Below are positions 1 to 64,000 of a stretch of 64,000 nt of DNA, piece after piece. The DNA lies in NCBI GenBank assembly GCA_038736355.1, contig JAVYML010000002.1, forward strand, positions 310,001-374,000, in the 5' to 3' direction. A model generated the notes under the pieces. That model made no database searches and was not told the origin of the DNA. It saw only the letters and a program-made list of their open reading frames with translations. The position numbers were made by a program, and so were the translations under genes. The first letter of the stretch is position 1. Each line of letters begins with the position of its first letter. The DNA is from Candidatus Hadarchaeales archaeon. Its GTDB lineage: Archaea; Hadarchaeota; Hadarchaeia; Hadarchaeales; WYZ-LMO6.

Positions 1-152
1 ACTCCGTGCATGCTCACCCTTTCATAACCCTCCGTCAAGACGGTGAGGAGGCCCACCGGATTCATCCTTCCCTCCCTCAACACCAGCCAGAGGGCATGGG
101 CGCTTTCCTTTCCACCACTCCAAGAGACTACAACGGGTTCAGGGGAAAAGAC
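1..152 (-). CDS. Diphthine-ammonia ligase family (DPH6-like) fragment, cut by the window edge
   Basis: Read on the minus strand this stretch encodes VVVSWSGGKESAHALWL, then TEGYERVSMHG near the edge. The SGGK[DE]S PP-loop and RVSMHG match the N-terminal ATP pyrophosphatase domain of the DPH6/COG2102 family. Members amidate diphthine on EF2 or act as related adenylating enzymes. Only about 45 residues lie in the window. The frame opens after an in-frame stop at 153-155 and contains no ATG, GTG or TTG before the PP-loop, although a GGAGG ribosome-site-like motif sits just upstream. The radical SAM gene ends at 139 with CCC-TGA, and a +1 slip there would continue into this frame. Non-canonical initiation or an indel error are alternatives. 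Family assignment is good; the start is unresolved. Confidence 0.65.
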
Positions 153-849
153 TCACCACCTCCCCGATAGTTTTTTCCTTTCCCGTGAAATAGGTCACCT
201 TCCTCAGATACTTTCTGGCCTCCATCGCAGCTTCTTCCACTTCCCACGGATAGGAGCCTCTCCACTTCCCGCTCACGGGAAGGTAAGCATCCAAGTGGTA
301 GGGGATACCATCATCCAGAAGGGAGATAAACTCGGCGATCTTCCCTATTTCTTCCTTCTCCACAAAACCTGGGAAATGCACGGTCTCGGCGGAGAGGGGA
401 ATACCCCTCTCGTAAACACAAACCAAGTTCTCCAACACTTTCTTGTTATCCTTTCCCGTCAGGAATCTGTGGAGGAGGGGAGAATAGGCCTTCAGGCCCA
501 CGCAAACCCCATCCACTCTTTCTAACACCTCCTCCCGCAACTCATAACCGTTGGTTAGCAAATAAACCGAAACTCCTCCATTCTCCAGCCCTTCTAAGAG
601 GAAGGGAAGCTGTGGATCGAGGGTAGGTTCTCCACCCACCAAGAAGGCCCTGAGGGGATCGGCCCTTTCCAACAGTTCCAAGACCTCCTCCAGGCTCAGA
701 AAGCGTGGCCTTTCCTTAGGTGGTTCGGAAAGATGCACGTCGTAGAGGTATTTCTTCCTCACACATCCCAAACAGCGGAAGTTACATCCATGGAAATGAA
801 GGTAGACCTCCCTCAGGGCCGGAGACCAAGCAAGATGGTAGACCCTCAC
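139..849 (-). CDS. Radical SAM protein
   Basis: A 236-residue radical SAM enzyme. The cluster-binding motif CNFRCLGC supplies C22, C26 and C29 (CX3CX2C), and GGEPTLDP is the GGE-type SAM-binding motif. The overall layout resembles PflA/pyruvate-lyase-activating-like archaeal radical SAM proteins, but the substrate is unknown. I chose the GTG at 849 rather than the longer frame to 972. The extra upstream codons run through a palindromic TATA box at 872-881, and 849 lies about 27 nt from its centre, as expected for a leaderless transcript. The stop is in a CCC-TGA context and overlaps a DPH6-like frame downstream, so the two are probably co-expressed. It is divergent from the membrane protein gene at 902. 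Confidence 0.85.
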   Translation of the reverse strand: MRVYHLAWSPALREVYLHFHGCNFRCLGCVRKKYLYDVHLSEPPKERPRFLSLEEVLELLERADPLRAFLVGGEPTLDPQLPFLLEGLENGGVSVYLLTNGYELREEVLERVDGVCVGLKAYSPLLHRFLTGKDNKKVLENLVCVYERGIPLSAETVHFPGFVEKEEIGKIAEFISLLDDGIPYHLDAYLPVSGKWRGSYPWEVEEAAMEARKYLRKVTYFTGKEKTIGEVVSLFP

Positions 850-871
850 CCTAATACGCCTCTTTTCGAAG

Positions 872-881
872 TATTTAAATA
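872..881. promoter_or_regulatory. Palindromic TATA box shared by two divergent leaderless genes
   Basis: TATTTAAATA is its own reverse complement. Its centre (876.5) is 27.5 nt from the GTG at 849 on the minus strand and 25.5 nt from the GTG at 902 on the plus strand. Both distances fit archaeal TATA-to-start spacing with transcription beginning at or next to the start codon. Confidence 0.7.
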
Positions 882-901
882 TTGGATATACTATCCAGCT
901 T

Positions 902-1507
902 GTGGGACCTTTTCCTTCATGGAGGTTCAAGTTCTTCGTCCTTTTGGGAACCCTGCTGGTAGGAATAAGCAAGCTCCTCTATCTTTCCGGAATAACTTTT
1001 CCAAACTTAGAACTCATAATCCCCACGGTTGTGGCCGTTGGCTCTTTTTCTCCACCTTTGGGTGGGAGATGGGGATGGGCAACCCGTTATTTTGGGGTGC
1101 TGGCCCTTCTACCGGTTTTCCTCACCGATCTTGCCGTCTGGGGTCTGAGACCCATCTACTTCTTCACATGGACTGGCTTCCTCTTCGCCTGGCTCCTTGG
1201 TCTTCATAACAAACTTTCCCCCTTCGAGAGATTGGTGAAGCTCCTCGGCTCCACCCTGATCACCACGGCAATTGCCATCCTCCTCTTTGACTTCTGGACC
1301 GGAATCGTGGGATGGTCTCTCCTACATGCACCCCTTTGGGTCTCTTTCATGGGACAGGTCCCCTTTACCCTCTACCACCTCTGCTCCCTTGTCTTCGTCC
1401 CCCCACTTGTGACAATGGCCAAAGTCCTCGTCAGAATGAAACTACCCATCCCCGTAACTTTAAGAATCAAAAGGAAAACCCTCCAATATTCCAATGTCTG
1501 CCGTTAA
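902..1507 (+). CDS. Small multi-pass membrane protein (DUF6580-like)
   Basis: A 201-residue protein made mostly of hydrophobic helices. Roughly five to six membrane spans are visible, separated by short loops rich in Pro, Trp and Arg, with a basic C-terminal tail (RIKRKTL). The order of helices and an aromatic stretch (FDFWTGIVGW) before the last two spans resemble the DUF6580 family, whose members look like small-molecule transporter S components. No enzymatic motif is visible. The GTG at 902 follows a shared palindromic TATA box by about 25 nt, so the message is probably leaderless. The gene is followed by a convergent tRNA-Ser. Family assignment is tentative; membrane location is clear. 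Confidence 0.6.
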   Translation: MGPFPSWRFKFFVLLGTLLVGISKLLYLSGITFPNLELIIPTVVAVGSFSPPLGGRWGWATRYFGVLALLPVFLTDLAVWGLRPIYFFTWTGFLFAWLLGLHNKLSPFERLVKLLGSTLITTAIAILLFDFWTGIVGWSLLHAPLWVSFMGQVPFTLYHLCSLVFVPPLVTMAKVLVRMKLPIPVTLRIKRKTLQYSNVCR

Positions 1508-1549
1508 ACCAAAACTTTTGGTTTTGACCTTTCCAGAACCGTTCTGAAG

Positions 1550-1635
1550 CGCCGGGGGAGGGATTTGAACCCTCGAGACCTCAAAGGGTCAACAGCTCTC
1601 GAGGCTGTCGCCTTACCTGGCTAGGCTACCCCGGC
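1550..1635 (-). tRNA. tRNA-Ser (anticodon CGA)
   Basis: On the minus strand the 86-nt sequence folds as a class II tRNA. The acceptor GCCGGGG pairs with CCCCGGC and the discriminator base is G. The anticodon arm ACAGC-CTCGAGA-GCTGT gives anticodon CGA. A long variable arm and a T arm with loop TTCAAAT follow. CCA is not encoded and no intron is present. It decodes UCG. Confidence 0.95.
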
Positions 1636-1668
1636 CCATCTAACTTAGTATCGTTGGAAAATAATAGT

Positions 1669-2244
1669 CTAGGGGGATAAGGGCTTGGCTATGAAGTCGC
1701 AGTGTGGATCTCGATTGGAATAACATCTCAGTTCTTCCACCCTGTAGTTCTTTCCCGTGAAATGTTGAGTGGCTCCGGCTATGAAACCTGCCAAGTAATA
1801 ACAAACCTTCCTTCCAACCTTCCCCATTTCCCTGGCTATGTAACTCCCTCCTTTGAACCTCAAAATTCTTCCCTGTTCACTTTTGAGGAGAACTATCTCA
1901 CCCATTCCGCTCTCCGAGAAAAAAATGTCCGTATAAATGGTTTTTTCTTTCAAGCTTTTCTTGCCCAGACCGAAGGTGCGGCAAAGCCATTGAGCCACCC
2001 TTTTCCCGGATTTAAATCCGGTATCGTAAAGGAAAGTGTTGCAGGTATCTATCCACACATCCTCCCTTACTTCCAAAGCAGGTGCGAATTCCACTATCTC
2101 TCCAGCATCTACCAAACACCCCATCCAAAGTTCGAAGGCTTTTTTCCAGTTATGACGCAGATACTCTTCTATTTCCCTTTTAGCCTTCTTGTATTCTTCC
2201 ATTCTTCCATTTTTCTCTAATGCGGATAAAAATCTTGGAATCAC
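1669..2244 (-). CDS. V4R-domain protein, last gene of the replication operon
   Basis: A 191-residue protein. The N-terminal 60 residues are charged and helical. The rest matches the 4-vinyl reductase (V4R) small-molecule-binding fold, ending in the typical cysteine-containing block EELRCYSNRDPHCDFIAKP with Cys and His spaced as in ligand-binding V4R domains. These domains are predicted to bind hydrocarbons or other small ligands and often sit in regulators. The GTG start at 2244 overlaps the DP2 stop by four bases (GTGA), so it is co-translated with the polymerase subunit. Why a V4R protein ends a replication operon is not known. It lacks any visible HTH or enzymatic domain. Confidence 0.75.
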   Translation of the reverse strand: MIPRFLSALEKNGRMEEYKKAKREIEEYLRHNWKKAFELWMGCLVDAGEIVEFAPALEVREDVWIDTCNTFLYDTGFKSGKRVAQWLCRTFGLGKKSLKEKTIYTDIFFSESGMGEIVLLKSEQGRILRFKGGSYIAREMGKVGRKVCYYLAGFIAGATQHFTGKNYRVEELRCYSNRDPHCDFIAKPLSP

Positions 2245-5200
2245 AGAAAGTCTGCCAAACTCATCTGTCTTTCTGCATCGCTTTCGAAGACAGATTTTAT
2301 GTCGCTTTCCATCAGTTTAAGGCGCTGCTTGGTGTATTCGCTCACTCCAAACTCCTCCGCTATCCTCAAGGCGGTACGCAGGTATTTCTCCACCCCACCC
2401 CTAGGTACTGTAAGGACCAAATTCCCTCCACACTCGATGCACATCCCCACCAAAGGAATGCGCCTATATTTGGTGTTGCAGCTCGTACACCTGAACTGCT
2501 GGGTGGAAAACTTACGCAGGTTCCCCTTCAAATCGGGAATGAGGTGGTGCTCTATCACCCTCTCAGCCACATCCCTCTCATCCACCGCCCTGATCTTCCT
2601 AGCCAAACTCAACTGTGCCATGACCTTTTCTTCCATGGTTTCGAGTTCCGAGTAGGTGGAGGTAAGGGGTCCCTTGGCCAAATCGGAGGTATGAACGTTG
2701 AACCCCAATCCCTCATATTGTCCTTCCGTTCCCAGCCTTTTCTCCACCGTTTCCATCCAGACCAAAACTTCGGTGGGATGGGCCTGCTTGAGGGTGGCCT
2801 CATAGAATTCCAGCGGGTATTTGAACATGGTATCCATGTTGTGAACCTCTTTGTCAACTTCTTTCGGATCTATTCTGAGGTTGAGGACGAGGGGAGCATC
2901 CATGAAGCCTCCCCTGCTCGCGGGTAGGAATCTCCTGCTGAAGTTGAGGAGGGCATCCAGCAAGAGCATCACGGCATCTTCATCCCCGTCACAGTCCCTT
3001 CTTTTGGCTGCGTGGAAGTAGGGATGGGCATAACCCACGTTGGCCTTCGTGAATCCGACGATCCTACCCACCATACCCACGGAGGTATGGGGAGAAAGAC
3101 CCACCACCAAATGGCCCAGGAGATCTTCCTTACGCTGGGCCCTGTAGTAGGGGGGAAGACCGTAGAATTTCTGGAGGAGCTCGTCTATGAATTTGGAAGC
3201 TCTGAGGAGATACTTGGCCCCCTCCTCGCAGAGGATGAGATCCTGCACCTTGAGCTCCACCAACTGATCCTCCCTTTCCAGGGGCTCCCCCAGATAATCC
3301 CTCGTGTAGCCCAGTTCCCTAAGGCGCTCCACCGGAACACCCACTTCCCTGGGACAGAAATGGGTGAGGGGGAGGTTGGTAGCATCAAAGCGCACGGTTC
3401 CATCCTTGAAGACGCGTAAATCGTACTTTGCCCTCAAGATACCCTTTTCGAGGGGTTCGGGTATCTTGTAGGCACTGCTCATCCCCCTCACTCCCTTCAG
3501 GTCTTCGGGTGCCTTTTCACCCAACCTCTTTTCCGCCTCCTCGAGCATCTTCTTCAGGTCTATCATCCTCTCGCTGAAGAATTCCTCCCTCACCCCGCAT
3601 GTCTGGCATCTTCCCTTGGTGGGCCTTCCACATTTTGGACAGAGCTTCACAAACTCCGTTTTTGCTCCACAGGAAGGACACTTCCTGCTTATCCCCAAAG
3701 TGCCACAGGAAGGACATTTCAAGTTCGCTATCTCAACCCTCAGCTCTTCACTCTTGGCAGCCTTTAAGATGCTCCTGGTGGGTCCCCCAGCCTGTCCGAC
3801 TGGAAAGAGGAGATGGGGAGGAGGATCCATTTCCCTGGGTTTCGCCTTTTCCGGTCTTCCCATTTTGCTTCCTATCCATGTAGGAGCCTTCTTCCTCACG
3901 GGGAAGCCTGCCACTTTCTCCAAGAAGGGCATCACCTCTTCTTCCTCTTCCTTCTCCAGTTTCTCCGTGGTCAGCTCCTTTCCCCTCAGGATACCAAGTG
4001 TTCTGCAGAGGGGGAAGGCATGTTCTTCTATCCTGACCTTCTTTCCCTCAACCCGATGCGGAACACAGAGAAGCTCCAGAATCCTCTTGGGTCCCTCCTC
4101 CAAGGGCAGGGTCAGGGTTTTGAGTTCCCCATCCTCAAATTCAGCTTCTCCTCGACACAACCACCTGGCCAGTTCTAGGAGGTCTTCTTTCTCCACTTCG
4201 TGGTAGAGGTAGGTATAATGGGGATGGAGGGGAACCCCGAGTTTCTCCGAAATTTCCACGGCCAGCTTGGGGGAAGGAATGGAGTAGGGGGGAAGGATAT
4301 AAGGTGAGAGGTCTTGCGGAAATTCTTTTCTGACCTTTTCCACCTCTTGGGCCCACCATTCCTCACAATATCCCGCGGGAAGGAGGGGATGGTTGTTTTC
4401 CAAGAACTCCCCGAAATCTATCAGTAGATCCCCAAGGCAGAGGATCTCCTCTATCTCTCCCTTCAATCTCTCGGCCTCCTCCACGGAAGAGATCCTCAAG
4501 ACGGAACCATCCCTGAGCTTGACCGTAGGACCTTCTATCGTATCTACTGGGGCCACGGCTCCTCCCTTTCCCGGTCTCTCCAGCTTGAGTTGTGTCCCCA
4601 CGGCCAAGAATCCCTCCAAGATCACCATGGTGGCAGGATGCACTCCCACCGCCGCTATACCCGTGTTCCTCGCCCTCCCGTATCTGAGCCTGAAACCTCC
4701 TGCTCTTCCAGGATAGGAGATAACAGGCCTTCCTCCTATCACTTCCTCCAAATACCTGGCTTCTTCTACCTCCTCTTCTTCCGAAACTGGATGTTGTACG
4801 AGTTCCTCCAGCCAATCCCAACCCTCTATCCCCAACTTCTTCACGTACTTCATGATCTTGGGCGCCTTCTGTAACACTCCCTCAACTAAAGCCAGAACGG
4901 CTCCTCCTCTAACAAAATTGTGTCCAATCCTGGGAAGATCGCGATAAGCCGTTACCATCACTTCCCTGTTCGTGGGTTCTCCCGTGATTTCCACCGGAAG
5001 ATTGCGAACCGCCAACCTGATCTCATCGGGACTGGGAGTATACTGCAGGTGTGAAATCTCAGAAGAGTAGAGGTTCACCTCTTCTACGAATCTCTCCACC
5101 TCTCTTTCCGTGGGCTTGTATCTGTCCAAAAAGAGTTTTCTTCGGACGAAATCACCCGTCAGCACCGCCAGTGCTGCAGCCGTTCCACCTGCCGACCTTA

Positions 5201-5642
5201 TGGGGCCGGAAAAGTGAAGGGCCAGGTACCGACTTCCATCCGGATTCTTTTCTATCTTCACTCCCGTCAGTCCTTCCAAGGGTGCAGCTACCGCTATTCC
5301 CTCCGTGATGATGGCCAAAGCAGTACGCAGGGCTTGCTCAGCCCTCTTTTCTTCATCCAGTTCTCCCCCCAAGCTCCCATCGACAATCATCTCCGCCACT
5401 TTCAAAGCCAGTTCTTCCCTGGGCATTTTCTCTTCCAGTTCCCTTATCACCCGTGCCACTCCCGGGGGACCCACTATTTCCTCCACCCTAGAAGCCATGT
5501 CATCCGTCAGGGGTATCTCGGGTTCCAATTCCGGGTCCTTTCCAAGACTCCTGGCCTTGCGGGCTATCTCGTAGGCTTCCTCCACTTTTCGCTCTATCTC
5601 GGTGAAGTAGGCTTCCATGGAGGGACTCATCACCACTCTCAT
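2241..5642 (-). CDS. polC: DNA polymerase D large subunit DP2
   Basis: The catalytic subunit of the archaeal family D replicative polymerase, 1133 residues and without an intein. The acidic active-site cluster RDCDGDEDA lies at residues 882-890, near ANVGYAHPYFHAAKRR. A central zinc-binding region (CPSC, CPSC, CPKC, CQTC) falls around residues 640-690, and a C-terminal CTSC...CIEC module near 1050. The protein ends in RQMSLADFL, a good PCNA-interacting PIP box (QxxLxxFL). The ATG at 5642 overlaps the preceding HAD gene by four bases. DP1 lies two genes upstream in the same operon, so both subunits are made from one message. Length and motif order are normal for the family. Confidence 0.98.
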   Translation of the reverse strand: MRVVMSPSMEAYFTEIERKVEEAYEIARKARSLGKDPELEPEIPLTDDMASRVEEIVGPPGVARVIRELEEKMPREELALKVAEMIVDGSLGGELDEEKRAEQALRTALAIITEGIAVAAPLEGLTGVKIEKNPDGSRYLALHFSGPIRSAGGTAAALAVLTGDFVRRKLFLDRYKPTEREVERFVEEVNLYSSEISHLQYTPSPDEIRLAVRNLPVEITGEPTNREVMVTAYRDLPRIGHNFVRGGAVLALVEGVLQKAPKIMKYVKKLGIEGWDWLEELVQHPVSEEEEVEEARYLEEVIGGRPVISYPGRAGGFRLRYGRARNTGIAAVGVHPATMVILEGFLAVGTQLKLERPGKGGAVAPVDTIEGPTVKLRDGSVLRISSVEEAERLKGEIEEILCLGDLLIDFGEFLENNHPLLPAGYCEEWWAQEVEKVRKEFPQDLSPYILPPYSIPSPKLAVEISEKLGVPLHPHYTYLYHEVEKEDLLELARWLCRGEAEFEDGELKTLTLPLEEGPKRILELLCVPHRVEGKKVRIEEHAFPLCRTLGILRGKELTTEKLEKEEEEEVMPFLEKVAGFPVRKKAPTWIGSKMGRPEKAKPREMDPPPHLLFPVGQAGGPTRSILKAAKSEELRVEIANLKCPSCGTLGISRKCPSCGAKTEFVKLCPKCGRPTKGRCQTCGVREEFFSERMIDLKKMLEEAEKRLGEKAPEDLKGVRGMSSAYKIPEPLEKGILRAKYDLRVFKDGTVRFDATNLPLTHFCPREVGVPVERLRELGYTRDYLGEPLEREDQLVELKVQDLILCEEGAKYLLRASKFIDELLQKFYGLPPYYRAQRKEDLLGHLVVGLSPHTSVGMVGRIVGFTKANVGYAHPYFHAAKRRDCDGDEDAVMLLLDALLNFSRRFLPASRGGFMDAPLVLNLRIDPKEVDKEVHNMDTMFKYPLEFYEATLKQAHPTEVLVWMETVEKRLGTEGQYEGLGFNVHTSDLAKGPLTSTYSELETMEEKVMAQLSLARKIRAVDERDVAERVIEHHLIPDLKGNLRKFSTQQFRCTSCNTKYRRIPLVGMCIECGGNLVLTVPRGGVEKYLRTALRIAEEFGVSEYTKQRLKLMESDIKSVFESDAERQMSLADFL

Positions 5643-6415
5643 TCCACCACCATGTCCGAGATCCTGTTCAAAACTAAGTCGGGTTTCTCTTCCTTTCCCA
5701 GTCCTTCCAGATCCTTCCTCTTGGTCACTCCGCTCAAAACCAGAATGGAAAACATCCCCAGTTTCTTGGCTGGCACCACGTCCAAATCCAACCTATCGCC
5801 CACCGCCCCCGTTTCCTCCGGTTTCGTTCCCAAAAGGCGGAGGGCCATTTTGTACATTCGGGTAGAGGGTTTTCCTAAAATCAGAGGTTTCTTACCCGAG
5901 GAAAAGGAGAGGGCTGAAACAATGGCCCCCGCTCCAGGAAGCAGTCCTCTCTCAGTGGGATAGGTAGGGTCAGCATTGGTAGCCAGAAACTTTGCCCCCC
6001 TCTGCAAGGCTCTCAGGGCCCGCTCCAATTTCCGATAATCGAAGTTCCTGTCTATCCCCACCACCACGCAGTCCACATCCTCCCTTTTCAATACCTTCAT
6101 TCCTGCCTTCCTCAATTCTTCCTCGAGACCCCTTTCCCCCACTACGTAAACCTTGGCATCCGGCATCCTTCGGCGGAGGTATTCGGCGGCGAGGTAACCA
6201 GAAGTGAGGATTTCCTGAGGAGAGGCTTCGATCCCCATCCTCCCCAACTTCTTCACATAGTCCTCTCTGGAAAGAGAGGAATTGTTGGTAACGAACATCA
6301 CCTTCTTCCCCCTTTCCCTCCACCTCCCCAAGAACTCGGCCGTGCCCTCCACGGGGGTATCCCCCACATAGACCACCCCATCCAAGTCCAGAATCAAGGC
6401 ACGGAGCTCAGGCAA
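5639..6415 (-). CDS. HAD-superfamily sugar-phosphate phosphatase (NagD-like, subclass IIA)
   Basis: A 258-residue HAD hydrolase. Motif I is DLDGVVYVGD near residue 10, giving the nucleophile and general-acid aspartates. Motif II is FVTNNSS, and motif IV is AVGDRLDLDV, with Lys in ILGKPS. The C2-type cap between motifs II and III places it in the NagD/phosphoglycolate phosphatase-like IIA group, so p-nitrophenyl phosphate-type or sugar-phosphate substrates are plausible. The exact substrate cannot be told. It overlaps DP1 by 8 nt upstream and DP2 by 4 nt downstream, which makes it an integral member of the replication operon. A housekeeping role for phosphoglycolate or nucleotide-related products is speculation. 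Confidence 0.9.
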   Translation of the reverse strand: MPELRALILDLDGVVYVGDTPVEGTAEFLGRWRERGKKVMFVTNNSSLSREDYVKKLGRMGIEASPQEILTSGYLAAEYLRRRMPDAKVYVVGERGLEEELRKAGMKVLKREDVDCVVVGIDRNFDYRKLERALRALQRGAKFLATNADPTYPTERGLLPGAGAIVSALSFSSGKKPLILGKPSTRMYKMALRLLGTKPEETGAVGDRLDLDVVPAKKLGMFSILVLSGVTKRKDLEGLGKEEKPDLVLNRISDMVVE

Positions 6416-7898
6416 AACGCATCACCGAGGGTTGGTTTTTCTGGAGGTCTATCACCGTCACTATTCCCGGTGTGGGAACGATTCCTCTCTCCCTCATGTA
6501 GCTTGTCATTCCTTGGAAAGTACCAGAATTGACTGCCCAGACCCCTCTGTACTTCTTCAATCCAGAGATGTGGATATGGCCACAATGGAGCACGTCGGGA
6601 ACCTCGTCTATGACCAGAAAATCCCTCTCCTCGGGTACCATGGCCACTTTTCCACCGTACATGGGAGCCAAATGCCTCTTTTTTAGGAGTCTCACCATCA
6701 TGGAAGAAATATCGTTCCTGCTACTTCCTGGAAGGATGGAGACCAAATCGTCGAAACTCCTTCCATGATAAATCAGGAACTTCACACCGTGCAGGGAAAT
6801 CCAGGCGGGATTTCCCACCATCACCGAATTCAGTTCGTAGAGTCTGCCTGCCACTTCTTTTGGAATCGCCGGCTGAGGTTCGGAGGGTCTGACGGCATCA
6901 TGGTTTCCTGGTGAAAGGATAAGCTTAATGTGATCGGGGATCCTCTCCAACAACCTAGCTACTTCCTCGTATTGCCTGAAGATGTCGTGGAGGTATAGCT
7001 CCTCCTCCTGTTGGGGATAAATCCCTATTCCATCCACCAAATCACCAGCCACCACCACATACTTTGTCCTACTCGCTAGGTTTCTCTGGGAAGCATTTCC
7101 CGCCTTGCCCTCCAACCAGTTGAGGAACCTTTCAAAAACTTCCCTCAAAAACATCTTGCTACCGATATGCAAATCCGAAAGGAGTACTGCACAGACTGGT
7201 TCTTCGGCCATCGTGGGATGCTCCCTCATGGGCAGGTCCGGCCAGACTATATCCCTGGCCACGATCCTAGGAAGTTTGTCCCCAGAACGTACCGTTCCCT
7301 CTACCCCTATCACTTCATCCGGTATTACTTCTGCAGCCTTTTCCCAGAGCTCCTCGCTTTTACCCCTGAAAATCCAAACAGCCGCCTGTCCCGTTGGATC
7401 TTCTAACTTGATTACCAAATGTCCCCCTGGGGTTTCTTTCTTTTCAGCCACCATCCCTACCACCCTAACCAATTCCCCCTCCTCAAGGGTCGCCAGTTCC
7501 TTGAGGGGAAGAGGATCCGCGTAATCGCTCCTTTCCCTAAGGAGCTCCTTCAGCCTTCTGTACCTGTCCAAGAAAAGGTTGAGAAAATCCCTCACCTCAC
7601 CGCGGCTATAGCTCTTTCCTGTAACATCTCTCAGAACCTCTACCCTGTCCTCCACCTCAGCTGCTAGGGGCTTGAAACTGGTGTGGGAGACTTCTCCGAT
7701 CCCTTCTCGGGAGAATTTGGAAGCTGGTTCTAGGATCTTTTTTACCATCTCCAAAGTGACTATGAATTCCTTCCCCCTGAGGGCTTCTAGTACTCTCTCC
7801 ACCTCTTCTTCCCTCCTTTCCTCCAGCAACTGAAGGGCCTCGGGAGTGAGGCACATTTGGGCTTCCTGGAACCTTTTTACCAGACTTTCCCCGTCCAT
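6408..7898 (-). CDS. polB: DNA polymerase D small subunit DP1 (3'-5' exonuclease)
   Basis: A 496-residue proofreading subunit. The N-terminal half contains an OB fold (LVRVVGMVAEKKETPGGH onward). The C-terminal half is an Mre11-like calcineurin phosphoesterase with the metal motifs LLSDLHIGSKMF, VVAGDLVDGIG, SPGNHDAVR, YHGRSFDD and CGHIH. All of the expected Asp, His and Asn ligands are visible, so exonuclease activity is likely intact. The gene starts with ATG at 7898, 9 nt after the cdc6 stop, and runs into the HAD gene with a short overlap. It pairs with DP2, encoded two genes downstream. Length is usual for euryarchaeal DP1 proteins with a shorter N-terminal region. Confidence 0.97.
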   Translation of the reverse strand: MDGESLVKRFQEAQMCLTPEALQLLEERREEEVERVLEALRGKEFIVTLEMVKKILEPASKFSREGIGEVSHTSFKPLAAEVEDRVEVLRDVTGKSYSRGEVRDFLNLFLDRYRRLKELLRERSDYADPLPLKELATLEEGELVRVVGMVAEKKETPGGHLVIKLEDPTGQAAVWIFRGKSEELWEKAAEVIPDEVIGVEGTVRSGDKLPRIVARDIVWPDLPMREHPTMAEEPVCAVLLSDLHIGSKMFLREVFERFLNWLEGKAGNASQRNLASRTKYVVVAGDLVDGIGIYPQQEEELYLHDIFRQYEEVARLLERIPDHIKLILSPGNHDAVRPSEPQPAIPKEVAGRLYELNSVMVGNPAWISLHGVKFLIYHGRSFDDLVSILPGSSRNDISSMMVRLLKKRHLAPMYGGKVAMVPEERDFLVIDEVPDVLHCGHIHISGLKKYRGVWAVNSGTFQGMTSYMRERGIVPTPGIVTVIDLQKNQPSVMRFA

Positions 7899-7907
7899 TC
7901 CATCCCC

Positions 7908-9134
7908 CTAGAAGAGCTTGGTCTGGTGGGGAAGAGAAAGGGAAGTGGAAAGGAACCTCTCCTCCTCCCCTAGGATCTTTTTGAGCTGAAGAACAGAAAA
8001 GTTGAGGGAAATCTCCTTGGTCCTCCCATACCTCCCACTGTTGATGATCCTAGTGCTGATGATCCCCAGCATGTCCAGCTCAGAAAGGAGGTCCCCCACC
8101 CTCCGCGGCGTGAGGACGTCCATGCCACCCTGAAGGGCTACCCTCCGATAAGCTTCATACACCTCACCCGTAGTCACTTTTTCCATTCCCCTCTGGGCTA
8201 GGAGCAGGAGACTGAGGAGCAACACCTTGGACTGCGTGGGAAGGGTGCGGACTAGCTCCACCACCTTGTCCTCCTCCAGCTTTTCATAGGCCTTCTTAAC
8301 ATGGTCCAACGTAACCGAGTCCATTCCTTCCCTTTCCGCCAGCTCCCCAGCTACCCTTAGGAGATCCAGTGCCCTCCTGGCATCACCGTGCTCTCTAGCC
8401 GCATGGGCTGCGCAGAGGGAGATAACCCCTTCTCCCAAAACTCCTGGGTGGAAAGCCTCAGAAGCCCTCTCCTCTAGAATATCCCTCAACTGTAGGGCAT
8501 CGTACGGTGGAAATACCAGCTCCTCCTCCCCCAAGCTGCTCTTCACGCGAGGATCCAGATAGTGGGTGAACCTCGCATCGTTGGAAATCCCAATCACGCT
8601 CACCTTTGCCCTTTCCAGCTCAGAATTTATTCTGGTGAGATCGTAGAGGATTTCGTCTCCTTTTCTCATCACCATACGATCCACCTCATCCATTACTATG
8701 ATCACGGCACGCTCCTTGGAGTCAAGTGTTTTCAAAAAATTTTCGTAAAGGATATCCAAAGGCCACCCAGTGGTGGGAACGGGATTTCCTTCGGAGAGGG
8801 AGTTGGTCAAAGTGGCGAGGATGCGGTACCTGGTATTCACCCTCTCGCAATTAAGATAAATCCCCCTTATCTCACGGTTCAGCTCCCTTCCCACCCTCTC
8901 CAGCTCCCCAATCACATACCTCACGGTGGCGGTCTTTCCCGTTCCCGTCTTTCCATAGATGAAGACGTTGGAAGGAGTTTCGCCCCTAAGGGGTGAGGAG
9001 AGGATCCTCGCCAGCTCCTCTATTTGTTTTTCCCTGTGGGGAAGTCTTTCCGGGAGATAACTTGGCCGGAGGAGTTCGCGATTCTTGAAGATTGGGCTCC
9101 TTTCCACCAAATTTTTGAAGAGTTCACCCCTCAC
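7908..9134 (-). CDS. cdc6: Orc1/Cdc6 origin-binding initiator ATPase
   Basis: A 408-residue AAA+ initiator. Walker A (YGKTGTGKTATV) is near residue 60 and Walker B (VIIVMDEVDRM) near 145. A sensor-1 region follows (VIGISNDARF) and then the lid (HGDARRALDLLRVAGE). The C-terminal 110 residues form the winged helix that contacts ORB DNA. It is the only Orc1/Cdc6 gene in the window. It overlaps the GINS gene by 11 nt and is followed after 9 nt by DP1. Its probable binding sites are the two ORB elements about 7 kb upstream at 16349-16372 and 16714-16734. Placement inside the mcm-gins-polD operon rather than beside the origin is less common than in Thermococcales. Confidence 0.97.
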   Translation of the reverse strand: MRGELFKNLVERSPIFKNRELLRPSYLPERLPHREKQIEELARILSSPLRGETPSNVFIYGKTGTGKTATVRYVIGELERVGRELNREIRGIYLNCERVNTRYRILATLTNSLSEGNPVPTTGWPLDILYENFLKTLDSKERAVIIVMDEVDRMVMRKGDEILYDLTRINSELERAKVSVIGISNDARFTHYLDPRVKSSLGEEELVFPPYDALQLRDILEERASEAFHPGVLGEGVISLCAAHAAREHGDARRALDLLRVAGELAEREGMDSVTLDHVKKAYEKLEEDKVVELVRTLPTQSKVLLLSLLLLAQRGMEKVTTGEVYEAYRRVALQGGMDVLTPRRVGDLLSELDMLGIISTRIINSGRYGRTKEISLNFSVLQLKKILGEEERFLSTSLSLPHQTKLF

Positions 9135-9594
9135 TTCCTCCCACCCCCAGTCTTTTTCCCATCCATCTCCTCCATTCCTCTATCTTTCCAGCCAGCTCCT
9201 CGAGCAAAACCTTCTCTTCGGGTAAAGCCCCCTTTGCCTGCGAGGGAAAGAGAGAGAAACGCACCAGCTTCTGCAGGCGTACTTCCAAAAAATCTTCCAC
9301 CGCCTTCCTGAATTCTTCTCCCTCTTCGCTCCCTCTGAGATACTCCATCTCTTCGGCCAATTGATGGTAGAAACCCTGTTGGAGGGGTTGCAAGCCGGGT
9401 TGTTTCTTCTCGGAAAGCAACAGCTTACGCACGGCAGCAAGACCCAGTGGATGAAGGGGTTCGACCAAACCATGTTTCCTCAACACTCTGAACTGCCAGT
9501 GCTCCAGCTCTACCCTCTCACCTTCCCTCCAAGAGGAGGGTCCTCCTCCCAAATCCAGTTCAAAATCTCCCTTAATCACACAAGGGACCTTCAT
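9124..9594 (-). CDS. GINS complex subunit with B-then-A layout (Gins23-like)
   Basis: A 156-residue protein. The first 55 residues look like the small beta-rich GINS B domain (KGDFELDLGG..., then EGERVELEHWQFRVLRKHGLVEPL). The remainder is the all-helical A domain with the conserved FYHQLAEEMEYL and FLEVRLQKLVRFSL helices. This B-A order is that of the Psf2/Psf3-type archaeal Gins23, whereas the common euryarchaeal Gins51 is A-B. GINS tightens the MCM helicase and links it to the replisome. It overlaps mcm by four bases and cdc6 by 11 bases. Direct linkage to mcm is the arrangement known for crenarchaeal gins23. No Gins51 gene lies in the window. Confidence 0.85.
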   Translation of the reverse strand: MKVPCVIKGDFELDLGGGPSSWREGERVELEHWQFRVLRKHGLVEPLHPLGLAAVRKLLLSEKKQPGLQPLQQGFYHQLAEEMEYLRGSEEGEEFRKAVEDFLEVRLQKLVRFSLFPSQAKGALPEEKVLLEELAGKIEEWRRWMGKRLGVGGSEG

Positions 9595-11630
9595 CCCTTC
9601 ACCACCCTCGTCACGTATCCCGTCTTTGGCTCGTAGAGCAAACCCTCCCTCTTCTCCTCTTCTATCACCCTGTGCACGAAGTTCTCCTCTATTCCCTCTT
9701 CCTTGGCCCTGCGCAGGATTTCTTCGATGGGGGCCATGCCTCCATGCTTGTTTTCAACTTCCCCTATGATGTCCATCACCCTCTGGATTTTGTCCCTCTG
9801 GCTCTTGGGTCTCCCCGTGAGAATGATGTCCACATCTATTTTTCCGGTGGTGGTGTCTATCCCAGCCTCGTGTAAGTATTTGGAGAGGAGGGCTATCGCT
9901 CTACTCACATCCTCTTCCGTAACTTCTTCCCTGAAATGCATCCTAGCGCTTGCTTTCGACAACCTGATGAGAGATTCCAACTGTCTTGGTGTGATGGGAA
10001 CCGGTTCTCCCCTCTCCGCTGCGCTTCTATACTTCACATAGAAATCCTCTATCTTTTTGATCACTCCTTCCCCCTTCAGCTTGGGATGGATGTATTTTCT
10101 GGCGTAAATGAGGAGCTTCCGCAGGGTTTCGGAATCGATGGGTGGCTTGGCTATCTCAGGCTTCCTGTGCAGCTCCAACATGTGTCTAGCTATTTTCTTG
10201 TCCGTCTCCCCATGTGGTTCGTCCCTCATGATGAAGATGAGATCAAACCTGGAAAGGATCACGGGCTCCAAACCAATTTGCTGTACCAAGTTGCGGTTGC
10301 GATCCAACCTTCCCATCTTAGGATTGGAAGCAGCGAGCACGGAAGTCCTCGAGTTAAGGGTTGCCACTATCCCCGCCTTGGCCACGGAAATCGTCTGCTG
10401 TTCCAGAGCCTCCAAGATGGCACTCCTATCTTCATCAGACATTTTGTCGAATTCGTCTATGCATGCGACACCGCCGTCCGCTATCACCAGAGCCCCGGCT
10501 TCCAGAGTCCACCCCCCACCAAGCTCATCCCTTACCGCTGTAGCCGTCAGTCCTGCCCCCGTTGCCTTCTTCCCGGAAGTATAGAGTCCCCTTGGAGCCA
10601 CGTTCGCCGTCCAGGATAGTAACATACTCTTGGCCACACCCGGATCGCCCGTTAAGAGGATGTGGATGTCTCCCCTTATCCTGGTCCTGTCCGGAAGTTC
10701 GAGAGGATCGCAGCCAAAAAGCATCAGGGCTATTCCTTCTTTTATGGCCTCATGCCCGTGAACGCTGGGAGCTATGGATTTGATGATTTTTTGGTAAAGT
10801 TCTGGATCCTTGATCATTTCCTTTATTTTCTTCTCATCCTCCTCGGAGAGTTCCGTTTCTTCCACTCCCTTTTGCAACACTTCCAAATAGGAAACGTAAA
10901 GTACTTTCCTGAAAGTCTTCATCTTTTTCTGCTTGAAGCTCTCTTGGAAGACTTCCAAAACTCCACTCATCACCACATGGTTTCCCGGAACGGCCACATC
11001 GACCAAGTCATCCCTCACGATACAATCCAGCATCATCGGCATACGTCCACCCCTTAGTTCCTCATGTCTTTCTTGAACCCGGAGACTCTGCCAATCCCTG
11101 AATTCCGACTTTTCAACTTCCAGTTTGAAGGGTCCTCTCTTTCTACAGTTTGGATTCTGGCAACTCAAAGGTTCCCTGAAAATCTCTTCGCTTTGGGGAA
11201 CGGAGTTAAGCTCGCCGCAATGTAAGCACCTGAAAAGGGCTTCCCTTATCTCTGGCTTTATTTCGCTGGCCCTCGTGAGGATGCCCTCGATCTGTATGAA
11301 CTTACCAACATGCTCTGCCCTCAGGTTGCGGATCCTGATAGTCTGTCCTGCACCTTTTACCCTCAACTGCATCTTCGGATTACCGCTTTCTTCCGCCAAC
11401 ACCTCGTTCGCTATCCTGAAGAAGAAGTGTGGGGATTCCTGAAGGATCTCAGCCAAGGTGCCCTCTCCGTGGGCTATGAGTTCATCGAACTCCACCACTA
11501 GGGAATTTTTTCCTACGGCTTGAGCCGCCTCTAGTTCCCTCCTTATCTTCTTGCGGGAAAAGAATTCCCTCAGTTTTTCCTTTAGCTCCCCCACTTCAGC
11601 GGTAATTTCTTCCAACACTTTCCCCCCCAC
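9591..11630 (-). CDS. mcm: Replicative helicase MCM
   Basis: A 679-residue minichromosome maintenance helicase. The N-terminal domain carries a zinc-binding site (CLHC...CQNPNC) near residues 135-170. The AAA+ core has Walker A GDPGVAKS (about residue 327), Walker B CIDEFDKM, sensor 1 AASNPK and the arginine finger SRFDLIF. A C-terminal winged helix follows (VMDIIGEVENKHGGMAP onward). No intein interrupts it. The GTG start at 11630 has a GGAGG ribosome site five bases upstream. It is the first gene of the replication operon and overlaps the GINS gene by four bases. Length and motifs are normal. Confidence 0.98.
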   Translation of the reverse strand: MGGKVLEEITAEVGELKEKLREFFSRKKIRRELEAAQAVGKNSLVVEFDELIAHGEGTLAEILQESPHFFFRIANEVLAEESGNPKMQLRVKGAGQTIRIRNLRAEHVGKFIQIEGILTRASEIKPEIREALFRCLHCGELNSVPQSEEIFREPLSCQNPNCRKRGPFKLEVEKSEFRDWQSLRVQERHEELRGGRMPMMLDCIVRDDLVDVAVPGNHVVMSGVLEVFQESFKQKKMKTFRKVLYVSYLEVLQKGVEETELSEEDEKKIKEMIKDPELYQKIIKSIAPSVHGHEAIKEGIALMLFGCDPLELPDRTRIRGDIHILLTGDPGVAKSMLLSWTANVAPRGLYTSGKKATGAGLTATAVRDELGGGWTLEAGALVIADGGVACIDEFDKMSDEDRSAILEALEQQTISVAKAGIVATLNSRTSVLAASNPKMGRLDRNRNLVQQIGLEPVILSRFDLIFIMRDEPHGETDKKIARHMLELHRKPEIAKPPIDSETLRKLLIYARKYIHPKLKGEGVIKKIEDFYVKYRSAAERGEPVPITPRQLESLIRLSKASARMHFREEVTEEDVSRAIALLSKYLHEAGIDTTTGKIDVDIILTGRPKSQRDKIQRVMDIIGEVENKHGGMAPIEEILRRAKEEGIEENFVHRVIEEEKREGLLYEPKTGYVTRVVKG

Positions 11631-11818
11631 TCAGCCTCCGGTCAAAATGAAGGCTTATTTCGACATCGGTTGAAATGGAGAGTCCTCTCCTTTTTGAGGG
11701 GAGAAAAAATTTTACCTCCATAAAAATTGGAGGCATTTCCTTTCCATCTCCTCCTTCTTTTTCTTCTGTGTTTCACTTCCAATAACAAAAGTAGAGAGAG
11801 ATGACCCGAAGTTAAATA
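11631..11818. other. Intergenic region between glyA and mcm with two hairpins
   Basis: This 188-nt AT-richer stretch separates the end of the amino-acid operon from the start of the replication operon. It holds two inverted repeats: CCTCCA-N7-TGGAGG at about 11716-11734, and an imperfect CTCTCC...GGGGAG hairpin at about 11683-11702. On the minus strand each is followed by T runs, so they may terminate glyA transcription. An AAATAAG element about 30 nt before the mcm start may be its TATA box. No ORB-type sequence is visible here. Confidence 0.4.
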
Positions 11819-13114
11819 TTATCTTAGCTTAATGTATTCGTAAGCTTCAGCCATGGAATCGAAAGCGTAATGGATCCTTGTGAAGCCTTTCCTGAATTCC
11901 CTAACATCCTGTGCCACCTTTTCCGGACTCTCCCCTTTCACTACCCTCAGGATGAATTCAGCAATCCTTCCCATCTCCTCCTCTTTCATTCCCAACCTGG
12001 TAACTTCGGAAACCCCTAACCTTATTCCACCTGGATCCTTGTAATGTCTCCCCTCTCTTATGTCCCAGGGTAAAAGGTTGCGATTCACTAAGATGTTCGC
12101 CCTTTCCAATCTCTCCTCCACCTTCCTTCCTCCCCCCTCCTTTACCACCTCCACGAGGACGATGTGTGAAGAAGTGAATCCCAAGTCGGCACCTACCACC
12201 CTCAACCCTCCCTCGTAGAGTTCTTCTGCCAGTCTTCTGGCGTTCTTAACGATTTGGGCCGCGTATTCCCTTCCAAACTCTAGCATTTCTGCAAGGGCCA
12301 CATTGAGGGCTGCTACACAATGCAAGTGATGGTTGCTCACCACGCCCGGAAATACTGCCCTGTTAACGGCTTCTGCCAGTTCCTTTTTGCAGAGAATCAT
12401 CCCATGCTGGGGACCCGGTAGCGTCTTGTGCGTGCTACACGTCATCACGTCTGCTCCTTCCTTGAGAGGATTCTGGAACTGCCTGCCCGCTATTAAGCCC
12501 GCCACATGTGCAGCGTCGTAACCTATGTAAGCTCCTATCTCCTCAGCTACCTCCTTGAATTCCTTCACAGGATGGGGAAAGAGGAGGACACTTCCACCAA
12601 AGAGAAGGAGTTTGGGTTTTACTTCTCGGACCTTTTTCAAACCCTCTTCCACATCTATATTCATCTTCTTCTCATCGAAGGGCCAATACTCCACTTCCAA
12701 TCCGTGAACGGCTCCCGCTGTCCCACCCAACTTTTTCTTACCCATGCTTATGTGCCCCCCAGCAGGTATGGCAAGACTCATCATCCTGTCTCCCGGATCC
12801 GTCAAAGCGGTGTACATGGCCAAATTGGCAGCCACACCGGAAGTAGGTTGTACATTCGCATGTTCCGCTTCAAAGAGTTCCTTGGCCAGCTCTATTCCCA
12901 ACAATTCTACTTGATCTATGTATTTGCATCCTGCATAGACCCTCTCTCCAGGCCACCCTTCAGCATAACGATGTTGGAAATCTGTGAGGAGGGCCTCCCT
13001 CACCGCCAAACTCGTTACGTTTTCGCTGGCTATGAGGTTTATCGTCTCTTTCATCCACTGATGATGCAAACGAAGGAGTTCAAAGGTCCGCTCGAAGGCT
13101 TCTCTGGGCTTCAT
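11819..13114 (-). CDS. glyA: Serine hydroxymethyltransferase
   Basis: A 431-residue PLP enzyme that converts serine to glycine while loading a one-carbon unit on a pterin. The PLP-lysine motif TCSTHKTLPGPQ is clear near residue 230. Other marks are HRYAEGWPGERVYAGC near the N-terminus, DAAHVAGLIAGRQF and the C-terminal RLGVSEVTRLGM. Archaeal enzymes of this class often use tetrahydromethanopterin; the pterin cannot be read from the sequence. The ATG overlaps the threonine synthase stop by four bases. This places glycine/serine interconversion directly after threonine synthesis in one operon. Full length with no unusual features. Confidence 0.97.
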   Translation of the reverse strand: MKPREAFERTFELLRLHHQWMKETINLIASENVTSLAVREALLTDFQHRYAEGWPGERVYAGCKYIDQVELLGIELAKELFEAEHANVQPTSGVAANLAMYTALTDPGDRMMSLAIPAGGHISMGKKKLGGTAGAVHGLEVEYWPFDEKKMNIDVEEGLKKVREVKPKLLLFGGSVLLFPHPVKEFKEVAEEIGAYIGYDAAHVAGLIAGRQFQNPLKEGADVMTCSTHKTLPGPQHGMILCKKELAEAVNRAVFPGVVSNHHLHCVAALNVALAEMLEFGREYAAQIVKNARRLAEELYEGGLRVVGADLGFTSSHIVLVEVVKEGGGRKVEERLERANILVNRNLLPWDIREGRHYKDPGGIRLGVSEVTRLGMKEEEMGRIAEFILRVVKGESPEKVAQDVREFRKGFTRIHYAFDSMAEAYEYIKLR

Positions 13115-14340
13115 CCCATCATCCTCAAGATCTCCTCCTTTTTACCTTCCACCTCTATTAAACCTCCCGAGACTTGCACAGCCTCTTCTGGGTCCTTCAT
13201 CACACTTCCAGTTGCCACACAAACTACCCTTTCATCCCTATCAACTTCACCTGCCTCCACTAACTTCTTCAATCCCGCCAAAGAAGCAGCACTAGCCGGT
13301 TCCACCCCTATTCCTTCAAGCCTTGCTAGCAAAAGCTGGGCCTCCACTATCTCCCGGTCGGTCACGCTCTCAGCAGTACCATTGGAATTTCTTATAGCTT
13401 TTATGGCCTTGGGACCGTTCACTGGATTCCCTATCCTGATGGCCGTGGCAATAGTTTCAGGATTTTCCACCGGCACAAACTTTTCCAGTCCCTTTTTGAT
13501 GGCATCCACGATTGGCTTTGCTCCTTCTGCTTGAATCCCCGTCATCTTGGGTATGCTTTTTACCAATCCCACCCTTCGAAACTCAAGAAAACCTTTGTAA
13601 ATGGCCCAGATGTTGGCACAGTTGCCCATAGGCACTATCACCCTATCGGGGACCTCCCATCCAAGTTGTTCGGCTATTTCGAAACCTATGGTCTTTTGCC
13701 CCTGGGGTCGGAAGGGGTTGAGGGAATTGAGTAAATAGAAGTCTTTTTTCTCTTCACATATCTCACACAAAAGGGAAAGAGCCTTGTCGAAGTTACCTTT
13801 TATGGCCACCACCTTGGCTCCGTAAACTAAGGCCTGGGCCAGCTTTCCCATCGCTACCTTACCAGCGGGAAGGACCACTACACATTTGAGTCCTGCCTTT
13901 GCTGCGTATGCAGCCAGGGAGGCCGAGGTATTTCCCGTGGAAGCACATACCACCGTCCTCGCTCCCAATTCTAGGGCCCTTGTGACTCCTACCGTCATTC
14001 CTCTGTCCTTGAAGGATCCTGTGGGATTGGCCCCCTCATACTTCACATATACTTCCTTTATTCCAAGCTTCTCTTCCAACCTCCTGCAACGATAGAGGGG
14101 AGTTCCCCCCTCTCCCAAGGTCACTATTTTGCTCTCGTCCTCCACAGGAAGGAAGGGACGGTACTTCCAAACCCTCAGCGGCTCCCTTTCCCACCTCCTT
14201 TTATCAACCTTCTCCGAAACCATCTCCAAGTCAAGCTCGATTTCGAGCAGGCCACCACAGCGGGGACATTGGTAAAGCTTCTCTTGCGGATCCCTTCTTT
14301 CCCCGCATTCTATGCATTGATATTCAAACCAGGCTTTCAT
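13111..14340 (-). CDS. thrC: Threonine synthase
   Basis: A 409-residue PLP-dependent enzyme that converts O-phosphohomoserine to threonine. An N-terminal zinc-ribbon (CIECGER...CPRCGG) occupies the first 35 residues, as in many archaeal ThrC proteins. The PLP lysine sits in PTGSFKDRGMTVG, preceded by the substrate-binding LGEGGTPLYR. ASTGNTSASLAAYAAKAG and ATGSVMKDPE follow in order. It lies between homoserine dehydrogenase (39 nt upstream) and glyA (4-nt overlap). No homoserine kinase gene is adjacent, so the phosphorylation step must be encoded elsewhere. Typical length. Confidence 0.97.
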   Translation of the reverse strand: MKAWFEYQCIECGERRDPQEKLYQCPRCGGLLEIELDLEMVSEKVDKRRWEREPLRVWKYRPFLPVEDESKIVTLGEGGTPLYRCRRLEEKLGIKEVYVKYEGANPTGSFKDRGMTVGVTRALELGARTVVCASTGNTSASLAAYAAKAGLKCVVVLPAGKVAMGKLAQALVYGAKVVAIKGNFDKALSLLCEICEEKKDFYLLNSLNPFRPQGQKTIGFEIAEQLGWEVPDRVIVPMGNCANIWAIYKGFLEFRRVGLVKSIPKMTGIQAEGAKPIVDAIKKGLEKFVPVENPETIATAIRIGNPVNGPKAIKAIRNSNGTAESVTDREIVEAQLLLARLEGIGVEPASAASLAGLKKLVEAGEVDRDERVVCVATGSVMKDPEEAVQVSGGLIEVEGKKEEILRMMG

Positions 14341-14379
14341 CTTTCTTCCTCTTCTCCTGAGTTAATATCCTTGTAAGAC

Positions 14380-15387
14380 TCACTTACCCTTTCCCATCAA
14401 GGTTTGGTGGATGTCCACCAAATCACCCAGAAGCGAGCTTGAAGTTTCCTGTGGTCCTGCTCCAAAGCCCGTGATAGTTATTTCCCTAGCGAGATCAAGC
14501 TCCAAAGAAACAGCGTTGAGCGTCCCGCTTACAGCGAGCGGATGGTGAAGGGGCACGAGTTTCGGCCCGACTTCTAGGACTTTCTCACTTGCCATCCCTA
14601 CCAACTTGATGGTGAAGCCCGCCTCGTGAGCCAAGCGCATCATCTGGGGCGTAATCCTCGTTATCCCCTCCCTCTTCACGTCCTTTAGTTTCACATTCTT
14701 TCCAAGCACTGCATTGGCTAGAATGGTTATTTTACAGGCCGTATCCACACCTTCCAAATCCAGGCTGGGATCCTTTTCGGCTATTCCCAATTCTTGGGCC
14801 TCCCTGAGGACTATGTCCAAGGGGACTTCTTCCTGACTCATGCGTGTTAGGATGTAGTTGGTCGTACCATTCAAAATCCCCTTTATGGCCAAGATTTTGT
14901 TCCCGGTGAGGATTTTCTTGGCCAGGCTGATTACCGGTATGGCTCCACCAACGGAAGCAGAGTATCTAAACTCTACACCCTTCTTCTTGGAAAGTTCTTC
15001 CAGCTCCTTGAAGGCCACCACGAGCGGGCCCTTGTTCGAGGTAATCACGTGTTTTCCGGAGAGCATGGCCTCCCTTATATGGGTCAAACCAGGCTCACCC
15101 GTCTCTATGTTCGTGGGGGTAAGCTCGAAAACCACTTCTCCCTCTACCTCCCTTATTACCTCTCTCCCACTCATCCTTTTTCCTCCCACCACTCTTCCTT
15201 TCTCCACAAGCTCCAAGAGTTCCTTGAAGGAAAATCCCTCCTCTTTGATAACGGCTCCATATTCATCCACCACTGCGCTGACCTTAGGAGAAAGTCCGTA
15301 CCTCTTCTCTAGGAATTCCTTCTTCTGAGAAAGGGCCTTAATCAAACCCTTCCCCAAATTCCCAAAACCTACGATGATGAATTTCAA
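14380..15387 (-). CDS. hom: Homoserine dehydrogenase
   Basis: A 335-residue NAD(P)-dependent oxidoreductase that reduces aspartate semialdehyde to homoserine. The N-terminal Rossmann motif is IIVGFGNLGKGL. The substrate domain carries SNKGPL, KGILNGTTNYIL and EAQELGIAEKDPSLDLEGVDTA-type signatures, including the catalytic lysine and acidic residues of the family. It has no C-terminal ACT regulatory domain. Instead, a separate ACT protein is encoded just upstream and overlaps it by four bases, suggesting that feedback control is supplied in trans. Start and length agree with archaeal homologues. Confidence 0.96.
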   Translation of the reverse strand: MKFIIVGFGNLGKGLIKALSQKKEFLEKRYGLSPKVSAVVDEYGAVIKEEGFSFKELLELVEKGRVVGGKRMSGREVIREVEGEVVFELTPTNIETGEPGLTHIREAMLSGKHVITSNKGPLVVAFKELEELSKKKGVEFRYSASVGGAIPVISLAKKILTGNKILAIKGILNGTTNYILTRMSQEEVPLDIVLREAQELGIAEKDPSLDLEGVDTACKITILANAVLGKNVKLKDVKREGITRITPQMMRLAHEAGFTIKLVGMASEKVLEVGPKLVPLHHPLAVSGTLNAVSLELDLAREITITGFGAGPQETSSSLLGDLVDIHQTLMGKGK

Positions 15388-15836
15388 GCCTTTTCCTCCA
15401 AAGCCTTCAGGAAAAGGAGTCCCCTTTCCTCCGAAATCCTCTCCAAGAGGGAGAGAGCCTCTTCCAGAACCTTTTCATCTCTGCCGTTGAGGCTCAGGCG
15501 AACCGCCATTTCTTTCTCCCCCATAGAGAGCCTCATGTCCGAAACCTTAGCTCCTGTACCCTCCATCCTTTCCGTTATCTCCCTTAAGTCTTCCACGGTC
15601 ATCTTCCCCCCTATCAACACTATCCTCTTCCTGAGTTCCTCCCTCTCCCCTACATGGGTTATTCTTATTCCCTTCGCTTTCAGTTCTGAAAGCATCCTTC
15701 TGAACCTCCCTCTATCGCTTATCTCTAGGATTACGGTAACTGGAACCAAGCCCAGTTTTGTCTTTTTCTCCCTCTTGTGTACTACATTCCTTATGTTGCC
15801 ACCGAACTTGGAAATGGGTTCTAAGGCCTTCACCAA
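15384..15836 (-). CDS. ACT-domain protein, probable regulator of homoserine dehydrogenase
   Basis: From the first NTG codon (GTG at 15836) the protein has 150 residues with an ACT fold and a second ACT-like half (KRIVLIGGKMTVEDLREITERM onward). The same frame stays open upstream to about 15899 and encodes KILVRLELELEDIPGQLVKAL, which is the missing first strand and helix start of a canonical ACT domain. No ATG, GTG or TTG precedes it, although GGAGG sits seven bases before an ATC codon. The true protein therefore probably begins near 15880, by non-canonical initiation, frameshifting, or an unnoticed indel. It overlaps hom by four bases and is likely its allosteric partner, binding an amino acid such as threonine. 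Confidence 0.7.
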   Translation of the reverse strand: MVKALEPISKFGGNIRNVVHKREKKTKLGLVPVTVILEISDRGRFRRMLSELKAKGIRITHVGEREELRKRIVLIGGKMTVEDLREITERMEGTGAKVSDMRLSMGEKEMAVRLSLNGRDEKVLEEALSLLERISEERGLLFLKALEEKA

Positions 15837-15898
15837 TTGTCCGGGTATATCCTCTAGCTCTAGTTCTAGTCTGACGAGGATTTTTCCCCCTCCAACTT

Positions 15899-16306
15899 CT
15901 AAATCCTCTTCCTCTTCGGTATGATCAAAACCAGAAGACCTCCCTTTATCCTCAAAACACGCTCCTCTGGAACGGCGTTCTTGGGAAGTTCAAAGGTGGA
16001 GAAGTAAGCGTTACCATCCCTCCTCCTCGCCACAATTTCGATGGCCTTTCCCCTCCTCCTTATCTCCACCCCTTCTTTCCCCACTCCAGGAATGCGCATA
16101 CAGAAAATCACTTCCCTTGGCTTCTCCACGCACATGTACTCGGTTTCTAGCGTTCCCTTTATTTCTCCCTCAGGAAAAGTCGTAACTCTCCTCCGAACTT
16201 TCACCTGCGAAGCGTTGGACTCCCTAATATCGACTTGAACTTCTGTTTTCCTTTCCATTTCCTCCACCATTTTTTTAATCCTCTCGAAGAAGTCCCCTTC
16301 GAACAT
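15899..16306 (-). CDS. Hsp20/alpha-crystallin-like small heat-shock protein
   Basis: A 135-residue protein with a charged N-terminal arm (about 45 residues) followed by an alpha-crystallin-like domain. Recognisable blocks are CMRIPGVGKEGVEIRRRG, KAIEIVARRR, FELPKNAVPEE and the closing GGLLVLIIPKR strand with an IxI-like hydrophobic tail. Small heat-shock proteins hold unfolding proteins without ATP. This one is divergent, and a structural p23/CS-like role is possible. It is the first gene of the minus-strand amino-acid operon. A TATA element at 16334-16341 lies about 31 nt before its ATG. It borders the putative replication origin directly. Confidence 0.75.
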   Translation of the reverse strand: MFEGDFFERIKKMVEEMERKTEVQVDIRESNASQVKVRRRVTTFPEGEIKGTLETEYMCVEKPREVIFCMRIPGVGKEGVEIRRRGKAIEIVARRRDGNAYFSTFELPKNAVPEERVLRIKGGLLVLIIPKRKRI

Positions 16307-16333
16307 CGACCTCTTTTCTTTTTTGGTCCTTAT

Positions 16334-16341
16334 CCTATAAA
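16334..16341 (-). promoter_or_regulatory. TATA box for the Hsp20-led operon
   Basis: TTTATAGG on the minus strand, about 31 nt before the ATG at 16306. It sits just outside the left ORB element at 16349-16372. Confidence 0.55.
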
Positions 16342-16348
16342 TCCCTAA

Positions 16349-16372
16349 GGGACCCCATCGTTTCCACTGGAA
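16349..16372 (-). promoter_or_regulatory. ORB1, origin recognition box
   Basis: The minus strand reads TTCCAGTGGAAACGATGGGG followed by TCCC. It matches the euryarchaeal/crenarchaeal ORB consensus, with dyad core and G-string. It ends two bases before the AT-rich promoter of the LAGLIDADG-like gene, so Orc1/Cdc6 binding could also affect that promoter. Confidence 0.85.
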
Positions 16373-16373
16373 C

Positions 16374-16383
16374 TATTAAATAC
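16374..16383 (+). promoter_or_regulatory. TATA box of the LAGLIDADG-like gene
   Basis: ATTAAATACT lies about 29 nt upstream of the ATG at 16408, fitting a leaderless transcript. It abuts ORB1 and is part of the AT-rich segment. Confidence 0.6.
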
Positions 16384-16407
16384 TCTTTGCCCAAATTTTT
16401 GATACAA

Positions 16408-16743
16408 ATGTACCAAAAAGAGAGGGATTGGATCTTGGGATACTTGGAGGCTAAGGGTAGCTTCACCCTTAACATGGTGAGGATGAAGGACAAGCTCTAT
16501 CAAAATCCAGTTTTTTTTCTCAGCCAAAAAGAAAGGGAGCCCCTTTTGTTGTTGAGAGATCTAACGGGATTAGGGGAAGTAAGAAAAGTTGGGAGGCTCT
16601 ATCGCTGGGAGATTAGGAAGAAAAAGGAAGTCATAATGCTCGTGGAATTCTTAGAGGGAGGATTCAGAACCCCCGCTAAACAAAGGCAGTACGAAAAGTG
16701 GAAGGAGGCAGTCCTCCAGTGGAAACAGAGGGGTAGGTCCTAA
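16408..16743 (+). CDS. Stand-alone LAGLIDADG-like protein with altered catalytic residue
   Basis: A 111-residue protein. The motif WILGYLEAKGSF (residues 8-19) is a LAGLIDADG helix. It is followed by the usual beta-sheet elements (FFLSQKEREPLLLLRDL...YRWEIRKKKEV) and a second helix region (AKQRQYEKWKEAV). The position just before the invariant Gly, normally Asp or Glu and catalytic in homing endonucleases, is Lys16. Nuclease activity is therefore unlikely, while DNA binding is plausible. I chose the ATG at 16408 because a TATA box lies 29 nt upstream. The gene lies entirely between two ORBs, and its last codons (AVLQWKQRG) encode ORB2. No host intein or intron is seen. It may be a domesticated origin-binding factor. 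Confidence 0.75.
   Translation: MYQKERDWILGYLEAKGSFTLNMVRMKDKLYQNPVFFLSQKEREPLLLLRDLTGLGEVRKVGRLYRWEIRKKKEVIMLVEFLEGGFRTPAKQRQYEKWKEAVLQWKQRGRS
16714..16734 (+). promoter_or_regulatory. ORB2, origin recognition box inside a coding sequence
   Basis: The plus strand reads CTCCAGTGGAAACAGAGGGG, followed by TAGG. It shares the TCCAGTGGAAAC core with ORB1 in inverted orientation. It overlaps codons 103-109 of the LAGLIDADG-like gene and ends 11 bases before the topoisomerase IB promoter. Confidence 0.85.
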
Positions 16744-16745
16744 CC

Positions 16746-16755
16746 TTTTTTAATC
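16746..16755 (+). promoter_or_regulatory. TATA box of the topoisomerase IB gene
   Basis: TTTTTAATC lies about 26 nt before the ATG at 16777, consistent with a leaderless or nearly leaderless transcript. ORB2 is immediately upstream, where the BRE would sit. Confidence 0.6.
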
Positions 16756-16776
16756 TTTCCAGTTTTTCGAAAGAGG

Positions 16777-18360
16777 ATGGAAAAGAAGAACTTCGAAGTG
16801 AAATCCCTCGTCCATCGGGGGGTGATGATTCCCACCTACGAGCCAAAGCAGTTGTACATTTTCTACAAGGGGGAAAGAAGGGATCTGACCCCCACCCAAG
16901 AAGAAATGGCGGTAGCCTTTGGAAGACATCTCCTTGCCGGGAGGGGTGAGGACAAGGTTTTTGTGAGGAATTTCCTCTCCGATTTTTGCAAGGCCTTAGG
17001 TATTCCCAAGGATACAGATTTCGAACATTTCGATTTCTCCCCCGTTTTGAAGTGGCTCGAAGAGGAAAAAAGAAAAAAGGAGTCGATGACGAAGGAAGAG
17101 CGCAAGAAGTTGGCTGAAGAGAGAAAGAAACTGAGGGAGGCTAATAAGGAAAGGTGGGGAGTAGCTTGGGTAAACGGAGAGAAGGTGGAGGTAAAGAACT
17201 ACACGGTTGAACCTCCTTGTGTGTTTTTGGGTAGGGGGAAACATCCCCTGAGGGGAAGATGGAAACCCAGAGTGGAATACGAGGATATCATCCTGAACCT
17301 TTCCCCAGATGCACCCATGCCCGAGGCACCAGAAGGGAGGAAGTGGGGGGGAAGGGAATGGGATCCAGAAGCTCTCTGGATCGCGAAATGGAGGGACAAG
17401 CTTACGGGCAAGATGAAATATGTTTGGCTTTCCGATACCTTTCCCCTAAAGCAGGAGAGGGAAAGGGAAAAGTTTGATCGTGCTAGGGAATTGGGAAAGA
17501 GGATAGAAAAGGTTAGGGAACACATAAGAAAGAATCTTTCCCATCCCGACCTAAAGCGGAGGATGGTGGCTACCGTTTGCTATCTCATAGATGAATTGAA
17601 GTTGAGAGTAGGTGATGAAAGGGACAGGGAGGAAAGGAACACGGTAGGGGCCACCACCTTGGGTCCCCAGCACTTAAAATTCGATGGACCAAAGGTGAAA
17701 TTCAGCTTTTTGGGGAAGGATCATGTTAGGTGGTCCAAGAGTCTGGTACCCATTCCCGAGGTCCTCAGAAACCTCAGAGAATTTGCTAGGATGGGTGGGG
17801 AAAGAATTTTCCCTGGAATAAGTTCTGAGGACGTGAATTCTTTCTTGGAAGAGGTGATGCCGGGTTTAACGGCTAAGGTCTTCCGTACCTACCATGCCTC
17901 TAGGGTAGTGGAGGAAGAACTGAAGAAGAGTGGGGTGGGAAAGGAGAGCACGGAGATGGAAAAGAAGTATGCTGCCAAGATAGCCAATTTGAAGGCGGCA
18001 GAAGAGCTCAACCACAAGCGCAAGATTCCTGCGGGATGGAGGAAGAAGATAGAAAGGATGAAGGAGAGGATAAAGCAGCTGGAACAGAAAATGAGGGAGT
18101 TGAAGTCCCAACGGGGAAAGAGGAAAGAGGAAAGGATGAGGAAGTTGAAGGAAAGGATAAGGGAACTCAAACTCAGACTCGAATTGGAGCGTGAGATAAG
18201 GGATTTCAACTTGGGAACTTCCCTCAACTCCTACATCGATCCCAGGATCTACGTCTTCTGGGCTAAGAAGGTAGGATATGGAGTGGAAAAAATTTATTCG
18301 AAGTCCCTTCGGAAAAAGTTCTCTTGGGCAATAGGTGACGGTGGGGAATTATCCCCTTGA
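16777..18360 (+). CDS. Eukaryotic-type DNA topoisomerase IB
   Basis: A 527-residue type IB topoisomerase that relaxes both positive and negative supercoils. The N-terminal core (VEPPCVFLGRGKHPLRG, then EDIILNLSPDAPMPE) and catalytic core align closely with human TOP1. The catalytic set is complete: Arg277 (KLRVGDE), Lys314 (FLGKDH), Arg370 (KVFRTYHAS), His413 (LNHKRK) and nucleophile Tyr486 (LGTSLNSYIDPR). Residues about 415-470 form a highly charged coiled-coil linker as in eukaryotic enzymes. The tail ends in KFSWAI, as in TOP1. Its promoter abuts ORB2 of the putative origin, so replication-linked control is possible. Archaeal members were described mainly from Thaumarchaeota and relatives, so its presence here is notable. 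Confidence 0.97.
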   Translation: MEKKNFEVKSLVHRGVMIPTYEPKQLYIFYKGERRDLTPTQEEMAVAFGRHLLAGRGEDKVFVRNFLSDFCKALGIPKDTDFEHFDFSPVLKWLEEEKRKKESMTKEERKKLAEERKKLREANKERWGVAWVNGEKVEVKNYTVEPPCVFLGRGKHPLRGRWKPRVEYEDIILNLSPDAPMPEAPEGRKWGGREWDPEALWIAKWRDKLTGKMKYVWLSDTFPLKQEREREKFDRARELGKRIEKVREHIRKNLSHPDLKRRMVATVCYLIDELKLRVGDERDREERNTVGATTLGPQHLKFDGPKVKFSFLGKDHVRWSKSLVPIPEVLRNLREFARMGGERIFPGISSEDVNSFLEEVMPGLTAKVFRTYHASRVVEEELKKSGVGKESTEMEKKYAAKIANLKAAEELNHKRKIPAGWRKKIERMKERIKQLEQKMRELKSQRGKRKEERMRKLKERIRELKLRLELEREIRDFNLGTSLNSYIDPRIYVFWAKKVGYGVEKIYSKSLRKKFSWAIGDGGELSP

Positions 18361-18394
18361 AACCGTTTTTACCCTTGCGGAAGGAAGGGGATTG

Positions 18395-19348
18395 ATGGAC
18401 GCCTACGAAAGGGTAAGAAGGGGAGCTTCGGAAGTGGTGACAGAGGAGGAATTAAAGGAGGTTATGAGGGGAAAGCCCACGGTTTACTGTGGATACGAAC
18501 CCTCTGGAAAGATCCATTGTGGCCATGCCCTCACCGCCTTCAAATTGTTGGACTTCTTAAAGGAAGGAGCAAGGGTTATAGTGCTCTTAGCGGATCTCCA
18601 CGCTTACCTCAACCACAAGGGCACCTTGGAAGAGATAAGGGAAATCACTGAATACAATAAGAAGTGTTTTGTAGGATTAGGCCTGGATCCGGGAAAGACG
18701 GAGTATAGGTTGGGATCGGAGTTTCAGCTCAGTCGCGAGTACATGATGGACGTTTTGAGGATGTCTACAGATATTACCCTACTGAGGGCTAGAAGGGCAA
18801 TGGCCGAAATAGCCAGAAAGGCCGAGAATCCAGACGTGGCGCAAGTGCTGTATCCTCTCATGCAGGCCGTGGACATAGCCCATTTGGGTGTGGACGTAGC
18901 GGTGGGAGGGGAGGATCAGAGGAAGGTCCACATGATGGCAAGGGAGAAACTGGAGAAGTTGGGTTACAAAAAGCCCGTTTGTGTGCACATGCCTTTGCTC
19001 CACGGTCTGGATGGGGATGTCAAAATGTCCTCTTCCAAAGGGAATTTCATAGCGGTTGATGATACCCCTGAGGAAATAAGGAAGAAAGTCCAGAAGGCCT
19101 TCTGTCCTCCAAAGGTGGTGGAGGGAAATCCCGTGGTTGAGTATGCGGAGCACTTGGTACTTTCCAGGTTGGGAGGGATGGAAGTTCGGAGATCGGAAAA
19201 ACACGGAGGAACCATTTTTCTAAGGGAAGTCAGGGAATTGAGGGAAAGATATTCCAGCGGTGAACTACACCCCGCAGATCTGAAGCCCGCGGTTGCAGAG
19301 GGCCTTATCGAGCTCTTCAGTCCCGTGAGGGAATACCTGAAGGGGTGA
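18395..19348 (+). CDS. tyrS: Tyrosyl-tRNA synthetase
   Basis: A class Ic aminoacyl-tRNA synthetase, about 317 residues. The HIGH-type motif is YEPSGKIHCGHAL, the tyrosine pocket includes YPLMQAVDIAHLGVDVAVGGEDQ, and the KMSKS-type loop is VKMSSSKGNF. The short C-terminal domain is typical of archaeal TyrRS. I place the start at the ATG at 18395, which follows a strong GGAAGGAAGGGG ribosome site. An upstream in-frame GTG at 18335 would overlap topoisomerase IB by 26 nt and add residues not expected in the family. It probably shares a message with topoisomerase IB. TrpRS is excluded by the tyrosine-type binding residues. Confidence 0.93.
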   Translation: MDAYERVRRGASEVVTEEELKEVMRGKPTVYCGYEPSGKIHCGHALTAFKLLDFLKEGARVIVLLADLHAYLNHKGTLEEIREITEYNKKCFVGLGLDPGKTEYRLGSEFQLSREYMMDVLRMSTDITLLRARRAMAEIARKAENPDVAQVLYPLMQAVDIAHLGVDVAVGGEDQRKVHMMAREKLEKLGYKKPVCVHMPLLHGLDGDVKMSSSKGNFIAVDDTPEEIRKKVQKAFCPPKVVEGNPVVEYAEHLVLSRLGGMEVRRSEKHGGTIFLREVRELRERYSSGELHPADLKPAVAEGLIELFSPVREYLKG

Positions 19349-19357
19349 AGTTTTGTT

Positions 19358-19367
19358 TTTATAAATC
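19358..19367 (+). promoter_or_regulatory. TATA box of the MinD-like gene
   Basis: TTTATAAATC starts nine bases after the TyrRS stop and lies inside the apparent N-terminal codons of the longest MinD frame. This argues for a start downstream, at about 19399. Confidence 0.6.
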
Positions 19368-19398
19368 CCCTTCGTTCAAACTTTCAGGGGATGGGTTG

Positions 19399-20217
19399 GT
19401 GAAGAAGAGTCATCGCTCCATCGCCATAGCCTCTGGGAAAGGAGGCACGGGCAAAACCACCATGACTGCCAATTTGGGGGTGGCGCTGGGAATGTTGGGG
19501 AAGAAGGTGACCATCTTGGATGGAGACCTGGCCATGGCGAACCTTTCCATCGTAATGGGACTCACCAAGTTCAGAACGAACTTGTTGGATGTCTTGATGG
19601 GAAGGGCTGAGGTGGAAGAAGCCGTTTACCACAATTACGGTATAAAGGTGATACCAACGGGCTTTCGTTTCGAGGAGGCCCACGAGGCCCTCTTCAAGAT
19701 CAGACCGGAGAGGGTGGAGGAAGTGGTGAGGAAGATTTTGGGGGAAACGGAGTTCCTTCTCATAGATGCCCCTGCGGGTATTCAGGATGCTACCATCCTC
19801 TCCATCGCGGCCGCGAGGGAGATGATAGCCGTTTGTAATCCCACCTACACGAGTTTGGTGGATTGCTACAAGACGATCAGGTTGGCGAATGTCCTAGGTT
19901 CTTGGACGAGGGGAGTGGTGGTGAATAGAACGGGTAAGAGTGCGGATCTTTCCACGAGGGAAGTGGAGGAGTTCATGGGACATACGCTGGGAGCCGTACC
20001 GGTATTGGCCGAGATACCGGAGGATCCCACCGTCCAGGAAGCCGAGAGGGAAGGGGTACCGGTGGTAGTTTACGATCCCGAGTGCAAAGCTTCCTTGGCC
20101 ATCCAAGGTCTTGCGGAGGTTTTGGTGGGAAAGGCCGGACCACCTTATGGGTTTTCTGGAGAAAGGGGAAAGGATGAAATGGTGAGTAGACTGGTTAGAG
20201 CCCTCACTGGGAAATAG
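19399..20217 (+). CDS. MinD/ParA-type ATPase
   Basis: A deviant Walker A P-loop ATPase of about 272 residues. The motif GKGGTGKTT occurs near residue 13, Walker A' (LDGDLAMAN) near 44 and Walker B (FLLIDAPAG) near 120. The latter fits MinD rather than Soj. Archaeal MinD-like proteins position cellular machines or act in polar organisation; the partner here is not known. No MinC/MinE is expected or seen. The longest frame begins at 19345, but its first codons overlap a TATA box. The GTG at 19399 (or TTG at 19396) is therefore the more likely start. The gene stands alone after TyrRS and converges on the KaiC-associated regulator. Confidence 0.88.
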   Translation: MKKSHRSIAIASGKGGTGKTTMTANLGVALGMLGKKVTILDGDLAMANLSIVMGLTKFRTNLLDVLMGRAEVEEAVYHNYGIKVIPTGFRFEEAHEALFKIRPERVEEVVRKILGETEFLLIDAPAGIQDATILSIAAAREMIAVCNPTYTSLVDCYKTIRLANVLGSWTRGVVVNRTGKSADLSTREVEEFMGHTLGAVPVLAEIPEDPTVQEAEREGVPVVVYDPECKASLAIQGLAEVLVGKAGPPYGFSGERGKDEMVSRLVRALTGK

Positions 20218-20223
20218 AAGAAT

Positions 20224-20721
20224 TCAAGAGAGGTTCTTTAGTTGACGCAAAACTTCCTCCAGTGTTCTCATGATTTGTTCGAGCCTTTCTTGCAGTCTGT
20301 TGAGTTTTTCTTGGAGTTCGATTTTTTCCCTTCTTTCCTTCTCGAGTTCGAGTTTCAGTCCCTCCTCCTTGGATTCAGTCCAGAAAAAGAAAGAGAGTTT
20401 TTCGCCACGTAAAAGCATCTCGTAAGTTTCCCTCACCAGTTTTCCGGCCTCGGTTTTCCCCGTCAAGTGTAATCTTATGGTCTGTTCTCCTCTTGCCAGT
20501 TCGTCGGCTATCTTGGAAAGGGTCATGCCAGCCTTTTCCCTCGCAAGTGCCCCTGCTGCTACGGAGAGGGAATCAATCCAGGTAAGACGGGATTTTGGAT
20601 CGACACCACGCACTTTTTCCATCACATCTTGTCTGGAGACAGTCCCCAAGAAGAGGATGGCTTCAAGTTTTTGAATATCCTCTCTGCCCAAAGGCTTTAA
20701 GGGGATTTCCAGTTCGCTCAT
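20224..20721 (-). CDS. HTH / coiled-coil partner of a KaiC-like ATPase
   Basis: A 165-residue protein. Residues about 10-75 are helical with a likely helix-turn-helix ([25 protein letters not shown]), resembling the putative regulators that accompany archaeal KaiC-like ATPases. Residues 115-165 are a strongly charged leucine-rich coiled coil ([20 protein letters not shown]). Such proteins are predicted transcription or signalling factors controlled by the KaiC-like partner; no experimental role can be assigned. Its ATG overlaps the KaiC-like stop by four bases, supporting co-expression and probably physical interaction. It converges on the MinD gene with only a few bases between the stops. 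Confidence 0.75.
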
Positions 20722-21482
20722 GGTCCCGGGCTTCCTCCTTCCAGAAAACCTCGTGGGGTAATCCTCACGGTTTTCTCCGGATAAACGATTATGCCCTTGC
20801 TGGTTATTTCAAAGGGATGTCTCTTCATGGAGTGACTGGTACCGCGCATCTTCCAGACGATTATTGAGCGCTTGAGTTCTCCTTGAACCTCATCCAAATC
20901 CAACCTTATGATACCATCTGCGGCATGTTCGACGCCCGGACCTCCAAATCCACGGTCCGTAACACTGACTTGGGACACTAAGAAGCCTGTGCAGCCTAGC
21001 CCCGCGAGAACCTTTTTTATGAGCATCACGGTTGATCTGGCGAGGGCGGGTTTGCTCATGTAAAGCGTGGAGATGGAGTCTATGACAACCCTTTGGGCAT
21101 TCAAATCCGTGATGGCTTGCCTGAGAACATCCAGAAAGGTTGAGAGGTCGTCTGGGTCCTTTACAACGTAGCGCTCCCTTTTGGCGGCTTCTCCTATCCC
21201 TGAGGTGAAGGCATCAACAATGGCAAACATGCCCTCCTGTTCAAACTTCCTGGGCTCCCATCCAAAGCGGTCCATGTTTACCCTAGTTTGGACGGGATGC
21301 TCTTCTAATGTCGCCAGAATTCCGGGTTCCTTGAGTTTGAAGCCAGCGTAGAGGAATTGTTGCCCGAAGATGGATTTACCTGTTCCTGGACCCCCCGAAA
21401 GTAGAACGATGTTTCTCCTCGGTATTCCACCGTTCAAGATTTCATTCATTCCGGGAATACCCACATCGGCGCGGTCGCTCAT
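20718..21482 (-). CDS. KaiC-like RecA-superfamily ATPase
   Basis: A single KaiC domain of about 254 residues. Walker A is [14 protein letters not shown] near residue 30, the catalytic Glu pair is in LATLEEHP, and Walker B is RVVIDSIST. Conserved C-terminal strands include [18 protein letters not shown]. Archaeal single-domain KaiC proteins bind ATP and act in signalling or regulation, sometimes of motility. They are not circadian clocks in the cyanobacterial sense. I use the ATG at 21482 because GAGGTG lies six bases upstream; the GTG at 21491 is inside that ribosome site. It is followed by an overlapping HTH/coiled-coil gene. A tRNA-Val lies just upstream on the same strand. Confidence 0.92.
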
Positions 21483-21526
21483 GTTCTTCACCTCTTAAGT
21501 TCTCGCTGGAGGCTATAAGTAAAGAG

Positions 21527-21599
<73 letters not shown>

Positions 21600-21624
21600 C
21601 TTTTAACTGGGGAAAAATGGTTTA

Positions 21625-22767
21625 TTACATTTTGAGGATCATTATTACCTCCAGGAGAACGATGGCTGCTATGAGGAGGAGGGAGAGAAATTCCAAGGAA
21701 CTGGCATGCTGTGCATCCACCCTTTCCATGGCCATGGCGTAAAGTTCTTGGAGTTGATCCAATTTCTTGTCCACCAAAGAAAGCCATTCCGAGATCCTGA
21801 AACGTTCGCTGGCGAGCCGGTAGAGCTTGCCCAGGTACCATTCTCCCGTGAACTTCAAGATGTTTCTCAAATCCCCCACGTATTCCATGATCTCAACCCT
21901 GAGTTCTGCTAACTCGCTGGAAGTCTTCATGAGTTCCTGGTAGGATTTGCTTCCCCATCTGACACCCATCCTCTTCGGAAAGATGGTCCTCAAAGTGCTG
22001 TAGGCTTTTTCCGTTTCCAAGTCTAAAATGAAATCATAGGTCTTCAGCTCGAGGAGTTGGATTTTAGCCAGCTCGATCATCCTGATATAATCGTCCGCAT
22101 ATCCTTCTTGCTCGTAGATGAGGGCAGAATACCAGTCCACGAGCACGAGATCTTTGTCGGAGTAGGTCAGGAAGGATCTGAGAGCATCATCCACTTCTTT
22201 TCTGCTCAGGTACCTCCACTCTATCTCTCCCCTGAGCAAGCCAGCGGTTTGTCTTCTGAACTTGGTGAGGAAATCCTGGGCGGAAAGGGGTGGGTCGGAG
22301 CGGGAAATCAGGACGATGGTGTAGGTTTCGGGCCTGCCCAGTCCCTCGTAGGGAGAGATTATGGCTTTCCTGATCTTTTTCCTAATTTCCTCGAAATATT
22401 TCCTCGCTATCTCTCCCAATTCTGTCTCTTCTTCCTCCACCCTTACCTTTTTTTCATCCAGACCTATGAGCCGGACCAGGAAATCCACACCCGTTTTCTC
22501 GAACTTCAGGATGAAAGAAATCTCTATGGTTCCCACAGGAAAAATTTTTGTTTCCACCTCTAACGTGTGACCGTTCACCTGGAGGGTACCCAGTTTTCCC
22601 ACAAGGGGTATGAGGCCTATATGCTCGTATTTGGGGGCTAGAATCCTCATTCTCCTCTTTGGCCTCTGTTCGACGAGACCCAGCTTCTCTGCTGGGACGA
22701 GATCCAGCTTTACCTCCCCGCCGCAATCGTAGAAATACTGGAAGATGATGGAGCCCGTAAGACGCAT
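21625..22767 (-). CDS. DUF155 (RMD1/YagE)-like membrane-anchored protein
   Basis: About 380 residues. The N-terminal two thirds are soluble with mixed beta/alpha structure. The last third carries long helices (SEWLSLVDKKLDQLQELYAMAMER) and a C-terminal membrane span (FLSLLLIAAIVLLEVIMIL). This helix plus terminal-anchor layout matches DUF155 (RMD1/Sif2, RMND1) proteins, whose mitochondrial members support translation. The archaeal role is unknown. The ATG at 22767 lies about 28 nt from a TATA box (GGTATTTAAC at 22789-22799), so it is likely leaderless. It sits between two tRNA genes on the same strand. Family call is based on the C-terminal region and is moderate. Confidence 0.6.
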   Translation of the reverse strand: MRLTGSIIFQYFYDCGGEVKLDLVPAEKLGLVEQRPKRRMRILAPKYEHIGLIPLVGKLGTLQVNGHTLEVETKIFPVGTIEISFILKFEKTGVDFLVRLIGLDEKKVRVEEEETELGEIARKYFEEIRKKIRKAIISPYEGLGRPETYTIVLISRSDPPLSAQDFLTKFRRQTAGLLRGEIEWRYLSRKEVDDALRSFLTYSDKDLVLVDWYSALIYEQEGYADDYIRMIELAKIQLLELKTYDFILDLETEKAYSTLRTIFPKRMGVRWGSKSYQELMKTSSELAELRVEIMEYVGDLRNILKFTGEWYLGKLYRLASERFRISEWLSLVDKKLDQLQELYAMAMERVDAQHASSLEFLSLLLIAAIVLLEVIMILKM

Positions 22768-22788
22768 CAAGCCCTTTTTTCATCCCCA

Positions 22789-22799
22789 AGTTAAATACC
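22789..22799 (-). promoter_or_regulatory. TATA box of the DUF155-like gene
   Basis: The minus strand reads GGTATTTAACT, centred about 28 nt before the ATG at 22767. Confidence 0.55.
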
Positions 22800-22816
22800 G
22801 TTGTGATGGAATGAGG

Positions 22817-22922
22817 CGCCGGGGCTGGGATTTGAACCCAGGAAGCGCGTAAGCGCCAACGGGTTAGCAACCCTTGGCGGGTCCTGGGGACCTGTCGCCG
22901 TACCTGGCTGGGCCACCCCGGC
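22817..22922 (-). tRNA. tRNA-Ser (anticodon GCT) with a 20-nt non-canonical intron
   Basis: The acceptor is GCCGGGG/CCCCGGC with discriminator G. The variable arm is GCGC-TTAC-GCGC and the T arm CTGGG-TTCAAAT-CCCAG. The genomic sequence does not form a proper anticodon stem unless 22874-22893 is removed. Splicing then gives ACGGG-TTGCTAA-CCCGT, a perfect stem with anticodon GCT. The mature tRNA is 86 nt, matching the other serine tRNA in the window. Confidence 0.93.
22874..22893 (-). other. Intron in tRNA-Ser(GCT), inside the anticodon stem
   Basis: The 20-nt intron lies between tRNA positions 28 and 29 rather than the usual 37/38. Its ends form a bulge-helix-bulge: a four-pair central helix GGCG/CGCC with three-base bulges AC^A and AA^G, plus an inner GGTCC/GGACC stem. 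This is what the archaeal splicing endonuclease recognises. Confidence 0.8.
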
Positions 22923-22967
22923 TTACTTTCTTAGATTTTGGAGGCTTTAATCCTTCCCAAAGGGGGA

Positions 22968-23366
22968 TTAGGACTTTTCCTTTTTCTCCAGCAGGGGTTT
23001 CAGGAGTTCTTCCACGGGCTTTTCCCCGTACTTAACGATCTTCACGTTTAACTGCCTGATGTCTTCGGCAACTACGCATCCGTGGACCCTCTTTCTCCTC
23101 CTTTCCCCCTTCTTCTTGGGTCGATAGCCTGGGCCCCGGGAGAGAAGGACCCTTTGGTGCCCAGGTCCGGGCACATCCGGTCTCATGGGAAAACCGTTGA
23201 CGTCGGTTCCCCCAGTTATTTGGAGCTCGAATCCCGGCAGACCCACCAAACTTCCATCGAAGGTATCTCCTATCCTCTTCCCTATTAAGGCTCTGGAGGA
23301 AGGCTCTTTCAGCTCTATCTGGTAACTCTTTCCCGTTTTGGGATCACCGATTACTACTTTGAACAT
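22968..23366 (-). CDS. rps6e: 30S ribosomal protein S6e
   Basis: A 132-residue small-subunit protein. It is recognised by FKVVIGDPKTGKSYQIEL at the N-terminus, the core LIGKRIGDTFDGSLVGLPGF...GGTDVNGFPMR, and the basic stretch RPKKKGERRRKRVHG. Archaeal S6e lacks the long phosphorylated tail of the eukaryotic protein, and so does this one. The ATG at 23366 lies about 28 nt from a CTATATAGG TATA element (23391-23399). In many euryarchaea S6e neighbours aIF2gamma and aIF5B. Here aIF5B follows on the same strand further left after a small divergent gene. Confidence 0.97.
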   Translation of the reverse strand: MFKVVIGDPKTGKSYQIELKEPSSRALIGKRIGDTFDGSLVGLPGFELQITGGTDVNGFPMRPDVPGPGHQRVLLSRGPGYRPKKKGERRRKRVHGCVVAEDIRQLNVKIVKYGEKPVEELLKPLLEKKEKS

Positions 23367-23390
23367 CCTAGCCTTGTGGGGACTTCTCCT

Positions 23391-23399
23391 CTATATAGG
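23391..23399 (-). promoter_or_regulatory. TATA box of rps6e
   Basis: CTATATAGG, centred about 29 nt before the S6e ATG at 23366. Confidence 0.55.
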
Positions 23400-23428
23400 T
23401 TCCTTCCCTTTCGTTTGGTATACCAAAG

Positions 23429-23437
23429 CTATTTATG
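23429..23437 (+). promoter_or_regulatory. TATA box of the small zinc-finger gene
   Basis: CTATTTATG, 25 nt before an ATG at 23457. That ATG opens a 16-codon reading frame (23457-23507) which ends before the zinc-finger start at 23545, so a leader peptide or a longer untranslated leader is possible. Confidence 0.45.
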
Positions 23438-23544
23438 GGGGCTTCCGAAAAAAATAATGAAAATGCTCGGGGGTTGGGGATGTTGGATGTCGAAGCCCAT
23501 TGGTTGAACCTTCCCCAGCTTTCGCCGAGGGGAGGAAGAGGGAG

Positions 23545-23703
23545 GTGATTTCCCCACCTGCCTGGGAAAGGGTGAAGTGCCCGCTCTGTGACAAAAGAAT
23601 TTCCATTCCCACTTTGGTGCCCCATCTTTACAAGGAGCACGAGCTAACCCTTTCGGAAGCGAGAGAATTCCTACAAAAGTTTGCTGGGTTGAAGAGGGTC
23701 TAG
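23545..23703 (+). CDS. Small C2H2-like zinc-finger protein
   Basis: A protein of about 52 residues starting at GTG 23545, directly after a GGGAGG ribosome site. The finger is CPLC-x11-H-x4-H (VKCPLCDKRISIP...PHLYKEH), followed by a helix (LSEAREFLQKFAGLKRV). It may bind nucleic acid or another protein; nothing more can be said. The same frame is open upstream to a TTG at 23500, but the extra residues are not finger-like. It is the only plus-strand gene among the translation genes and its stop lies two bases from the aIF5B stop. Small size and uncertain start lower confidence. Confidence 0.6.
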   Translation: MISPPAWERVKCPLCDKRISIPTLVPHLYKEHELTLSEAREFLQKFAGLKRV

Positions 23704-23704
23704 A

Positions 23705-25492
23705 CTACATGATCCCGTAGTTGGGATCCTCCCGGCGTTTAATGGAGATGATTTCATCCAGAACTTCCTGCTCATCCCCGCTCAACAAGTCCCTCAATTC
23801 CCTCTGAAGCTTTAGGGCATGGTCTTTGGGAATATCCGTGAAGAGGATGTCCCCTTCCTTGATGTTCCTCCCCACCACCGCCTCGTCTATGGAGACGGCC
23901 AGCTCATCCCCCTTCCTGGCTTCCTCCACGCTCTTTTTCTCCTTCTGCATCTCTTTGATCCTTCCCACCGGTTTGCCGTCTTTCCTCATCACCGGATACT
24001 TCGGGCGGAGCACACCACCCAAGACGGAAATCCCTACGATGGCAGGATCACTCCTCCTGAACACATAACCTGGTTTGAGGGAGAACTTGGCTGGTCTGAT
24101 GAGTCCCTCCAACTTCTTCTCCCTCACCTCCCGTTGTTTGGCTTCTCTCCATTTGTCGAAGGCTTCCAAAAGCTCGTAAATGATGTTTCCTGAGAGGACG
24201 GTAATCCCGCTTTTCGAGGCCTCTTCTTCCGCATCGGGAAGAATGGAAACGTTGAAAGCCAACACCACTCCTAGGAGGGGATCGCTTTGAGCAACCGTGG
24301 AAGCTTCAACCACATCCCTTTTGGAAACCTCTCCTACATCCGCTTTCCTTATGGGTATTCCCTTTCCCCTCAGCTGTCCTTCCAGGGCTTCGAGTGAGCC
24401 CAGAGTATCCGCTTTGAGGACCACCCCGTTGATGTCCGAGGTTATCCTGATCCTCTTCATCTCTTCCTCCACTTCCTTCCAGAAATCCTGGACTTCGGAG
24501 GGTTCCTTAAGTACCTTGAAGGGAGTGCCAGCCACCACCCCTTCTAACTGGGTAGCAGAAACCCTCACACCGCTTGCGGCCGTCACACTCTTCACCCTCT
24601 CGAAACGCTCTTCCGGATCCCTTATCTCGTCCAAAGGCTTGGGCTTGAGGATGGCCTTCACCTTGGAAATCCTTACTCCCTCCTTTCCCACCACCGCTAG
24701 GAGGTCACCCACGGAAAGTTTGCCATCGTAGAGGATTACGTCCATCACCGTTCCCAGTCCCATCTCCTCCTTCACCTCCAGCACGGTGCCCTTTCCTGGG
24801 CCCGTTACTTCGATGGTGAGGGCTTCCCTGAGGAAGCGCTGTGCCAAACCAGCCAGGACCACCAAGAGCTCTGCCAGACCCTCCCCCGTTTTGGCACTGA
24901 GAGGAACGATGGAAACTTGTTTCCTGAAGTCCGAAACCCTGTCGAATCTCTCGGAGTCGAAACCCTGTTTGTGGAGCTCTCCCACCAGCTCGTAAACCTT
25001 TCGATCCAAGAGAGCCTGGGTTTCCGGGGTTTGTTTGCGCAAGGATTGGAGGAAGCTGTATTCTTTTGAGGACATCCAACCAGGGAGGAGATCGATCTTG
25101 TTTGCGGCTACCATGAAGGGTGTTTTGTAGGTCCTTAAGATTTGGAGGGATTCCACGGTTTGGGGCATGAAGCCTTCCTTTACATCCACCACTAGAACGG
25201 CCAGATCGGCCAGGCTTCCCCCCCTCTTCCTCAGGTTGGTGAAAGCTTCATGGCCAGGAGTATCCACGAAGAGCAAGCCCGGTACTGCCAGTTCTATGCC
25301 CATCCTTTTCATCAATTCCCCGCTGATTTTTTTGATGGCTTCCAGCGGTACTTCGGAAGCCCCTATCCACTGGGTAATCCTCCCAGGTTCCCTGGACGCC
25401 ACGGCGGTGCCCCTGATGGTATCTAGAAGGGTGGTCTTTCCATGATCCACGTGACCGAGGATGGCAACGATGGGGCATCTGAGGTTCTTCAT
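23705..25492 (-). CDS. infB: Translation initiation factor aIF5B (IF-2 type)
   Basis: A 595-residue translational GTPase that promotes ribosomal subunit joining. Its G motifs are GHVDHGKTTLLD (G1), DTPGHEAF (G3) and NKIDLL (G4). Domains II to IV follow, with an archaeal-type compact C-terminus. No intein occurs at the G1 loop, where inteins are frequent. It comes after L24e with a gap of about 50 nt and closes the L7Ae-S28e-L24e-aIF5B run. In most euryarchaea a nucleoside diphosphate kinase gene lies between L24e and this gene; it is absent here. Confidence 0.97.
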   Translation of the reverse strand: MKNLRCPIVAILGHVDHGKTTLLDTIRGTAVASREPGRITQWIGASEVPLEAIKKISGELMKRMGIELAVPGLLFVDTPGHEAFTNLRKRGGSLADLAVLVVDVKEGFMPQTVESLQILRTYKTPFMVAANKIDLLPGWMSSKEYSFLQSLRKQTPETQALLDRKVYELVGELHKQGFDSERFDRVSDFRKQVSIVPLSAKTGEGLAELLVVLAGLAQRFLREALTIEVTGPGKGTVLEVKEEMGLGTVMDVILYDGKLSVGDLLAVVGKEGVRISKVKAILKPKPLDEIRDPEERFERVKSVTAASGVRVSATQLEGVVAGTPFKVLKEPSEVQDFWKEVEEEMKRIRITSDINGVVLKADTLGSLEALEGQLRGKGIPIRKADVGEVSKRDVVEASTVAQSDPLLGVVLAFNVSILPDAEEEASKSGITVLSGNIIYELLEAFDKWREAKQREVREKKLEGLIRPAKFSLKPGYVFRRSDPAIVGISVLGGVLRPKYPVMRKDGKPVGRIKEMQKEKKSVEEARKGDELAVSIDEAVVGRNIKEGDILFTDIPKDHALKLQRELRDLLSGDEQEVLDEIISIKRREDPNYGIM

Positions 25493-25542
25493 CGATGGAT
25501 ACTTCCCTTTCTTCTATAAGGGGCTGCAGGTCCTAAGCAGGA

Positions 25543-25740
25543 TTATTTCTTGCCTCTAGCCTTTTCCTTCCTGTATTTCTCCGTCCATCGGGTCCTGTCC
25601 GCTCTCCTCCCCAATTTGAAGTTGCGTTCGCATTTGGAGGAACAGAAATAGAGGATGCTACCATCCTTTTTCACAAACATGGTTCCCGTGCCGGGAGCAA
25701 CCGAGCCCCCGCAAAAGGAACAGCGGAAGGTGGCGGGCAT
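25543..25740 (-). CDS. rpl24e: 50S ribosomal protein L24e
   Basis: A 65-residue zinc-ribbon ribosomal protein. FRCSFCGG and [10 protein letters not shown] provide the four-cysteine zinc site, followed by the basic tail [20 protein letters not shown]. Length is typical of archaeal L24e. It directly follows S28e: the S28e stop and this ATG are adjacent, which indicates translational coupling. Confidence 0.97.
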
Positions 25741-25959
25741 TTAGGGCACCTTTATTTCTTTGGCTTCTCTCTCCGTTTCCCTGAGCATGAGGATGTCTCC
25801 CACTTGTACCGGACCCCTCACGTTTCTGGTGAGGATCCTCCCCTTGTCGGGTCCCTCCAGCACCCTGACCCTCACCTGTTTGACCTCCCCCGTAACACCG
25901 GTCCTGCCCTTGATCTGCAGGACTTCGGCGGGATAACCTATTCTCTCTTCCTCAGGCAT
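25741..25959 (-). CDS. rps28e: 30S ribosomal protein S28e
   Basis: A 72-residue OB-fold ribosomal protein. The signature blocks are [45 protein letters not shown] and the C-terminal LRETEREA. It lies between L7Ae and L24e with almost no spacing. This is the conserved archaeal order for these three small ribosomal genes. Confidence 0.97.
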
Positions 25960-25963
25960 TTTC

Positions 25964-26335
25964 TCATCGCTTCAGTTCTTTAAGCTTGGAAAGGATTTCC
26001 TTTATCAAAGGAGCTGCTTCCCCTTCCTCCACGATGGCAACGGCTGCCGAAGAGACCTCTATTCCAGAAGCGGCGCCTAACTCGGCTTTCTTGGGGACGT
26101 AGATGTAGGGAACACCCCTCTCCTCACACAGGGGGGGAAGATGGGCCACTACCTCGGGAGGATCCACATCCTCTGCTATCACTACCAGCTTGGCCTGCCT
26201 GCGTTCCACGGCCTTCACCGTTTCGTTTACCCCCTTCTTTATCTTCCCGGTTTTCCTGGCTTCCTCTACCGCATCGTAGACCTTCTCCGCTAGGTCCTTG
26301 GGCACTTCAAAGCGAACATAGGCTGGTTTTGCCAT
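25964..26335 (-). CDS. rpl7ae: 50S ribosomal protein L7Ae (kink-turn binding)
   Basis: A 123-residue protein that binds kink-turns in rRNA, C/D and H/ACA guide RNAs and RNase P RNA. The signature is [27 protein letters not shown], followed by [26 protein letters not shown]. It is first in the L7Ae-S28e-L24e-aIF5B operon. GGAGGGTGA lies just before the ATG, and a CTTAATAAT element 30-40 nt upstream is the likely promoter. Confidence 0.97.
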
Positions 26336-26387
26336 GTTGTCACCCTCCGTTTTCCTTCATCAGGTCATATTATTAAGGGAGGTCGGT

Positions 26388-26969
26388 TTAAAAGCTATCC
26401 GGCTTTGGTTTTCCAAAGTATTTCAGAAAAAGGGGAGCCAGCTCTTCCGGTCCCCTGAGGATTTCCACTCCCTCCATCCTCCTCAGTCTCTCCACATTTT
26501 CCACATCCTCCTTCCTTATCCTGAGTCTCAGTTCCTCTCCACTGGGAAGTCTCGTCACCGTAAAACCCTCCTCCAGATCGCAGGGCATCACGCAAACTGG
26601 AACGGGGGGATAGACCTTCAAGGCCTGGAGGGCAGAGTTGGACAGGAGGGAGTCTCCTATTCCCACCGCTATTTTGGCCACCGTGTTGGAGGTGGCTGGG
26701 GCGATCAACAGGAAGCGGTAGGCTCCCCTCTGGAGGGCTCCAGCCAGAAAGGGTTTGTTGGGGCCCTCCTCCACCAACAGTTTTCCAAAAGTTTCCTCCA
26801 GTTCTCCCCAGAGGCCATACATCCTCACCACCTCCTCACCCGCCTTCGAGAGGAACACACGGATTTCCACCCTTCCTCCGTATTCCCTGGCAAGCCTTTT
26901 CATCTCCCCCACTATCTCCCTCAACCTGTCCCCGCTTCCCGTGATCCCCCATGCCACCCTCTCAACCAT
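26388..26969 (-). CDS. Archaeoflavoprotein AfpA/DmrX-like flavoprotein
   Basis: A 193-residue flavoprotein-fold protein. AWGITGSGDRLRE at the N-terminus, LLIAPATSNTVAKIAVGIGDSLLSN in the FMN-binding region, and VCVMPCDLEE match the archaeoflavoprotein family. Members transfer electrons from ferredoxin to iron-sulfur flavoproteins or reduce dihydromethanopterin. The adjacent upstream gene, overlapping by 8 nt, encodes an iron-sulfur flavoprotein, so a two-component redox pair is likely. The physiological acceptor is unknown. Confidence 0.85.
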   Translation of the reverse strand: MVERVAWGITGSGDRLREIVGEMKRLAREYGGRVEIRVFLSKAGEEVVRMYGLWGELEETFGKLLVEEGPNKPFLAGALQRGAYRFLLIAPATSNTVAKIAVGIGDSLLSNSALQALKVYPPVPVCVMPCDLEEGFTVTRLPSGEELRLRIRKEDVENVERLRRMEGVEILRGPEELAPLFLKYFGKPKPDSF

Positions 26970-27546
26970 ATCTCCTCAAGGCCTCCGCGAACCTCTTCAG
27001 GGTTTTTTCCAAGCTCTTCAGCCCTTCCTCCTCTCCTTCCACACCCCCCGGAAGATCCCTACTCCAGAAGGTGGCCCCCAAGTTGGCCCCTAAGGCCCCT
27101 CCGCTTATGGGGATCACACCGTTCAGGAGGTAGAAGGTATGGATTTGGAGGAGGGCGAGTTCCTGTCCCCCTATCCTGTCCCCTCCCACGGCTATGCCCA
27201 TTCCCACCTTTCCCCTCAGGGCATCGGGATGGGAAACCAGAAGGGCCCTAGTTCTATCCATCACCGTCTTCAGCTGTGCACTGCAACCACCGTTGTAAAC
27301 GGGCGTGGCGAGAATGAGTCCCTTGGCTTCCTGTAGATAGGGATAGAGCCCCTGCATGTCGTCTTCGAGGGCGCACTTCCCATGCTTGAGGCAGAAGTCG
27401 CAATGTCTGCAATAACCAAGCTCCTTCCCCCTCACGGTGAAGAAATGGGTGGAAAAACCCTTCTCCTCCAGCCATCCCAAAGCCCTGATCAGAACTTTCT
27501 CCGTGAAACCTTGTCTGGGGCTACCGCAGATACCCAGTACCAGCAT
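26962..27546 (-). CDS. Iron-sulfur flavoprotein (Isf family)
   Basis: A 194-residue flavodoxin-like protein. The FMN phosphate loop is CGSPRQGFTEK, and ATPVYNGGCSAQLKTVMDR is the FMN-ring region. The compact cysteine motif CRHCDFCLKHGKC (CX2CX2CX5C, residues about 45-60) binds the [4Fe-4S] cluster characteristic of methanogen Isf. Isf proteins reduce O2, peroxide or other acceptors using electrons from ferredoxin or an archaeoflavoprotein. The overlapping downstream gene is such an archaeoflavoprotein, which supports an electron-transfer pair for redox protection. It follows GluRS with a short gap. Confidence 0.9.
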   Translation of the reverse strand: MLVLGICGSPRQGFTEKVLIRALGWLEEKGFSTHFFTVRGKELGYCRHCDFCLKHGKCALEDDMQGLYPYLQEAKGLILATPVYNGGCSAQLKTVMDRTRALLVSHPDALRGKVGMGIAVGGDRIGGQELALLQIHTFYLLNGVIPISGGALGANLGATFWSRDLPGGVEGEEEGLKSLEKTLKRFAEALRRYG

Positions 27547-27552
27547 TTCTCC

Positions 27553-29244
27553 CTATCGGTGTCCGAAGACCACGGATATTTCCTTTCCGGTTTCTTCCAC
27601 CCTCACGAAGCCATAACGCTCGAACTGAAGGATCTCTCCCACCTTCACTCCTCTAAGCGCTGGTTCACCCCAACCTTCTTCCACCGTACCATCCGGTTTC
27701 AACACCTTCACCTTCACCGGATCTCCCGAGACCCACTGTACCTTGGGTATTCCAGGTAGGAGCTCCAGTCCCCGAAACTCGGCTTCGGGAGGGGAGAGGG
27801 AAAGGAGGGCAACGTTCATGAGGTCCTTTAACCTGAAGACCTCCCCTTCCTTCAGGTTCCGAAGGTCTTCGGGGGAGAGGAGGACCAGGAGACATCCTTC
27901 CCGGTAGAGGAGGGGAAGACGGCGCTTCCCCCTCTCGGGATGGGAGGGGTGGAGGGGCAGCTCCACCTCCTTGAGCTCTGGGGCATTCCTCACCTTTACC
28001 CAGACCCCGGAGGGTACGAAGAAGTACCTCAGGGCTAAATCGTCCACCAGCTTGCGGTTTTGGGCCTCTAAACTTTCCCAGCTGAGGGAAGAATCCACGG
28101 GTGTTAGACCCACCTCCAGGATAACCCTCCTCACGCTTTCGGGGAGGAAACCCCTCCTCCTCAGGGCGGAGAGGGTCCCCAGCCTCACATCGTCATATCC
28201 CTTCAGTTCCCCCCTCTCCACCGCCCTCACGATTTCGGTTTTGCTGAGCTTGCTTCCCGCGAGTGTGAGTCTGCCATACTGTACCACGGTGGGATATTCC
28301 CACCCGAGAAGCCTGAAAAGGAAGCGCTGTCTTTCCTCGTTGACTTCATGCTCCTTTCCCCTTATCACGTGGGTTATTCCCATTTCGTGATCGTCTATGG
28401 AAACCGAGAAGTTGTAGAGGGGCCAAACGCGGTACTTCCTTCCCACCCTTGGATGGGGAGCCTCCACCACCCTAAAGGCTGGCCAATCCCTCACGGCGGG
28501 ATTGGGGTGCTTGAGGTCTGTCTTCAGACGGAGCACCGCCTCTTCCTCCCCGTATCCTCCTTCCTTCATTCCCCTCCACCTCTCCAGCTGTTCTTGGGGA
28601 GGGAGCTCCCTGCATGGACAGGGGAGTCCCCTATCCCTCTTCTCCCTGAATTCCTCGGCCTTACAAGAGCATACGTAGGCCTTTCCTTCTTCCAAGAGTC
28701 TCTCCGCCATCCGGTAGTAGAGTTCAAGACGGTCGGATTGGTAAAATTCCTCATCCCATCTTATCCCAAGCCACTCCAGGTCCTCCTTTATCATCCCGTA
28801 CATCTCCTCCTTGGCATTGGCCGGGTTTGTGTCCTCGAACCTAAGGATGAACTTTCCCCCATACATGCGAGCATATTCGTAACTCAGGAGGGCCGCCCGC
28901 ACGTGGCCGAGATGGAGGGGTCCGTTGGGATTGGGGGCAAACCTCGTCACCACCCTTTCGTACTTTTCCACGTTGGGGAGATCGGGCAGTCCCTTCCTTC
29001 TTTCCCTTTTCTCCCTTACCGCCCTTCCCCCCAGTTCCTCCAGTCTCTTCCTCTGTTCTTCCGGAGAGAGGAGGTTGATTTCCGAAAGGATTTCCTCAAC
29101 CAGGGGTACGAGCTCCCTTAGCCTGTGGCGGAGGTCGGGAAACTCGCCCGCCACCCTCCTCAGGACGGGATCCAGCAGGGCCTTTCCGCCATGTTCGATG
29201 GCGTTCTCGAGGGCCAGCCGGAGAATCCTCTCCCTGAGCTCCAA
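27553..29244 (-). CDS. gltX: Glutamyl-tRNA synthetase (archaeal, GluRS/GlnRS type)
   Basis: A 563-residue class Ib synthetase. The HIGH-type motif is FAPNPNGPLHLGHVRAAL, the KMSKS equivalent is AGSKLSKTEI, and the C-terminal part is the beta-barrel anticodon-binding domain shared with GlnRS. An N-terminal helical extension of about 100 residues precedes the catalytic core, as is usual in archaea. It is probably non-discriminating, charging both tRNA-Glu and tRNA-Gln, but this cannot be read directly. The TTG start at 29244 follows the GGPP synthase stop by a few bases. It is the last gene of the prenyl/translation run. Confidence 0.96.
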   Translation of the reverse strand: MELRERILRLALENAIEHGGKALLDPVLRRVAGEFPDLRHRLRELVPLVEEILSEINLLSPEEQRKRLEELGGRAVREKRERRKGLPDLPNVEKYERVVTRFAPNPNGPLHLGHVRAALLSYEYARMYGGKFILRFEDTNPANAKEEMYGMIKEDLEWLGIRWDEEFYQSDRLELYYRMAERLLEEGKAYVCSCKAEEFREKRDRGLPCPCRELPPQEQLERWRGMKEGGYGEEEAVLRLKTDLKHPNPAVRDWPAFRVVEAPHPRVGRKYRVWPLYNFSVSIDDHEMGITHVIRGKEHEVNEERQRFLFRLLGWEYPTVVQYGRLTLAGSKLSKTEIVRAVERGELKGYDDVRLGTLSALRRRGFLPESVRRVILEVGLTPVDSSLSWESLEAQNRKLVDDLALRYFFVPSGVWVKVRNAPELKEVELPLHPSHPERGKRRLPLLYREGCLLVLLSPEDLRNLKEGEVFRLKDLMNVALLSLSPPEAEFRGLELLPGIPKVQWVSGDPVKVKVLKPDGTVEEGWGEPALRGVKVGEILQFERYGFVRVEETGKEISVVFGHR

Positions 29245-29249
29245 GGTCT

Positions 29250-30248
29250 CTACACTCTGCGCTCGATTACGAACTCCGTTAGCTCTTCTAAAAAGGTAAG
29301 AGCTTCCGATTCCCTGAAGCCACGCAGGAGCTTCCTAGCCTTCTCTGAAAACTCCAGTGCTCTCTTCCTCGTCCTTTCGAGGACTCCCCTTTCCTCCAGG
29401 AGGGAGATTACCTCTTTCACTTCTTCCTTCGTGGCGGAGGGATTTCCCAGAGTTCTCAGCAATTTCTTCCTCTCCTTACCCTTGAGTATCTCCAGGGCGA
29501 AGGAAATCACGAGGGTGCGCTTGCCCTCCACCAGGTCAGACCCCACGGGTTTACCCAGCTTATCCTCTTCACCCACCAGACCGAGGATGTCGTCCTGTAT
29601 TTGGAAGGCTATCCCCAAGTTTTCCCCATACTCTCCCAGCCTTTTTACCTGCAAGGGGGTACCTCCTCCCAAAAGGGCACCCGAGGCTGCAGAAGCCCGC
29701 ATGAGGGCACCCGTTTTCAGGGCAACCATTTCAAGATATTCTTCTTCCCTGAGGGTGGGGCGCTGGGAGAAGAGCATGTCCATTGCCTGTCCCCTACTCA
29801 GTTCGAAGCTGGCCCTGCTCACCATTTGAAAGAGGTCGGCGGCCTTCCTTCCTTCCAATCCCATCCTTCTCGCGTTCAGGGAGAGGGCCTCGAAGACTTT
29901 GGCGAAGAGGGCATCCCCGGCGAGGATGGCCATGGGCTCCCCCCATATCCTGTGGACGGTCTTCACCCCCCTGCGGAAGTCTGAATGGTCCATGATGTCA
30001 TCGTGGATGAGGGAGAAGGTATGGAGGAGCTCGAAGGCTGCCGCGGCCTCGAGAACCTCCTCTGCCCTTCCACCCACCACCTCACAGCAGGCTAGGGTGA
30101 GGCAGGGACGGAGCCTCTTTCCGCCTGCCCTTATCAGGTGTTTGGAGGCTTGGGTGAGGGGGAGGGGCTTGGTCCCAGCCGGGAGAAGCTTGTTCAGGGT
30201 CCTTTCCACCGCTGGAGTCCATTTGTTTATGTATTCCAGTACGTTCAT
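29250..30248 (-). CDS. idsA: Geranylgeranyl/farnesyl diphosphate synthase
   Basis: A 332-residue trans-prenyltransferase. The first aspartate-rich motif is LIHDDIMDHSDFRRG (DDxxD) and the second is FQIQDDILGLVGEE. KXXR-type residues (AGGKRLRPCL) are near the N-terminus. It makes the C20 (or C15) chains for archaeal ether lipids. The residues before the first motif (FELLHTFSLIHDD) influence chain length, but I cannot assign C15 or C20 safely. It overlaps RNase J by four bases and belongs to the fni-RNase J-idsA-gltX run. Confidence 0.95.
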   Translation of the reverse strand: MNVLEYINKWTPAVERTLNKLLPAGTKPLPLTQASKHLIRAGGKRLRPCLTLACCEVVGGRAEEVLEAAAAFELLHTFSLIHDDIMDHSDFRRGVKTVHRIWGEPMAILAGDALFAKVFEALSLNARRMGLEGRKAADLFQMVSRASFELSRGQAMDMLFSQRPTLREEEYLEMVALKTGALMRASAASGALLGGGTPLQVKRLGEYGENLGIAFQIQDDILGLVGEEDKLGKPVGSDLVEGKRTLVISFALEILKGKERKKLLRTLGNPSATKEEVKEVISLLEERGVLERTRKRALEFSEKARKLLRGFRESEALTFLEELTEFVIERRV

Positions 30249-31558
30249 TCTGCCAACCTCAGGGGACGTCCATTTTCTAGGAAGTGCAGACGGTCCTCTC
30301 CATACCCGAGTTCCCTTCCCAACTTCATCATGGCCTCGAGTTTCTCTGGGGTACCATGACAGGGGAGGAGGTGTTTGGGGGAAAGGGCACGAACGAATTC
30401 TGCCGTGTCCACGCGCGCCGCATGTCCTGAAACATGTACGTCCCTGTGGATTTTGACCCCGTAGACCATGAGTTTGGTCTCCAAGATGCTCCTGTTGTTC
30501 TGATTGATGGGATTGGGAATGACACTGGCGGAAAAAATGACGTGGTCCCCTTCCTGCAGGCGGAAAGGCAATCTCCCGTCCGCGATCTTGCTGAGTACGG
30601 AAGTGGGTTCTCCCTGATGACCCGTGCAGATCAAAACGTAATCTCCCCTGGAACCATTGGCCTTTTTGAGGAACTTCTTGATGGAGGAAGGAGTACCATA
30701 AACCTGGAGATCGGGGGGGAGATGGGCTAGGTTCAGTTCCATGGCAACGGAGAAGTAGTTCCTCATGGATCTTCCCACCAGGACGGGTATCCTTCCCAAT
30801 CCCTCGGAAATCTCCACGATGGATTTTATCCTTGCCAGATGGGAGGAAAAGGTGGTGACCAGAAGGGCCCTCCCTTCCCTGTTGGCCCTTTCCATGGTTT
30901 CTTCCAGCATTTCCCTCGCCTTCGCCTCACTCCCCGTGGGTCCCGGTTCATCCACCCTCACCGTTCCCACTAGGGCGGCCTCCAATTCCCCCACCCTCTT
31001 CTTGAGGCCCTCCAAGTCGGTCGGTGGGCCCAGCAAGGGGTTTTCATCGAGCTTGAAGTCAGTGGCGAAGAGAAGGGAGTGTTCCCCCTCCCTGAGGAGC
31101 ACGAAGAGGGTTTGGGGAATGCTGTGGTTGGCGTGGAGGAACTCCACTTCCAGATCCCCCATCTCCACCCTTTCCCCCGGTTTTACGGGTACCATTTCCG
31201 GTCTCTTCTTTCCCTCCTCCAGCACCAAGCGCCTCACCAGCTCCAACGTGAAGGGACTTCCGTAGATGGGGCAGCGGTAGAAGGGGGCCAGCTTACCTAC
31301 TGCCCCTATGTGGTCTAGGTGGCCGTGAGTGAGAAGGATGGCCTTCACCTCCTTCTTCCTCAGGGGACGGTCGTCGGGAATGGCGCTGATCTTCACCAGC
31401 TCCTCCAAACTCATCTTGGCCAGGTTGGCTTCTTCGAAGGCTTGGATGGCGTCCAACCTTACCCCCATGTCCACCACCACGTATCCGTTCCCGAAGCTCA
31501 CCGCCGTCATGTTTTTCCCCACTTCACCCAATCCTCCCAGGGGTAGTACCTCAAGCAC
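30245..31558 (-). CDS. Archaeal RNase J-type beta-CASP ribonuclease
   Basis: A 437-residue metallo-beta-lactamase/beta-CASP nuclease. The metal-binding HxHxDH motif is LLTHGHLDHIGAVG. LHANHSIPQT, FATDFKLDE and the CASP region (VLICTGHQGEPTSVLSKIADG) follow, ending in VSGHAARVD and LLPCHGTPEK. The layout matches archaeal 5'-3' exonucleases aRNase J. It sits between type 2 IPP isomerase and prenyl synthase, a frequent euryarchaeal arrangement whose functional logic is not known. It overlaps both neighbours by a few bases. Confidence 0.94.
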   Translation of the reverse strand: MLEVLPLGGLGEVGKNMTAVSFGNGYVVVDMGVRLDAIQAFEEANLAKMSLEELVKISAIPDDRPLRKKEVKAILLTHGHLDHIGAVGKLAPFYRCPIYGSPFTLELVRRLVLEEGKKRPEMVPVKPGERVEMGDLEVEFLHANHSIPQTLFVLLREGEHSLLFATDFKLDENPLLGPPTDLEGLKKRVGELEAALVGTVRVDEPGPTGSEAKAREMLEETMERANREGRALLVTTFSSHLARIKSIVEISEGLGRIPVLVGRSMRNYFSVAMELNLAHLPPDLQVYGTPSSIKKFLKKANGSRGDYVLICTGHQGEPTSVLSKIADGRLPFRLQEGDHVIFSASVIPNPINQNNRSILETKLMVYGVKIHRDVHVSGHAARVDTAEFVRALSPKHLLPCHGTPEKLEAMMKLGRELGYGEDRLHFLENGRPLRLAE

Positions 31559-32630
31559 TCTTCTCCCTCCTCTCGGGCTTCAGTCCCCTGGAGAGAAACC
31601 ATTCCCTCGTCCTCCCCGTCACCACGAAGGGAACCTTCTTGAGTTCCTTCACCGTCCGGCAACCGGTGAGGAACATGGCGATCCTCAGCTCTTTCAGGAA
31701 GTGCTCTATCCATCCCTCAGCCGCCTTCTTCCCCTTGGAGGCTGCCCTCAGGAGGGGCAAGGCCACCCCCACTAGGTCGGCCCCCAAGGCCAGGGCCTTG
31801 GCGGCATCGATGCCCGAACGTATCCCTCCACTGGCTATCACCGGTACCTTCACGGTTTTCGCCACCTCCGCCGTACAGACGGAGGTGGGTATCCCCCAAT
31901 CCCAGAAGCTCTGCCCCAGGGGAGCGGAGGTGGGGTCCCTGAGGGCCTCCACTCCCGCCCAAGAGGTCCCCCCGGCCCCGCTTACATCGATGGCCGCTGC
32001 CCCCGCCCTTTCCAGCATCCTTGCCACTTCTCCACTGATTCCCGCCCCCGTTTCCTTGACGATCACGGGCACCCCCACTCCAGCACATATCCTCCGGAGT
32101 TTGGCCAGTGCCCCCCTGTAGTCCGGTCTTCCTTCCCTTTGCACCACTTCCTGCAATGGGTTCAGGTGAATGGAGAGGGCATCGGCTCCTATCATCTCCA
32201 CGGCCCTTCTCGCCTCCTCCACCTCCCGCTCGGAGAATTGCGAAATTCCCAAGTTGGCCACCAGGAAGACCTTTGGAGCCACCTCCCTTACCCTGTAGGT
32301 ATCGGCCAGTGACTCCTCCTCCAGGGCTGCCCTCTGACTTCCCACCCCGAAGACGAGTCCCTTCTCCTCGGCAATGGAGGCCAGCAGGCGGTTGAGCTTT
32401 CCCCCTTCCTCATGTCCCCCGCTCATGGGAAGGATCATGAGGGGGGCCTCCAACCTCCTTCCCAGAAAGACGGTGTTCAACTGTACCTCTTCCGGTGAGA
32501 GTTCGGGAAGGGCCCGGTGAATCAGGAAGATGTCTTCGAATCCCGTGGTGTTCCAGATCATCTCCACCTCCTTCCTCAAGCAGATCTCCATGTGGGACTT
32601 CTTGCGTTCACTGGTGCTTCCCACGGTCAT
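31551..32630 (-). CDS. fni: Type 2 isopentenyl-diphosphate isomerase (FMN-dependent)
   Basis: About 359 residues, TIM barrel. It interconverts IPP and DMAPP using reduced FMN. Signatures include the N-terminal TSERKKSHMEICL, LPMSGGHEEGGKLNR, VKETGAGISGEVA, DVSGAGGTSWAGVE and the FMN-phosphate loop ASGGIRSGIDAAKALALGADLVG. The ATG at 32630 overlaps the IPK stop by four bases; longer frames upstream run through IPK in another frame and were rejected. It functions directly after isopentenyl phosphate kinase in the archaeal mevalonate route, matching their gene order. Confidence 0.95.
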   Translation of the reverse strand: MTVGSTSERKKSHMEICLRKEVEMIWNTTGFEDIFLIHRALPELSPEEVQLNTVFLGRRLEAPLMILPMSGGHEEGGKLNRLLASIAEEKGLVFGVGSQRAALEEESLADTYRVREVAPKVFLVANLGISQFSEREVEEARRAVEMIGADALSIHLNPLQEVVQREGRPDYRGALAKLRRICAGVGVPVIVKETGAGISGEVARMLERAGAAAIDVSGAGGTSWAGVEALRDPTSAPLGQSFWDWGIPTSVCTAEVAKTVKVPVIASGGIRSGIDAAKALALGADLVGVALPLLRAASKGKKAAEGWIEHFLKELRIAMFLTGCRTVKELKKVPFVVTGRTREWFLSRGLKPERREKSA

Positions 32631-33400
32631 TCCCCCCTTATCAGGGTTCCAAGGCTGCGGTCCCCTTCCAGGGCCCTTTCCAGCACCCCCCTTTTGGAGG
32701 CGTTCACGATTTGAGCTTCTATTCCCCTTTCCGCCAGCTTCAGCAATTCCATGACCTTTCCCAGCATCCCCCCCGTGACATCCCATCCGCTTGGGGTGAA
32801 GGAGGCCTTCATCTTCTCCCACTCCCTCGGTGTGATGAGTTTTATGAGTTCGGCTTTGGGGTTCCTTTTGGGGTCGTCGGTGAAGACCCCATCCACATCC
32901 ACCCCGAAGAGCACCCGTGAAGCCCCCAGTTGGAGGGCCAGCTGAACGGCCAGTCTGTCCCCCGAGAGGATGTTCACTCCCTGCTTCAGGTCTATGACGG
33001 CATCACCGTAGAGTACGGGCATGAGGCCCAGTTCCAACATCCTCTTTACGGGTCTCAGCTCCATCACCCTTACCTCTCCCCCCTCCAGCAGACAGCAGGA
33101 GGAGGGTGGGATGGGTACCGCGGGGATTCCCTCCTTCACCAACTCCTCCAGCACGCAGAGGTTCAAGCGTTCCATTGCCCTTCTCACTTCCACAAAACCC
33201 CTGAGTTGCCCGGGACTTTTCAGTCCACCCGTGAGGTCATAGCGTTTGGCCAGCGGATGGCCGAAGGATCCACCCCCATGGATCAAGATGATCTTTTCCT
33301 TCCCCTTCAGTTCCCTAGCCAATCTCCTGATAGCGGATCTCCTGATCGAGAACTCCTTTTCCTTATCGGTGATCACGCTTCCTCCTAGTTTCACCACCAC
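32627..33400 (-). CDS. Isopentenyl phosphate kinase
   Basis: About 257 residues, amino-acid-kinase fold. It phosphorylates isopentenyl phosphate to IPP in the archaeal mevalonate pathway. VVVKLGGSVITDK and IILIHGGGSFGHPLAKRY are typical, including the catalytic His of IPK after GGGSFG. VLFGVDVDGVFTDDP and ASFTPSGWDVTGGMLGKV complete the nucleotide site. The start is taken at the first GTG of a GTG triplet (33400). No ATG is available after the Memo stop, and the longer frame would overlap Memo widely. It overlaps fni by four bases. Mevalonate kinase, often located between Memo and this gene, is missing here. Confidence 0.92.
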   Translation of the reverse strand: MVVKLGGSVITDKEKEFSIRRSAIRRLARELKGKEKIILIHGGGSFGHPLAKRYDLTGGLKSPGQLRGFVEVRRAMERLNLCVLEELVKEGIPAVPIPPSSCCLLEGGEVRVMELRPVKRMLELGLMPVLYGDAVIDLKQGVNILSGDRLAVQLALQLGASRVLFGVDVDGVFTDDPKRNPKAELIKLITPREWEKMKASFTPSGWDVTGGMLGKVMELLKLAERGIEAQIVNASKRGVLERALEGDRSLGTLIRGE

Positions 33401-33411
33401 CGGACGGAGAT

Positions 33412-34251
33412 TCAGCCTGTCACGGCGAGAGAGCCGTATCCGACCACCTCCAGCATTGGACCAGCCGTGTCCCCACTTGTGGCGTACTTGAGCAGTTTTC
33501 CTTCCTTGGCCCCGAGCTCCAGACAGGCACGGAGCATGGCGGCCACGGGACCGTACCCACACATGGAGATGTCCTCCTCCTCCACCGTGCGCAGGAGTCC
33601 CTTCCAATCGAGGGCCACTATCCTCTTCAGAGCCTTTTCATCCTTCTTCCTGGCCCTCTCTTGGGGTTCGTAGTGGGTGAAATCGGTGGAAGCGATGATG
33701 ACGGCTTTTTTGTTTTTAAGAACCTTTGCCAGGGCCCCTCCCACCTCCTCACTCGTTTTCTCGTCTTGGAACATCATGCAGATGGCGACGAGCTTGAAAC
33801 TCGAACCGAAAAGGTGCTGGAGGAAGGGGAGCTGGACTTCGATGGAGTGCTCATATCTGTGGGCCAGTTCATCCAAGTCAGCCATCCCGCATTCTTCGGC
33901 AAGGGAGCGGGAAAGGGTCCTGTCCACCTCCACTTCTCCCAAGGGAGTCCTCCAGGCCCTGTGGGGGGAGAGGGAGACCCCCGAACCCATTCCCGTATGG
34001 TTGGGACCGAGAATCACTACGGTCTCGGGCTGGAAGGAAGCCAAAAAATAATATCCGTGCGCCGCCACCGGTCCCGAATACATGTATCCTGCATGGGGTG
34101 AGACCAGTCCTAGGATCTTCCCCTCCTTCTTTTGTGGGGAGGGGAGTTTTCCCGGTCCGTGGGGATGGGTGTAACACCATTCTATTTGGGAGAGAAGGGA
34201 ATCCCTTTCCCCCTCGTAGAAGGTCCCTGCCACTGCAGGGGAACGTATCAC
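33412..34251 (-). CDS. Memo-family protein (AmmeMemoRadiSam system protein B)
   Basis: A 279-residue protein of the Memo family. AVAGTFYEGERDSLLSQIE at the start, VSPHAGYMYSGPVAAHGYY, VILGPNHTGMGSGVS, EHSIEVQLPFLQHLF and STDFTHYEP mark the conserved core related to LigB dioxygenases, with metal-ligand His residues. The biochemical role is unknown; eukaryotic Memo has been linked to signalling and redox chemistry. It overlaps ribosomal protein S2 by four bases and is followed after 11 bases by IPK. The Memo/IPK neighbourhood is conserved in euryarchaea. Confidence 0.93.
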   Translation of the reverse strand: MIRSPAVAGTFYEGERDSLLSQIEWCYTHPHGPGKLPSPQKKEGKILGLVSPHAGYMYSGPVAAHGYYFLASFQPETVVILGPNHTGMGSGVSLSPHRAWRTPLGEVEVDRTLSRSLAEECGMADLDELAHRYEHSIEVQLPFLQHLFGSSFKLVAICMMFQDEKTSEEVGGALAKVLKNKKAVIIASTDFTHYEPQERARKKDEKALKRIVALDWKGLLRTVEEEDISMCGYGPVAAMLRACLELGAKEGKLLKYATSGDTAGPMLEVVGYGSLAVTG

Positions 34252-34883
34252 TGGGAGACCTCCTTCACCCTGCTTTCGAAGGCCTCGAGTGGAACGGGGA
34301 AGGGGGCATCGGGGGCCAGTTCTCCTCTCTCCCGGAGCACTTGACGGGCCAGGAGCCAGTAGATGAGGGCTAACGCCTTTTTCCCCCTGTTGTTTGTGGG
34401 GATAACCAGATCTATGTCAGCTGTTTCGTTGTCGGTGTCGCATAGACCTATTACGGGAATGCCCATCTTGGAAGCTTCGTTGAGGGGTTGGGAATCGGCT
34501 ATGGGATCGGTGACGAGGAGGAGGGAGAACTCCGAATAACCGGGATAGGAGGGATTGGTGAGCGTGCCCGGGATGAACCTTCCCACCATGGGTTTGGCCC
34601 CCACCACCTCGCAGAACTTCAGGACGGGCTGCTGTCCGTATTGTCTGGCGGAAACCACTAGGATTCGCTCGGGTTTTTCCCTGGCCAGCATCTTTGCTGC
34701 CACCCTGATTTTGGCATCGGTTTTTCTCACATCCAGGATGTAGATTCGGTCGGGACGGACCTTGTAGATATAGGGCTTCATGGAACCCGTTTTCTGTCTG
34801 GTTCCTATGTGGACTCCACAGGCTAGGTAAGTGTCCTGATCCACTAGGAGTTCGCCTCCGGTTTGTTCGATGAACTCGCTCAT
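34248..34883 (-). CDS. rps2: 30S ribosomal protein S2
   Basis: A 211-residue archaeal S2. LACGVHIGTRQKTGSMKPYIYKVRPDRIYILDV, GRFIPGTLTNP and LLVTDPIADSQPLNEASKMGIPVIGLCDTDNETADIDLVIPTNNRGKKALALIYWLLARQVL-type blocks are diagnostic. The ATG at 34883 lies about 25 nt from a GCTTTTAACC element at the end of enolase, which suggests an internal promoter. A GGGGAAAG ribosome site is also present. It stands in the conserved eno-rps2-Memo order. Confidence 0.97.
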   Translation of the reverse strand: MSEFIEQTGGELLVDQDTYLACGVHIGTRQKTGSMKPYIYKVRPDRIYILDVRKTDAKIRVAAKMLAREKPERILVVSARQYGQQPVLKFCEVVGAKPMVGRFIPGTLTNPSYPGYSEFSLLLVTDPIADSQPLNEASKMGIPVIGLCDTDNETADIDLVIPTNNRGKKALALIYWLLARQVLRERGELAPDAPFPVPLEAFESRVKEVSQ

Positions 34884-34905
34884 CTTTCCCCTTTGTGGAT
34901 TTTGG

Positions 34906-34914
34906 GTTAAAAGC
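34906..34914 (-). promoter_or_regulatory. Probable internal promoter (TATA) for rps2
   Basis: The minus strand reads GCTTTTAACC, overlapping the end of enolase and centred about 26 nt from the S2 ATG. Confidence 0.4.
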
Positions 34915-36152
34915 TATCTTCCGGTGAGCCCTATCTTGGCCAGTTTTCCCCCTATCTCCTCCTGCAAGCGGATGAGCTCGTTGAGCTTGGAAATTCTCTC
35001 CCCTCCCACGGCTCCAGTCTTGATGAGAGGACAACCCTTTCCCACCGCCAAGTGGGCGATGGTTTCATCGGTGGTTTCTCCCGACCGGTGGGAGACCACG
35101 GGAACCAGCTTCTTTTCCTGCACCAGCTCTATGGCTTCCAAGGTCTCGCTGAGGGTACCTACCTGGTTGGGTTTGATGAGGACGGCATTCATCGCTTTCT
35201 TTTCTATACCCTTCTCTATCCTCTCTACGTTGGTGGCGAAGAGGTCGTCCCCGCATACCAGGCACTTCTTTCCCACCTTCCGCAGGAGGGTGGAGAAACC
35301 TTGGAAGTCTTCTTCACAGAGGGGATCTTCCAGATAGAGGAGGTCGTAGTTTTCCACCAGTTCGATGGCAAATTCCATCTGTTCTTCCTTCGTCAGCTTT
35401 CTCCCCTCCTTGGGATAAACATACCTTTCTTCCTTGGGATCGTAAAGATAGCCCGCTGCCATGTCTACACCCATCCTCATCTTCACCCCCGTCTCCCCTT
35501 CCACCTCCTCACAGGCTTCCCTCACCACGTTTAGGGATTCCTCGCTTCCCCAGGGAGAAATCCAAGCCCCCTCGTCGCCTTTTCCACCCACGAACCTTCC
35601 CTTTTTCTTCAGGAGCTCCCCTACCTTCCTATGGACCCTTGCGTTGGTGAAGGCGGCTTCCTGAAAACTTCTCGCCCCAACGGGGATCACCAGGAGTTCC
35701 TGCAGGTCCAGTCTTCCACCCTCCGCGTGCGCCCCCCCTCCCAACACGTTTCCCAAGGGGAGGGGAAGGGTGGTTTTCTTTCCCAGGAGGAGATGGAGGG
35801 AAAGACCCTTGGCCGATGCCTCGGCCTTCGCCACGGCGAAGGAAAGGGCAACCGCCAGGTTCCCCCCTATCCTCGAAAAGTTGTTGGTACCGTCCACCTC
35901 TCTGAGGAAGGCGTCAACCTTCCTGAAGTCAAGTTCCATGCCCACTAGCTTGGGAGAGAGCTCCTTCTTCAAGAGGGAAAGGGAGGCATCCACCCCTCCC
36001 GATGGGAAAGCCACGGCCTCGTATTTTCCCCTGCTCTTTCCACTTGGGGCGGAACCCCTCCCAACTCCTCCTCCCCCCTTAACCTCCACCTCCACTGTCA
36101 GGTCCCCCCTGCTGTCGAGGATTTTTCTTCCCTTTACCTCCTCTATCCTCAT
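34914..36152 (-). CDS. eno: Enolase
   Basis: A 412-residue glycolytic/gluconeogenic enzyme that converts 2-phosphoglycerate to phosphoenolpyruvate. ILDSRGDLTVEVEV, NVLGGGAHAEGG, GKGDEGAW, metal-ligand regions MGVDMAAG, YLEDPL and CGDDLF, then LIKPNQVGT and the signature VSHRSGETTD with the catalytic Lys and His are all in order. The ATG overlaps the DHH nuclease stop by four bases. RNA polymerase subunits N and K, which often precede eno in archaea, are not adjacent here. Typical length. Confidence 0.96.
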   Translation of the reverse strand: MRIEEVKGRKILDSRGDLTVEVEVKGGGGVGRGSAPSGKSRGKYEAVAFPSGGVDASLSLLKKELSPKLVGMELDFRKVDAFLREVDGTNNFSRIGGNLAVALSFAVAKAEASAKGLSLHLLLGKKTTLPLPLGNVLGGGAHAEGGRLDLQELLVIPVGARSFQEAAFTNARVHRKVGELLKKKGRFVGGKGDEGAWISPWGSEESLNVVREACEEVEGETGVKMRMGVDMAAGYLYDPKEERYVYPKEGRKLTKEEQMEFAIELVENYDLLYLEDPLCEEDFQGFSTLLRKVGKKCLVCGDDLFATNVERIEKGIEKKAMNAVLIKPNQVGTLSETLEAIELVQEKKLVPVVSHRSGETTDETIAHLAVGKGCPLIKTGAVGGERISKLNELIRLQEEIGGKLAKIGLTGR

Positions 36153-37549
36153 GGTTCCTTCCTCCCCGTTTGGATGGGCTGGGGAAGGCAGCGTTCCACT
36201 TCCCTTATGAAGTCCTCCACCCTATCCTTCGGAATATAGGCTGCACCGGAAACATCGTGTCCACCGCCCACCCCTCCCACCGCCTTCGCCGCCTCGTTCA
36301 TCACCCTCCCTATGTTGATCCCCAGGGAGGTTAGATGGAAGGTGGCTCTCCCGGAAACCTTCACCTCCCCCTCATCCGTTTCTGCCAATCCTATGAGGGG
36401 TCGATCCCCTTCCACCAGTCTGGATTCCAAGGCGAGGGAGAGCATCTCCCCCATTTCGGAGGAGGGAATTTCCCTCCCCACCTTTACGTATCTAGCTTTT
36501 GGCGAAATCGAGAAGTTGGGGAGGTTCCTGGAGAACCAATTCATGTTCTCCAGCATCCTTCGCTGGTATCCCTGGAGCAGGAGCAGGCATTCCTTCTTGG
36601 CCTCCTCGTCCCCAAGGTTGGCGGCAAAACCTATTTCCGGTCTCTTGTAGGTGTCGCTCGCATCCAGGGCCACTGCCCATTTCCTGAGGTTGGGAAGGGA
36701 TCGGTCCTTGAGGTAGTAAACGGCTCCCCAGAGCAACCCCCTCATTTCCTCTCCCAATCTTTCCACCAAGGCCTCACACAACCTCCTCTCCCCTTCCTCC
36801 CCCAATTCTTCCAGAGTGGAGGAGAGGGGAAGTCCCAGCTTCTCCGGTATTTCCACCGAAACCCTGGAATTTCCGGAGATCCCTGGAAGGTAGGGACGGA
36901 TGGAAATCCTCAGACATTCCGGAGTGGGCACGTCCTCCCTGTCCAAGAGTTTCATCCCTTCCTTCCTCTCCACCACTCCCTCCTCCAAAGCCCTGCGGAG
37001 GAGGAGGGCGTTGATTCCCGTGAAACCCTCTTGGAGTTCCTGTCTGTCTCCGAGTGCACCCACCAAAGCCAACCAAACCCCCTTTCTCAGTCTCCTCTCC
37101 ATCTTCTCCACCACACTGTAAACCACGGAGGAGGCGCAGGCTTCCTTAGCCCCGTTCAATCCCATCAGATGGGGATTGAGGCAGATCAGGCGGGAATCCT
37201 GTGGGGGTTGTCCTGGATGGTGGTCCAAGATGAGGACCTCGTGTCCCCTGCTCGTTACCGCCCTTTCCAGGGTAGGGATTTCCCTACTCCCCTGATCGAG
37301 GAAGACGAAAAACCTCTTCTCTTCACTTTTTCCCAGTTCCACCATTTCTTTGGAGCCATAGGGGCGGGTGAACTTTATCCTGAAGGGAAGGTCGTGCAGG
37401 TAGAGGTACATGGCGAAAAGGCTGGAGGCGGAAATTCCGTCAGCATCCGCATGCGTGAAGATATCGATGGGTTTACCCTCCAGTTTTTCCCTGAGAAGGG
37501 AAGCAACTTCGCCGGCTTTTTTCTCGAAGGCAGCAATCTCCTCCTTCAA
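36149..37549 (-). CDS. DHH-family phosphoesterase (archaeal RecJ-like/GAN type)
   Basis: A 466-residue DHH/DHHA1 protein. Catalytic motifs are FTHADADGISASS (DxD), FLDQGS, LDHHPGQP (DHH) and GALGDRQE, followed by a DHHA1 domain with VGGVGGGHDVSGAAYIP. Archaeal RecJ-like proteins include the GINS-associated nuclease GAN and a DHH protein encoded beside S15. This one sits directly after rps15, which supports the RecJ-like nuclease call. A TTG start at 37549 follows GAGGTG. A second DHH paralogue with similar layout is encoded at 58007-59389. Which one binds GINS is unknown. Confidence 0.88.
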   Translation of the reverse strand: MKEEIAAFEKKAGEVASLLREKLEGKPIDIFTHADADGISASSLFAMYLYLHDLPFRIKFTRPYGSKEMVELGKSEEKRFFVFLDQGSREIPTLERAVTSRGHEVLILDHHPGQPPQDSRLICLNPHLMGLNGAKEACASSVVYSVVEKMERRLRKGVWLALVGALGDRQELQEGFTGINALLLRRALEEGVVERKEGMKLLDREDVPTPECLRISIRPYLPGISGNSRVSVEIPEKLGLPLSSTLEELGEEGERRLCEALVERLGEEMRGLLWGAVYYLKDRSLPNLRKWAVALDASDTYKRPEIGFAANLGDEEAKKECLLLLQGYQRRMLENMNWFSRNLPNFSISPKARYVKVGREIPSSEMGEMLSLALESRLVEGDRPLIGLAETDEGEVKVSGRATFHLTSLGINIGRVMNEAAKAVGGVGGGHDVSGAAYIPKDRVEDFIREVERCLPQPIQTGRKEP

Positions 37550-37558
37550 GGGCTCACC

Positions 37559-37936
37559 TCATCTGACGAGTAAAGCGGCCTTTTCCCTTTCGTATTTCCA
37601 ATCCTTCGGAAGCTTTCCTATCCTCACGTAGTAACGGGATAGTTTCCTTATCCTCTGTTCCGTGATTTCCAACGAACGACGCGTAACCTTATCCTTTCGG
37701 TTTTTCTCCAAGTGTTTCTGCATGCGGAGGGCCCTTCTTATGAGGTTGGCGAGGTCCTCCGGTAGGGGGAACTTTATTCCCCTCTCCTCCAGGATTTGGG
37801 TGATGCTCTTACCCGTGGCTTTCTTGACGGAACCTATCCCGTGCAAGTCCCTCAGGATGAGCCCTATCCTGCTGGGGGGATGCCCTTCCTTGGCCAGCTT
37901 CACCACGAGTTCCTCTATTTCTCTCCCTTCCATCAT
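37559..37936 (-). CDS. rps15: 30S ribosomal protein S15, lacking the usual basic N-terminal tail
   Basis: A 125-residue S15. EIEELVVKLAKEGHPPSRIGLILRDLHGIGSVK and ALRMQKHLEKNRKDKVTRRSLEITEQRIRKLSRYYVRIGKLP-type blocks identify it. Archaeal S15 normally begins with a basic MARxHxRRKGKSxS segment of about 20-25 residues. Here the protein starts at MMEGREIEELVV. An in-frame stop (TAA) lies six codons upstream, so the tail cannot be recovered by a longer start. A GGTGG ribosome site precedes the ATG. It lies between HAM1 and the RecJ-like gene, a conserved neighbourhood. Confidence 0.93.
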   Translation of the reverse strand: MMEGREIEELVVKLAKEGHPPSRIGLILRDLHGIGSVKKATGKSITQILEERGIKFPLPEDLANLIRRALRMQKHLEKNRKDKVTRRSLEITEQRIRKLSRYYVRIGKLPKDWKYEREKAALLVR

Positions 37937-37944
37937 CCCACCAG

Positions 37945-38511
37945 TTATTCCTCCTTATGAAGAAGATACCACCTAAAGAACCCTTCTATGGCCTTTCCCC
38001 TATGGGAAAGACGGTTCTTCTCCTCCACGGACATCTCGGCGAAGGTTCTCCCATCCCCCTCGTCGGGAATGAAGATGGGATCGAAGCCGAAACCACCCGT
38101 TCCTCTCTCCTCGGTCGAGATCCTCCCCTCTGCCCTTCCCTCGAAGGTGAGGGGCTTCCCATCCCTTCCACAGTATCCCACGCACGAGCGGAAAACCGCT
38201 TTTCTGTCCTCCACCCCCTGCATGAGCTTCAACACCCCCCTGTTCCCGATGGTGAGGAAGACGTATTTGGAGTAGGGACCGGGGAAACCCCTAAGGGAAG
38301 AGATGAAGAGTCCCGAGTCCTCCACGAAGCAAGGGGCCTTCAGGATCCCGAAGGCCTGTTGTACTCCCACCTTGGCTATATCGGAGAGGTCGTCGGCCTG
38401 GATTTCCAGATAGGGAATTCTGCTGTGCTTGATCTCTATTCCGAACTTGGAGGCCAGAGCACTCACTTCCCTAAACTTTCCCTCATTTCCCGTCACGAAG
38501 AAGAGTACCAC
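37945..38511 (-). CDS. XTP/dITP pyrophosphatase (HAM1/RdgB)
   Basis: A 188-residue house-cleaning enzyme that removes deaminated purine nucleoside triphosphates. FVTGNEGKFREV at the N-terminus binds the triphosphate. ADDLSDIAKVGVQQAF, FVEDSGLFISSLRGFPGPYSKY-type blocks and GTGGFGFDPIFIPDEGDGRTFAEMS are diagnostic. The GTG start at 38511 lies inside the Bud32 gene (29-nt overlap), as often seen in archaeal kae1-bud32-ham1 runs. Full length. Confidence 0.95.
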   Translation of the reverse strand: MVLFFVTGNEGKFREVSALASKFGIEIKHSRIPYLEIQADDLSDIAKVGVQQAFGILKAPCFVEDSGLFISSLRGFPGPYSKYVFLTIGNRGVLKLMQGVEDRKAVFRSCVGYCGRDGKPLTFEGRAEGRISTEERGTGGFGFDPIFIPDEGDGRTFAEMSVEEKNRLSHRGKAIEGFFRWYLLHKEE

Positions 38512-39160
38512 GTTCTTCCCTCCCCACGTATCTTCCCCTTTTGGCTATTTCTTCCGCCCTCTCGAGTATTTCCTTCCCCCCTTTCCCGAACTCCTTGAGA
38601 TAGGCTGAGCAGATTTCCCTGTAGGCCTCCTCGGCCAGGCCGAAGTGCACGCTCTGGAGGGCCCTCCTGAGCAGGTGGAGGTCAACCCCCCTGGCCTCCA
38701 GGGAGGAGGTGTATTCTCCCAGTCCAAAATCCACCAGGTAGAGCTCCCCCTTTTCGGTGAGCAGGAGGTTGGAGGTGGTGAGGTCACCGTGGACCATCCC
38801 CCCCTTGTGGAGACGGGCGAGGTATCTCCCTATCTTCCTGTAAATCTCCTTCCTCTTCCCCTCCTCCAGTCCCTCCAGAACCTCCTTCAGCGGCCTTCCC
38901 TCCACGTATTCCATCACCACCTTCATGTTTTTCCTGTCGACTTCGTAGACGGGTGGGGTGGGAACGCCTACCCTCTTGGAATCGAAAAGGAGTTTGGCCT
39001 CCAACGAAGTCCTGGTTTCGCGGAGGGAAAGGTCCAGTTCCTTCACCCTATAGGGCTTGGGTATCCTGTGCTTCACCACCACCTTTCCCTCCCCGAAGGG
39101 ATGGAGGATCCGGAAGTCCTCCAAGTGCAGTTCGGCTTCCGCCCCCCTCTTCAGCAGCAT
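38483..39160 (-). CDS. KEOPS kinase/ATPase Bud32
   Basis: A 225-residue minimal protein kinase-like ATPase of the KEOPS complex, which makes t6A on tRNAs. KRGAEAELHLED forms the glycine-poor P-loop region, VVKHRIPKPYR holds the ATP-binding Lys, MVHGDLTTSNLLL is the catalytic loop and YLVDFGLGEY is the DFG motif. In several archaea Bud32 is fused to Kae1. Here they are separate but adjacent: Kae1 ends 36 nt upstream. HAM1 overlaps its 3' end. Confidence 0.95.
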   Translation of the reverse strand: MLLKRGAEAELHLEDFRILHPFGEGKVVVKHRIPKPYRVKELDLSLRETRTSLEAKLLFDSKRVGVPTPPVYEVDRKNMKVVMEYVEGRPLKEVLEGLEEGKRKEIYRKIGRYLARLHKGGMVHGDLTTSNLLLTEKGELYLVDFGLGEYTSSLEARGVDLHLLRRALQSVHFGLAEEAYREICSAYLKEFGKGGKEILERAEEIAKRGRYVGREERGTLLRDGK

Positions 39161-39196
39161 GTGAATCTTAAGGAGTGAGTGGTTGCAGTTTTAATC

Positions 39197-40225
<1,029 letters not shown>

Positions 40226-40232
40226 TCAATCG

Positions 40233-41084
40233 ATGGTGATTTTCGACAGAAAGGCAGAACCCCACACCCCCTCCCTCCTCCGCGAATTGGCCGAGAAGGC
40301 CAGGATCATCCGGAGGGATTCCCTGATCATGACCACGGAGGCCGGTTCCGGTCATCCGGGTGGTTCCCTTTCCTGTGCCGACATCCTTTCCGTCCTCTAC
40401 TTCCACCATCTCCGCTACGATCCTTCGAATCCAAGGTGGGAGGGAAGGGACAGGTTCATCCTCTCCAAGGGCCATGCCTGTCCTGCCCTTTATTCAGCCC
40501 TTTCCTTGGCGGGTTTTTTTCCCAGGGAATGGTTGCGCACCCTCCGGAAGTTCGGAAGTCCCTTACAGGGTCATCCGGACTCCACCTCTACCCCCGGTGT
40601 GGAAGCCTCGACGGGTTCGCTGGGTCAGGGTCTTTCGATAGGATGTGGCATGGCCCTGGCCGCAAGACTGGACGGGAGGGATTACAGGGTTTACGTTTTG
40701 ATGGGAGATGGGGAGATGGACGAGGGACAGGTCTGGGAAGCAGCCATGTTCGCCGCCCACCAGCGTCTGGACAACCTGGTGGGGATAGTGGACAGGAACA
40801 GGATTCAGCTGGACGGTTTCACGGAGGAAATAGTGGGGCTGGAACCCTTAGCGGAGAAGTGGAGGTCCTTCGGGTGGAACGTGCTCGAGGTCGACGGACA
40901 CGACCTCCTCCAAGTGGCGGAGGCTTTGGATGAGGCTGAGAGGATAAAGGGAAAACCCACGCTGATCCTCGCGAGGACGGTGAAGGGGAAGGGGGTTTCC
41001 TTCATGGAGAATCAGGTGAAGTACCACGGTACTCCCCTCACGAGGGAAGAACTGGAAAGGGCTCTCAAGGAGCTGGAAGGATGA
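40233..41084 (+). CDS. Transketolase, N-terminal subunit
   Basis: A 283-residue thiamine-diphosphate-binding half of transketolase. MTTEAGSGHPGGSLSCADIL and LSKGHACPALYSAL are typical, ASTGSLGQGLSIGCGMALA follows, and the ThDP/metal motif is GDGEMDEGQVWEAAMFAAHQRLDNLVGIVDRN (GDGE...N). It acts with the C-terminal half encoded next, overlapping by four bases, to exchange two-carbon units between sugar phosphates. Ribulose-phosphate epimerase completes the small operon. Split transketolases are usual in archaea that have the enzyme. Probable leaderless start at 40233. Confidence 0.95.
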   Translation: MVIFDRKAEPHTPSLLRELAEKARIIRRDSLIMTTEAGSGHPGGSLSCADILSVLYFHHLRYDPSNPRWEGRDRFILSKGHACPALYSALSLAGFFPREWLRTLRKFGSPLQGHPDSTSTPGVEASTGSLGQGLSIGCGMALAARLDGRDYRVYVLMGDGEMDEGQVWEAAMFAAHQRLDNLVGIVDRNRIQLDGFTEEIVGLEPLAEKWRSFGWNVLEVDGHDLLQVAEALDEAERIKGKPTLILARTVKGKGVSFMENQVKYHGTPLTREELERALKELEG

Positions 41085-42043
41085 GGCCTTCAGCCTCCAT
41101 GAGGGAGACCTACGGAAGGACGCTGGCGGAACTCGGTGAGGAACATCCTGAAATCGTGGTGCTGGACGCCGACCTTTCCACCTCCACCCACACCTCCCTC
41201 TTCGCCAGGAAGTTCCCCGAGAGGTTCTTCAACGTGGGTGTGGCCGAGGCAAACCTCATGGGCGTGGCAGCGGGCCTGGCCTCCTGCGGGAAGCTTCCCT
41301 TCGTGAGTACCTTCTCGGTTTTCGCCACGGAGAAGGGCCTGAGCCAGTTCAAGCAGTCCATTGCCTATCCCAACCTCAACGTGAAGGTGGTGGTTACCCA
41401 CGGGGGGCTCTCGGTGGGGGAGGACGGGGCCTCCCACTTCTGCCTGTGGGATTTAGCGGTCATGCGCTCCCTCCCCCGCACCACGGTGATCGTGCCAGCC
41501 GATGCGGTGGAGACGGAGGAAGCGGTGAGGGCCCTCGTGGACCACAGGGGTCCCGCCTTCCTCAGGCTACCGAGGGCCAAGACGGGACTGGTATATGGGG
41601 AAGGATACACTTACAGGGGGGAGAAGCTGGAGTTCAGGATAGGGGAAAGCGTGGTTTTGGAAGAGGGGGAGGATGCAACCGTTTTGGCCATAGGTCCTCT
41701 GGTGGTGGAGGCGCTGGAGGCCTCCGAAGCCCTCAGGAAGGAGGGGTTGAGGGTGGGTGTGATAGATGTCCATACCCTCAAACCCCTGGATGAAAGGACC
41801 ATCCTGAGGGAGGCTTCGAGGACGGGTTGCCTCGTGACGGCCGAGGACCACAGCATCATAGGGGGATTGGGTGGGGCGGTGGCGGAGTTGCTGGCAGAGA
41901 GAAGGCCCACCCCCATGAAGAGGGTGGGTGTGAGGGATGAGTTCGGAAAATCCGGTCCCTGGAGGGAGCTCTACGAGGCCTATGGTCTCACCTCCCGTCA
42001 CATCCAGCAGGCGGTGAGGGAGGTGAGGGAGATGGTGAGATGA
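41081..42043 (+). CDS. Transketolase, C-terminal subunit
   Basis: A 320-residue half carrying the pyrimidine-binding and C-terminal domains. DADLSTSTHTSLFARKFPERFFNVGVAEANLMGVAAGLA includes the catalytic Glu, FVSTFSVFATEKGL follows, and VVTHGGLSVGEDGASHFCLWDLAVMRSLP-type and EDHSIIGGLGGAVAELLAE blocks follow. It overlaps the N-terminal subunit by four bases and the epimerase by four bases, so all three are co-translated. The homologous layout also occurs in DXP synthase, but the split, length and epimerase neighbour favour transketolase. Confidence 0.94.
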   Translation: MRPSASMRETYGRTLAELGEEHPEIVVLDADLSTSTHTSLFARKFPERFFNVGVAEANLMGVAAGLASCGKLPFVSTFSVFATEKGLSQFKQSIAYPNLNVKVVVTHGGLSVGEDGASHFCLWDLAVMRSLPRTTVIVPADAVETEEAVRALVDHRGPAFLRLPRAKTGLVYGEGYTYRGEKLEFRIGESVVLEEGEDATVLAIGPLVVEALEASEALRKEGLRVGVIDVHTLKPLDERTILREASRTGCLVTAEDHSIIGGLGGAVAELLAERRPTPMKRVGVRDEFGKSGPWRELYEAYGLTSRHIQQAVREVREMVR

Positions 42044-42714
42044 AGGTCAAGATCGCCCCCTCCCTCCTCTCAGCCGATTTCAGCAGGTTGGAGGAGGAGA
42101 TAAGGGAGGTGGAGAAGGGTGGGGCGGACCTCCTCCACTGGGACGTGATGGATGGACATTTCGTCCCAAACCTGACGATAGGTCCCTCGGTGATCCGTTG
42201 TCTGAGGGACAAGACCTCCCTCCCCTTCAACGTCCATCTGATGATAGAAACCCCGGAGAAGTACCTGAAGAGGTTCGTGGAAGCGGGGGGGGATATCATA
42301 ACGGTGCACGTTGAGACCTGTTCCGACCTCCCCCGCCTGCTTTCCTCCCTGAGGAGGATGGGGGTGAAGGTGGGGGTGGCCCTGAACCCGGAGACTCCCC
42401 TCTCCTCGGTCGAGGGCGTGGTGGAGGAGCTGGACCTCCTCCTGGTGATGACCGTCCATCCTGGTTTCGGGAACCAGAGGTTCCTGAAGGGCACCCTCCC
42501 AAAGCTGAGGAGGGCGGGGAAGATGGTGAGGGAGAAGGGCCTGGCCCTGGACCTGGGTGTGGATGGTGGGATTTCGGTGGAGACGGTTCCTTGGGTGGTG
42601 GGGGCGGGGGCCAACCTCCTGGTGGCTGGAACGGCCATCTACGGGCAGAGGGACAGGGTCCTCGCCATCCGGAGGCTCAGGGAAGCCGCTTGTAGCATTC
42701 TAGGAAGCGCCTGA
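42040..42714 (+). CDS. rpe: Ribulose-phosphate 3-epimerase
   Basis: A 224-residue TIM-barrel epimerase that interconverts ribulose 5-phosphate and xylulose 5-phosphate. IAPSLLSADFSRLEEEI, HWDVMDGHFVPNLTIGP (metal ligands), VHLMIETPEKY, MTVHPGFGNQRF and DLGVDGGISVETVP mark it securely. It overlaps transketolase and supplies its xylulose-phosphate substrate, so this three-gene operon is a core of the non-oxidative pentose phosphate pathway. Many archaea lack this route and use the ribulose monophosphate pathway. Its 3' end overlaps the convergent small cysteine-rich gene by 38 nt. Confidence 0.96.
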   Translation: MKVKIAPSLLSADFSRLEEEIREVEKGGADLLHWDVMDGHFVPNLTIGPSVIRCLRDKTSLPFNVHLMIETPEKYLKRFVEAGGDIITVHVETCSDLPRLLSSLRRMGVKVGVALNPETPLSSVEGVVEELDLLLVMTVHPGFGNQRFLKGTLPKLRRAGKMVREKGLALDLGVDGGISVETVPWVVGAGANLLVAGTAIYGQRDRVLAIRRLREAACSILGSA

Positions 42715-42895
42715 GGGAGCGGTCATAGGTCCTCTCCACTTCGGGGGGAAAGAAACATCCCGGAAGTTCCTTCCTCTTCCAGTGATATCTCAAACATTCG
42801 CAGCAGATTCCCTTCCTCGAACAAGGTTCATAGGTACAGGTGCAGTTCTTCAGGTTCTCGGCCACTGAGCAGATCCTTTCCTTTTTTCCTGCCAT
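42677..42895 (-). CDS. Small cysteine-rich protein (DUF6485)
   Basis: A 72-residue protein with eight cysteines. The order C-x8-C-x-C-x4-C-x5-CC-x2-C, then LPGCFFPPEVERTYDRS, is the pattern of DUF6485 proteins, which probably bind zinc or an iron-sulfur cluster. Function is unknown. It follows aIF2gamma by about 30 nt on the same strand and is likely on its message. Its 3' end overlaps the convergent epimerase gene. The basic residues between cysteines would allow nucleic-acid contact, but this is speculation. Confidence 0.8.
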   Translation of the reverse strand: MAGKKERICSVAENLKNCTCTYEPCSRKGICCECLRYHWKRKELPGCFFPPEVERTYDRSLRRFLECYKRLP

Positions 42896-42925
42896 CTTTT
42901 CCCTACCGAGGGAGGGGAATAAAGG

Positions 42926-44131
42926 TTATAGGGGAAGGATACCGTATCCTATAAGCCTCCACCTTCCCCCCACCCTCCTGCTCAGGGCTACCCTGGCACC
43001 GGGCGAGGCACAGACCAAACGGGTGAGCTTCAGTTCCACCCTTTCCCCTTTCATCCTCATCACCGTGCCCACGGTGGTGGCCGTCCCTACGTTTACGACC
43101 AGTTGCTCTCCTTGGGTAAGGGGTTTCACTTCCAGCTCCTCGGGAAGACCCACCACCCTCTCCATCAGGTGGACTTCGAGCTCCAGGGAGGAGAGGACGG
43201 GGGGCATCGATCCTTCCACCCCCACCACACATCCCACCAGCCTGTCGGCCTTCGTGAGGGAGGGATCCAACAGGGTGGAGATGCCTATCAGTCCTCCGGG
43301 CACGGCTTCCTCCAGCTTTTCCTTCCCAGCCTGGATGGAAGCCACTTTACTCCTCAGCGGAAGGCAGCTTCCCCCCTCTTGGATGCCCGGCCTGATCTCT
43401 ATCTCATCCCCCACCTTCAGTCTCCCCTGTGAGAGCATCCCGCCTACCACCCCACCCACGAGCTCCTCCGGCCTCGTTCCGGGCTTGTTGGTGTCGAAGG
43501 ATCTGGCCACGTACATCAAAGGAGGCTTGGAAAGGTCCCTCGTGGGGGTCGGAATGTTTTTCTCTATTTCCTCTATCAACACGTCCAGGTTTACCTTGTG
43601 GATGGCGGAAATGGGAACGACGGGTGCCTCCGAGGCAAAGGTCCCGGAGAGGAAGCGCCTGATCTGCTGGTAATGCTCCAGTATCTTCTCCTTGGGCACG
43701 AGCTCGATCTTGTTCTGGGCCACCACTACCCTGTGCACGCCCGCTATGTCCAGGGCGGCCAGATGTTCCTTGGTCTGGGGCTGGGGGCAGGGTTCGTTGG
43801 CCGCTATCACGAGCACGGCTCCATCCATGATGGCGGCCCCGCACAGGGTGGTGGCCATGAGGGCTTCGTGTCCGGGGGCGTCCACGAAGGAGACCTTTCG
43901 GGAGAGTTCCGTCTCCCCACCGCAGTACGGGCACTTCTCCTTGGTACCGTATCTCCCGCAGGAGAGACATTTCCTGAAGGAAGTATCGGCGTATCCCAAA
44001 CGGATGGTGATCCCCCTCTTGATTTCTTCGCTGTGCGTGTCCGTCCAGATTCCGGAGAGGGCCTCCACGAGGGTGGTCTTCCCATGATCCACGTGCCCTA
44101 CCATCCCTATGTTCACAACCGCTTGGGGCAT
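42926..44131 (-). CDS. Translation initiation factor aIF2 gamma subunit
   Basis: A 401-residue translational GTPase that carries initiator Met-tRNA. The G motifs are GMVGHVDHGKTTLVEAL (G1), DAPGHEALMA (G3) and QNKIELV (G4). A zinc knuckle (CLSCGRYGTKEKCPYCGG) sits near residue 60. Domains II and III follow, with RSFDTNKPGT and GTATTVGTV. Length and motifs are normal. The ATG has AAGGAAGGAG just upstream. It stands apart from the other aIF2 subunits, which are not in this window. Confidence 0.97.
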   Translation of the reverse strand: MPQAVVNIGMVGHVDHGKTTLVEALSGIWTDTHSEEIKRGITIRLGYADTSFRKCLSCGRYGTKEKCPYCGGETELSRKVSFVDAPGHEALMATTLCGAAIMDGAVLVIAANEPCPQPQTKEHLAALDIAGVHRVVVAQNKIELVPKEKILEHYQQIRRFLSGTFASEAPVVPISAIHKVNLDVLIEEIEKNIPTPTRDLSKPPLMYVARSFDTNKPGTRPEELVGGVVGGMLSQGRLKVGDEIEIRPGIQEGGSCLPLRSKVASIQAGKEKLEEAVPGGLIGISTLLDPSLTKADRLVGCVVGVEGSMPPVLSSLELEVHLMERVVGLPEELEVKPLTQGEQLVVNVGTATTVGTVMRMKGERVELKLTRLVCASPGARVALSRRVGGRWRLIGYGILPL

Positions 44132-44171
44132 CTCCTTCCTTCTCCTTTCCCTCTCTTAACTCCATCGAAGC

Positions 44172-45926
44172 CTAGGGGGACAGGAGGGAGAGGAGGAGGT
44201 AGGAAGAGGTGAAGACGAGGGTTGAGAGGAAGACCGTGCGTCTGGCCGTGAGGAGAAACTCCACTTCTTCCCCTCCCGTCTTCAGGAGGGAGAGGTACCA
44301 GGCCAGCAGGAGGGAGAGGAAAAAAGAGGTAAAGCTGAGGAGCATTTTCAAGAGCATCAGCTCCCCCGTCCCCACCGCTCCGGGTAAGAAGGGGAAGGAG
44401 GTGAAACCGGCTTCCGTAGCCCTTTCCCTAACGAGCGCGGAAACCCCTGAGAGGAGACCCAGGGACCAGACGGACATCGCACACACGAGGGGAATGAGGA
44501 GGGTCGCCATCAGATTGAGGTTCCCCAGGCTTTCCTCCATCTCCTCCCTGAACTTCCTTTCCACCCTTCTGAGCATTCCCAGGAATTCCCCGGCGAGCAT
44601 ACAGGCCCTTCCAGCCGCCTGCTCGGAAGTTTTCCTCACTTCCACGATGATCTTCAGGAAGGAACGGACGAGGGGATTCCTGATTTTTTCCCCCTGCTTT
44701 CCCTTCCCGAAGAGGGTCTCTCCTATTCCCATCCCCAGCCTTTCCTGAGTCCTCACCACCTCCTTGAGTTGTTCCGAGAGCCCTGAGCCCTCCATGAGCG
44801 AGGCGGTTTCCCTTAGGGCCTCACCCATGGGTTTGCCATCGAGCATGCGGGAGCCCATCGTGACCAGGGCCACTTCCCACTCTTCCAGCTTTTTCCTCTC
44901 CTCCTCCCTCTCTTCCACCCTTCCCCCGAGCGAGAGGGTGGTGTGGAGGCAAAGGGCACCCGTGGCTCCCCAGAGCACCCAGAGGGGATCTCCCCTCCCC
45001 AGGAGGAAGGGGGAAGAGAGGAGGAAGAAGGGGAGGAGGGGGAGGAGGAAGGTGGTGGGTTTCTTCGGGGAGGGAGGGAGCTCTGGGGGAGGGAGGGTGG
45101 GAGGTCTCTTTCCTCCCGTGTAAAGGCAGAAGAGGAGAAAGGAAAGGAGGATCAGGAGGCAGAGGAGGAGGAAGAAGGGAAAGCCCGTTCCCAGTCCCGT
45201 CATGCCGAGGAGGGGGGAGAGCCCTATTCCCACCACGAGGAGGAGGGAACCAAGGACCACGAAGGAGGCGGTAAGGGGCACCAGTTTCTCCAGCTCCTTC
45301 CTGAGGGTGGCTTCCCTGCTCTCCAGCAGCCTCTCCGGGGCCTTTGAGAGATCCCTGAGTCTCATGGCTTCCTCCCTTTCCCCCGTCGAGCGCAGGATGT
45401 CGAAGAGGGCCGTCCTTATCCCCTCGTCTATCCTGCCCCACTTTTCCGCGAGATGGGTGAGGAGCTCCCTCGTGCTTCCGTACTTCCTCCTTTCCACTTC
45501 CCTCATTCCCCTCCTGAGGTCCTCCGCCAGTTTCCCCTTACCCTGGGAGGCCTGTAGGACGGCTCCTCTGAGGTCAGGGCGGGAATGGAGGGCGAAGGAG
45601 AGGATCAGTAGGGTATGGACCGCTTCTTCCCTCGCCCTGCTCAGTCTCAGCCCCCTCGCATGGAAGGGATGGAAGTAGAAGAGGCAACCGAGGAGGAGGG
45701 AACAGGAGAGGGAGAGGAGGGGGAAATACCAGCGGAAGGAGGGGAGGAGAAAAGGAAGGGGGAGGAAGGGGAGGAGAAGGGAGGCTAGGAAGCCCGCCAG
45801 GAAATCCCCTGGCTCTACCCCCACCTCCTCCAGGGCCTCGAGCGTGGAGGGACTCAGCCCCTTTCCCTCCATCCTGAACATCCTTCCCCAAAACCTGCAG
45901 TAAAGGCGATAGAATCCGGAGCTCAT
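44172..45926 (-). CDS. TadC/GspF-type membrane protein of a type IV filament-like system (duplicated)
   Basis: About 584 residues. Two copies of a GspF/TadC-like unit are visible. Each has a cytoplasmic helical region (residues about 90-215 and 350-480) followed by closely spaced membrane spans (LVPLTASFVVLGSLLLVVGIGL; ATLLIPLVCAMSVWSLGLL). Further spans open the protein and close it. Such proteins form the inner-membrane platform of archaella, pili and secretion machines and are driven by a FlaI/TadA ATPase. The start (ATG 45926) overlaps the ATPase stop by four bases. No characterised filament type matches clearly. Confidence 0.8.
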   Translation of the reverse strand: MSSGFYRLYCRFWGRMFRMEGKGLSPSTLEALEEVGVEPGDFLAGFLASLLLPFLPLPFLLPSFRWYFPLLSLSCSLLLGCLFYFHPFHARGLRLSRAREEAVHTLLILSFALHSRPDLRGAVLQASQGKGKLAEDLRRGMREVERRKYGSTRELLTHLAEKWGRIDEGIRTALFDILRSTGEREEAMRLRDLSKAPERLLESREATLRKELEKLVPLTASFVVLGSLLLVVGIGLSPLLGMTGLGTGFPFFLLLCLLILLSFLLFCLYTGGKRPPTLPPPELPPSPKKPTTFLLPLLPFFLLSSPFLLGRGDPLWVLWGATGALCLHTTLSLGGRVEEREEERKKLEEWEVALVTMGSRMLDGKPMGEALRETASLMEGSGLSEQLKEVVRTQERLGMGIGETLFGKGKQGEKIRNPLVRSFLKIIVEVRKTSEQAAGRACMLAGEFLGMLRRVERKFREEMEESLGNLNLMATLLIPLVCAMSVWSLGLLSGVSALVRERATEAGFTSFPFLPGAVGTGELMLLKMLLSFTSFFLSLLLAWYLSLLKTGGEEVEFLLTARRTVFLSTLVFTSSYLLLSLLSP

Positions 45927-48034
45927 CCCCCTTCCCTCAGCCACCCGAGCCACATCCTGAAGGTTTTCTCCCCCACCCCTTCCCTCCTCACCAGCGAGAA
46001 GTACTTCCCATAACACCTGGTAACTCCCTCGAGTTCTAAGAGGGAGGGATCCTCCGAGGAAAGCTCCACCAGCTTGGTCTTCATCAGCGCCTCCCACAGG
46101 ATCTCCTCCAAGGCCTCTCCCTCCTCCTTTCCCTCCCTCCTGCAAACGGAAGGTACGAGCTCGCTTCCCCCTTCTTCGGGTGGGAGGAAGCGAAGGTGCT
46201 TGGTGGCATCTCTCACCTCCTCCAGTCTTGGACGGAAGGAGAGCCTCTTCAGGAGCCTTTCGTTTCCCTCCAGCAGGGAGAGGGGGAAGAGGAAATCCTT
46301 CCTCCGATCGTAGGAGAAGAGATCCGAGTACTCGGGCTCCTCCTTCCATTCCCTCCCCACTTCTGAAACCTCCACCACCCTCCTCACGGTTCCCTCCTTT
46401 CCCCTGAAGCGTGCGGTTCCCACCACCAAGTCCACGTGCTTGTAAACGGCTGGGGGAAGACCGAGGATGTGGCAAATGAGTTCGTACATTTCCCTCCTGC
46501 TCCTCGCGTGGAAGCTGCTCACGACGGGTTGGCTCCCCCTCCTGGCGGCAGCTCCAAGGGCTGCCTTCACGGCCTCTTGAGACCTTACCTCGGCGATGAA
46601 CCAGTAAGCTGGCCCTCCCCTGAGGAAGGCCTCTATTTGTTTTTCCAGTCCCTCCGGTCTCCCTATCCTCACGTTCTCCACGGAATAGCCGCACCTCGCC
46701 AGCTCCTCCACGTGGAGTTCGGGTGTGTCCTGGAAGCAGATCAAATGATGCTCCCTTCCCACCTCGGGCAGGAGGCTTTCCAAGAGACTGGTTTTGGCAC
46801 TACCTACCTCCCCTATGATGAAGGCCGAGGCGCCACTCCTCACCGCCCAAGAGAGGAAGGAAGAGGCTAGGGGTGTGAGGCTCCTCCTCTGGAGGAAAAG
46901 GGGTTGGGTCCAGGTTTTCTCCCTCCTCTTCCTCACTGCCATGCTCACTCCCTTCCAGAGGGCGGGATCCCTCGCCAAAAAAATCCTGAGACCGAGTTCC
47001 TCCACTTCCACGTCGAGCTGGGGTCTCACCTCATCGAAGGAGGTGCCCACCCTGGAGGCCAGTCTTTCCGCCAGTGAGAAGAGGAAGGAAGTGGAGCAAT
47101 GGATGCCCGTCTCACAGAGGTCCCAGCGCTCGTGGATTACCCTCACGGGCTGGAGCTCTGGGGGGGAAGGGAAGAGGAAGTCGGTGAGATGTTCGTCCTT
47201 GCTCAGGGCTTCGAGTATCCCGTAGGAGGTCCAGGAGGAGAGGAGGGAGGAAAGCCTCTCGAGTTCCTCCCCTCTGTACTTCCCCCCTCCCTTTTTCAGG
47301 AGGACCCTCCTCCATCCCTCCTCCGCGTCCTCCATTTCCGTTTCCTCCAGGAAGGCCTCCTCCAGGAGTTCCATGGTCTCCTCTGGAAGGTGGAATTCGG
47401 GAAGGTCGAGCTCGTAAAAGGGGAGGGGGGAATCCTCCCTCTCGTGGATCCTCACCTTTCCCCTTCCCCCCTTGAGGGAGTATTCCTCGAGTACTCTCCC
47501 CTTTTCCCTGAAGGGGAGGATGAAGCAGTCGGAGAAGAAGGGACGTGGGATTTCGTAGAAATCCTTCTTCCAGAGGGAGAGGAGGGAGCGGTATTTCCCC
47601 TCCAGCTGCTTCAGGAAGAGGGTGAAGCGGGAGGTGCACTCCAGGCATCCTTTGCCCCTTCCCTTGGCTTGGGGGCGGGGGACTTCCAGAGTTCTAAGGA
47701 AGAAGGTGAGGGTATCCTCCACCATTTTCCTCCTTTCCCTCAGGCAATCCATGCACCCCTTTCCCCTCCCCAACCCGAGCATCTCGCGTTCCGAGAGGAG
47801 GGGACGGAGTGACCTCCATTCTTCGAGGAAAGAAGAAAGGGAGTAAAGGCGATGATAGGAGCGCTTGAGCACCACTCCATCCGCCTTCCTTTCGAGGAGG
47901 GGAAGGAACACGCACTCTCTGCAGGAGGGATCGGAGAGGGTGGCCCTTCCCGAACAGGAATGGCATTCCACTTCCGCCAAAAGGAGGGGACCAAAGGGTT
48001 CGACCTTCATCCCTTCGGGTCCGGCCTTCCCCAT
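45923..48034 (-). CDS. FlaI/TadA-type secretion ATPase with a cysteine-rich N-terminal domain
   Basis: About 703 residues. The C-terminal half is a VirB11/FlaI-type ATPase. Walker A is GEVGSAKT (residues 408-415, with Ala in place of the Gly before Lys). An Asp box is seen in CFQDTPELH. Walker B is WFIAEVRSQEA, and the His box VVSSFHARSRREMYE holds the expected His. The N-terminal 150 residues carry four CXXC pairs (CHSC, CREC, CMDC, CLEC), probably two zinc-binding sites not found in classical FlaI. The ATG at 48034 follows GGGGAG. It overlaps the TadC-like gene and is divergent from a secreted-type protein. Confidence 0.85.
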   Translation of the reverse strand: MGKAGPEGMKVEPFGPLLLAEVECHSCSGRATLSDPSCRECVFLPLLERKADGVVLKRSYHRLYSLSSFLEEWRSLRPLLSEREMLGLGRGKGCMDCLRERRKMVEDTLTFFLRTLEVPRPQAKGRGKGCLECTSRFTLFLKQLEGKYRSLLSLWKKDFYEIPRPFFSDCFILPFREKGRVLEEYSLKGGRGKVRIHEREDSPLPFYELDLPEFHLPEETMELLEEAFLEETEMEDAEEGWRRVLLKKGGGKYRGEELERLSSLLSSWTSYGILEALSKDEHLTDFLFPSPPELQPVRVIHERWDLCETGIHCSTSFLFSLAERLASRVGTSFDEVRPQLDVEVEELGLRIFLARDPALWKGVSMAVRKRREKTWTQPLFLQRRSLTPLASSFLSWAVRSGASAFIIGEVGSAKTSLLESLLPEVGREHHLICFQDTPELHVEELARCGYSVENVRIGRPEGLEKQIEAFLRGGPAYWFIAEVRSQEAVKAALGAAARRGSQPVVSSFHARSRREMYELICHILGLPPAVYKHVDLVVGTARFRGKEGTVRRVVEVSEVGREWKEEPEYSDLFSYDRRKDFLFPLSLLEGNERLLKRLSFRPRLEEVRDATKHLRFLPPEEGGSELVPSVCRREGKEEGEALEEILWEALMKTKLVELSSEDPSLLELEGVTRCYGKYFSLVRREGVGEKTFRMWLGWLREGG

Positions 48035-48109
48035 AACTTCTCCCCTTTCTCCAACTCCCTTTTTGTGGGTTTTGAGGAGGTTTTTTAACTGGGAGGTTTT
48101 GGGGAGGGG

Positions 48110-49075
48110 ATGGATCTCCCCTTCTATTTCCTCTTTGGGGCCTTGACCGCCCTTTTTCTCTCCGCAGCCTTCCTCTTCCAGTTGACCGCCCAAGCGAGGG
48201 AGGCCGTGGATGAACGGGCCTGGGGTCTTTTGGAAGGTTTGGCCCGCACGGCCTTCTCCCTTCTCCCAAACGAGGAGACGGAGGTGGAGCTCCCTCCTTC
48301 GCTGGCGGGATGCTCCTACGAGTTCTGGGTGGAGGGGAATTCCCTTCACGTGAGGGTTCTGGATGGGATCAGGAGGGGAAAGGAGTACTCCCTCCAACTG
48401 GCGGAGGGGGTGCGGGTGGAAAACTCTTCCTTTGGGGAAAGGATTTACCTGAGGAGGGAGGGGAGGGGTTTGGTCTTCTCCTCCTCACCCCTTTCTCCCC
48501 TCTTCCCCTCCCTTCCTTCCCCTCTTCCCCCCTCTTCCCCTCCACCTTTCTATTCCCTCGCCAAGGAGCATCCCAGGGTGGCGGCAGCCCTCCTCCTCTC
48601 CTTCTCCCTCTTCGGGGAACCGAGGGGATACGCGCTCGAAGGGGAAAGGGTGTTCGTGAAGTTGGAGGGAGGATGGAGGATGATCTGGGGAGGGGAGAGG
48701 GAAGAAGAGGTGGGGGAGGTGAAGAGGGCATGGGTGATCGAGGGGGAGGGAGAGGGGAGCTGGGAAGGGAGCTGGCTGGAAAGTCCCTCCGTGGGCGAGG
48801 CGGTGGTGGATGGATGGGTTCTCGACCTTTCCGGGGCCCTTTCTGAGTTCACGGGTAGGACGTGGAAGTGGGAAGGAGGAATCGTCAGGCCCGAGAACCT
48901 CCGATGGAAGGCGGCCGTGGTTTCAACGAAGACGGGTTCCTTTCCAGCCTGGCGCTTCGAGTTCAGCTCGGGGGGTGAATCCTTCCTGGTTTATTACAGG
49001 ATGTTGAGGTGGTGGTTTCAGGAAAACTCATCGGGCTTTTTCATGCAGAGCAGACCCAACCTCGAGCCCATCTAG
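48110..49075 (+). CDS. Secreted or membrane-anchored protein divergent from the filament ATPase
   Basis: A 321-residue protein with a pilin-like hydrophobic N-terminal helix (residues about 5-27, FLFGALTALFLSAAFLFQL) and a short tail. Most of the rest is soluble, rich in Trp, Glu and Gly, with a proline/serine linker near residues 127-146. No named domain is recognised. Divergence from a FlaI/TadC pair with 75 bp between starts suggests it is exported or assembled by that machine, perhaps as a minor pilin-like or adhesin subunit. A TTTTTTAACT element around 48080-48090 may serve as promoter. It converges on moeA with overlapping ends. Confidence 0.6.
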   Translation: MDLPFYFLFGALTALFLSAAFLFQLTAQAREAVDERAWGLLEGLARTAFSLLPNEETEVELPPSLAGCSYEFWVEGNSLHVRVLDGIRRGKEYSLQLAEGVRVENSSFGERIYLRREGRGLVFSSSPLSPLFPSLPSPLPPSSPPPFYSLAKEHPRVAAALLLSFSLFGEPRGYALEGERVFVKLEGGWRMIWGGEREEEVGEVKRAWVIEGEGEGSWEGSWLESPSVGEAVVDGWVLDLSGALSEFTGRTWKWEGGIVRPENLRWKAAVVSTKTGSFPAWRFEFSSGGESFLVYYRMLRWWFQENSSGFFMQSRPNLEPI

Positions 49076-50286
49076 AAGTCCCAGAGCTCCACTTCCACCC
49101 TTTCCCCCCTTTCCACCACCTCTACGTCTTCCGGGATGAGGAAGAAACCATCCGAGCCTGTAAGGGAGCTGAGGATCCCGGCCCCCGTCACCCTGAGGGG
49201 CTCGGCCCATAGACCCCTCTCCTCCTTCAGCTTCACCCTTACCACATCCACTCTCCCCAGAGAGGAGGCCACCCTCCTGCTCACCCTCGCCTCCACCTTT
49301 CTGAGCCCCCTTTCCGGAGGAAGCCCCTGGAGGAAACGGAGGAAGGGTCTTACCAAGAAGGTGTAGGAGAGGAGGCAGGCGGCTGGAAAACCTGGGAGGC
49401 AAAAGATGGGCTTTCCACCTATCCTCCCGAAGGCCGTGGGTCCTCCCGGCCTCAGGTTTATTCCGTGAAAGAGGAGTTCTCCCTTTTCCCTTACCAGCTC
49501 GGGCACCAGATCTTCCTTGCCCACCGAGGTTCCACCTGAAACGAGCATCACCTCCGCCCTTTTCGTTCCTTCCTCGAGCTTCCTACCGAGTTCTTTTTTC
49601 TCGTCCGGACATCTCCCGAGGAGGATGGGAAGGGCCCCGCATGAGCGCACGGCGCAGGCCAGCGAGTAGGAGTTGATGTCGGGGATTTCTCCCCTCCCCA
49701 GCTTTTGCCCCGGTTCCCTGAGCTCCGAACCCGTGGAAAGGATGGAGACCCTAGGCCTCCTGAAAACCCTCACCCTCCTGAAACCCAGGCAGGCGAGCAT
49801 TCCCACCTCCTGGGGTCCCAGCCTTCTCCCCTTCTCCAGCACCCTTTCCCCCTTCCTCACGTCCTCCCCCCTGGTCGAAACGTTCTTTCCCGGGGTGACG
49901 GGGAGGAGGATCTCCACCTCCTTTCCCCTCCTCCTCGTGTGCTCCACCATCACCACGGCGTTCGCACCGGGAGGAAGGGGCCTACCCGTCATGATCTCCA
50001 CGGCTTTTCCAGGCCCCACCCTTCCCTTCACCACTTCGAGCGTGCGCGGAGAGGTTTCGCTGGCGTTGAAGGTATCCTCTGCCCTCACGGCATATCCGTC
50101 CACCGCACTCCTATCGAAGGGGGGGAAGTCGAGGGGAGAGAAAAGATCCTCGAAGAGAACCCTTCCACAGGCTTCCTCTAGGGGGACTTCCTCCGATCCC
50201 AAGGTCTTGGAGAGGGAGAGGACGAGCCCTAAGGCTTCCTCCACCCTCACGTATTCCCTAAAGCCCTTCCACCTACTCCCTCGCAT
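49072..50286 (-). CDS. moeA: Molybdopterin molybdenumtransferase MoeA
   Basis: A 404-residue enzyme that inserts molybdate or tungstate into adenylated molybdopterin. SPLDFPPFDRSAVDGYAVRAEDT, MTGRPLPPGANAVVMVEHT, ISILSTGSELREPGQ, EIPDINSYSLACAV and VSGGTSVGKEDLVPE are characteristic. The C-terminal domain IV is present and no periplasmic-binding fusion is attached. It overlaps moaB by 14 nt and probably acts on its product. moaC is encoded on the same strand about 1 kb upstream of moaB. It implies a molybdenum or tungsten enzyme elsewhere in the genome. Confidence 0.95.
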   Translation of the reverse strand: MRGSRWKGFREYVRVEEALGLVLSLSKTLGSEEVPLEEACGRVLFEDLFSPLDFPPFDRSAVDGYAVRAEDTFNASETSPRTLEVVKGRVGPGKAVEIMTGRPLPPGANAVVMVEHTRRRGKEVEILLPVTPGKNVSTRGEDVRKGERVLEKGRRLGPQEVGMLACLGFRRVRVFRRPRVSILSTGSELREPGQKLGRGEIPDINSYSLACAVRSCGALPILLGRCPDEKKELGRKLEEGTKRAEVMLVSGGTSVGKEDLVPELVREKGELLFHGINLRPGGPTAFGRIGGKPIFCLPGFPAACLLSYTFLVRPFLRFLQGLPPERGLRKVEARVSRRVASSLGRVDVVRVKLKEERGLWAEPLRVTGAGILSSLTGSDGFFLIPEDVEVVERGERVEVELWDF

Positions 50287-50788
50287 GTTTCACGAGGTGA
50301 CCGAGTTCGGGAAGGAGGAGTTTCATCCCTACCTCCACGGAAGAGGGGGCTCCCGGCAGGCATCCCATGAACTTCCCTTTGGTCACCCCGAAGATGGCCC
50401 TGGTGAGGAGGGCAGGAGTGCCCACCATCTCGTATCCCATCGCCCTCAGTCTTTCGGCGAAACCTGGTAGTTCCTTCTCGAGCAGGGGACGTATGGTCTC
50501 CACGGTCACATCCCTCTGCGTGATGCCCGTTCCCCCGCACGTGAGGATGACGTCCACGGAGGGATCCTCCAGATGTTTCTTCACGACTCTGAGAATTAGC
50601 TCCGGTTCGTCGGGAACGAGGTCCCTCACCACTTCGTGTCCTTCTCTTCTCAGCCTCTCCTCCATGATTTTTCCCGAGAGGTCCTCGTCCCTCCCCTCCA
50701 GCCAAGCCCTGTATCTCGAGTCGCTGATGGTGATCACGGCCACCCGGAGTTTCTTCGGTGCCTCCTTCCGGTGCTTCTCAAAACCCAT
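50273..50788 (-). CDS. moaB: Molybdopterin adenylyltransferase MoaB/MogA family
   Basis: A 171-residue protein. VAVITISDSRY, VPDEPELILRVVKKHLEDPSVDVILTCGGTGITQRDVTVETIRPLLEKELPGF-type blocks and KGKFMGCLPGAPSSVEVGMKLLLPELGHLVKHA show the MogA/MoaB fold with the GGTG substrate loop. Archaeal MoaB adenylates molybdopterin before metal insertion by MoeA, encoded just downstream with a 14-nt overlap. The promoter is within the geneless stretch upstream (50789 onward), where CTTAAG-type AT sequences occur. Confidence 0.93.
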   Translation of the reverse strand: MGFEKHRKEAPKKLRVAVITISDSRYRAWLEGRDEDLSGKIMEERLRREGHEVVRDLVPDEPELILRVVKKHLEDPSVDVILTCGGTGITQRDVTVETIRPLLEKELPGFAERLRAMGYEMVGTPALLTRAIFGVTKGKFMGCLPGAPSSVEVGMKLLLPELGHLVKHARE

Positions 50789-51259
50789 CTTTTTCCTTAA
50801 TATTCCCTCCTTAAAGCAGGTACCTTCTCTTAAGGGGACGGGGGGCTGTCCTCAGAAGATATCGGGCATGCGGACCTGCTCTTAGTTCAAGGGCTGGAGT
50901 AACACCTTTGTAGAAGGACTTTGCTGGATTAGTTTCAGAAGCCAAGGGGCGGGGTGAAGGGCCTTCTGTGTAATGGATGTATGTTTCCATTGACACCATC
51001 CTTGTAGCCGTTGGAATGCGCGAACGAAAAGTGATGGAGCTCCCCTGCTGGATGAGCTTGTATGTTCACGCTCTTGCTTGTGTTTAGCGGTCATAACTGG
51101 ATCGGAAAACTTGGGCCACTGGGGAAATCTTCTGAAGGGTAGAAAAGCGAAGAAACCGATGAGCTTCATTGTACTTCCAGTGCCGATGGAGAAGGAATAA
51201 GATAGGTTGGTGAGAGAATGGGTTAAGACTGGCAAGACGAGGCTGGCGGAGGTTGAGGC
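50789..51259. other. Geneless stretch, possible decayed IS200/IS605-type remnant
   Basis: About 470 bp without a convincing gene on either strand; frames are short and interrupted. The minus strand near 50960-51000 reads NGYKDGVNGNI in one frame, weakly reminiscent of the TnpB DxN-type motif. The minus-strand sequence ends in an AGCCCCCCGTCCCCTTAAG-like string near 50835-50855, as found at right ends of IS605-family elements. No full transposase or terminal repeats are visible. It could equally be ordinary degraded sequence. Confidence 0.25.
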
Positions 51260-51697
51260 TCAGGAATCCTTGACCTTCTCCGTCACCCTTATCTCCGTGA
51301 TGCGGGTGGTGGGGTACTGACCTTTCTCATCCTTCTCCAGTCCCTTTACCATGTCCCAGACAGTGAGGAGGGCGGCTGTCACTCCCACCAGGGCCTCCAT
51401 CTCCACCCCCGTTCTCGCTACCGCCCTCACCTCCACGCTGGCCTTCACCCCTTTCTCGAAGGGCACCACCCTTGCTTCTATGTGGGTGAGGGGGAGAGGA
51501 TGGCAGTGCGGAAGGAGCTCGGAGGTTTTTTTGACGGCGAGGAGGGCGGCGAACTCCGCCGCGGCCAGCGGATCCCCTTTCTCCACCCTCCTCTCTACGA
51601 TGGCCTTCACGGTTTCAGGCTTGAGAAGGATCTCTCCTTCGGCCTTGGCGGTCCTCATTACCTCCCTTTTTCCACTCACGTCCACCGTTTTGGTCAT
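51260..51697 (-). CDS. moaC: Cyclic pyranopterin monophosphate synthase MoaC
   Basis: A 145-residue enzyme acting in the first steps of molybdopterin synthesis together with MoaA. VDVSGKREVMRTAKAEGEI at the start, LPHCHPLPLTHI with the catalytic His residues, and the signature ARTGVEMEALVGVTAALLTVWDMVKGLEKDEKGQYPTTRI-type block (Lys/Asp active site) are intact. AAGGAGAAAGG lies before the ATG at 51697. It is divergent from the large surface-protein gene. Confidence 0.96.
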   Translation of the reverse strand: MTKTVDVSGKREVMRTAKAEGEILLKPETVKAIVERRVEKGDPLAAAEFAALLAVKKTSELLPHCHPLPLTHIEARVVPFEKGVKASVEVRAVARTGVEMEALVGVTAALLTVWDMVKGLEKDEKGQYPTTRITEIRVTEKVKDS

Positions 51698-51831
51698 CCT
51701 TTCTCCTTATCCTAGTCTTCTTTGCTTTAATCTTTGGGAGGATTTGTATTACTATTCTAAATTTTAGTATTATCACTTCTCTTTTTCGTCTTCCGACGAG
51801 GGCTCTTTCGTCTTTCAACGTTCTCGAAACC

Positions 51832-51840
51832 CTTAAATAG
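51832..51840 (+). promoter_or_regulatory. Promoter TATA box of the S-layer-like gene
   Basis: CTTAAATAG, about 40 nt before the ATG at 51876, leaving a short leader that carries AAGGAGGA (51868-51875) directly before the start. TATA box and strong ribosome site together suggest high expression. Confidence 0.6.
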
Positions 51841-51875
51841 CCTCTCTTGAGACCTTAAACCGAAAAAAAGGAGGA

Positions 51876-54737
51876 ATGAAAATGAAAGAGAAAGCGGCGC
51901 TAGCGATCGCAGCATTGATGCTAGCTTCTCTAGCGATGGGAATCACGATAGGCTCGACCACCACGGTCACCGGGGCGCACACGCCCTTGGTCTCCGTGGA
52001 CAAGATCAAAGTTAAAGGTGAATACAGTGGGGTTTTCATCTTCACCGTGACGAACGCCTCCGGCTCAGCGCACGCCATCAAGGAGGTGCAGCTCACCCTG
52101 CCCTCCGGATGGGGTGGAGGCAACCCGCTGAAGAAAATTCCAAAAGACAATACTGTCAGGTTGGCCGACGATAATGTAGTAATTCTCCCAGCCGGAACTA
52201 TCGTGGAAGTGGAATTCGACAACACAGAGAACACTTACTTCATCATTCCAGAAAATACTGATGTGATTATCCCAGCAGGTTGTGCCTTTTACCACGCCGG
52301 TACGCGATATACTTTGGTTGAAAACGCCATCATGGAGCCAACTAGCAATCTGCTTACGGAAAATATCGAGAACATGATTGAGTCTGAGGACTACATGAAT
52401 GATAACTTGGAAAATCTCAAAGTGGCAAAGCCCATGTTAGTTTCATTAAACACCGACAACCGGCTTAAACTCTTACAGGACACCGTTGTCATACTGGTTG
52501 GTGGTAACAAAGTAATGTTGCCGGAGAATACCTTGCTTCAGGTGGTCGCTACGAATGAAAACGTGCGCGTTGGTGAGAATTTCGTAACCGCTGGAGAAAT
52601 AAAAGTGAAAGTGAAGGAGAACTCCTCCTTCAGATGTGTTTCCTCTAGCCTTTCCACCAGTCCCTCTCTCTACGGAACTAACATGAGCGGGCAGACGGTA
52701 ATAGTGGAAAACAATATCGTAGTGATACCAGCTAACACTCTCGTGAAAGTAGAAAATAGGCTAATCGTGAGAATAAAAGAGAACACGCAGGTGCTTTTGA
52801 CAGCTGGAGAAAACTTGGATATAACAAGTGCCAGCTGGGAAAATGTTCCTGCCAATTGGATGCAGGACGCAGAAAATCACAGGTGGACGGCGATAGGGGA
52901 CAACACCTTGGCGCCCGGCAGCAGCTTGCAGTTCCCGGTAAGGTTAACCGCGCCTTCGGCAGCTGGCATCTACACTCTCTACGTGACCACCACCGATACC
53001 GCGGGCATCGTCATCGACACCCCCGTGCAGATCACCGTGGACAACGCCGCTCCTTCCCTGACTATCTCGGTCTCCCCGACCTGGGTGAAGGGAGGGGTGG
53101 AGGTTACGGTGACCGTGAAGGGTAATGAACCCTTCACCTTCGACAACGTATTCGTGGCAGAAAATAATGTAGAGAACGTGCCCCTCACCATGACGCCAAA
53201 CGCGGACAACACGGAGTGGACTGGTACTTACACCACTGGCGAGAACGAGAGCAGGGATGGCTGGGCGACGATTACGGTGGTGAATGCCAAGGATGAGCTT
53301 GGCAACTCCACCACCGTCTCCGACAGCACCAAGCTCTTCATCGACAGGAGGAAGCCCGGCAAGCCCGACTTGACCGCAATGGGCTTCCCCAGCGCTTGGG
53401 ATTATAGGTCTAGCTTTGCCATCAACAAGATCTTCGATAACACAGATGACAACTTGGCTGTGGTTCCCTCTGGTTACAGCCCCGAGAACATGAAGCTCGT
53501 AATCCTAGTGGACAACGCCGAGGTGGCAACCCTCACCGCGGGTCCCACGGGAAGGGTTAGCTACGCGCTGACGCTCTCCGACGGGAAGCACGTGGTGGGT
53601 GCCTACTTCGTGGACAAGGCGGGTAACAAGGGAGAGGAGAACCTGGAGAACGTGGTAATTGATAACAACAAGCCCACCATCACCTTCGTCTTCCCGGCGG
53701 AGAACGGGCAGTACATTAGGGACAACAAGCCCACCATTCGGGTGATCATAGCGGACACTGTGGGAGTGGAGAACAAGAGGGTCATCGATGGCATCGATGA
53801 CAACGACGGGTACAGGGTGGACCTCTGCTACGAGAACGGCGCAGTCTGGCTGGAGAACCTTGTGCCGAGTGCTGACCCAACCCAAACTGACAACGTGGCA
53901 GGCAGAATAGTCTTCACCACCTTTACCTTCGAGAACACCTTGCCAATTGAGCTCCCCGACAACACTTACATCCTCCGCGTCATAGTAGGAGACAACTTCA
54001 GGCTCGAGAACGTCTCGATCAGGTTCACGGTGGACACCAAAGCTCCCAACCCACCAGCCAATCTGGTGGGGAGCATCACGGCTGGGACGCTGGACAATCC
54101 CACCGGGACGAAGACCAGAACTTTCACCCTGAGGGGCACCGCGGAACCTGATGCCACTATTAAGGTCTATATAACCACCGACGGAGGGGTCACTTGGACT
54201 GAGGTCACCGCCTCCAGGACCACCGCAGGCGCGGATGGCAGCTGGCTTATCCAAATCGACCTGAGTGCCTACGCGGGAAGGAATATTGGAATAGCAGTGA
54301 CTGCTACAGACCGGGCTGGTAACGAGAGTGACAGGACCCTTTACGGATACCTCATTTACGATGCCAGCGCTCCAAGAGTTACCATCACTTCACCTCAGAC
54401 CGGGGCAAAGACGAGCAAGACCAGCATACAGGTCACAGGAACCGTCACTAAAGACAGCTGGGAGGAATGGAGTGACATCATTCTCACGATACAGGTGGGA
54501 ACGGGGAGTGTAACATTGCCTGTCTTTGGTACTGGCGACACAGCCAATTTCTCCTACAGTGTAGCTCTTGCGGAGGGAACAAACACCATCATGGTGATAG
54601 TCAGTGATGGCATGAACTCCAGTTATGACTCCGTGACTGTGACCAGGACGGTCACGCCGTGGGGTACCTATGCTGTGGTGCTGGTGATTATAGCGTTAAT
54701 CTTGGCTGCGATCGCGATACTGAGGGTAAAGAAGTAA
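51876..54737 (+). CDS. Large S-layer-like surface protein with Ig-like repeats
   Basis: A 953-residue secreted, membrane-anchored protein. Residues 1-32 form a signal peptide (MKEKAALAIAALMLASLAMG...). The C-terminus has one membrane span (YAVVLVIIALILAAIAIL) followed by RVKK. In between are several Ig/bacterial-Ig-like modules marked by VDNAAPSLTI, IDRRKPGKPD, DNNKPTITF, VDTKAPNPP and DASAPRVTI linkers. Asn-Glu pairs (EN, ENN, DN) and N-glycosylation sequons are very frequent, giving a sequon-rich surface. This architecture is typical of archaeal S-layer glycoproteins or large adhesins. A strong ribosome site supports abundance. It stands alone between two minus-strand genes. Confidence 0.8.
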   Translation: MKMKEKAALAIAALMLASLAMGITIGSTTTVTGAHTPLVSVDKIKVKGEYSGVFIFTVTNASGSAHAIKEVQLTLPSGWGGGNPLKKIPKDNTVRLADDNVVILPAGTIVEVEFDNTENTYFIIPENTDVIIPAGCAFYHAGTRYTLVENAIMEPTSNLLTENIENMIESEDYMNDNLENLKVAKPMLVSLNTDNRLKLLQDTVVILVGGNKVMLPENTLLQVVATNENVRVGENFVTAGEIKVKVKENSSFRCVSSSLSTSPSLYGTNMSGQTVIVENNIVVIPANTLVKVENRLIVRIKENTQVLLTAGENLDITSASWENVPANWMQDAENHRWTAIGDNTLAPGSSLQFPVRLTAPSAAGIYTLYVTTTDTAGIVIDTPVQITVDNAAPSLTISVSPTWVKGGVEVTVTVKGNEPFTFDNVFVAENNVENVPLTMTPNADNTEWTGTYTTGENESRDGWATITVVNAKDELGNSTTVSDSTKLFIDRRKPGKPDLTAMGFPSAWDYRSSFAINKIFDNTDDNLAVVPSGYSPENMKLVILVDNAEVATLTAGPTGRVSYALTLSDGKHVVGAYFVDKAGNKGEENLENVVIDNNKPTITFVFPAENGQYIRDNKPTIRVIIADTVGVENKRVIDGIDDNDGYRVDLCYENGAVWLENLVPSADPTQTDNVAGRIVFTTFTFENTLPIELPDNTYILRVIVGDNFRLENVSIRFTVDTKAPNPPANLVGSITAGTLDNPTGTKTRTFTLRGTAEPDATIKVYITTDGGVTWTEVTASRTTAGADGSWLIQIDLSAYAGRNIGIAVTATDRAGNESDRTLYGYLIYDASAPRVTITSPQTGAKTSKTSIQVTGTVTKDSWEEWSDIILTIQVGTGSVTLPVFGTGDTANFSYSVALAEGTNTIMVIVSDGMNSSYDSVTVTRTVTPWGTYAVVLVIIALILAAIAILRVKK

Positions 54738-54748
54738 TCAAATCTTTA

Positions 54749-54776
54749 TTTTTCTTTTCTATTTTCCTTTTTTTAT
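54749..54776 (+). terminator. T-rich terminator of the surface-protein gene
   Basis: A series of T runs (CTTTATTTTTCTTTTC, then CCTTTTTTTA) directly after the stop at 54737 fits an archaeal oligo-T terminator. The convergent diadenylate cyclase gene ends just beyond. Confidence 0.6.
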
Positions 54777-54779
54777 CAG

Positions 54780-55613
54780 TCAGGATTCTATTTCTTCGTG
54801 AGCTAGGATTTCCAGCATTCCTGTTAAGGGATGGATCCTCGCCACCAGTTCTCCTCCTTCGAAGATCCTTACTATCCCGTCCTCCCCAGAGACCGTTATC
54901 CCTACGGCTTCCGTGAGGGAGGTTATGCCCGCTACTGCCCTGTGTCTTGTCCCCAGTCCCTGAGGCACCTTCACCTCTCCTTCCACCACCAAGTATCTCA
55001 TGGCGGCTAAAACCCTCCCGTTCCTTCCCACCACGAAGGCACCATCAAAGGCCTTCGCATATCTCTTCAGGAGTTCCCAGTAGTGTCTGTTGATGATGTT
55101 GATATCGTGCCCTTCGAAGGGATTGGGCATGAGTTGCCTGGACCTTTCCAAGACCTTTTCCTCATCCCCTACGACGAAAGCCGCCCCTATGGGATTTTGT
55201 CCACCGGGATGGGCTAGCTCCCTGCAAAGGTCCACCGTGGCCTTGAGCACGGGATCGGTTTCCAACCTAGCCAGGATGGTCTCCCCACCCTTCACCCGAT
55301 AGAGAAAGAGGGAATCAAGGAAGCCCTTCTCCCCTTCCACCAGGCAGACCAGGAGATCCCCCTCCGAAAGTTTTCCTTGGGAGAGGGCACAGGAGACGGC
55401 ATGGACGATCTTTTTCTCCCTCTCCTTGGGCAAAAAAGTTAGACGGAGGAAGGAAGGATTCGAGTTTTCTTCCATCGTTACCACCAGGGTTCTGAAATCC
55501 TCTCCTTCCAGAAGGGGGAAATCGTGTTGGGAAGTGATGACCATGAGATTTTTGGCACCTACTCTAGAAACTAGCTGTTTCGCGCTTTCCAACAGCTCCA
55601 CGGTGGGGTTCAT
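54780..55613 (-). CDS. dacZ: Diadenylate cyclase (DacZ-type, c-di-AMP synthase)
   Basis: A 277-residue protein. Residues about 1-140 form a PTS-IIA/pyruvate-kinase-like N-terminal domain as in archaeal DacZ. The C-terminal DAC (DisA_N) domain carries the catalytic DGA motif in AFDGAFVVGRNGRVLAA and the RHR motif in GLGTRHRAVAGITS, followed by VSGEDGIVRIFEGGELVA. Both motifs are intact, so synthesis of c-di-AMP from two ATP is expected. c-di-AMP controls osmotic and potassium balance in euryarchaea. No c-di-AMP receptor or phosphodiesterase is adjacent. It converges on the S-layer-like gene. Confidence 0.93.
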   Translation of the reverse strand: MNPTVELLESAKQLVSRVGAKNLMVITSQHDFPLLEGEDFRTLVVTMEENSNPSFLRLTFLPKEREKKIVHAVSCALSQGKLSEGDLLVCLVEGEKGFLDSLFLYRVKGGETILARLETDPVLKATVDLCRELAHPGGQNPIGAAFVVGDEEKVLERSRQLMPNPFEGHDINIINRHYWELLKRYAKAFDGAFVVGRNGRVLAAMRYLVVEGEVKVPQGLGTRHRAVAGITSLTEAVGITVSGEDGIVRIFEGGELVARIHPLTGMLEILAHEEIES

Positions 55614-55661
55614 CCTTTTTTCTCCTCCTCCCCCCCACCGTTGCAGCCAATTTATACTCTA

Positions 55662-55905
55662 ATGAAGTCCTTTATTAGCTTTTTCCAGGAGGAGTTCTCC
55701 CTCAATGAACTGGCGAGGCGCTCCGGGCCCGTCCTCCACTGCCCTGAAGGGGGCTCGGGGAGCTGGTTGAGCTGGTGGAGTACGACCCCTTCAGAAAGAA
55801 GTACAGGGCGAAGGAGACACCCCTCTCCAAGCCCCTCCCGGAGTTCTTCGACCTGAAGAGGGTGAACATCGAAAGTCCTCCCTCTCACCCTTCTTCCCCG
55901 GCTGG
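55662..55905 (+). pseudogene. Frameshifted small gene, family unknown
   Basis: A frame from ATG 55662 encodes MKSFISFFQEEFSLNELARRSG, a helix-turn-helix-like start, then becomes low complexity. A different frame from about 55760 continues with ELVELVEYDPFRKKYRAKE and PLPEFFDLKRVN, which looks like genuine protein. The two parts join by a single frameshift near 55745-55765 in the run GAAGGGGGCTCGGGGAGC. A TTTATACTC element lies just upstream. It may be a decayed transcription factor or a sequencing indel; no family could be named. Confidence 0.45.
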
Positions 55906-56261
55906 GCTTCTATTATCTCTCGGGGACGTCCTCCCTCCTCCGGGGATGGGCGGGGATTTCACAGCCTCCCCGTAAAGGTTGATGATCCTCTGCGACAGGA
56001 GGATTTCGAAGGTGTGAAGGTTGGGAGGGGGAGAACCTGGCGCAGGATCTGTACTGTCAGCTGGACAGCCTCCACTGAAGAAAGCGAGGGCATATGTCAA
56101 TCCTCCGGAGCGCTGCCTTCTGGAGAAACTCTCCAGGCTCTCTTCCGGGATAGATCATTCAGCAAGAGGAGGGAGTTCACCTGGTGTAGGTATGATTGGA
56201 AGGAGCACTCCTTCCACCGTGGAGAGGCTACGGAAGCTCCTCCGTTTCCTCGCGGCCTAAC
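55906..56261. other. Geneless stretch with several perfect hairpins upstream of DNA ligase
   Basis: About 350 bp with no convincing coding sequence. The open frame that runs into DNA ligase has atypical composition and no recognised domain. Perfect dyads are present: CTGTC-N5-GACAG near 56072-56086, CTGGAGA-AAC-TCTCCAG (56120-56136), and TGGAAGGAG-CA-CTCCTTCCA (56197-56216), the last about 50 bp upstream of the ligase TATA box. They may be operators, terminators or parts of a structured RNA. Confidence 0.35.
56197..56216. repeat. Perfect 9-bp inverted repeat upstream of the ligase promoter
   Basis: TGGAAGGAG-CA-CTCCTTCCA. Both arms are perfect with a two-base centre, typical of a dimeric repressor site or a compact hairpin. 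The ligase TATA box begins about 45 bases downstream. Confidence 0.55.
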
Positions 56262-56269
56262 TTTATTTT
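56262..56269 (+). promoter_or_regulatory. TATA box of the DNA ligase gene
   Basis: TTTATTTTG lies about 30 nt before the ATG at 56296, indicating a leaderless start and excluding the upstream open codons from the protein. Confidence 0.6.
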
Positions 56270-56295
56270 GGCAGTCCTCAGTTAGAAGGGTGGTC

Positions 56296-58005
56296 ATGCT
56301 CTACAGGGTGCTGGCGGAGGCCCTACAGAGGCTGGAGCAGACTCCAGGCTACTTGGAGAAGAACGCCATCATCGTGGAACTCCTGAAGCAGACCCCGAAG
56401 GAGGAAATGGAGCGCGTGGTCTACCTCCTCTTGGGAAGGCCCTGGCCGGCCTACGTCTCCAAGGAAACGGGGGTGGGACCCCAGCAGCTCAAGAAGGCTC
56501 TCTCCCAGGCCTCAGGATATCCCCTTTCGGAAATAGAGAAGAGGATGGCCAAGCTTGGGGATTTGGGGGAAGTGGCGGCCGAACTCATGAAGGCCAAAAA
56601 ACAGGTCACCCTTTTCTCCCAGCCCCTCACCGTGGAGAGGGTTTTTGAAAGAATCAAGTCCCTTCCCGATCTCACAGGCGAGGGTTCGATGGAAAGGAAG
56701 ATAGGGGTGGTGGCGGAGCTCTTGAGCGATGCCTCCCCCGTGGAGGCCAAGTTCGTCGTGAGGACGGTGCTGGGGGACCTGAGGGTGGGGATAGCGGAGG
56801 GGAGGATGAGGGATGCCATAGCCTCGGCCTTCAACCTGCCCCCCGAGGAGGTGGAAAAGGCCTACATGCTCACGACGGATTACGCCGCAGTGGCCAAAGC
56901 CGCCGCCGAGGGGGAGAGGACCCTGAAGGCCCTGGGAATACAGGTGGGCCATCCGGTGAACCCCATGCTGGCGCAGAGGGCGGAGAGCATAGAGGAGATT
57001 TTGGAAAGGATGGGGGGAAAGGCGGCCTTCGAGCTCAAACTCGATGGGATAAGGATTCAGGCCCACAAGGATGGGGAAAGGATCACCCTCTTCACCCGCA
57101 GGATGGAAGACTACACCCACATGTTTCCGGATCTGATAGAACCCCTGAAAAAGGCGCTGAAGAGCGAGAAGGTGGTGGTGGACGGTGAGCTGGTGGCCAT
57201 AGATCCGAAGAGCGGTAAGCCCATGCCCTTCCAGGAGGTGCTCAGGAGGAGGAGGAAATACGGAATAGAGAAGATGGCGAAGGAATTGCCCATCCAAATC
57301 CACCTCTTCGATATCCTGGTCTTCGATGGAAAAACGGTGGTGGATAAGTCCTACACCGAGAGGAGGAAGTTGCTGGAGGAGGTGGTGGAACCCGTTCCCG
57401 GGAAGGTCATGGTGGTGGAGAGGAGGGTGACGGGAAAGAGGGAGGAGGTGGAGGAGTTCCTCAAATACGCCCTTTCCTTGGGACACGAGGGTTTACTGGC
57501 CAAGGAGCTCAATTCCCCCTACAGGGCGGGAAGGAGGGAATTCCTCTGGCTGAAACTGAAACCGGAGGTGGATACGGTGGATCTGGTGGTGGTGGGGGCC
57601 CATTACGGAAAGGGCAAGAGGGCGGGGACCTTCGGAAGCTATGTGCTGGCTGCGAGGGACGAGGAGACAGGTGAGTACAAGACGGTGACGAGATGCGGGA
57701 GCGGTTACACGGATGAGGACTTGGAGGAGCTCACGAAGATGTTCGAGGGATTGAGGGTGGAGAAGCCCCCGCCTGAGGTGAAGATAGAGATAGAGTGTGA
57801 TGCCTACTTCAGACCCGAGGTGGTTTTTGAGGTGGCCTTCGAGGAGATCCAGCTGAGTCCACCCGAGAAGCACACGGGAGGGGTGGGGCTGAGGTTCCCG
57901 AGGTTCATAAGGGTGCGGGAGGACAGGAGACCGGAAGAGGCGACCACGCTGAGCGAGATCATGGAAATGTATAGGGCCCAGCAGCGCAGGAAGGGGGAGA
58001 AGTAA
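56296..58005 (+). CDS. lig: ATP-dependent DNA ligase
   Basis: A 569-residue archaeal replicative ligase that seals Okazaki fragments. An N-terminal DNA-binding domain (residues 1-235) is followed by the nucleotidyltransferase core. The adenylated lysine is in AFELKLDGIRIQAH (KxDGxR), with VVDGELVAID, FDILVFDG, EGLLAKELNSPYRAGRR and WLKLKPEV following. The OB domain ends in FPRFIRVREDR. I take the ATG at 56296, which matches the family N-terminus (MLYRVLAEALQRLEQT) and lies downstream of a TATA box. The open frame further upstream is not ligase-like. It converges on a DHH protein gene. Confidence 0.97.
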   Translation: MLYRVLAEALQRLEQTPGYLEKNAIIVELLKQTPKEEMERVVYLLLGRPWPAYVSKETGVGPQQLKKALSQASGYPLSEIEKRMAKLGDLGEVAAELMKAKKQVTLFSQPLTVERVFERIKSLPDLTGEGSMERKIGVVAELLSDASPVEAKFVVRTVLGDLRVGIAEGRMRDAIASAFNLPPEEVEKAYMLTTDYAAVAKAAAEGERTLKALGIQVGHPVNPMLAQRAESIEEILERMGGKAAFELKLDGIRIQAHKDGERITLFTRRMEDYTHMFPDLIEPLKKALKSEKVVVDGELVAIDPKSGKPMPFQEVLRRRRKYGIEKMAKELPIQIHLFDILVFDGKTVVDKSYTERRKLLEEVVEPVPGKVMVVERRVTGKREEVEEFLKYALSLGHEGLLAKELNSPYRAGRREFLWLKLKPEVDTVDLVVVGAHYGKGKRAGTFGSYVLAARDEETGEYKTVTRCGSGYTDEDLEELTKMFEGLRVEKPPPEVKIEIECDAYFRPEVVFEVAFEEIQLSPPEKHTGGVGLRFPRFIRVREDRRPEEATTLSEIMEMYRAQQRRKGEK

Positions 58006-58006
58006 C

Positions 58007-59389
58007 CTACTTCAACATTTCTTCCTCTAGGAGCCTCAAGAACTCTTCCACCCTTTCTTCTGGAACTTGGGCTCCCCCCGCAACTGGATGGCCCCCTCCT
58101 TCCCCTCCCACACCCTCGGCCGCCCTTTTGAGGCAGGAAGAGAGGTCCAGTCCCTTCAGGAAGAGGAGTTTGGAGCAGCGGGCGGAGACCTTCACCTTTC
58201 CCCCCTCCCTCACCATCACCACTACAGGCTTGAGGGGATCGACCCTCCCGGAACTGAGGGAGAGGCCGGCAAGGGTACCCGTGAAGGTCTCCTTCACCAC
58301 TCCCGTGGCGTCCAGATACTGGAGGTATCCCTTTTCCCCCAACTTTACCCCTTCGGTCTCGATCAGTTCCATTCCCCTCGCCAGACTACTCCTGTGGTAT
58401 CTGAGGAGGTTGAGCATGGCGGAAAGGTAGGGTCCCCTGTCTCCCCTGGCCACTTCCAACCCTATCAAGGGTTGTTCGTGTCTGGCGGTGGAGTTGAGGC
58501 AGGTGGCGAACTCCCCCGCATCCCTCAGTTCGGGTCTCTCCCCCACCAGCGTGTAGGCTTCCCCCAGGATGAGACCAGGAACGTACTTGGAGAATTCCGG
58601 AGGAACGCTGTTCAGGGCCAGCGAGAGGAGGGCCCCCGCCAGCCTTTTCTTCTCTTCCTGGGTGAGGTCAGCCGGTCTCCTCCAGCCATTTTCCCCCTTG
58701 AGGGGAATTCCCAGAGACCTCACCAATTCCAAACACCCCTCGCTCGAATGCGTGATGCCCGGGATGGGGGGATCGGTGAAGCCTTCGAGGGCCTGGAGGA
58801 GGGTCCGGCTGTACCTTCCGTAAAGCTGTAGGTCCATTTCCCTCACCACCCTGCCCGTTCTCACTGCCTCTTCCAGGATTTCGCGGTTCTTTCCCACCAA
58901 CCTTCCCCAAGCGTTCTGCACATCTCCCACCGCCCCCACCACCGCCAGCACGGAAAGATCGGAGTTGGAGGGATGGAGTTCCTTGGCCAGGAGGAAGGCC
59001 ATGCCCGTCCCGCTTATCTCCTTCGTCCCGTCCATTCCCAGCAAGTGAGCGTTGAGGTGGAAGAGCCCCTCCCACCCCTCACCGCTGGGGGGATGGTGAT
59101 CGCAGATGATGACTTTCTCCGAACCATACTTTCTCCTGAGGTGGGAAAGCTGGGAGCTTCCCATGTCCGTGAAGATCGTGAGGGGAGAAGGATCCAGCTC
59201 CTCCACCACCTCCGAATAGAGCATGCGGACGAACTTTATCCTGTGCTCTATTCCCTTCCTCGCCAAGGCTTTGGAGAGGAGGGCGGCGGCACAGATCCCA
59301 TCCACATCCATGTGGGAGACGATCTGTACGGGCTCCCTTCCCCTGTAGTTCTTCAGGAGTTCGGCCGCCCTTTTTATTTCATCCGGCAC
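58007..59389 (-). CDS. Second DHH-family phosphoesterase (RecJ-like paralogue)
   Basis: About 460 residues, with the same layout as the DHH protein at 36149-37549. Motifs are IVSHMDVDGICAAALL, IFTDMGSSQLS, ICDHHPPSGEG, LNAHLLGMDGTKEISGTGMAFLL and GAVGDVQN, with a C-terminal DHHA1 domain carrying GVGGEGGGHPVAGGAQVP. The DxD and DHH acidic residues are kept, so nuclease or phosphodiesterase activity is possible. The start is set at GTG 59389, giving VPDEIKRAAELLKNY; longer frames run through the divergent isomerase gene and were rejected. It converges on DNA ligase, a replication neighbour. The pair may be the two RecJ-like proteins many archaea carry. Confidence 0.85.
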   Translation of the reverse strand: MPDEIKRAAELLKNYRGREPVQIVSHMDVDGICAAALLSKALARKGIEHRIKFVRMLYSEVVEELDPSPLTIFTDMGSSQLSHLRRKYGSEKVIICDHHPPSGEGWEGLFHLNAHLLGMDGTKEISGTGMAFLLAKELHPSNSDLSVLAVVGAVGDVQNAWGRLVGKNREILEEAVRTGRVVREMDLQLYGRYSRTLLQALEGFTDPPIPGITHSSEGCLELVRSLGIPLKGENGWRRPADLTQEEKKRLAGALLSLALNSVPPEFSKYVPGLILGEAYTLVGERPELRDAGEFATCLNSTARHEQPLIGLEVARGDRGPYLSAMLNLLRYHRSSLARGMELIETEGVKLGEKGYLQYLDATGVVKETFTGTLAGLSLSSGRVDPLKPVVVMVREGGKVKVSARCSKLLFLKGLDLSSCLKRAAEGVGGEGGGHPVAGGAQVPEERVEEFLRLLEEEMLK

Positions 59390-59426
59390 AGAAAACCTGG
59401 AAGTGTGAGGGGATAAGGGTGACGGG

Positions 59427-60461
59427 ATGAGGGCGGTGGAACTCAGGGGGGATAGGGTGCTGATCCTGGACCAGACCCTCCTCCCCCACTCCGTGAGGGT
59501 GCTGGAATGCAGGACTCCGGAGGAAGTGGTGGAGGCCATAAGGGAAATGAGGGTGAGGGGGGCACCGGCCGTGGGAATGGCGGGGGCAATGGCCCTGGCC
59601 CTCGCGGCCCTGAGGTCCAGGGGAAGCCCGGAAGAGAGGATCAAGCGAATGGAGGAGGTGGCGGAGAGGCTGAGGAAGACCAGACCCACGGGTGCGGACC
59701 TCTTCCGCAGGCTGGAGGAGGTGATGGAGGCCGTGAGGAAGGCGGCTAGGGAAAATCGTGAGATAGGGGCGGCAGCGGTGGAGGAGATCAGGAAGAGGAT
59801 GGGGGAGTACGACGAGGTGGAGAGGAGGATGGGAGAACACGGGGCCAGGCTCATCCCCAACGGGGCAACCGTCCTCACCCACTGCAACGCGGGCTGGCTG
59901 GCCACGCCAGGAAGGTACGGCACGGCCCTTTCCGCCCTCAGGTTCGCGAAGAGGTGGGGGAAGAGGATAAGGGTGCTGGCCACGGAGACCAGACCCCTCC
60001 TGCAGGGAGCGAGGCTCACGGCTTGGGAACTGGCGAGGGAGGGAATAGAGGTAAGGGTGATCACGGATGGAGCGGTGGGATACTTCATGTCGAAGGGGAT
60101 GGTGGACTTGGTAGTGGTGGGGGCGGACCGTGTCTTCAGGGATGGTCATGTGATCAACAAGATAGGGACCTATCCCATCGCCTGCGTGGCCCAACGCCAT
60201 CGCATACCCTTCTACGTTTTCGCCCCCCTCTCCACCTTCGATCCCACCGGAAGGGTGGAGGAGGTGGAAATCGAACAGAGGGAGGGGAGAGAAGTGGAGG
60301 AAGTCGCCGGGAAAAGGGTAGTACCGGAGGGAGTGGAGGCGCTCAATCCAGCCTTCGATGTTACCCCTCCCGAACTGATCACGGCCATCGTAACGGAGAA
60401 AGGGATCTTGCGTCCCCCCTTCTCGAGGAGCATCCCGGGAATACTGGGGAAAAGGGATTAA
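59427..60461 (+). CDS. mtnA: S-methyl-5-thioribose-1-phosphate isomerase
   Basis: A 344-residue eIF2B-like sugar isomerase. VRVLECRTPEEVVEAI and MRVRGAPAVGMAGAMALALA open the protein. LTHCNAGWLATPGRYGTAL holds the catalytic Cys, ATETRPLLQGARLTAWEL follows, and VVVGADRVFRDGHVINKIGTY contains the catalytic Asp. These fit MtnA rather than ribose-1,5-bisphosphate isomerase, though the two are close relatives. It converts methylthioribose 1-phosphate to the ribulose form in methionine salvage. A methylthioadenosine phosphorylase that would supply its substrate is encoded 1.7 kb away on the other strand. Confidence 0.9.
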   Translation: MRAVELRGDRVLILDQTLLPHSVRVLECRTPEEVVEAIREMRVRGAPAVGMAGAMALALAALRSRGSPEERIKRMEEVAERLRKTRPTGADLFRRLEEVMEAVRKAARENREIGAAAVEEIRKRMGEYDEVERRMGEHGARLIPNGATVLTHCNAGWLATPGRYGTALSALRFAKRWGKRIRVLATETRPLLQGARLTAWELAREGIEVRVITDGAVGYFMSKGMVDLVVVGADRVFRDGHVINKIGTYPIACVAQRHRIPFYVFAPLSTFDPTGRVEEVEIEQREGREVEEVAGKRVVPEGVEALNPAFDVTPPELITAIVTEKGILRPPFSRSIPGILGKRD

Positions 60462-60462
60462 C

Positions 60463-60469
60463 TTTTATG
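60463..60469 (+). promoter_or_regulatory. TATA box of the acyl-CoA synthetase alpha gene
   Basis: TTTTATG, about 25 nt before GTG 60490, immediately after the mtnA stop. Confidence 0.45.
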
Positions 60470-60489
60470 GTTTGTGGTGGAAAGAAAAA

Positions 60490-61902
60490 GTGCCGGCGGA
60501 ACTGGAAGAAATTTTCTACCCAAAGTCCGTGGCCGTGGTAGGGGCCTCAGCGGAGACATTGGGATACATCTCCACCATCCTCGAAGGAAAGCTGGGAGAC
60601 AGACTCTTCCTGGTCAATCCCAAGTACCAAGAGTTCATGGGAAAAAAGTGCTACCCCAGTCTGCTGGATATCCCGCATCCTGTGGATTATGTGATCGTGG
60701 GAACGCCGGCCAGGGTGGTACCGGAGGTAATAAGGGATTGTGTGAAGAAAGGGGTGAAGGCAGTTCACATTTACTCTTCGGGTTTCAGTGAGGCGGGAGA
60801 AGAGGGTGCCAGGCTCGAGAGGGAAATCCTCGAGCTGGCGAGGAGAGGAAGAGTGAGGATAATAGGACCCAACGGGATGGGTATCTACTGTCCCGAAGCC
60901 GGACTCTTTTTCGCAAACGGTCAGCCGCACGAGAGTGGACCGGTGGGTTTCGTTTCGCAGAGCGGGACTTTTGCCATTTACTCCACCGCAGCCGGAGAAC
61001 TGGCGGAGGCCAGGTTCAGCAAGGTGGTGAGTTATGGCAATGCTGTCGATTTGGATGCCCCCGACTTCGTGCGCTATCTGGCCGAGGATCAAAAGACCAG
61101 GCTCCTCCTGGTTTATGTGGAGGGAACGAGGAGGGGAAGGGAACTCTTCGAGGCCCTCAGGAAGGCAGCTTCGAGGAAACCCGTTTTGGTGCTGAAGGGT
61201 GGTATGACTCCAGACGGGGCCAGGGCCGCTTCTTCCCATACGGGTTCTCTGGCCGGATCCCAGCAAATCTGGGAAGCCATGTTCAGGCAAGCCGGAGTGA
61301 TCCCCGTGAGGAGTTTTGAAGAAATGATGGATGCAGTTCGTGCCTTTCTCCTCTGCCCCCCTCCGAGGGGGAAGAGGGTTTCCATGGCTTCGGTCTCCGG
61401 AGGGGTGAGCGTGGTGGAAACGGATGCATGTGTGGAGATGGGATTGCAGGTTCCCACCTTCGGAGAGGAGACCATAAGGAGGCTCAAGGAGATCCTGCCG
61501 GCCGCGGGCACGAGCCTGAAGAATCCGCTGGATGTTTGGCCAGCCTTCGTTTCCGGTATCCTCCCGGAGGTGCTGAGAATTGCCCTTTCGGACGACAACG
61601 TGGATTGCATGATCTTGGAGGTCCAGATGGGAGCCTATTACCGGGAGCTGGTGATGACGGATGAGTATCTCAGGGGATTGGCGGAGAAGTGTAGGGAAAT
61701 GCAGCTGGAGTTCAGGAAGCCGGTGGTGATTTCGAACCCTCCGGAGCTGGATTGGGAATTTGCCCATAGGGTCAGGAGGATCTTCAAGGAATATGGGCTT
61801 CCCGTTTATGAGTCGGTGAGGAGGGCGGCGAAGGCCCTCCATCATCTCCACAGGATTTTCCTGAAGTACGGGGAGGAGATTTTTCCCTTTGGGAGGTTTT
61901 GA
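60490..61902 (+). CDS. ADP-forming acyl-CoA synthetase, alpha subunit
   Basis: About 470 residues. It is the CoA-binding and ligase part of the archaeal enzyme that makes ATP from acyl-CoA, ADP and phosphate. FYPKSVAVVGASAET is the CoA-binding Rossmann start, GPNGMGIY and GFVSQSGTFAI follow, and ARAASSHTGSLAGSQQIWEA carries the phosphorylated His. GTG 60490 is preferred over TTG 60472 because it lies about 25 nt from a TATA element and fits the family start. The ATP-grasp beta subunit is not adjacent and must be encoded elsewhere. Substrate range (acetate, aryl acids) is unknown. Confidence 0.9.
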   Translation: MPAELEEIFYPKSVAVVGASAETLGYISTILEGKLGDRLFLVNPKYQEFMGKKCYPSLLDIPHPVDYVIVGTPARVVPEVIRDCVKKGVKAVHIYSSGFSEAGEEGARLEREILELARRGRVRIIGPNGMGIYCPEAGLFFANGQPHESGPVGFVSQSGTFAIYSTAAGELAEARFSKVVSYGNAVDLDAPDFVRYLAEDQKTRLLLVYVEGTRRGRELFEALRKAASRKPVLVLKGGMTPDGARAASSHTGSLAGSQQIWEAMFRQAGVIPVRSFEEMMDAVRAFLLCPPPRGKRVSMASVSGGVSVVETDACVEMGLQVPTFGEETIRRLKEILPAAGTSLKNPLDVWPAFVSGILPEVLRIALSDDNVDCMILEVQMGAYYRELVMTDEYLRGLAEKCREMQLEFRKPVVISNPPELDWEFAHRVRRIFKEYGLPVYESVRRAAKALHHLHRIFLKYGEEIFPFGRF

Positions 61903-61916
61903 GTCCACAACGCTAT

Positions 61917-61926
61917 CTTTATAAAC
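61917..61926 (+). promoter_or_regulatory. TATA box of the TFS-like gene
   Basis: CTTTATAAAC, about 36 nt before the ATG at 61958, giving a very short leader. Confidence 0.6.
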
Positions 61927-61957
61927 TATCCCCTCTCTAAAAAACTTCAGCGAGAAA

Positions 61958-62206
61958 ATGGAGTTTTGTCCAAAATGTGGTAATATCCTCTATCCGGAAA
62001 GGGTCAAAGGGCTCACCAGGTTAGTGTGCAAGAAGTGCGGGTACAAGGAGAAAGCTAGGAGCAGGGAGAGTTACAAGATAAGGGAGAAAGGGGTAGAGCC
62101 CAAGGAAATTCCCGTCATCACGGAGTCGAAGAAGAAAAAGAGAAGGCTTGAACAGGAGTACGAGCTGGAACCCGTGGAGTTTTACGAAGAGATGTTCGAG
62201 GAGTGA
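61958..62206 (+). CDS. TFS/RPB9-like protein with only the N-terminal zinc ribbon
   Basis: An 82-residue protein. EFCPKCGNILYP and LVCKKCGYKEK form the N-terminal zinc ribbon shared by TFS and RNA polymerase subunit M/RPB9. Classical TFS proteins (about 105-110 residues) have a second C-terminal ribbon with the DE dipeptide that stimulates transcript cleavage. Here that half is absent and replaced by a basic stretch (SKKKKRRLEQ) and an acidic end (EFYEEMFEE). It may bind RNA polymerase without cleavage activity, perhaps as an inhibitor or assembly factor. The stop is just before the MTAP stop on the other strand. Confidence 0.8.
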   Translation: MEFCPKCGNILYPERVKGLTRLVCKKCGYKEKARSRESYKIREKGVEPKEIPVITESKKKKRRLEQEYELEPVEFYEEMFEE

Positions 62207-63004
62207 TCAGACCTTTACCACTGCTCCTTCTAGGGCTTTGGAGCAAGGACAAGACCTCTCCTTGGGGATCTTGGGTAGGGAAGAGCGGAAGAGTCTTCCT
62301 ATGGTGTTCAGTCCCCCTTTCATCCTCTCCAACACTTCCGTGTGAGTGAGTTTGGTTCCGGCTAGACCTGCGGCGAAGTTGGTCACCAATCCCACGGCGG
62401 CATAGCACATTTCCAATTCCCTAGCGAGCACGCACTCAGGCACGTTGGTCATACCCACCAAATCTGCCCCCAGTTTGCGATAGGCCCTTATCTCCGCGGC
62501 CGTTTCGAATCTCGGTCCCTCCGTGCATACATAGGTTCCCCTTGGATGGAGCTTTATTTCCTCCTCCTTTGCCGCTTCCCTCAGCACCCTTCTGAGTTCT
62601 GGACAGTAGGGCTCGGTGAGGTCCACATGCACCACTCCTCCCTTCCCACCCTCGTAGAAGGTGGAGATCCTTCCCTTGGTGAAGTCCAGGAACTGATCCA
62701 GGAGTACTAGCTCACCAGGTTTCATCTTGGGATTGAGGGAACCGCAGGCGGAAACGGCTAGGATCCTCTTCACCCCGAGGGAGTGAAGGGACCAGAGGTT
62801 GGCCCGATAGTTGACCCTGTGGGGAGGAGCCCCGTGCTTCCTTCCGTGTCTGGGTAGGAAGGCTACACGCTTTGGACCCATTAGGCCCAGGAGCACCTCC
62901 ACCCTTCCGTAGGGAGTTCTCACCTCCCTCCACTTCCCCTCCGAGACTCCCAATTCGTAGAAGCCCGTTCCGCCTATCACTCCCACTTCCACTCCCTGTT
63001 TCAT
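62207..63004 (-). CDS. mtnP: S-methyl-5'-thioadenosine (or thioinosine) phosphorylase
   Basis: A 265-residue purine nucleoside phosphorylase-type enzyme. VIGGTGFYELG and FLPRHGRKHGAPPHRVNYRANLWSL are the phosphate and substrate regions. VSACGSLNPKMKPGELVLLDQFLDFTKGR-type and CTEGPRFETAAEIRAYRKLGADLVGMTNVPE complete the MTAP signature. It cleaves methylthioadenosine (or its inosine form) to methylthioribose 1-phosphate, the substrate of MtnA encoded nearby. Adenosine versus inosine specificity cannot be decided from the sequence alone. It converges on the TFS-like gene. Confidence 0.93.
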   Translation of the reverse strand: MKQGVEVGVIGGTGFYELGVSEGKWREVRTPYGRVEVLLGLMGPKRVAFLPRHGRKHGAPPHRVNYRANLWSLHSLGVKRILAVSACGSLNPKMKPGELVLLDQFLDFTKGRISTFYEGGKGGVVHVDLTEPYCPELRRVLREAAKEEEIKLHPRGTYVCTEGPRFETAAEIRAYRKLGADLVGMTNVPECVLARELEMCYAAVGLVTNFAAGLAGTKLTHTEVLERMKGGLNTIGRLFRSSLPKIPKERSCPCSKALEGAVVKV

Positions 63005-63118
63005 CCTATCCCCTCACGGAGGAGGAAGGATAAAATGAATCTCCACCCCTCAGAGGTTTTGTCCACGACCAAATACTTTCCCCCCCGATTTCTGCGAGAT
63101 GGTCCATCTTTTCCTTCC

Positions 63119-63137
63119 TCGAGGGGAGAAAAAAAGA
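63119..63137 (-). terminator. T-rich terminator after the ADP-ribosylglycohydrolase gene
   Basis: On the minus strand ATCTAATCTTTTTTTCTCC follows the stop of the glycohydrolase, an oligo-T archaeal terminator. Confidence 0.5.
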
Positions 63138-64000
63138 TTAGATTTGGGACTTGAGCTCCCAGAGTTTGTCAGCAAGCTCTTCCAATCTTTCCCTTCTCTC
63201 CACTTTCTCCCTCCACTCCTGCGGTATTCCCTCCTCCCCATGATAGGCGCCGCTTATGGCTCCCGTCATGGCACCTATCGTATCCCTATCGCCTCCAAGT
63301 TCCGTGGCGTAAAGGAGGGAAGCTTTGAAGGAATGGAAATTCAGGAGGAAGGAACAGATGGAGGTGGGAACCGAGCGGTGGGCCTCTACTCCGTTGCCCA
63401 GTTCCCTTATCACCTCCTTCGGACTCCCTCCCTTGAGCAACCTCCCAATCTTCTCCAACTTTTCCTTATAGACGGGATGGGAAGTGAAATTGCGGAGTTC
63501 CTCTAGAAAATCGTAAGGATCGAAGAGGTAGGGGGGTTTGGAAGTGAGGGCAAGGGAAACGGCCCTGGCTTGGAGGACCGCTCCTTCCTTTCCTAGCTCG
63601 TGGTAGTGGGTGAGGAGCGCCTGCTGTTCGGCTACCTCTCTGAGTTTTTCGGGATCGTTGTAGTAAAGGAGGCCCACAGGTGCCACCCTCATGGCAGCCC
63701 CGTTCCCGAAGGACCCCTTTCCTCCAAAGAGCCTCTTGGAAGCCTCGCTCCAAGGAACTCCCTTCTTGACCATGGAGAAAATAGTGGGAGGACCGGAAGC
63801 ATAACCCCTCCAAGGCTCCTCCTCGTAGTTTTTGATGAAGGTCTGCATTAGGTGTTCCCCGTCGAAACCTTTCTTTTCCAGCAGGGATTCTGCCAGAGCT
63901 ATCGTCATGTGAGTGTCATCCGTCCACCGTCCTGAGAACCCACCCCAGGAACTTCCCAAGGCATCTCCCACCGCACATCCCAGCAGGCAGCCCCTGAACT
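63138..64000 (-). CDS. ADP-ribosylglycohydrolase family protein, 5' end outside the window
   Basis: 287 residues are visible; the first codons lie beyond the right edge. The frame continues past 63971 with FRGCLLGCAVGDALG, the normal near-N-terminal block. WTDDTHMTIALAES is the first metal-binding motif and ELGGDRDTIGAMTGAISGAYHG the second, giving the two-Mg site of DraG/ARH-type hydrolases. They remove ADP-ribose from proteins or act on related ADP-ribosyl compounds. No ADP-ribosyltransferase is adjacent. Catalytic residues are intact. Confidence 0.93.
   Translation of the reverse strand, partial: FRGCLLGCAVGDALGSSWGGFSGRWTDDTHMTIALAESLLEKKGFDGEHLMQTFIKNYEEEPWRGYASGPPTIFSMVKKGVPWSEASKRLFGGKGSFGNGAAMRVAPVGLLYYNDPEKLREVAEQQALLTHYHELGKEGAVLQARAVSLALTSKPPYLFDPYDFLEELRNFTSHPVYKEKLEKIGRLLKGGSPKEVIRELGNGVEAHRSVPTSICSFLLNFHSFKASLLYATELGGDRDTIGAMTGAISGAYHGEEGIPQEWREKVERRERLEELADKLWELKSQI

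Follow-up and report, generated by a model that had tools for sequence, protein, structure and literature searches.

Among ORB-type archaeal origins, Sulfolobus oriC1 has the layout ORB3-DUE-ORB2 (PMC12141716, PMC4010727), and the Sulfolobus motif ucm is bound by UBP, a protein that has over 300 sites and matters for origin activity (PMC12141716). The locus described here resembles Sulfolobus oriC1 in its inverted ORBs, each a dyad with a G-string, which flank an AT-rich tract, but differs in that the ORBs lie away from cdc6 and that a protein gene fills most of the inter-ORB DNA, with one ORB inside the gene. The 111-residue gene product is similar in fold and over its full-length sequence to I-Vdi141I and I-TnaI (PDB 3e54 and 5gkk), archaeal single-motif LAGLIDADG_1 enzymes. 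These are encoded in an rRNA intron, whereas the 111-residue protein is encoded in an intergenic origin; their catalytic acid is not conserved in the origin proteins, in which a C-terminal helix, W-x6-W-K-x-R, runs over an ORB. A further parallel is WhiA, a transcription factor of bacteria whose LAGLIDADG domain has degenerated and lost catalysis (PMC3781837). Like WhiA, the origin protein has a LAGLIDADG fold from which catalytic residues have been lost, and selection maintains it; unlike WhiA, it is without an HTH domain, lies inside a chromosome origin and belongs to a different lineage.

In the literature we found no paper describing an archaeal origin that contains a LAGLIDADG gene and no study of a Hadarchaeota origin. 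The sequence evidence given below would provide the Hadarchaeota with a chromosome origin located within a kilobase, its interior a conserved protein gene and one initiator box in coding sequence. Should the protein act there, a selfish nuclease would have been co-opted to control how the chromosome replicates, and the presence and absence of the gene within one order offers a natural comparison.

The host (G000) is a hot-spring member of the Hadarchaeota (Hadesarchaea) from the WYZ-LMO6 group, with an assembly of 1,272,294 bases in four contigs that is 95.8% complete. The window, the whole 64-kb stretch of DNA that was analysed, is C2:310001-374000 of this genome; positions without a contig or locus name are those of the window. 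A sequence-only reading had proposed an origin here, with two inverted 20-mers that share a core and a G-rich block, and both 20-mers were recovered exactly. The origin and its borders comprise the following features.

15899-16306, minus strand: Hsp20-like gene, left border of the origin (weak match, below the Pfam cut-off)
16353-16372, minus strand: left ORB, TTCCAGTGGAAACGATGGGG, an exact match with its G-string facing outwards
16373-16412, no strand: AT-rich tract, candidate DNA-unwinding element (75% AT, top 0.13% of 40-mers)
16400-16415, no strand: palindrome TGATACAAATGTACCA, candidate accessory-protein site, 28 bp from the left ORB
16408-16743, plus strand: gene for a LAGLIDADG protein of 111 residues, with a single motif, GYLEAKGSF, in which Lys replaces the catalytic acid
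16714-16733, plus strand: right ORB, CTCCAGTGGAAACAGAGGGG, an exact match in the 3'-terminal codons of the LAGLIDADG gene
16777-18360, plus strand: DNA topoisomerase IB gene, bordering the origin on the right in this genus (Topoisom_I, E=2.2e-62)

In contig coordinates, the ORB pair spans C2:326353-326733. The 12-base core TCCAGTGGAAAC has three exact copies in the 1.27 Mb genome; two are the ORB pair, and the third, on C3, is without the G-string. With zero or one mismatch, the ORB consensus TCCAGTGGAAACNNNGGGG matches exactly two sites genome-wide, the left ORB and the right ORB, the latter being identical at 16 of 16 positions, G-string included. The scatter of similar boxes that the sequence-only reading had allowed for was not found, as matches at this threshold are confined to the pair; at two mismatches there is no excess, with four matches in the host genome and four for the reversed control. 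Chance would yield about 3e-7 pairs per genome (ORBs of at most one mismatch within 400 bp, uniform base frequencies), and the pair is far beyond this. The AT-rich DNA that the reading had described between the boxes is real for 16373-16412, at 75% AT; the remainder is mostly the protein gene, which it had missed, and the inter-ORB interval as a whole is 57% AT versus 45% for the window.

Strand composition was analysed with mechanical gene calls over 314 kb of one of the four contigs, C2, beyond its initial 126 kb. Uncorrected, the cumulative keto skew of the 314 kb reaches its minimum at C2:326419, between the ORBs, and the cumulative GC skew at C2:365941, 39 kb to the right of the pair. Because genes to the right of the site are mostly on the minus strand for ~40 kb, we fitted a change-point to the keto content of third codon positions with gene strand taken into account. 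The best position over the same 314 kb was C2:326776, with a 95% quasi-likelihood interval of C2:325901-326776 (overdispersion 2.09), which brackets the ORB pair and holds only three gene boundaries, at C2:325901, C2:326386 and C2:326776. Third-position GC skew is 0.18 in minus-strand genes on the left, 0.16 in plus-strand genes on the right and near 0 in the other two classes; the leading-strand signature is carried by the left minus-strand and right plus-strand genes. The 39-kb offset of the GC skew, considered as the true origin position, was rejected as a gene-strand effect that is gone in the corrected model. The skew inflection named as a check by the sequence-only reading is found at the ORB pair, both as the corrected switch and as the uncorrected keto minimum. 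Its claim that gene direction diverges at this point holds locally and fails beyond, where three plus-strand genes on the right are followed again by minus-strand genes; the cumulative gene-direction minimum lies at C2:378181, away from the ORB pair.

The pair recurs in relatives. Scanning 61 genomes at one mismatch, we found ORBs in 19 and no matches for the reversed control. An inverted pair, minus then plus, each with at most one mismatch, occupies the corresponding place in G001, G002, G004, G005 and G010, and in several other relatives the pairs are degenerate, spaced by 80-200 bp and located upstream of the TyrRS gene. An element equivalent to the left ORB occurs at the corresponding place in relatives. 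The right ORB is degenerate, with at least three mismatches, in six carriers of the LAGLIDADG gene (G003, G006, G008, G013, G014 and G023), and an inverted element resembling the right ORB persists, at a distance of 80-200 bp, in relatives that lack the gene. The Hsp20-like left neighbour is common to G001-G003 and bounds the origin on that side in this family. With two inverted ORBs, an AT-rich tract and a strand-composition switch all present, the site has the features of an ORB-type oriC. The interpretation as oriC gains support from ORBs that are unique in the genome, a pair conserved across the order and a skew switch at the pair, and we consider it very probable that the site is an archaeal replication origin. 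A second origin with another motif is possible because the genome has a second cdc6 copy, at C1:142627.

The adjacency of orc1/cdc6 to oriC, which is typical but not obligatory, is not seen here. The sequence-only reading had located cdc6, mcm, gins and polD nearby and regarded the origin as displaced from cdc6; the genes were found in those places as one minus-strand cluster.

2241-5642, minus strand: PolD DP2
5639-6415, minus strand: HAD phosphatase
6408-7898, minus strand: PolD DP1
7908-9134, minus strand: orc1/cdc6, presumed ORB-binding initiator (Cdc6_C, Cdc6_lid), 7.2 kb from the ORBs
9124-9594, minus strand: GINS
9591-11630, minus strand: MCM

Displacement from cdc6, 7.2 kb in this genome, is retained in relatives, where the cdc6-to-ORB distance is about 8-15 kb in most and 37 kb in one; in the phylum outgroup G027, an ORB cluster lies directly upstream of cdc6. 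The cluster itself (2241-11630) is tightly packed in the order MCM-GINS-Cdc6-DP1-HAD-DP2 on the minus strand, about 5 kb from the origin.

The 111-residue protein matches LAGLIDADG_1 in Pfam (E=5.7e-8). Its AlphaFold2 model, with a pLDDT of 92, has I-Vdi141I (3e54) as its best PDB match (TM 0.83) and also matches I-TnaI; by sequence and predicted fold, the protein belongs to the LAGLIDADG_1 fold family. It comprises one domain only, with no HTH domain at the C-terminus. Orthologues occur in 11 of the 27 genomes of the order, one origin copy each (G000, G001, G002, G003, G005, G006, G008, G010, G013, G014 and G023), and the left ORB adjoins the gene in ten of these carriers; in the eleventh, G013, the contig begins just upstream. 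The gene was not found in the other 16 of the 27 genomes searched, some of them incomplete, and is therefore dispensable. A mobile family of the host genome was ruled out, as there is a single LAGLIDADG copy. Among 394 genomes, the origin clade has no copy away from Hadarchaeota origins; outside the phylum there were just weak homing-endonuclease matches, with the acid intact and no ORB nearby. The origin copies are full length, and their dN/dS values of 0.075-0.26 indicate purifying selection. In the protein tree, which is poorly resolved inside family f3, the deepest split follows taxonomy, with family f1 apart from f3; a TyrRS tree built for congruence was poorly resolved. That a conserved functional gene lies inside the origin is, in our judgement, almost certain.

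The catalytic position was set by alignment with the metal-binding acid of solved PDB enzymes. The acid that ends the LAGLIDADG motif is absent in 9 of the 11 orthologues and is Lys in the host protein; the aligned residue is Lys in six, Ala, Cys and Arg in one each, and Glu in G006 and G013. Six further LAGLIDADG copies, two of them in the order and four in other archaea, are located outside origins; all six have Asp or Glu, and no ORB was found near the four of these that were scanned. Nuclease function has probably been lost in most lineages, the simplest reading being that cleavage disappeared while the protein was kept. Given the Glu in G006 and G013, activity may persist in some lineages or there may have been several losses.

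The gene's last codons, V-L-Q-W-K-Q-R-G, supply the right ORB, which lies over L-Q-W-K-Q-R-G. The Arg codon beneath the G-string is AGG in all 11 orthologues, for which the chance from their own codon usage is about 1e-6, a figure not corrected for phylogeny. Because AGG is invariant, Arg codons elsewhere in the orthologues vary and synonymous sites are near saturation, the pattern points to selection on the right-ORB codons at the DNA level as well as the protein level, with the relatedness of the sequences as a caveat.

Almost every aligned origin of the order is AT- or T-rich in the tract beside the left ORB. After the T-rich tract, 27-30 bp from the left ORB, lies an order-wide palindrome family, TGNTACNNNNGTANCA (TGNTACN4GTANCA). 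It resembles ucm in Sulfolobus in being an additional short motif within AT-rich DNA, although we do not claim identity. Of 11 origins that lack the LAGLIDADG gene, 10 have a perfect palindrome, versus 1 of 11 with the gene, where the palindrome is mostly degenerate (Fisher 3e-4, not corrected for phylogeny); the ten include G009, where the perfect copy is on the left ORB's outer flank and the copy at the usual place has one mismatch. In G018 the palindrome is not beside an ORB, and the origin was not located in that genome. Its presence in lineages lacking the gene means that the palindrome is more than just the LAGLIDADG protein's own site, and the idea of that protein as a binder of the palindrome only is weakened by the palindrome being best preserved where the gene is absent. 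Genome-wide, copies number 15 in G004, 14 in G007 and 8 in G009, none for the reversed control and two in the host genome. The many dispersed copies in G004, G007 and G009 therefore mark the site of a protein that has numerous targets, reminiscent of UBP in Sulfolobus, and a regulator or nucleoid protein is suggested. The dispersed forms in these three genomes are TGTTACACGTGTAACA, TGTTACATATGTAACA and TGATACAYRTGTATCA, and the inspected copies (L121, L125-L140) have unrelated flanks. The commonest palindrome of G004, TGTTACACGTGTAACA, fits TGTTNCACGTGNAACA, which we take to be the parS consensus. A ParB/parS identity was ruled out: unlike in the bacterial system, no ParB_N protein is encoded in the host genome, G004 or G009.

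Our favoured interpretation, held with somewhat more belief than doubt, is that the site is the main ORB-type oriC and that its embedded LAGLIDADG protein is domesticated, probably does not cut and acts on the origin. By analogy with other archaea, Orc1/Cdc6 from the cluster 7 kb away would bind the two inverted ORBs, the AT-rich tract by the left ORB would melt, and MCM would be loaded, with forks departing in both directions. A homing endonuclease would once have inserted in the origin and then been domesticated, as we infer from a homing-endonuclease fold that is kept with a metal-binding acid that is not conserved. The protein, probably as a dimer, may bind the origin palindrome or the ORB dyad without cutting; it may assist or restrain initiation, or repress its own gene, and may have taken over from the palindrome binder of gene-less relatives. 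Transcription of the gene necessarily crosses the origin and the right ORB, so we predict that Cdc6 occupancy and expression could interfere. An origin-related function for the protein seems to us an evenly balanced proposition. More tentatively, we speculate that the former homing endonuclease could be a self-encoded origin-binding protein, with gene and origin overlapping, that replaced the palindrome factor of relatives, an arrangement of a kind undescribed in archaea.

Some alternatives accept the oriC and assign the gene another role. It could still be a selfish, occasionally active homing element, with the origin as a safe landing site and cycles of invasion, decay and loss; its patchy distribution with several absences, the Glu that G006 and G013 have at the catalytic position, the single transition that separates Glu from Lys, and closest solved relatives that are active intron-encoded enzymes would all fit. 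Decaying homing genes should drift, however, whereas even the acid-less copies are full length with dN/dS in the range given above, and neither the lack of a non-origin copy of the clade in 394 genomes nor a protein tree whose deepest split separates f1 from f3 (poorly resolved inside f3) is in keeping with such cycles. We consider this explanation rather unlikely. A plain transcription regulator of the neighbours or of itself, taking no part in initiation, has a bacterial precedent in WhiA (PMC3781837), and the gene does sit between divergent genes. Yet the neighbours vary by family, the left one being Hsp20-like or PrimPol-like and the right one TopoIB, TyrRS or ParA, while the position at the ORBs is constant, which makes such a role improbable.

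Other alternatives concern the origin itself. If only the left ORB were functional, the right one would be a coincidence of the conserved C-terminus V-L-Q-W-K-x-R-G, whose W, K and R are invariant across the 11 proteins, including those with a degenerate ORB. A coincidence is hard to reconcile with a 16-of-16 match that includes the G-string, with AGG in every orthologue or with the inverted right ORB-like element kept by gene-less relatives 80-200 bp away, and we judge it quite improbable. An active origin elsewhere, for instance one served by the second cdc6 on C1, would leave this site as a relic or secondary origin. The C1:142627 copy itself, the restriction of the skew analysis to 314 kb of C2 and the uncorrected GC skew minimum at C2:365941 speak for it; gene-strand correction nevertheless removes that offset and leaves a sub-kilobase switch interval at the ORBs, and the genome has no other ORB of at most one mismatch. 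This possibility appears very remote.

The neighbourhood of the origin holds further genes. The topoisomerase IB at its right border is of the eukaryote type; PF01028 occurs in 19 of the 28 Hadarchaeota genomes searched and, outside this genus, lies away from the origin wherever its place was visible. We found no paper connecting Hadesarchaea with topoisomerase IB. In family f3, a gene to the left of the origin resembles a distant LigD PrimPol/primase small subunit, by weak Pfam matches.

L013:618-1484: PrimPol-like gene, family f3
L029:200-1033: PrimPol-like gene, family f3
L030:189-1127: PrimPol-like gene, family f3

Near the origin of the host, 19345-20721 encodes a ParA-family ATPase and a convergent wHTH protein, and in G010 the right ORB has ParA and wHTH genes as its immediate neighbours; these are possibly segregation genes and a candidate source of the palindrome binder. 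In G016, which is without the LAGLIDADG gene, CTCGAGTGGAAATCAAGGGCATAT at L076:1365-1403 codes for LEWKSRAY and resembles the C-terminus of the orthologues; the stretch, of 13 residues (tblastn E 0.14), is possibly a remnant of a lost copy.
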